A DNA stretch of 27,711 nt from Neolentinus lepideus HHB14362 ss-1 (taxonomy: Eukaryota > Basidiomycota > Agaricomycetes > Gloeophyllales > Gloeophyllaceae). The stretch's first letter is position 1; each line of letters starts with the position of its first letter. The stretch lies in the NCBI GenBank assembly GCA_001632425.1, contig KV425669.1, forward strand, positions 1 through 27,711, given 5' to 3'. Below are positions 1-27,711 of this stretch, piece by piece. The notes beneath the pieces are model-generated. The model was not told the DNA's origin, did no database searches, and worked only from the letters and a program-made list of their open reading frames with translations. The position numbers and the translations under genes were made by a program.

Positions 1-1107
1 TCAATCATCTTGTACAATTGACGGGCATCACGGAATGGGGCATCAGCACCATACTGCGCCGCAGATGATGCCCATATACCCAAGAGTGTGTCGATCTTCT
101 TGGCGGACATCTGTTCCTGAGTAAATAGAAAGTCTGCCAACTCAAAGGCAGCTTTGTTCGCATATGGCCGCCAAGGATTGTCATAAGCAGATGCTGGAGG
201 CGGCGATGAAGGTGGCGACTCTGAAGAGGGTAGCGACTGCGCCCGTTTTGGCTTTGACATTGGCTCTGTCGGCGGTGGGCTAGGTGGCAAAGGTTGTCCT
301 TCCGGAGTGCAGGGCGTCCCTACCAGTGAAAATGTCATTTAGAGCATCACGAGAAGGGTGAATCTATGCGTACATACCATTTAAGTCGGGGTGGTGGATT
401 GTCTGTATGCGACATGGGTCGCCACTGGTAGCAGCATCGACTCTGTCGGGATGGAAGCTGCCTGTCGAGCTGTTGCATGCTCTATCCTCTCGATGATCCG
501 CAATGTCTTCCTCCTCGTATGGGGACAGCTCTTCATCGGAGTCCTCATCAATCGGAGCAAAAGGATTCATGTCGGCGTAGTCATAGAAATGGGGATGGAA
601 TATGTTATCTGCATAATCAGGAGCACTGCCGAATATCGAAGAGAGGGGGGACGGTGCTGATTGGGCACTGTTGTCATCCTTGCAGCACTCTACATTCGGA
701 TCAGGTGTTGTTAAACAAGACACAGAGGCTGATCGAAAAAAAAATATGTTCGTGGACTCCGAGTCAGAGGGAGCCACAGTATTAGGCTGATCGTAAGGTT
801 CCAAGGGTGGGGAAGTGCGCTCGGAAGGCTCTAGCACCTGTGGAATGATGGGTGGGGATGGTGGTGTCGATGTAGAAGACCTGCCTCGAGCGGGAGGTGT
901 GAACAGGTGGTTCAAGATTCCGGAGGGCCCAGGATCGGCTGCTGGATTATGGGCCACATTCTTCGGAGGTTTGTAGGGATGTTTTCGTTGACTGTGCTTC
1001 TTTAGTCCTCCTGCACTGCGGCAAGACTTTCCACAGATAGCACATTTGAAGCCAGGTGAAGCGGCTCTCGTTGGGGAGAAAAGACTACGGAGTGGAGAAC
1101 TTATCAT
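1..1107 (-). CDS. Plavaka-type DNA transposase, N-terminal part (cut by window edge)
   Basis: Exon 1 is 1107-378, a 58-base GTATGT...TAG intron is 377-320, and exon 2 runs from 319 past base 1; about 349 residues are visible. Residues 20-43 form a C2H2 zinc finger (C-x2-C-x12-H-x4-H, starting FKCAICGKSC), suited to DNA binding. A long Pro/Ser/acidic linker follows. Exon 2 then gives NPWRPYANKAAFELADFLF and QMSAKKIDTLLGIWA, ending in APFRDARQLYKMID. That block, placed after an N-terminal finger, is the usual start of Plavaka transposases of Agaricomycetes, cut-and-paste enzymes of large DNA transposons. The catalytic domain lies outside the window, so activity cannot be judged. There is no stop or frameshift in the visible part. 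The start is the ATG at 1107, the only one placing the finger near the N-terminus. It is divergent from the coiled-coil gene at 1363. Family call is from memory. Confidence 0.82.
978..1050 (-). other. C2H2 zinc-finger coding segment of the transposase
   Basis: Residues about 20-43 of the transposase. The ligands are Cys22, Cys25, His38 and His43, with a short basic run (KHPYKPPK) directly after. All four ligands are present, so the finger is probably functional. Confidence 0.8.
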
Positions 1108-1362
1108 TAGTGCCAGCGTCCAGATAGTATTATAGATAAATCAAGCAGAATCGCGCTTGTACTAGTACTATTGCATGACTTAGACAAATCTACAGGATTG
1201 GACTAGTAGCGCCACCATACGGCAACTTGAAAGTTTGCGTAAGTTGCCGTATTGAAGTTCCTTTCAAGCCACGTCAGCACTACTTTCACTGACTCCAATT
1301 CGACAGCACAAACACTCACCATTCGGTCTTTACTCCAATCAGCACTTTCTTTAGTTCAGTGG
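1108..1362. promoter_or_regulatory. Divergent promoter region between two element genes
   Basis: These 255 bases separate the start codons of the transposase (minus) and the coiled-coil gene (plus), and so must hold both promoters. An A/T-rich stretch near 1125-1140 could act as a weak TATA for the minus gene. A perfect 12-base inverted repeat sits at 1217-1252. No factor-binding site is recognised with confidence. Confidence 0.5.
1217..1252. repeat. Perfect 12-base inverted repeat (hairpin or operator-like)
   Basis: The arms are 1217-1228 (atacggcaactt) and 1241-1252 (aagttgccgtat), exact reverse complements separated by 12 bases. It lies about midway between the divergent genes. It could be a protein-binding palindrome (a transposase or regulator site), a cruciform, or a relic of abutting element ends. 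Confidence 0.85.
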
Positions 1363-4300
1363 ATGATGCAGACGAGGAAAAACTCAAAAACCTACAAGCA
1401 ACCCGACACGTCTTCGGAAGGAGGCGAGGCACTGAAGAAAAAGCCGCGTCGTAGTCCAGAGGAGATCGCAGCAGCTAAAAAGATGAAGGAGATGGCGAAG
1501 GAGGAACGGGAGAGGGAGAAGGAGAGGAAGAAGGTGGAGAAGGCGGAGAGGGATGAGCAGGCCAGAAAGGTCAAGGCCGAAGCAAAGAAGGCTCGAGACG
1601 AACAAAACGCCCAGGTCCAGAGGGAGAAGGCTGCCATAAAGAAGGCGAAAGCGGATGCTAGGAAGACGAAGGAGGACGCTAGGAAGGCCAAGGTGCAGGC
1701 TCTTGTTGACGAAGAGGCCCAAAGGAAGACCGCACAGCTAAACTTGGCTGCCATGGAGGAGGAGGTCGCCGAGGAGGATAGGGAGCGTAGGGCAAATCGG
1801 GTCACTCAGCTGGAAAGACATCATACCCCACGTCCACTGAAGCGATCATATGCTGTAGCAGACTTACGCGAGCATGCAGACTCTGTGGGGTGGTCATCTA
1901 GTCTCTCGGACGTCCCCACTCCCAGGATCCAAGTCTCTCGAGCTGAACAGGGTGCCAGAGCTTCCAACGGTGTTGCTGCTGGTTCTAGAGACACGAGGAG
2001 GCAGACTCTCGATGAGTCTTCGGATGTGGAGATGGACGACCGTTCAAGCCAGCTGTCCGGGCAAAATGATGGGGCAACAATGGGGCTAGATACAGATGAC
2101 TCACAGGATGCACTCCAGTTTCAAGTTCCCAAGAAGACGAAGACATCAGCACAGCGAAACTCTTCCTTTCGTGCTGCTGTCGAAGAGCAGCGCAGCCGAA
2201 TTGCTGATTTGAGCAATGACAGCCGCCTGTTCCGTGGCGGGAAAGGGAAGGGGAAAGAGCAGTCCTTGAGCCAGGCAATCATGGCATACGCGAGATCTGA
2301 AGAGCAAGTAGACCAGAATACGCCTGTGAATCATGGTTGGTACGTCCGGCGGCAGCTCACATGGATCATCACTTCGATTTCACACGTGATTATATCTTTA
2401 GGTCTGATCGCAATCAATCCCAAGTCACTTCTGAGTCGGACACTGGGAAAATGGGAAATGCCCCGCTAGGTGATAAGTATAACAAGTTCGGAGGCAAACG
2501 CAATGCTGCTTTGCTTGGTGGCCAATCCCTTAATTCTCCCCTGGTGACTACTGCTGGACGTGGTCCATTCGTGACTATGAGGAATGGCATTCATGAGCAG
2601 CCAGCACCAGGTCTTTTGTGGTACTACGGTTCGACCAGCACGTTTGGGCATCCCATCGCTAAAACAAATGACGAGCTGCATTCGGAATCTGAGTCTGAGA
2701 ACACTGTGCTGTTGGATGACATGGATCGTCTCGAAGAGGATGAAACCGGTGAACAGGAGGCCGCAAAGGCATCGCCTGAGAAGACACCCATTGCGCGTCT
2801 CGCACAAAAAGTCAGTTACCCTACATTATTTATTACACACATCATCTCATATTATTCTAGAATTCGGTGGCCATCACCAACGCACCCAAATTTCCGGCTC
2901 CGGGTGCCTCTACAAACGATTCTGATGGTGTGCTCGTGACGCCAATGCCAATCAAGCCTCGGAAGCGTACTACAAACATGGTAAGCTCTTTGCGGACGAG
3001 GTCTACCTCTTACGTTGTTGAATGTTCCCATAGATGGCATCGAACATCATTAATCATGATGGGAATGGGCAGGAACTTCGGAAAATAGAGAAATCTCAGG
3101 TAAGCACATACCAATACATAGTGAGATTCACGCTGTATGCGCTGGACTCTTTGCAGCTGTCCGGGAAGCCCACCGACAGGGCAGTCGTCAAGAAGGAAGT
3201 AGTCGACAAAATATCTATTCCCAATGACGATGGCGACGCGATCGTGATTAGCAGTTCAGATGACGAGACCAGTCAGCAAGAGTCAGACGTCGACGGACCG
3301 GTCCGTGCAGGAAAGATCAAGAATAAGGGATTGCCAAACGGGATTGGTGCAAATCCTTTATGGATCCAGGCTTTCATCGCCACGGTTCTTCGATGGATGG
3401 GAACTCGGCCCGATCCATGGCTGATCGACGACAGTCGACTGGTACCTGTACTTCAGGCAGCATATAATCATATTTTCCGCAAGGACTATGGCCCTATCAC
3501 GATCCGCGCGAAGGATGCAATTTACAACCGGGTGAGTGCGAATTATTTCCCCTTAGCCCATATGACTAATACGCTGTCGGCGCTCATAGACGAGGCAAAA
3601 GATCTATGAGTGGAGAAGCGGCTTTGGCACGGCAGCAATTTCCGTCATCGACTCTTACTTCCGAAAGCATGCCGAGGAATATGCCATCTATAGCGCTCGC
3701 GTCGATTTTGCTACAGAGCAACTGCAGAACTGGCGGTTCGTTTTCTCTGATACAAGCCACATCAATCCTAAAGTGAGTTCTCAGCTGCAACGTGATACAA
3801 TGCTGACATATGATAGATGTGGACGGGGGTCTTGTGCTCGCCGTTCGTGTGCAGTACGTTGGCGTATCACTACACCTGCTTCAAGTCCGGGTCAGATATT
3901 CTCCTCAATGAGCTTCTCGATAAAGACGGCAAGGAGATGTTGCCAGTTGGCGCTATTGGCCTCGCAGCATGCGCGGTATGCTCAGTGTTCTCTATTTGTA
4001 TCTCTGCTAACAGCTTCGAAAGCTTGAACGCATCCTAAAGAAGTGGATGAACCGCCAAGCCGGTGTATCAAAAAAGGACGGAAAGACTATCTTGACGGCC
4101 CCCAAGTCTAAAGAGCTAGGAAAAGCTGCTGAAGAATCTGATGACGAGGGAAAGTTCGGCTCTAAAGACTACCGCAACAAGACTCGTGGCTGGACCAGAT
4201 GTGCCGAAGACTTACCATCTGAGGAGCTTCAGCCCCTCATCACGGCTGCGATGGGTGCTGCCGGTGCTACAGCGCGACGCCTGCCCATTCTCAAGGTCTA

Positions 4301-4367
4301 TGATTCTGATGAAGACCCGAGAGCAATGCTCGCAGGACGGGCTCGGAGGAAACACGGTCAAGAATAA
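1363..4367 (+). CDS. Basic coiled-coil, transposon-associated Agaricomycete protein
   Basis: Eight exons: 1363-2339, 2402-2810, 2861-2980, 3034-3099, 3157-3531, 3590-3772, 3817-3975 and about 4023-4367, giving about 877 aa in a phase-consistent model. The last intron's acceptor is uncertain (exon 8 could start at 4014). The start is the ATG at 1363; the frame is open upstream but has no earlier ATG. Residues about 20-170 are a Lys/Glu/Arg-rich predicted coiled coil. The middle is low-complexity Ser/Asp. Residues about 535-556 hold VKKE and IVISSSDDE, which resemble a SUMO-acceptor site and a SUMO-interacting motif. From about residue 575 on lies a compact conserved-looking domain (WIQAFIATVLRWMG, YEWRSGFGTAAI, YHYTCFKSG). 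I associate this kind of domain with genes near transposons in Agaricomycetes but cannot name it, and its function is unknown. Head-to-head placement with the transposase suggests an accessory gene of the same element. Confidence 0.72.
3241..3267 (+). other. Possible SUMO-interacting motif in the coiled-coil protein
   Basis: It encodes IVISSSDDE, a short hydrophobic core followed by Ser and acidic residues, the common SIM pattern. A VKKE tetrapeptide (hydrophobic-Lys-x-Glu) lies about 15 residues upstream. Such short motifs also arise by chance. Confidence 0.4.
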
Positions 4368-5108
4368 GCTAGTGAGTTGTTAGTTATTCATTCGATATTG
4401 CTGTCGTTTTGATGCATAATTCTAGGGTGTCTCCTCCCTGCGCCCATATGGTTCTTATCGTCTCTGGCCTTTCGCACTCTTCGGACGCCTCCGTCACATT
4501 CTGGCCGACAGGCACCGGTCCACTGAATGTCCGCGCTGTCTCCCTTGCAAGTTCTTAGGTGGTAGCTTTTTCATTCCTTACACCGGACTTATTCTGGCTT
4601 AGTGTGTCTGGCGTGCTTGTGGCTGCTCTGTAGTTGATCTTACGAGCGCCTGTAGTACTTATAATTGTCTTAATTTCTTATGATCTGGACGCCTTACGGC
4701 GTATCTGAATTCGCTTAAGAACGTCTAAAGATTGCTTAATCTCAGCCTAAGACAGAACTTAAGATAAACTTTAATCAAAATTAAGTCAGAAAGTCGCTTT
4801 GTAAGACCCCAATAAGGACAACGCGAGATTCGACGAAGATGAAATAAGGCGTCACTTGGCTTAGTTTCGCTTAATTCGTCTTTTTTGTCTTAGCAAGTAA
4901 AATAAGACTAAATAAGATCGTAAGATCTCAAAAAGGCATCTCGGCATTTTGCTGATGCAGGAGCCCTCATTGTGGTTCTTCACATGGCGTCTTCTTGAGA
5001 GAAGCTCGAGCCTGGGTACGACTCCACACACCCGAAGACAGACGACTCTCCTTGTTCTCGTGTCTGCCGTCTCTCAATTTCTGGGTGGTCTTCGACTGAG
5101 GCAAGACA
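4368..5108. other. Gene-free stretch; probable right part of the mobile element plus channel promoter
   Basis: There is no open frame with coding character. It holds the presumed 3' UTR of the coiled-coil gene (about 4368-4640), a CTTA/TAAG-dense zone (about 4650-4930), and from about 4980 a pyrimidine-rich leader of the downstream channel gene. No terminal inverted repeat or target-site duplication could be fixed by eye. Confidence 0.5.
4650..4935. repeat. Cluster of short CTTAA/TAAG motifs, both orientations
   Basis: About 15 copies of CTTA or its complement TAAG occur in under 300 bases, as gcttaag, gcttaat, cctaagac, acttaaga, attaagtc, gtaagac, aataagg, gtcttag, aataagac and gtaagat. 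Chance would give two or three. Left-hand copies are mostly CTTA and right-hand ones mostly TAAG, a loose inverted arrangement. Short repeated motifs of this kind are typical subterminal transposase-binding regions, but that role is inferred. Confidence 0.6.
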
Positions 5109-8100
5109 ATGTCTATTGAATCCAGGCCGTTTTCGAAGAACTACAGGTATACTGTCGTGTGCGACTTGTCAAGTTGCCATTTAACTGATACCTCTCAGCG
5201 GTCTAGTCAATCAATCGGTCGTCGCAGTTGGTCTTGCGGTATTATGCGCGTCGGCCCACGAGTTCATGAAGAGGAAGCGGAGGGGTCACCACCGCGGGGA
5301 GGAGGGACTAGGAAGTGTAGAGTCTTGGGAGTTCGGATAGTGAGTAATCTCAAATCCAGCGGATACGTGTGGAGATACGTGGGCATGACATAGGGAACGA
5401 GCGGAGGGTTAGTTGAGAGTAATCTCGGGGACCAGGCTGGCCAAAAAGATTATTGTGGCGAATAGCAGCTGACACGATATTTCAGCTTGTATCAAGGTCG
5501 TTCGTGGGCAAGGTGTGTCTATGTCCGACATTGCGCTCTGATTATATTCTGACACCTTGCAAGGCATGCTGCTCCTCCAACTCCTCGTGGCTGGCCTCTG
5601 TCATGGGTCAAAGAGGTTTTGTCATTCCCGGACAAGAAATTAAATGAACTGAGAGGCGTCGATGCGGGTGTATACTGCCGTTGGCTGAAAGGCTGTTGTA
5701 CGTCCAAACAGTGGTTTTATGTACCAAATATTCATTTTGACGTGAATCGCGAACAGGGTGGTTTCTCCTACTGCATACGCTTACGACCTTCCCAATCCTC
5801 TTTCCGATTCATGTTGAGTTTGCACCTTCATACGTTTCACCGAAGTCCATGACCCGTGCATCGATAACGTCTCTAGTGGGCTCTGACAAGGGCAAGACGC
5901 TATTATGGATTCACATCTGCTTGTTGTTCTGGGTCACTCTAAGCTGGATGGGCACTTTGTTCTGGATCACTCGTGGCGCGTACAAGATTCGAGCCCAGAA
6001 GATACAATCTGTTGCCGACCGCGTAGCTTCCGAAGCTGAAGCGGAGAAGGACTCGCAATACTGCCCACACCCTCATCCTCAGTTTCCATTTCAGGCCTTA
6101 CCCTCCCTGGATCATGAAAACTGGAGTCGTGGTCTTCGCCTTCGTACGGTCATGGTCACCAATGTTCCGCCACAGCTGCGACTAGAGAAGGAGCTGAAAG
6201 AGTACTTTCAATATTATCTCTCACGACCTCTGGCTATGCCGTCTATGGGATTGACCTACACTACGCCTCCTGGCTTCTGGAACAAAATACTGGCGTTCTT
6301 GTTCAACCGCGCGAAGGATATTCCGGCCAAGTTACCTCTGCCAACGGCTTTCGCGAGAACAGAAACTCAAGAATTTATGACGGGTGCACCAGCCAGTGAT
6401 GCGGCTAGTCGCGTAACGTACGATCCTCCGTCTATAGACCGAGTCGTCATCGCAAGGAAGATGACAGAGCTTGCTTCGTTGCTTGGACGTCGAGAAGATG
6501 TACTTCGACGCTTGGAGACGGCCCACATAAAATTGGCGAAGAAAGCGTTGTCAGAAGTCAGGGATGCTATGGATCAAAAGGAAGCTGCTTTGACACCGAC
6601 TCAACGTTTCATGGATAAGTTTACCTCGAGTCTCCCTTCTAACGTGGATGTGGAGCGAGGACATGCTCGAGACACCTCTGTAGATGGGGAAAGTCGTATG
6701 GAGCTCCTTATCCGCACCTTAGGACCCTTCGTAGATGAATTCGGCTTGAAGCGGCAGGTCAAATGCAAGCCTGGCAAGCTGCACAAGAGTCCACCTGGGA
6801 AGAATCGCGCTGTTGAAATGGACGACCGTGGGAAGAGGGATGAGCAGACTATATGGGATGCGCTCTTGAGTCTGCCTCGAAGCACGCTCGACGCGTTCCA
6901 GCCCCTCATCCATCTCTCAGCTCTCTTCCGTGGGAAGACTGTGCCCTCCATCGACTATTATACTGCGAAGCTGGGCCTGTTGACGGCGCTCATTACGGAG
7001 AATCGGGCACGGGCGATTGCAGACTATGACCCTTGCTCGACGGCGTTCGTGACATTCACTAACCCGAACGACGCGAGGCGGGCGTGCAAATACTTGGCGG
7101 TCCACCCAGAGAATCCACTAGCCTGCCTTGTGACCATGGCTCCCAGCTATGAGGATATCGACTGGAACAGATTAATGAAATCAACGTTCAGGGTCGAGGT
7201 GATACACATTGTTCCTTTATCAAGTTTCGGTCTCATCGCCGTCTACAGTTCCTCAAGGATTGGGTTGTGGACGCCGGTGTTTGGTAAGTACTGCAGCTTA
7301 CCTGTTACATTGCCAATGTCTAAACCATCTTAGGGCGTTTACCGTTTTCTGGCTCCTTCCTGTCTCTTTCTTCGTTACTCTTGTGTCCATCCAGAACGTG
7401 CAGACGTATTGGCCGTGGCTAGTGAGTATAGAATTGTGTTTATCAACGTGCCTTATCAACGTGCCTTGCTCAACGGTGTACAGAACCGATATCTGAGCCA
7501 TCATCCATGGGAGCAAGAAGTCCTTCAGTCCTTCGTCCCGACAGTTCTCATCTCCCTCCTGACAATTAGTGTGCCCCCTATCCTCCTCTTGATCGCCAAG
7601 AAAGCTCACACGATCATCACGCTATCTGCACTTCACGATAAAATCATGACACGATATTACAAGTTTCTGATAGTCAATGTCCTCGTTTTCTTCTGTCTGG
7701 GAACTTTCGTCCTGCAGTCTTTCCTGATCAACTTCACAGAGACTGCTGGAGGCTTGATCAACACTGTCGCAGCGAGTTTTCCAGCTGCCGGTCCCTTCTA
7801 CGTTGGCTGGCGTAAGTAATTTCCGACATTAGTGAAACATACAACTTATGTCTATCAGTGATTTTCACCACCGCTATGCACGGTGGCTTAGAGTTGGCAT
7901 TGTGTGAGTATCATTTGCTCCAAACGTTTATGACTACCACTAAGCGATCCGAGTCCTTTAGTAGGCGTATGCATTTTCATTACGTGTCTATGTTGTCATC
8001 TCTGAGCATGGTCTTAGCTTCCCCTTCTCATGTACCCGAGTACGCGTCGTCAGGTAACCCCTCGTAAGCGTGCCGTCGGTATTCGCCCTCGTACTTTCAA

Positions 8101-10118
8101 CTATTATTGTAAGTGTTCCATAGGTAGCACTCGCGAATGGAGACGGTGACAGCATATTTAACACGCAGATTGGCTTCCCAATCACCTCCTCGTCGTTCAT
8201 ATTCTCGTGCTCTTTGCTGTCTTGAATCCGCTAGTTCTTCCCTTCGGGCTCTTGTACTTCAGTGTGGAAGTTGGTGCGTCCAATGCCGCTTTGTCCAACA
8301 TCGAAAATTCTCACTTTAGCTTAGCCGTCGTCAGAAATCAAGTGGGTTTCCATAGTTCCAGTTCATAAGAGTTATTTCACGGACTCAACATCCGCAGTTA
8401 ATTCATGTTTATGCTAAAAATTACGAAAGCAATGGACAGGTTATGCTCATTCGAATGATTAGGTATTCGTTAGACGGTAAGCGAAATTGGCGAAATTGGT
8501 CAAACGCAACACTAAACATCTATTTGTTTGCAACCAGGCCTAATGTTCTCTCAGGTAACTCAAGTCTTACCGCTCTCAAGATTATTCTCATCTCTTCCCT
8601 CAGGCTATTTTCTTGGCTTACATGACGGTTCTCAAGAAACACGTTAACGTAGGATTAGCCGCTTTTCTCATAGTCTTCACCGCTATTGTGAAGCTCGTGT
8701 ATGTGGAAAACTAAATTTGATCCTCGTCGCTGGTTCCTGACGTATAGCATAGTGCAACTCGTCTGGTCCGTGCCCGGTTTGAGCACGATGACGTGCTGGA
8801 GGCGAATATTCTATGTGGGACTTCGGACAGCGGCGTACTACCTGACAGCCCTTCAAGCTCATCTCTTGGCACACCGGATCTTGAAGCGCGAGGTCGAGAG
8901 CCTTCTCAAGACTCTCGTATATGGTCCTGGAAGGCCCCTATGAAATTCAACTTTTCCTACGCGACTGTCCCTAGTCGACCAAGGCAGGCCCCTCGTCATC
9001 AACCTATTCCCTTCGGCACACACCGTAGTCTGCGCCCATTCAACCGGCTACACTCATTCGATATTTCTCGGAACCGTGACGTCCAGTTGCACGAGTCAAG
9101 TCCTACTACGGCAGAGCGTGCTGCTATGTCGATGCCTACTTTGGTGAGGACCACTTCGCCACTTCCCATCGATGAAAACAAGTCGATTGTCTCAAGCCCT
9201 CCCAGCCATGCTCTTGTGACACGCCATCCTCCGCATCCGAAATGGGACGACGAGTCGAATCCTGACCACGCTTATGACAACCCCTATTACACTCAAGCCA
9301 TCCGTAACGTGCTCTGGTTGCCAAGAAATCCTGTGGGAATTCTCGACCTCGATGACACTGTTGACGTTCACAAGGCGCTCACGAGTGAGCCTGGAGCGGA
9401 TCAATTGAGTGAATGGCCGTCAGAACAGATGGCATCTGTTGCCTCCAACCTCTCCATACTGGGACTATCAACCATCGCCAGTTTCTCCAATACCGACCTG
9501 GATCGCAACTCCCTTGCGCCTTCAAGACAGCTTACGGGTGACGAAAACATCAGTTTGCGCAGAGGACTGGCTAGACGAGTGGACGCCATAGAGAAGGAGG
9601 GTGACGTCGAGGTTGCTCGACAGCCATCCTCAGTCTTCGGTAGACAAAGGACGAGGAGTGGACACCGTACTCCCTCAACCTCGAGCAGACAGGGCTCCTT
9701 AGGCTTAGGTCCCCCTCCTGTTTTCTCTGGGATGCGATCCTTTTCATCAGGATCCGGACCGAGACCAAGACCGCAAAGGCGGACCTCATCCATCTTGTCT
9801 ACAACCGACCCCAGAACTCATCCCCGCTCTCTTTCTGCAGACCAGAACGTTGATCAGCGGCCAGACTTCCATGCGCAGGCAGAATTTGCGAAGTCCATGC
9901 TGTCCATGACGTCTCCGCCGCTTCCTGAATCGAACGGGGACGAGGAGCTGCCTGGAACCTCCGCGATCTCGACACAAACAGCCGTTATGCATGAAGTTAT
10001 CAAGGAGGAGCAGGAGGCAGCTGAAGATAGGCTGGAGAGGGAACAGAAGGAGGCGAATGCCAATGCTAAGGTGGGCAGCTCGTGGTGGACTTCATGGATG
10101 TTCAGGAGAGCTCCATAA
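5109..10118 (+). CDS. CSC1/OSCA-like (DUF221) osmosensitive cation channel
   Basis: Seventeen exons: 5109-5146, 5199-5339, 5486-5512, 5564-5697, 5757-7198, 7249-7283, 7334-7421, 7484-7811, 7859-7903, 7962-7966, 8018-8108, 8169-8273, 8325-8341, 8398-8476, 8538-8554, 8604-8698 and 8753-10118. All phases agree, giving 1350 aa. The family (yeast Csc1, Phm7, Rsn1; plant OSCA) makes membrane cation channels gated by osmotic or mechanical stress. Visible in order: the N-terminal membrane domain (WEFGYLYQGRSWAR, ELRGVDAGVYCRWLKGC), a large cytosolic domain (about residues 200-590), then the multi-pass channel domain (WVVDAGVWAFTVFWLLPVSF, KKAHTIITLSALHDKIMTRY, FYVGWLIFTTAMHGG, RRQVTPRKRAVGIRPRTFNY, LIRMIRYSLDG). 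The C-terminal tail of about 450 residues is Ser/Pro-rich and probably cytosolic, with LWLPRNPVGILDLDDTVD, a motif I recall from fungal members. It is convergent with the dismutase gene. Confidence 0.9.
7441..7466 (+). repeat. 13-base perfect tandem duplication inside a channel-gene intron
   Basis: The unit tatcaacgtgcct occurs twice head to tail (7441-7453, 7454-7466) within the intron 7422-7483. It lies between donor GTGAGT and acceptor CAG and does not alter the coding sequence. It is probably a replication-slippage product. Confidence 0.85.
7962..7966 (+). other. 5-base microexon of the CSC1-like channel gene
   Basis: Exon 9 (ending 7903) is in phase 1 and the next clear exon (from 8018) must start in phase 0, so no single GT-AG intron can join them. 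A 5-base exon taggc at 7962-7966 solves it. The flanking introns 7904-7961 (GTGAGT...TTTAG, 58 bases) and 7967-8017 (GTATGC...CTTAG, 51 bases) have normal sizes and ends. The joined reading gives ELAL-LG-LPLLMYP, matching the family sequence as I remember it. Without it, translation shifts frame and stops soon after. Confidence 0.8.
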
Positions 10119-10834
10119 CATAATATTGGTATGAACGTTCTTTTTCCATTTATTCTTCTCGGATGGTGCATTATGAATACCCTTCTCATACCCCGCATTA
10201 TTAACTTCATTTGGCGACCCTACTTGTATACCATAATCTCCCTTCGTAGCTCTTCTGGTCGTCTTATCTACTCGTCTATGCTATTCCGAGACATAGTCGA
10301 ATGAATATCTTGAAGATTGACCATCATATTCCCTTCGTCTGCACGACAGCGTGATGACCTTATCCTAAAGTGAGACCTCACATTTATAATTTGACGCTCA
10401 TAGTGCTTGCGGTCTACTACGCAAACTTCATAGTTTGCTAAAGCGGCTACCGCAGTTCAAATCTAATTCGACAGGAAGCAAATTAGCGCCTCACACGGTA
10501 AGATAGGAAGCAGAATACAACAAAGCCGCAAGCGAATAAGAGAATATCTGACAGTACTCTTTGCGCCCCAAGTTAGTTTGACTTATAGCACATGGATTTC
10601 CGGTCGTTCTACAGTGCGAACTTTTCGATATCGTATCAGAAAGCAATGCATTTCAGGTACAATATACATTTTAAATACAGCAAGGCGTAGACTTCGTTTG
10701 GCACTTTTGTGATGAAATCAAAGAGATGGTCTGAACTCTTAGTAAGCGGTTGTTCTTTTGATATCGTCGGCTTCCTTGCTCCGTCAGTCAGAATTCGACT
10801 CGCCTTCTCCCAGGTACAGCGAAGCTCGGACCGA
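10119..10834. other. Intergenic stretch between convergent genes
   Basis: These 716 bases hold the 3' ends of the channel (+) and dismutase (-) genes. There is no coding-like frame. A small perfect hairpin (gcaaact / agtttgc, 10421-10438) and a neighbouring gcgg-cta-ccgc at about 10443-10453 are visible; together they do not fold as a tRNA. Nothing else is recognised. Confidence 0.6.
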
Positions 10835-11905
10835 TCAGTCGGTAAGACCTGGAAGAAGATTCAATTAGTCCTGTGAATGGTGAAACAGCGTGGAGTGAAC
10901 CAAAAGGATCCTGTGCGCCCATCACAGAGTAAGACGAGGGAATAGAACACTCACCGATAACTCCACAAGCGGCGCGTCCGCCAGCGTTACCGGTCTTGAG
11001 GGATTCCTCGTTATCACCACGACCAAGGTCATCCGTGCCCTGTATGAAGAGTGTATGAGGGTAAGTCACTGCTTGACAAGACGGCATTCACTGCATACAG
11101 CATGTATAACAACAGCGCGTCCGACGACGCTCAGCGGCCCACTGAGCGAGATGAGGCTGTCCTTGATCTCAATCGAGGCGACGCCGTTCCGGTCGCTCTG
11201 GATGTTCCCGAGGTCACCTACGTGGCGCTTAGTCTTGGGATCCGTGGGCGCACCGTGCGTCACGCCGAACGGGTTGAAGTGCGGGCCTGCCGCCATGCAC
11301 GAAGATACATCGCCGAACTGACTAGACAGGTAACAAATAAATGAGCGAAGAACAGAGAAAGTAAAGCGAAAGGTGTGGCGCACTGGATGTGGAATCCGTG
11401 CTTGGCGACAGGGTCCAAGCCTTTGATCTCACCCTTTATGGCAACGGCGCCGGTCTTGGCGGATTGGGTGAAAGTAATTGTGCCCGTCACTTGTGAGTCA
11501 CCAGAGACGGTAGCGACTGCCTGGAGGAATCAGATGAATTAGTCCAGTCGAGTCAGACGACCTGATAAGATGAAGACAGAAGGATATCAGGTAGCCAGAA
11601 TAGGACGGCTTGGAAACTCCAGAGCATCCAGTCAAGACTGCTGTACCCGACGGCGGAAGCAGATCTCAGGTCATTTTCCGCCCAGACGCTTGGAAACCCC
11701 GCATAGCCCGGGCGTAAGAGGTTATGGCGGCCCACGTCGGCCCTCTGACCAGAGCCAATTACGAAGTTGACAGACGTACCTTAGTTATGATCGGGAGTGT
11801 CTCAGGTTTCAGGAATACCTGCCAGAATAAGAGGAAAGCAGCAAAGGCTGCAACGGCGGTAATGATAAGTGGCCTCTTCGACTGGGGCCCGTACGGAGAC
11901 TCCAT
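10835..11905 (-). CDS. Membrane-anchored Cu/Zn superoxide dismutase
   Basis: Five exons on the minus strand: 11905-11780, 11520-11384, 11321-11099, 11039-10955 and 10848-10835, giving 194 aa. The enzyme converts superoxide to oxygen and hydrogen peroxide. The family motifs [26 protein letters not shown] and [13 protein letters not shown] are all present. Expected copper ligands are His86, His88, His102 and His161; zinc ligands are His102, His110, His121 and Asp124; the disulfide is Cys96-Cys187; the active-site arginine is Arg184. All are kept, so it should be active. Unlike the ordinary ~154-residue cytosolic enzyme, it begins with about 42 extra residues holding one hydrophobic span (about 12-31, [16 protein letters not shown]) after a short basic stretch. 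This suggests a signal anchor, with the catalytic domain in the secretory lumen or outside the cell. The start is the ATG at 11905; the frame is open upstream but lacks an ATG. Confidence 0.9.
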
Positions 11906-12279
11906 CTTCGTTTCGGAAGTCGTTTTGGCTCGGGAGGCAGAGAGAAAGGACAATTATTTGCGCTACTTGATATTTAGGTGAGTAGGAGTAGTCTGCCGCT
12001 GCCACTAGCCATCGACCAACCTTGAGCTACCCCGCGGTTGTTGTTCTTCCAGACACTGGTTCAGTAAGAGAGCAAGCTTCGCGGTGACAATACAGCCACT
12101 GACGATTGCACCATTCACGAAGCAGATTTCAATTTGCGGCCGCACTTAGCGAAGAGTGCCGGCGGTAGCGCGCGGGATCGGCGTCGGAGCGTGGGATGCG
12201 TCGATGAACACCGGTTTCCGGTCCGTGCCTGAGCAAATGAATCCCGAAGTTCAAGAACGTTGCAGTTCAATGAAGTGGC

Positions 12280-12525
12280 TCCAAGATGGAGGTGTACGGC
12301 GAGGACTTTCATCGTTACGTCCTCGAGTTATTGGGGTTCCAAAACAATTTCCGGAGTCCCCATGGTGGCTACGCGAACTGTCATATTTTTGGTGCGCGTT
12401 GCACGCAGTCGCTGCATTTCACGTACCATTACGTGTGTTTCCGGTCAGGGGCGACGAATGTATTCTGAATCAACTTTTTCTCAGTGCAGCTGTTGGCGAT
12501 AATCAAGGAAGCCACATATAGACAT
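12280..12525 (+). pseudogene. Possible degraded relative of the coiled-coil (element) gene
   Basis: One frame reads ...GARCTQSLHFTYHYVCFRSGATN and then stops. The next frame continues with ILNQLFLS. The intact gene at 1363-4367 has GVLCSPFVCSTLAYHYTCFKSG followed by SDILLNELLD. The shared YHYxCFxSG plus the following [IL]LN[EQ]L[LF] across one frameshift suggest a decayed copy of the same domain. No other exons of the family could be found nearby. The match is short and made by eye, so it is tentative. Confidence 0.4.
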
Positions 12526-13492
12526 GGAAACAGTCCATAGTTAGTGCTTAATCATTGACATAACTGTCCGCGATAATGATAACTCGAACACGTGATGCAC
12601 AGTAATACTTGTCAGGAGACAGACAAATGAGGCAAACTACTTGCCAGCTCTTTCCACGCTGACGGTCGAAAGCGGACGGATAGTCACATCTAGGAAAGTC
12701 ATAGAAGGTCGCAACGCATTGCCAGCAGCCTCATGTTGGTTCGTGTTGACTTTGGAAATCGAGAGGCGCAACCGGAGACGAATAGGCGCTTGGACTGGTC
12801 AGATACTCGAAGACATCGACGTACGAAGTTCGGATTGAGGCGTATCATGGATTACGTGCCTGTTGACTCGATATTAATGCGGAGCAGTTGCGGAAGAGGT
12901 TCGGATGAGCTAGTGCACGAACGCTCTGGTGCGCCACTCCTGTGAGCTGAGCCGGCAACGATGAGGGTCCCTAGTTCATCACAGCCCAGACAAAGCAAAA
13001 GTGACACGGGCAGTGTGGCATGTGGACACGGGAGTGTGTGAGCCGCGTAGACGCGCGTAGAATCGTTAAGTACCACTCCGAACATTCAGGAGATGGAACG
13101 CTAGCGTGCGCCGGCGGCCGTATGAGTCAGGATTGCCTGGCTGCGACTGAGGTAAGCGAGTCGTCTTGCCATTATATATCCTACGAGTATTGAGAAAAGG
13201 ACAGATTCCATGCACAGGTCTTACATTTTTCCGAGTCACTGAGAGCCGTGGGAAATGATAGCCGAGATGGATTTTGAATTGATCTACCCCGCACTGCAGC
13301 AAATAACTCATACAGGGACGTGAATAAGTCCTTCACCAATTGGGTAGACAAGACCGTGGAAACGTAGTGAAGAGACCGCAGTCCCTTTTGCCTGCGCCGC
13401 ACTGCTGGCGTATATCGATTGCGTAATTCAGATTGGCAAAGCGGACTGGAAGTCCGGGGCCCGCCTTCATATACGCGCCCCCTTCACTGGAT

Positions 13493-13552
13493 TTCCATCC
13501 TCTTCTTTTACTTACTCTCTCTACTTTCCTCCGCTCAGGCGGCAGCAAACCC
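13493..13552 (+). promoter_or_regulatory. Pyrimidine-rich leader upstream of the ABC exporter
   Basis: About 60 bases of almost unbroken C/T (tcctcttcttttacttactc and onward) lie just before the start codon at 13581. CT-rich blocks of this kind commonly mark transcription starts in filamentous fungi that lack a TATA box. No TATA is evident at a useful distance. Confidence 0.4.
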
Positions 13553-13580
13553 CTAGACGAGCTCGGCATATCCATTGCAT

Positions 13581-16500
13581 ATGCCAGCAATGTCGGCCTC
13601 TACTGAGAGCGTCAATGAGAAGGTCGCCCCCCAGCCCCAGCAGAAGAGCAAGGGCGGCCTTTTCTCCAGGAAAAAGCAGCCGAAAGGCGAGCTTAAGGAG
13701 GTTGAAGTCGTGAAGAAGCAGACAAGCGAGGGTGCGATCGTTCTCAACGATGGGAGGCCAAAGGTTGAGGACGTGCAACCTGTATCATTCGCAGCACTCT
13801 TCAGGCGAGTAATCCTCATCGAGACTAGCAGCGTGTATTTACTATCAAAGCAGGTTCTCTACCAAGACAGAGAAATTTCTGGACTGCATTGGTCTCATTG
13901 CGGCAGCAGGGGCTGGTGCTGCTCAGCCTCTCATGAGTTTGCTTTTTGGTCGGTTGACAGAAGACTTCGTCACGTTTGGACATGTCTCAGCGCTGGCGGA
14001 CGCGGGTAACGCAGCAGCGCAAGCTGAATTACCTGGTGCTGCAGCGAGCTTCCGCCACGCTGCGGCCAATAATGCCCTCTACCTTGTATTCATCGGCATT
14101 GGTATATTCGTCTGTACGTACACCTACATGTTAACTTGGGTATGGACTGCCGAGGTCAACGCCAAGCGGGTGCGAGAGAGATATCTTCAGGCCGTTCTGA
14201 GGCAAGATATCGCGTACTTCGACAACGTTGGTGCCGGAGAAGTGGCGACCCGTATCCAGACCGATACTCGTAAGTGGCCGCTGAATTAGATACCGTCAGC
14301 ATGACCTAACTGTTTCCGTGCAGACTTGGTCCAGCAAGGTATCTCAGAAAAGGTCGCCCTCGTCGTCAACTTTTTCGCGTCCTTCATCACTGGTTTTGTC
14401 CTTGCATATGTGCGGTCATGGCGTCTCGCTCTTGCGTTATCATCCATCCTGCCATGTATCGCTGTCACTGGAGCTGTCATGAACAAGTTCATCTCTAGAT
14501 ACATGCAGTAAGTAGGCGCGTGGCACCATTTCGAAGGTCATTACTCACAAACATGATTCTTAGACTCTCCCTGAAATATGTAGCCGAGGGTGGTACTCTC
14601 GCCGAAGAGGTTATCTCCACTATCCGTACGGCGCAGGCTTTCAGCACGCAGAAGGTTCTCTCCAACCTGTATGATAAGTTCATATTGGATTCTCGGAAAG
14701 TCGACCTCAAGGCTGCGACGTGGCACGGTGGAGGCCTTGCTATTTTCTTCTTCGTAATTTATTCAGCTTATGCACTTGGTGAGGTCACTTTAGATCTCGA
14801 GCCATTAGTGAGGCGGACTGACAACACTCCCTGTAGCTTTCGACTTCGGTACTACTCTTATTAATGAGGGTCACGCATCCGCTGGTACCGTTGTCAACGT
14901 CATCTTCGCTATTTTGATCGGTTCCTTCTCCCTTGCTCTGCTTGCTCCGGAGATGCAGGCTATCACCCACGGTCGTGGTGCGGCTGCTAAACTCTACGCT
15001 ACCATTGACCGCGTCCCTGCAATCGACTCCGCGAACCCCTCCGGGCGGAAGCCTGATAATGTTACTGGTCACATCACCTTTGAGCACGTCAAGTTCAGCT
15101 ATCCTTCGCGTCCGGACGTGCCCATTGTCAAAGACCTCACGATCGAATTCCCTGCCGGAAAGACTTGTGCGCTTGTAGGTGCCTCTGGATCTGGCAAGTC
15201 GACGGTTGTTAGCATGATCGAGCGATTCTACGACCCTCTCGATGGTGTTGTTAGATTAGATGGCACCGACCTCAAGGAGCTTAACCTTAAGTGGTTGCGC
15301 GGCCAGATCGGTCTCGTTAGTCAGGAGCCGACCTTGTTCGCCACGACTATCAAGGGCAACGTTGCGCACGGTCTCATCAACACTCCCTACGAGCATGCGT
15401 CAGAGGAGGAGAAGATGAAGCTGATTACGGAGGCGTGTATCAAGGCGAACGCGCATGGATTCATTACCAAGATGCCGGATGGGTACGACACCATGGTTGG
15501 TGAGCGTGGTTTCTTGATGTCCGGTGGTCAGAAGCAACGTATCGCCATCGCGCGCGCTATCGTCAGCGACCCCAAGATCTTGTTGCTTGACGAGGCTACC
15601 TCCGCATTGGACACTCAGAGCGAGGGTATCGTGCAGGATGCATTGGACAAGGCTGCACAGGGACGGACGACCATCACGATTGCTCACCGACTCTCGACCA
15701 TCAAGAACGCTGGTCGCATCTTTGTCATGGGCGAGGGTCTTGTTCTCGAGCAGGGTACGCACGAAGAGCTTCTGCGCGACGAGAATGGCCCGTACTCGCG
15801 GTTGGTCGCTGCTCAGAAACTGCGTGAGGCCAAGGAAGAGGAGGCCAAGATCGGCGATGTTGAGACTGATACTGACTCCACGGACGTTGGTACTCAACAG
15901 GAGCAGCCCGAGGACATCGAGAAGGCGGCGGAAGCGGAGGTGCCTCTTGGTCGCAGCAACACGAACCACAGTCTGGCGAGCGAGATCATCAAGAAGAAGG
16001 AGGCCCAGAGGGAGGCTGCGCTTGCGCGGACGAAAAAGGGTGGCGACCAGGACTTCTCGCTGGTTTACTTGTTCGGGCGCATGGCTACGATCAACCGAGA
16101 GGGTTGGTGGCGCTACGGTGTTGGCGCTGTCTTTGCTATCATGACCGGTTGTGTCTACCCTGCCTTCGGTGTTGTTTTCGCTAAGGGCATCAATGCGTTC
16201 TCCCAGACGAATCCCCATGATCGTCGCACCCAGGGTGATGACTCTGCGCTATAGTGAGTTTTTGTCTGTCTGCTTATTTATTTTTACTCGGTTCCAACGT
16301 GCAATTATCAGTTTCTTCATCATTGCCCTTTGCTCGACGCTCTCCATCGGCATGCAGAACTACCTGTTCGCCTCGGCTGCTGCCACTCTCACTGCGAAAC
16401 TTCGGATGGTCGGTTTCAAGGCGATCTTGCGTCAGGACATCGAGTACTTCGATAAGGAAGAGAACAGCGTGAGTTACATCTGCTGTAGTGATGCTATTAT

Positions 16501-18362
16501 ATTCCGACATTTTGTCCAATAGACTGGTAGTCTTACCTCTGGCCTAAGTGACAACCCGCAGAAGGTCAACGGTCTGGCTGGTATCACTCTTGGAGCCATC
16601 ATGCAGAGTATTTCTACCTTGGTCTCCGGCATGATTCTTGGTCTTATTTTCGGTTGGAAGTTGGCCCTTGTGGGCATCGCTTGCACACCTGCCTTGGTAT
16701 CCGCCGGGTACATCCGTCTGGTGAGTAGTTAATCCCAAACTCTGATAAAGGCACCTCTCATTATGCTTGCGTAGCGTGTTGTTGTGTTGAAGGACCAGAA
16801 GAACAAGAAGGCCCACGAGGGATCCGCACAGCTTGCCTGTGAAGCTGCGGGTTCTATTCGTACCGTTGCCTCGCTTACTCGTGAGGAAGACTGCCTGCAA
16901 ATATACAGTGAGAGTCTGGAAGATCCTCTGCGCAAGTCCAACCGCACTGCGCTTTACAGTAATGCCCTCTACTCTATGTCGCAGGCCATGGTGTTCTTTG
17001 TTATTGCCCTCGTGTTCTGGTATGGTTCTCGTCTCGTGTCTACCCGAGAATACTCGGTCTTCAAGTTCTTTGTCTGTCTCATGGTATGGAAAATAGTCCG
17101 GCTATGTTTTGCGCTATGCTAATACCTTTTGTAGAGTACGACCTTCGGCGCCATGCAGGCCGGCAATGTCTTCTCATTTGTGCCCGATATCTCGTCTGCG
17201 AAGGGTGCTGGATCCGACCTGATCAGGTTATTCGATTCCATGCCCGAAATAGATGCCGAATCTAAAGAGGGCGATATTTTGGATCATGTCGATGGTCGCA
17301 TTGAGTTCCAGGGCATCCACTTCCGATACCCTACTCGCCCGGGCGTCCGTGTCCTTCGTGATCTGAATCTCACCATCATGCCCGGATCATATGTTGCGCT
17401 GGTCGGTGCTAGTGGTTCTGGGAAGAGTACTACGTAAGTCCGATCTGGATCACTTAACGCGAATTATTGTTGATATTTGGTATTTTAGCATCCAACTCGT
17501 CGAGCGGTTCTACGATCCGTTGGCTGGCAAGGTTTTGGTAGGCCACATACCCTAAATAACTGAACTCGGGCGATGCTGATGCATAGTTGTAGATTGACGG
17601 CCATAATATTGCCGATCTCAACGTTCAGGAGTACCGCAAGCACATGGCGTTGGTCTCGCAGGAGCCAGTACGTAGTGTTTGCTGCTCGAATCTAGGCATG
17701 GTTCCTGATTACTTTATAGACTCTTTACGCAGGTACTGTTCGCTTCAACATCCTTCTTGGTGCCACCAAGCCTGCATCGGAAGTCACGCAAGAGGAGATT
17801 GAGACTGCTTGCCGTTCGGCGAACATTCTCGAGTTCATCCAGTCATTACCAAAGTAGGCCTTCAGCCTTGTTTGAGTGAGTTACGGTCACTTATGGTTGA
17901 TTACAGCGGCTTCGACACAGAAGTTGGTGGTAAGGGCTCGCAACTTTCCGGTGGTCAAAAGCAACGCATCGCCATCGCACGAGCTCTGCTTCGTAACCCA
18001 AAGGTCCTGCTTCTGGATGAGGTAAAGGATTAATACAGTTGTTTGTGCATTGTCATTTACCATCCTTATCTAGGCTACTTCCGCTCTGGACTCTAATTCA
18101 GAGAAGGTCGTGCAGCAAGCCCTTGATCAAGCAGCTAAGGGTCGGACGACGATTGCAATCGCCCACCGACTGTCTACGATCCAGAATGCTGACTGCATGT
18201 AAGTTAATCTATGGCATAGCCATGACGCACCTGTCTCACGTTACCTTCAGATACTTTATTAAAGACGGACGAGTGGCGGAGGCTGGTACCCACGACGAGT
18301 TGCTCTCGATGAAGGGCGCGTACTACGAATACGTGCAATTACAAGCACTGAGCAAGAAGTGA
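13581..18362 (+). CDS. ABCB/MDR-type full ABC exporter
   Basis: Fifteen exons: 13581-13804, 13854-14269, 14324-14507, 14564-14778, 14837-16253, 16312-16468, 16523-16720, 16775-17083, 17135-17433, 17489-17537, 17593-17667, 17720-17853, 17907-18021, 18074-18198 and 18251-18362. All phases agree, giving 1342 aa, the usual length. The layout is TMD1-NBD1-TMD2-NBD2, as in P-glycoprotein and fungal Pmd1/Ste6-like pumps, which use ATP to export hydrophobic compounds or lipopeptides at the plasma membrane. NBD1 has Walker [10 protein letters not shown] (about residue 461), signature MSGGQ (about 574) and [15 protein letters not shown]2 has GASGSGKST (about 1131), LSGGQ (about 1239) and [13 protein letters not shown] charged linker (about residues 690-780) joins the halves. 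The first intron is GC-AG. A second ATG at 13590 (MSAS) is an equally possible start. The substrate (drug or mating pheromone) cannot be told from sequence. Confidence 0.93.
13805..13853 (+). other. GC-AG intron in the ABC exporter gene
   Basis: The exon ends ..TTCAG and the intron begins GCGAGT and ends AAAGCAG. Joining AG with the next G gives Arg and keeps the frame ([15 protein letters not shown]). No GT donor nearby gives a workable phase and intron length. GC-AG introns are a known minor class. Confidence 0.8.
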
Positions 18363-18736
18363 GAACTTGTATCCGACGAACTCTGCCACTGGACTTTAGA
18401 TGCCTGCGCCACCACTGTATCACGACCCATACCACTGATTTTTTATATTAGTAACTACCAGTATATCGCTTTCGTTTTCGTTACTTTGCATTAGAGGAAT
18501 AGCCATAGTTTCACTGTCGTAATTTTGCAATCCAATCGATGCATGCATGGAACATGAGGCAATGGACCGAGATGGACATGTTTAGTTTTGTGGGATGGTT
18601 GCCTCGCAGCACGGCGCACGCAATCGTGAATCTCGCCTGGGCACGCGGCTGACGCAATGGGCTCCGCCTGAAAAGCGCGCACGCCAACGAACTGCTGACA
18701 TCGTCGCGTCTCCGCATTCAATCCTCTTCTTTCGAA
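18363..18736. other. Intergenic: exporter 3' end and VAP gene promoter
   Basis: These 374 bases lie between two genes on the same strand. An A/T-rich stretch near 18440-18455 probably belongs to the exporter's 3' UTR. A CT-rich segment just before 18737 is the likely leader of the next gene. No gene or clear regulatory site was seen. Confidence 0.5.
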
Positions 18737-20024
18737 ATGTCTGTCTCCCTCAATCCAGGGAATACTCTTGGGTTCAACAGTACGTAGCGACTCTGGGAGG
18801 ACTAGACTGCAGGGCTGGAAGCGCTGAACTGCGGGAATAGGACCCTTGACGGAACCACGGAAGCAGACACTTTCTATCTCAAATCACAATGCTCAGCCTG
18901 TCGCATTTAAGGTCAAGACGACAGCGCCTAAGGTATTCACACATTCTTGGAACATTGGGGAACGGGTGACAGACGATGGTGTTCTCTAGCTGTATTGCGT
19001 ACGACCTAATTCAGGGAGGATAGAGCCGGGTGAGAGTGTCGACGTCTCAGGTGAGGGCGGATCCTTCTTAGACAAGGGTCATTTCTAAGGGCTATTCAGT
19101 AATGCTGCAAGCGATGAAGGAGGAGCCTCCGCTATCTACGAAATGCAAAGACAAGTTCTTGATCCAGAGCACCATTATCACCCCGGACAAGGAGACTATG
19201 GCCCTCCATGATATTGTGCGCCACATTCCTTGACAGTTGGCGGCCAAATCCTGATGTATGCGCATCCAGTGGAATAGCACCAGTGACAATGAAGCATCGA
19301 AAATTCACCAGCACAAGATTCGAGTCGCCTACCTACCGCCGGAAGGTCAGACTGTTGAAGAGGAGGACGAGGGTCATGTGGGCATGAGCTCAATGATTAG
19401 TATGCCAGATACAGTGAGTAAACGCACGTCTGTCAAAATTCATCTTGTTTATGTGTCGTGCAGCGATTCGAGAGTGTGCGTCAGCATCCAGCTTCGAATG
19501 GACACGCTATCGAGTCCGCCGCGGAATTCTCAGAAGCACCTCTGGACCGTCCTCGAACCCCACCAGTGCCAGTATCTGTGTTTGTCCCCGAACCTGAGCC
19601 TCAATCACAAGAGGAAGTCCAGCAGCCCGAGCCTCCACGTGAGCCAACACCAACACCCCCAACACCCATGCAGACGCAGCCCGTCCTCGTCTCGACTGCC
19701 GACCAAAACCCCGAACTGCTCGCGAAGTACAACGAGGCGCAGGCCGAGATCCAGCGGTTACGGGCGCTGCTCGCAGCAATGCCGGAGCCCAGCTCTCTGC
19801 CCACCACGACCTCGAGCAATGGTGACTCGACACTCCCTACGGAGCTGCGGAAGCGCCACCGGGCCTTGTCCGACGCGACGAGCACGATGGCAGGGTCGCT
19901 CGGCCCCGAGACGGAGGTCGGCACGCTCATCGACGAGAGCGTGCCCCCGCCAGAGGGCGTACCATTACAGGTCGTTGTCATCATCGCCCTTGGAGTGTTC
20001 ATCACAACGTATCTATTCTTCTGA
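18737..20024 (+). CDS. VAP/Scs2-type protein (MSP domain, ER tail anchor)
   Basis: Six exons: 18737-18779, 18841-18932, 18990-19050, 19100-19215, 19270-19413 and 19464-20024, giving 338 aa. VAP proteins sit in the ER membrane and bind FFAT-motif proteins to build membrane-contact sites and regulate lipid exchange. Residues 1 to about 125 are the MSP domain, with the diagnostic KTTAPKLYCVRPNSG (about 40-54) and KDKFLIQS. A Pro/Glu-rich linker follows (about 180-240). Next comes a short coiled coil (ELLAKYNEAQAEIQRLRALL, where VAP family members dimerise), then a C-terminal hydrophobic tail (VVVIIALGVFITTYLFF) ending at the last residue, as in tail-anchored proteins. The start is at 18737 because the family begins with this MSVSLNP-type sequence. 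It lies tandem to and 374 bases after the exporter. Confidence 0.9.
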
Positions 20025-20330
20025 TCATGAGCGGCTGGAGTTTTGCTTGGTGCGGCGGCGACACGGACATGAATCGAGCGTGCCAGTGTCGGCCATAGTT
20101 TCTCTGTAGTTGCACGGCAGTTGCGTAATGCTATTAGTATCCCTTTTTACTCCCTGGTGCCGTGCATTGTTTATGCGGTCTTTCCACATTACGATTCCTG
20201 TACATGTGTAGTATTCATTCCTTTCCACATCTCATCCCGTCCGCGTAAGCTCACTTTTCATTTAGATGAGTGACTTTTTCCGTTTTACACCAGTTTTGTA
20301 ACATCTTCAGTTCGCGGTTTCTGCCTTCTC

Positions 20331-20364
20331 ACCTGGTTACCCTTTTTACCTGGTTACCCTTTTT
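20331..20364 (+). repeat. 17-base perfect tandem duplication
   Basis: The unit acctggttacccttttt occurs twice head to tail (20331-20347, 20348-20364), about 310 bases after the VAP stop codon. It is probably slippage; it could vary between strains. Confidence 0.9.
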
Positions 20365-21979
20365 GAATTGCTCTCGTTGATTGTCTAGCATATACTCGAG
20401 GTCTGGTGAAATATATTTATTGCGCATGCGTAGATAATGTACCGTACTGATGACTCCAGAAGATATGCTTCGAGCGCCAAGGGCGGGGTACTCGTGGACA
20501 CGTCTCCCGTGTCCGAAAATGTCAGATCAGCTTGACCTTTTGAATAAAATTTGAACAGCGAACGACGCATGCTGCTGCTATCGCACTGACAGTATCCCGT
20601 GATATTCTTGAATCCGTACGCTGCATAATTGTCAAGGATTTTCGTGAATAAGTTGCGCGCATCGAAGACTAGGACAGTGGAGTCCGGGATTGGCTTAGGC
20701 GAAAGCTTTCACATGCTGAGCGCTGATTCAGTACAGTACGTATCATAGAGATGTTTAATCTCATCCCAGTTGAATGGGTTTCGCAGCTGTCACGGCACCA
20801 GCTAAGGACTGCAAGCAATATTGTGGTGAAGCAAGCCATCAGTAAGCATGCCATGGTGATATTATCTATACAGTCTCATATCGAGCGGTGGACGTGAGCG
20901 AGGCCTTGCGATCGAGGGTTCGAAGGTCTTCAAAGTCAGCACATCCAGGCGGGCCAGATCTGGGAGAGAGGAAGTTAGAGTCAAGTTAAAGGTCGCATCC
21001 CTATAAACGCTTGAGAGATAACACACCCACATCGGCAGTCGGAGGTATGTAAAAGTTCTCCATGTTGCTGAAGAAGGTTTTGAGTGAGTAACTTAGTAGA
21101 CTCGCCGAGGGAATTTGATTCGTTGATGAGCTGCTTCTTCTCTAGAAATATGACTTGTAAGATGATGCCATTCACGCAGTAGTTTCAGGAAGAATTGAAT
21201 ATGTACGTGTGACGACGATAAGAGCAACTCGGACGACTGGTAGTAAGGAATCCAGTATTACTTGCGAGAACACATTCTACTAACGGCTCTGGCAAGGTTA
21301 GGGTTCCTATTCAAGTAGCAGGTGGCGCGATTTCCGAGTTTCGTTTCACCCATCATGGATAGGTGCACTAGATTTTCTGTCCTGTAGTATTTAAATAAGC
21401 TTCTGATATATCTCTGGATATATAGCGAAGACGTGGCCATGTTGCTCGGGGATACTCAACCGGCACAAACTAGTACTACCAAAACTCATAAGTATTCTCC
21501 CGAAGCCGTGGCCCGTCGGTAAGCACAACCCACTTAAATATTCATCACATTAGGAATTCGATGTGGCCATGGTAGTGCAACCCAGAGGTATACATTGAAG
21601 AGAGGTCGATATTGTATCCCTGCCATAAAATTGGTGGATGCTTCGGCGACAGTCAGATTTTTCGCTTCTCGCCATCGGTTCGGTATCGAACTAGAACTAA
21701 TTCAGTGGAATATCCGTGATGTAGTGCGTGTACCTACCCATTTTGGATACGATTAGCTGATAAGAAGTTCTGTTTGTCATCGGATATGAAGCAAACGCAA
21801 CCCCGAGCCATGGCCGAGGCCACATACCGAGGGCAAAATACAGAATTGGACCACTGCTCGCGGACGTTATAGGCATTATACACTCAGACACTAAAGGAAC
21901 TCACCCAAATAATGGTGCAAGGTTACTTTGCTACCAAAGCCGATGCCCGAGGAACTTGCCAAAGAGGACAACTCACGGG

Positions 21980-21986
21980 TATATAA
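21980..21986 (+). promoter_or_regulatory. TATA box of the NmrA-like gene
   Basis: TATATAA lies 72 bases before the ATG at 22058, a normal distance for a fungal TATA promoter. Genes with a clear TATA are often the regulated ones, which would suit a stress- or nutrient-responsive protein. Confidence 0.6.
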
Positions 21987-22057
21987 CCAGAGGGCAATGC
22001 ATCTACAAATATCATCAACAGCAGTTGCACAACCTTCCCCCAGACAACCTATACACA

Positions 22058-23315
22058 ATGCACATGACGTCCAAGAAGCTCATTCTTGTCATTGGGGCAA
22101 CCGGCGCCCAGGGTCTCGCCGTCATCGACGCACTCCTCGAGACCAGCCAGGACGGGTCACCCTCGCCGTACTCTGTCCGTGCACTCACTCGCGATCCTAA
22201 CAATGCCCGTGCTCTTCAGTTGGCGGGAAAGGGGGTCGAAGTCGTTAAAGGTCCGTCTTAACGGTATATATGATGGATGAGAAGACGGCGCATTGACTAG
22301 CATCCACTGACAGGAGCGTTCGATGAATTTTCCTCTGTCTTGGCAGCGATGCAGGGCGTCTACGGCGCGTGGGTCAACACGGATGGCTTCACCGTCGGCG
22401 AGCAGAAAGAGCTATACTGTGGTATGAGAATATTCGAGATTGCAAAGCAACTCGGGACAGTCAGGCACTATGTCTGGAGCAACCTCGACTATTCTTTGAA
22501 GGCTAGTGGTCGTTCGTAGTACCATAGTACAGGCAAGTGCTCACCGGTTTGGTGGCGAGTAGAAAGGAGAGTACAATCCGGACTATCACTGCGGGCATTA
22601 CGATGGCAAGGGACGTGTGGCAGAGTGGATGAAAGCTCAGCCATCTATTGTGAGCGATAGCGACATGTCCTGGTCAGTTGTGACGACCGGACCTTACATG
22701 AACATGCTCAATATCGTGAGTCACCATGTCGACATTCAATCCACAGGGAGCGTCGCTAACAGAGAAACTTAGCACATGTTCGGCCCACTCAACATACGCC
22801 CTGACGGCACGCACGTCTTCGCTACTCCCATCCAGAAAGGTCATGTACCTATGATCTCCCTGCCCGATCTCGGGTGGTGGGCCCGCTACACCTTCGATAA
22901 CCGTGCGGCAACCTCGACCAAGGACCTTGAGGTCGCGAGTGATTGGGTCGACTGGGAGTACCTGTCCCGTACGTTCACCAAGGTCACGAGAAAGAAGGCC
23001 GTCGTCGTCAACCAGACCCTCGACGAGTGGTTTGCAAACTTTGCGCACAGCGACGGTCCTGTGGCGCGTGACTTTGCATACGGGGACGGATCAGTGACCT
23101 GGAGAGAGAACTTCTCATCATTCTGGAGGCAATGGCGGGACGATGTCATCAAGAGAGATATGGACTGGATTAGGAGCGTCCATCCGACAGGGCACACATT
23201 GGAAAGTTGGATGAGGGAGACAGGATACACTGGGGACCAGCTTGATAGGTCCTTATTGAAGAATGCAGAAGAGACGGGTTTGGGAATAAAGGTTGAGGTG
23301 ACGAAGAACCTTTGA
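22058..23315 (+). CDS. NmrA-like family NAD(P)-binding protein
   Basis: Four exons: 22058-22250, 22314-22508, 22567-22715 and 22773-23315, phase-consistent, giving 359 aa. NmrA-like proteins are atypical short-chain dehydrogenases with a Rossmann fold. Some sense the NAD(P) redox state and repress transcription factors, while others act as reductases. The N-terminal ILVIGATGAQG carries the glycine-rich dinucleotide loop (Gly13, Gly16, Gly19) after a short hydrophobic strand. Further family-like parts are SVRALTRDP, VYGAWVNTDGF, VRHYVWSNLDY, SVVTTGPYMNML and PMISLPDLGWW. The usual catalytic YxxxK is not evident, which favours a sensor role, but this is inference. The start is at 22058 (A at -3); a second ATG at 22064 is possible. 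The first two introns use less typical donors (GTCCGT, GTCGTT). A TATA box precedes it. Confidence 0.88.
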
Positions 23316-23680
23316 CACTGCTCCTTAAGATCGTGGCGTCGGGTCATTGAACCGCTAGCAGCAACTGTAATTATACTTTGACCAGATGATGTACTTGTAA
23401 GAAATGCTGATATCTCACTCACGTACCTGAAGCGGGACTGCCAGCTGAATGCCACAAGGCTTTCATTGTCCGTTATGGGTCGACAGTCAGTATGTTACTC
23501 TTTCTTGACAGGACTCGCACATACAGACAAAACATCTGCAAGGTCCAATTTGTTTGGCCGGTACATAAAGTGTCGCTAGGCATGCAGCGACGTGTGTGAG
23601 CCTTGAAATCCCAGAAAGATTGAACAATAATCAGTTCGACGAGACTCGGAGATGCTCAAGGTAAGTGAAAACAAGCAAAG

Positions 23681-24217
23681 GTGGAGAGCTATCTCGTGCA
23701 TTCAGTATGGCCGCACTCCCAGATGGCGAGGACGCTGCTGTTTTCGTACGAAAGTCCCGCGCTATCCATTATTGACTTCTCATATCGGGCTGCGGCCACG
23801 ATCAATAATAGGTCAAAGGCAGCGAGATGGATTGTTGCGCCAGCGACGAGGACTATCGGTCACGGCGACGGTGAGAGTACTATGTATCAGTCTAACGCGA
23901 TACGTGGCAGCACGTTTAAATCCCACTCAGCCCAGACAATACATATTAATCTGGATGGTCATGTAAGCACTGATTGGCCTGATCAGCTGTCGGGAATAAC
24001 CAGGAAAGTTAGATCGTGCCTGGCCATATGTTGGACCGGCGGCTGTGGCTGTGGCCCAAGACGAGTCTGGTACACCACCATGGCCAGGTCTCTGCAGACT
24101 GTGCCTCCGATGCAAACGTGCATTAATGTTCCTTTGAATATCTCTCACTGCCGTCAACTAGAGCCCGAAATGAAGATGTCTGCAGGCTTGCCAATGTGTA
24201 AGGCAAGACAAGCATAA
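23681..24217 (+). other. Uninterrupted 178-codon frame, doubtful as a gene
   Basis: The frame starts at an ATG and runs 178 codons without an intron. The translation is rich in Ser, Arg, Thr and Cys, has no hydrophobic core pattern or domain I recognise, and an overlapping frame of about 100 codons exists on the same strand. Every firm gene in this window has introns. It is recorded for completeness. Confidence 0.12.
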
Positions 24218-24504
24218 TTCTTTGCTGACCAGCGCTTACTAGCACCCACAAAGTCGGCCTCGACCGCAAATCAGCACTAGTTCTGAGCTCGATGTTTCCA
24301 GCACGAAATAAGTGTCGCGTATCTACCCGTTGGGCTAGAGCTTACGGTGCAAGACGTAGTGAGTGCTCTGCCAGATCCTTGTCGAGCTGGGCTCACTCCG
24401 TGTGCTGATATACTTACAGAACCTAAGAATCGAAAGCTGCATCCTCAGAACTTTCCGAGTACCGTCATCATGGACAGGAACTCATTGTCCTTCTCCAATG
24501 TCTA

Positions 24505-24529
24505 CCTTCACCTGTGATCAAGGTGAAGG
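24505..24529. repeat. Perfect 9-base inverted repeat
   Basis: The arms are ccttcacct (24505-24513) and aggtgaagg (24521-24529) around a 7-base loop. It lies about 270 bases upstream of the TATA box of the membrane-protein gene and could be a dimeric regulator site. Confidence 0.75.
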
Positions 24530-24567
24530 GAAATATTATTAGACAGGCTCCAGCGATCGACGAGCTT

Positions 24568-24609
24568 CGACGCGACTGCAACGCGCACGTCGCGTCAAAT
24601 GTCGCGTCG
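24568..24609. repeat. CG-rich inverted/direct repeat block
   Basis: cgacgcgac (24568-24576) is the exact complement of gtcgcgtcg (24601-24609), with a further gtcgcgtc copy at 24589-24596 and an acgcgc between. The ACGCG cores recall the MluI-box (MCB) class of cell-cycle sites, but that is only resemblance. Confidence 0.6.
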
Positions 24610-24793
24610 CTCAAGAATAAGAATGCTGAAATAAATGGCAGGATGATTTCTTACCGTCCGTACTTCTCGAAGAACAGCAAGGTCTCTTTTCTGTCGGTGC
24701 GTTTGGCTGTCGGTGCGACCAGTCGACCTCTGTCGCTGACATAAGAGTAGTCGATGACGCTGCTTGACACTCGAACTGACAGCGTCGATCGGG

Positions 24794-24800
24794 TATAAAA
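24794..24800 (+). promoter_or_regulatory. TATA box of the repeat-tailed membrane protein gene
   Basis: TATAAAA lies 37 bases before an ATG at 24831 and 61 before the next at 24855. Because transcription usually starts some 30 bases or more after a TATA, the second ATG is the more likely start of translation. Confidence 0.7.
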
Positions 24801-24854
24801 GACGGGGGGCAACTCGAACCACGCTCACCTATGTTCAACTTCCACAGTACAACG

Positions 24855-27711
24855 ATGTCCTCACTCGGAATCAACGTTCTTCGCTTCTTCAAGGACAGCC
24901 GTCCGGTGCAGCGCACCTTGGACGCGTCTGTACCTCCGTTGGCCCCCGACCCTGGTGGTTTCGGGTGGTTCAACATCCACACCCTATTCTCCCGCTTCCC
25001 ACCCCGTACTGGGACGTCCCCCATCGCTGCCCAAGCACCGCCTACTGACACACTTGGTGTTGGGCCTATCGGCAGTGTTCTTCCGCCGTTGGTCCTCATC
25101 GTTGGTATCTTTTCTCTCTTCACGACACTCGGCCCCTTCAAGCGTACGGGAGATGGCGGGTTCCCTTCTTTACTTTGGGTTTGTGACTTATTATCCCATG
25201 TACTTCCTCTCTTTTCCTTCGACCTCTCCTACTTCTACCACTTTGCCATTCTTACACCGTTGCGGACCTCTGTCAGTCGAGGCTCATTGGCGGTATGTGT
25301 TCAACTGCATCACCCTCACTACATACTCTGACAAATCTCGTCTAGCTCACGACTATCCAAGCTGCATGGCAGTCCAGAGAAGTTCAAGAGAAGCTCGTCC
25401 TCACCGAGACCGTCGTCGCCCACCTCGCGTTCGGCCTCCTCTGCATCTTTTGGCTTCGGACAATGCTCATCAATGCCTTCCCACATCCTAGGAACGAGCG
25501 CAGGACATCAGCATTTTGGGTTGGTCATTGGGTCGCGGGCATTGTCCTGTACTTTGGATACACGGGAACGATTGGTTACCTCCAGGTGCAATGGACTCGG
25601 CAGGTGCGACCGTTCCGGCGTCTGCTAGGGATGATCCTGTGGCAAGAGGATGTGTCGTGGGCGGCGTATGTGTGGGTGGTGGAGATCCTGATCGTTGATG
25701 GTGGCTCTTGTGTGATTTGGATGGTGAGTATCTTTCCTCGCTGGCTCGAGTACAACATTGACTGAGGTCGTTTGGCAGTTCTCAGCTGTTTTGGAGGCGC
25801 TCGTGCTCGCAATGCATTCCCCCTTTGTCAGTCTGGGGCTCGTGTCGGCCGTCACGGTGACACTCACGCGATCGCGATGGCAATCTTCAGTGCAACACAT
25901 CCTGTCCAAAGTCAACGGACTGGCCAAGATCGTGGCTACGAAATATGTAAGTCCCCTCCCATCTCAGGCAAGTCTATATTTCAGCTACTTGTTGAAAGAC
26001 TGCGAGCTGATGTTGATCTAGTTGAAGGAAGCTTTTCTAACTACCAGTCGCCTCCCGGTCACGTATCTTAGGCAACTCATTGATGACGTTCTTCCGTGGA
26101 TCAAGCTCCAGAATGTGTACTTCGATGCGGAGGATACCAACGCCGCTTACGAGGCTGATGATGAGGATGAATTCGATGGCGAGGAAGTATTCGTAGACGC
26201 TTCATTCCACGATGGCGATGACGAGGGTGAAGGTGAAGGTAAAACTTCATCTCATGGCGAGGACGACGCACTCGCGCTTCCCGCGTCTGGATCGACGGAT
26301 GTGTTGGATGATTTGCAAGGACTCGAGCGTGAGCTTCGTGCCATGAAGCGGGAACGCGCGGCGGAGTATCGTCGTGAGTATTCTTGTGATTTTACTGGAT
26401 TTTGTCCATTCATTGGTATCTCAGCCATTCGTCGAGGATATGCCCAGGCCGTTCGTCACCTTCGGCTCGCACAGTCGGCAGTAAGCATGGGTCTCAGCCT
26501 TGCTACTGCTCCTCCTCATGCCCATGGAGATGATGGCAATAACGCTGATGCCGGCGTTGAGGATGAGGATGAATGGGACAAGGTGGACATACTAAAGCCT
26601 CCTTCGCACTCGGATTCGGGTTCCTTCGTCGCGCATTCGGAGGGGACCCTGCTCGATCAGCAGGATATTGCCTTATCAACTCCCACTGGTCAGTACGAGG
26701 ACGTTGTGGACCATCATGTTTTCGGAAGAGTGCTACACACCATACCGGAAGAACCCGAGCCCGAACCCGAGCTCGAACGTGAGTGTCCTCTTACGTGTCT
26801 GTGTATTTGTGTCTCATCGTGCGTTTGTGTCTTTAGCCATTCGTCGCGAGTCCTCTGAGGTACACAATGACCCTCCTCGTGCGGACGAGGAGGTACAGCT
26901 GGGTCTGGATGAAGTCAATGAGGTGGTGGCCGCAAGTGACAGCGTCGTCCTTGATGTCCCTGCTACCTTGCCTACGAGTGAGAATGTCGCATCGCAACTA
27001 CCTTCGCACGTCGAAGACGATGATTCGTGGAAGTCCAATTTCCTGGACGACGTTGCGAGATCTGCACAGGAGTTGACCGGAGAAGAACAGCAGACCTCGG
27101 AAGAAGAACAGACCTCGGAAGACGCTTCTGAGGACGAGGTCGAAGCTATCGTGGGCCTCGAACCTCAAGCGACAGTCGAGTCGCCTATACCTATCCTTGA
27201 CGGGGAAGCTCGTGACAGCGTCGCCCGAGAGATCCCTCCTACCCTGGCTACGAACGAGAGTATCGCATCGCAACTTTTGCCCGTGGACATCCAAGACGGT
27301 GATTTGTGGAAGTCTAAGTTCTTGAACGACGTTGCAAGAACTGCGCAGGAGTTGTCCGAAGAAGAAGAACGTACCGCAGAAGAACAGCGGACCTCGGAAG
27401 ATGCTTCTGAGGACGAGGTCGAAGCTATCGTGGGTCTCAAACCACGCTTGGAGACAGAGGAGCAGTGCGAAGAAGCCCTGAAAAGATATGATGAAGAGGA
27501 TGAGGAGGAACAATGCGCAGAGGAAGACACCCCTGACAGCTTGGTTGAAGATGTCGTGGTCCCTAAACTAGAGACGGTCATCCACTCGTCCATCCTCAAC
27601 ACGCAAGATCTCACCACTTTTGTCACGTCCGATGTCCCTGGCAACTTTACCGCCGCTGATCCTAGCGGGAGGGACTACACTTCGGAGAATGACGCCTTGA
27701 GGGGTGTGAGT
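24855..27711 (+). CDS. Unrecognised multi-pass membrane protein with acidic repeat tail (partial)
   Basis: Exons: 24855-25292, 25346-25723, 25779-25946, 26022-26373, 26425-26778 and 26837 to about the window edge, where gtgagt at 27706 looks like the next donor. About 850 residues are visible. The N-terminal 330 residues hold four to six probable membrane spans (PPLVLIVGIFSLFTTL, VVAHLAFGLLCIFWL, FWVGHWVAGIVLYFGYTG, YVWVVEILIVDGG, ALVLAMHSPFVSLGLVSAV). They are followed by an amphipathic stretch and a long acidic, low-complexity tail with a duplicated 76-residue unit. The first exon is read through a pyrimidine-rich stretch (25180-25290) that might hide an intron. The intron 26374-26424 is a multiple of three without a stop. 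I do not recognise the family. The topology suggests an integral membrane protein with a cytosolic acidic tail. Confidence 0.6.
26938..27165 (+). repeat. Acidic tail repeat, copy A (76 residues)
   Basis: It begins DSVVLDVPATLPTSENVASQ, then has DSWKSNFLDDVARSAQEL, then a Glu/Ser run and TSEDASEDEVEAIVGL. It pairs with copy B 276 bases downstream. The order of motifs is identical. Confidence 0.85.
27214..27444 (+). repeat. Acidic tail repeat, copy B (77 residues)
   Basis: It begins DSVAREIPPTLATNESIASQ, then has DLWKSKFLNDVARTAQEL, a Glu run and TSEDASEDEVEAIVGL. The last third is nearly identical to copy A at the DNA level (a run of about 30 bases over EDEVEAIVGL with one synonymous change), which points to recent duplication or conversion. 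Confidence 0.85.

What the first reader, a model, noticed from the sequence alone, without database searches (positions are those of the whole stretch)
7904..8017. 5-base microexon in the CSC1/OSCA-like channel gene
The exon ending at 7903 and the exon from 8018 cannot be joined by any GT-AG intron in phase. A 5-base exon (taggc, 7962-7966) between two normal introns of 58 and 51 bases restores the frame and yields ELALLGLPLLMYP, which fits the family. Exons this small are rare and are commonly missed by gene finders, which would report a truncated or frameshifted channel.
Basis: partly seen in the sequence, partly recalled or inferred. Interest (0 to 1): 0.75.

Follow-up and report, generated by a model that had tools for sequence, protein, structure and literature searches.

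The report
Five-base exon in fungal channel gene
A fungal membrane-channel gene very probably contains a tiny five-letter exon that must be spliced in to complete a pore helix, and database gene models of related fungi are often garbled at exactly this spot.

Summary
The gene (5109-10118, +) is a 17-exon CSC1/OSCA (DUF221) channel of a Gloeophyllales-like fungus, 85% identical to a Heliocybe and 80% to a Gloeophyllum protein; all 16 introns of the model are GT-AG. Exon 10 is taggc (7962-7966), between introns of 58 and 51 nt. Of 434 enumerated frame-keeping splicing solutions it fits a profile of 120 relatives best (2003.5 bits; next 1996.1). It supplies L and G of ELALLGLPL; 116 of 147 relatives are clean there. 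30 of 134 models without a transcript-like label are garbled at this spot; 24 of the 30 read what splice sites flush with a 5-nt exon predict, against 2 of 116 clean ones with any such sign. 13 of 13 transcript-like proteins are clean. The microexon is thus probably shared by five Agaricomycete orders, perhaps six, and often mis-annotated. Corrections: single-intron in-frame joins exist but harm the conserved helix; a 2-nt exon (7965-7966) is also in phase but fits worse. Skipping gives 16 wrong residues, then a stop. Exons this small are known (1 nt in Fusarium, 5 nt in rice), so this is a new member of a known kind. No RNA-seq or relatives' DNA was available.

The parts
5109..10118 (+). CSC1/OSCA-like (DUF221) channel gene, 17 exons, 1350 aa predicted
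7859..7903 (+). Exon 9 (45 nt), completes the W-L junction and codes LIFTTAMHGGLELAL, ends in phase 1 (..ttg t)
7904..7961 (+). Intron 9, 58 nt, GTGAGT..CTTTAG; its donor scores best of 38 GT/GC in 7859-8108
7962..7966 (+). Microexon (exon 10), TAGGC, 5 nt; completes codon tTA (L760) and supplies GGC (G761)
7965..7966 (+). Alternative 2-nt exon GC through the tandem acceptor ending 7964 (in phase, one residue shorter); disfavoured
7967..8017 (+). Intron 10, 51 nt, GTATGC..TCTTAG; if retained, an in-frame stop follows (protein of 773 aa)
8018..8108 (+). Exon 11 (91 nt), starts in phase 0: LPLLMYPSTRRQVTPRKRAVGIRPRTFNYY
8325..8341 (+). Exon 13, 17 nt (another small exon of the same gene)
8538..8554 (+). 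Exon 15, 17 nt (another small exon of the same gene)
5486..5512 (+). Exon 3, 27 nt

Best explanation
7962-7966 is a genuine 5-nt coding microexon of a CSC1/OSCA-family channel gene, needed in every transcript that makes the full channel. Two short introns (58 and 51 nt), GT-AG and probably of the ordinary U2 type, flank it. Being recognised across the intron, as is usual for short fungal introns, they can be removed one after the other, so the tiny exon need not be recognised as an exon. Because 5 is not a multiple of 3, skipping shifts the frame: 16 wrong residues, then a stop. The exon codes L-G in transmembrane helix 6, about one helical turn after the conserved pore glutamate. Shown here: sequence, phase, fit to relatives, splice-site scores, footprints in relatives' gene models. 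Inferred: actual splicing in this organism, order of intron removal, decay of skipped transcripts, and presence of the same microexon in relatives' DNA.
For: Best of 434 frame-keeping solutions by family profile, 7.4 bits above the next. Same residues as P0001 and P0002. 116 of 147 relatives have the clean motif, among them 13 of 13 transcript-like ('lgn') proteins; for 10 of these 13 the contig is only 154-857 bases longer than the coding sequence, less than the 957 bases of intron in the window's gene. 30 of the other 134 are garbled here. Of those 30, 18 read C or R straight after the leucine (xGT: a donor after the same base), 5 read V straight after [LF]G (a GT donor flush with the glycine codon), 3 have VG before LP (an AG flush with TNGG); two models show two signs, so 24 of 30 show one or more and 6 none. 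Among the 116 clean ones 0 show the first sign, 0 the second and 2 the third. Indel rate 27/134 at this junction against 63/1851 at the 14 others, Fisher p 4e-12, not corrected for shared ancestry. 25 of 20000 shuffles give such an exon. Donor 7904 ranks 1st of 38, acceptor 7961 2nd of 12.
Against: No RNA reads and no DNA of any relative could be seen, so splicing and conservation are inferred. Donor 7967 (3.19) and acceptor 8017 (2.43) score low: 2 of 14 donors and 3 of 14 acceptors of the gene's other introns are lower. Several acceptors and donors that are not used in the model score as high or higher than these two. The tandem acceptor leaves some 2-nt exon use open. The profile margin of 7.4 bits is modest by itself. 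103 of 134 models are clean, and without DNA a correctly annotated microexon cannot be told from a lost intron. 0 of 13 against 30 of 134 is p = 0.07. The best-scoring own-genome relative (C20) has no intron here.
Confidence: 0.93

Rival explanations
1. The acceptor used is 7964, so the exon is 2 nt (gc), giving ELALCLPLL; or both tandem acceptors are used and the pore helix differs by one residue between transcripts.
For: In phase, no stop, GT-AG; acceptor 7964 scores 4.23 against 4.86 for 7961. The product has the same spacing from the conserved E to P as plant ERD4, which is one residue shorter than this family (printed alignment).
Against: 9.3 bits worse than the 5-nt exon. The 116 clean relatives, 13 transcript-like ones among them, have the longer form.
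Confidence: 0.04
2. Sequencing or assembly error: one intron 7904-8017, with bases lost or changed.
For: None found; a single intron with these outer sites would need five bases that are missing at the junction.
Against: A 5-base L-G-coding unit sits between usable splice sites inside the interval. Models of 30 other relatives show trouble at the same junction, which an error in one assembly cannot cause.
Confidence: 0.01
3. A single intron with a GC donor (7897 to 8017) removes four residues (ALLG), or another one-intron join is used.
For: In frame, no stop. Two Suillus models (P0038, P0059) show a deletion of this kind.
Against: 16.9 bits or more worse; donor gcattg; loses the glycine that the clean relatives keep. 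Other Suillus models listed, such as P0003 and P0005, have the residues.
Confidence: 0.01
4. The gene is decaying and the interval is a real frameshift.
For: None beyond the odd junction.
Against: The rest of the 1350-aa frame is open over 17 exons and 85% identical to a Heliocybe protein.
Confidence: 0.01

Closest known systems
1-nt exon of CYP621A in Fusarium (PMC12940212; abstract, introduction and discussion read)
   Same: Fungal ultra-short exon inside a conserved motif, found because flanking exons do not join in phase; conserved in orthologues
   Different: 1 nt rather than 5; an ascomycete P450; confirmed there by SRA reads, here by protein comparison only
Small exons of Phanerochaete chrysosporium P450 genes (PMC1184071; passages read)
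   Same: Agaricomycete, very short exons and frequent introns of 45-55 bp
   Different: Shortest there 6 bp; P450 genes, not a channel
Xlr2 20-nt microexon of Trichoderma (PMC11121469; passages read)
   Same: Fungal microexon missed by the JGI model and sought in other species of the genus
   Different: 20 nt and switch-like with glucose; here regulation was not tested
Conserved plant microexons of 15 nt or less (PMC8831610; start of abstract in a listing, and two passages)
   Same: Often missed or misannotated; one example, a rice 5-nt exon missing from the annotation and validated by RT-PCR, has the same size
   Different: Plants; the words OSCA and ERD4 do not occur in its main text

Membership tests
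Ultra-short coding microexon (15 nt or less) | Internal exon of that size between two canonical introns | tested here: met
   5 nt, introns 58 and 51 nt, GT-AG, by sequence and phase
Ultra-short coding microexon (15 nt or less) | Needed for the conserved protein frame | tested here: met
   Best of 434 solutions; skipping gives 16 wrong residues and a stop
Ultra-short coding microexon (15 nt or less) | Present in spliced transcripts of this organism | not testable with these tools
   No reads available; 13 of 13 transcript-like proteins of relatives carry the residues
Ultra-short coding microexon (15 nt or less) | Conserved as an exon in orthologous genes | tested here: inconclusive
   Read-through signs in 24 of 30 disturbed models fit flush splice sites, 2 of 116 clean models have such a sign; relatives' DNA not available (scans found none)
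CSC1/OSCA/TMEM63 (DUF221) channels | RSN1_TM, PHM7_cyt and RSN1_7TM domains | tested here: met
   51.8, 75.6 and 145.3 bits, over the curated cut-offs, on the draft protein, which carried one wrong stretch later corrected
CSC1/OSCA/TMEM63 (DUF221) channels | Sequence relation to solved channels, with the conserved TM6 pore glutamate | tested here: met
   ERD4 8xry E 2.6e-28; E of GLELALLG printed opposite E of GLELSRI. For OSCA1.2 only the matched ranges were printed; ungapped counting puts this E at 531, the conductance residue of PMC6235563 (passages)
CSC1/OSCA/TMEM63 (DUF221) channels | Mechanically gated cation conduction | not testable with these tools
   Needs electrophysiology

The most novel reading that the evidence does not exclude
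The microexon is a regulated control point. A tandem acceptor toggles it between 5 and 2 nt, setting the length of pore helix TM6 one turn below the conserved glutamate, and skipping sends the transcript to a premature stop. The fungus would tune channel dose or gating through splicing of five bases, at a microexon kept across Agaricomycete orders.
Probability: 0.06. Interest if true: 0.7.

Novelty: new member of a known kind. Interest (0 to 1): 0.4.

Why it matters
It is a clean example of an exon smaller than gene finders usually handle, in a pore helix of a stress-channel family, with signs of being shared across five or six orders of mushroom-forming fungi. About a fifth (30 of 134) of the non-transcript-like models examined are wrong at this spot. 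It gives annotators a concrete place to test software and splicing researchers a natural substrate for how the spliceosome handles a 5-nt exon between two short introns.

Tried and rejected
My first gene model put an intron at 7279-7333 with a weak donor, which looked like a second phase problem. Comparison with P0001 and P0002 showed a missed intron 7199-7248 and a normal donor at 7284, so that was my error, not biology. DNA of relatives was sought with P0002 in viral contigs and genome contigs, one scan each, and not found. Own genome: 15 RSN1_7TM stretches on five contigs, the window's own included. On C20 a single stop-free stretch spans profile 144-208; as the window's gene leaves the profile at 146 and re-enters at 186 around the microexon, the C20 copy has no intron there. 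For the other copies tblastn did not settle the position. Single-intron, GC-donor, 2-nt and 6-30-nt exon solutions were scored and came out lower. A print record was looked for in six searches: 20 of 12,811 papers listed; 25 of 406; 16 of 16; 20 of 77; 11 of 11; 3 of 3; no listed title or abstract start names a microexon in a DUF221/OSCA gene, but the long lists were seen only in part and the papers themselves were mostly not opened. Passages of PMC8022950, PMC3990503 and PMC4014442 mention microexons only as an aligner setting. The third protein search and both structure predictions were not used, so relatives beyond the 147 were not looked at. The difference between transcript-like and other relatives (0/13 against 30/134) is by itself only p = 0.07.

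Full report
What is there. The window is contig 118 of a 33.8-Mb genome. The gene at 5109-10118 (+) is a CSC1/OSCA-like channel: its draft translation carries RSN1_TM, PHM7_cyt and RSN1_7TM over their cut-offs. The nearest database proteins are those of Heliocybe sulcata (P0001) and Gloeophyllum trabeum (P0002); Heliocybe is in Gloeophyllales. After correcting one stretch of my own draft, the model has 17 exons, 16 GT-AG introns of 47-146 nt, and 1350 aa, 85% and 80% identical to those two proteins. The assignment of the organism to Gloeophyllales is inferred from these hits.

The microexon. Exon 9 ends at 7903 in phase 1 and exon 11 starts at 8018 in phase 0. With the outer sites 7859 and 8108 fixed, I enumerated GT-AG and GC-AG joins (introns of at least 30 nt) with one or two introns. 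27 one-intron and 407 two-intron solutions keep the frame open, so 'no join in phase' is too strong. Scored with a profile of 120 relatives (garbled ones included), the 5-nt exon is first (2003.5 bits), two 13-nt variants tie for second (1996.1), the 2-nt exon has 1994.2, and the best single-intron joins are 1986.6 (GC donor) and 1981.2 (GT donor).

Chance. Some in-phase short exon is easy to find: 5309 of 20000 shuffles have one. One of 5 nt coding one of LFIMVY plus glycine is not: 25 of 20000. A matrix from the other 14 introns ranks donor 7904 first of 38 and acceptor 7961 second of 12 in 7859-8108. Donor 7967 and acceptor 8017 are weaker, though 2 of 14 donors and 3 of 14 acceptors of the other introns score lower still when left out in turn.

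Relatives. Two protein searches gave 147 relatives (120, 27 more; the calls listed 120 of 254 and 120 of 257 hits). 116 show the clean motif. P0140 has it intact but is damaged just upstream. 30 are disturbed at the microexon itself. In these 30, the residue after the leucine is C or R in 18, as expected if the model runs into a GT donor after the same base; the residue after [LF]G is V in 5, as expected from a GT donor flush with the glycine codon; and VG precedes LP in 3, as expected from an AG flush with TNGG. P0132 and P0135 show two signs; 6 show none (P0038, P0059, P0071, P0089, P0098, P0117). The same three tests on the 116 clean ones give 0, 0 and 2. Indels near this junction occur in 27 of the 134 models that lack the transcript-like label, against 1 to 8 per junction at the 14 others, 63 of 1851 cells in all. 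The species are related, so the Fisher p of 4e-12 is only a guide. Models with a read-through sign include Agaricales (Crucibulum, P0078), Boletales (Serpula, P0081), Polyporales (Fomitopsis, P0026) and Russulales (Artomyces, P0037); Atheliales (Athelia, P0098) is disturbed without a clear sign (orders; signs). With the window's Gloeophyllales this makes five orders, perhaps six. I looked up the order of only these species.

Transcript-like proteins. 12 hits carry only the source label 'lgn' and one 'jgi,lgn'; two further hits, P0002 and P0025, bear 'lgn' beside other labels and are counted among the 134. The tool does not explain the label; I take it to mean assembled public reads. For 10 of the 13 the contig exceeds the coding length by 154-857 bases, less than the 957 bases of intron in the window's gene, so they look like cDNA; the other three contigs are longer (1481-4248 bases over). 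13 of 13 are clean at the microexon; one of them has an indel at another junction (8476). Against 30 of 134 this is p = 0.07, suggestive only.

Position in the protein. ERD4, solved as 8xry, is printed with GLELSRI-IP opposite GLELALLGLP here, E opposite E. The OSCA1.2 match runs 6-150 to 465-610 of the chain, which by ungapped counting puts this E at 531; that row's alignment was not printed. E531 is the conserved pore acid whose change to A lowers single-channel conductance 1.6-fold (PMC6235563, passages). The microexon's L and G, residues 760 and 761, lie four and five residues after this E (756), about one helical turn further on. This fungal group has one residue more here than ERD4, so the 2-nt product would have the ERD4 spacing; but none of the 116 clean relatives shows it.

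How it most likely works. Short fungal introns are recognised across the intron (established knowledge, not tested here), so a 5-nt exon is no obstacle if the two introns are removed in turn. Skipping gives a frameshift, 16 wrong residues and a stop after 775 aa; retaining intron 10 gives a stop after 773 aa. Inclusion is therefore obligatory for a full channel. No regulation is shown.

Print record. Fungal exons of 1 nt (PMC12940212), 6 nt (PMC1184071) and 20 nt (PMC11121469) are in print; a 5-nt exon of rice is in PMC8831610, which reports 2,398 plant microexons of 15 nt or less, most of them unannotated. No listed title or abstract start names a microexon in a DUF221/OSCA gene; three of these listings were capped (see Tried and rejected for the numbers; too showed 20 of 77). 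The finding is well supported and tidy, a new member of a known kind. Its main value is the apparent breadth of conservation and of mis-annotation.

Noticed in passing
window 5486-5512, 8325-8341, 8538-8554: The same gene has three more small exons (27, 17 and 17 nt); relatives' models have indels at their six junctions much less often than at the 5-nt exon (4 to 8 of 127-134 per junction).
   Followed up: partly
window 7958-7966: Tandem acceptor ttTAGTAGgc in front of the microexon allows a 5-nt or a 2-nt exon, both in frame.
   Followed up: partly
window 11066-11529 (-): A Cu/Zn superoxide dismutase gene (PF00080) lies on the opposite strand downstream, perhaps with a membrane-anchor-like N-terminal exon near 11759-11953 (by eye only).
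   Followed up: partly
window 4640-4930: Stretch with many cttaag / ttaagac-like words between the upstream gene and the channel gene, perhaps a degenerate repeat; seen by eye only.
   Followed up: no
P0038 and P0059 (two Suillus proteins): Both models lack the four residues around the microexon, whereas other Suillus models listed, such as P0003 and P0005, have them.
   Followed up: no
G000 contigs C20, C21, C30, C56: RSN1_7TM matches on four further contigs of the own genome; the C20 copy has no intron at the microexon's place.
   Followed up: partly
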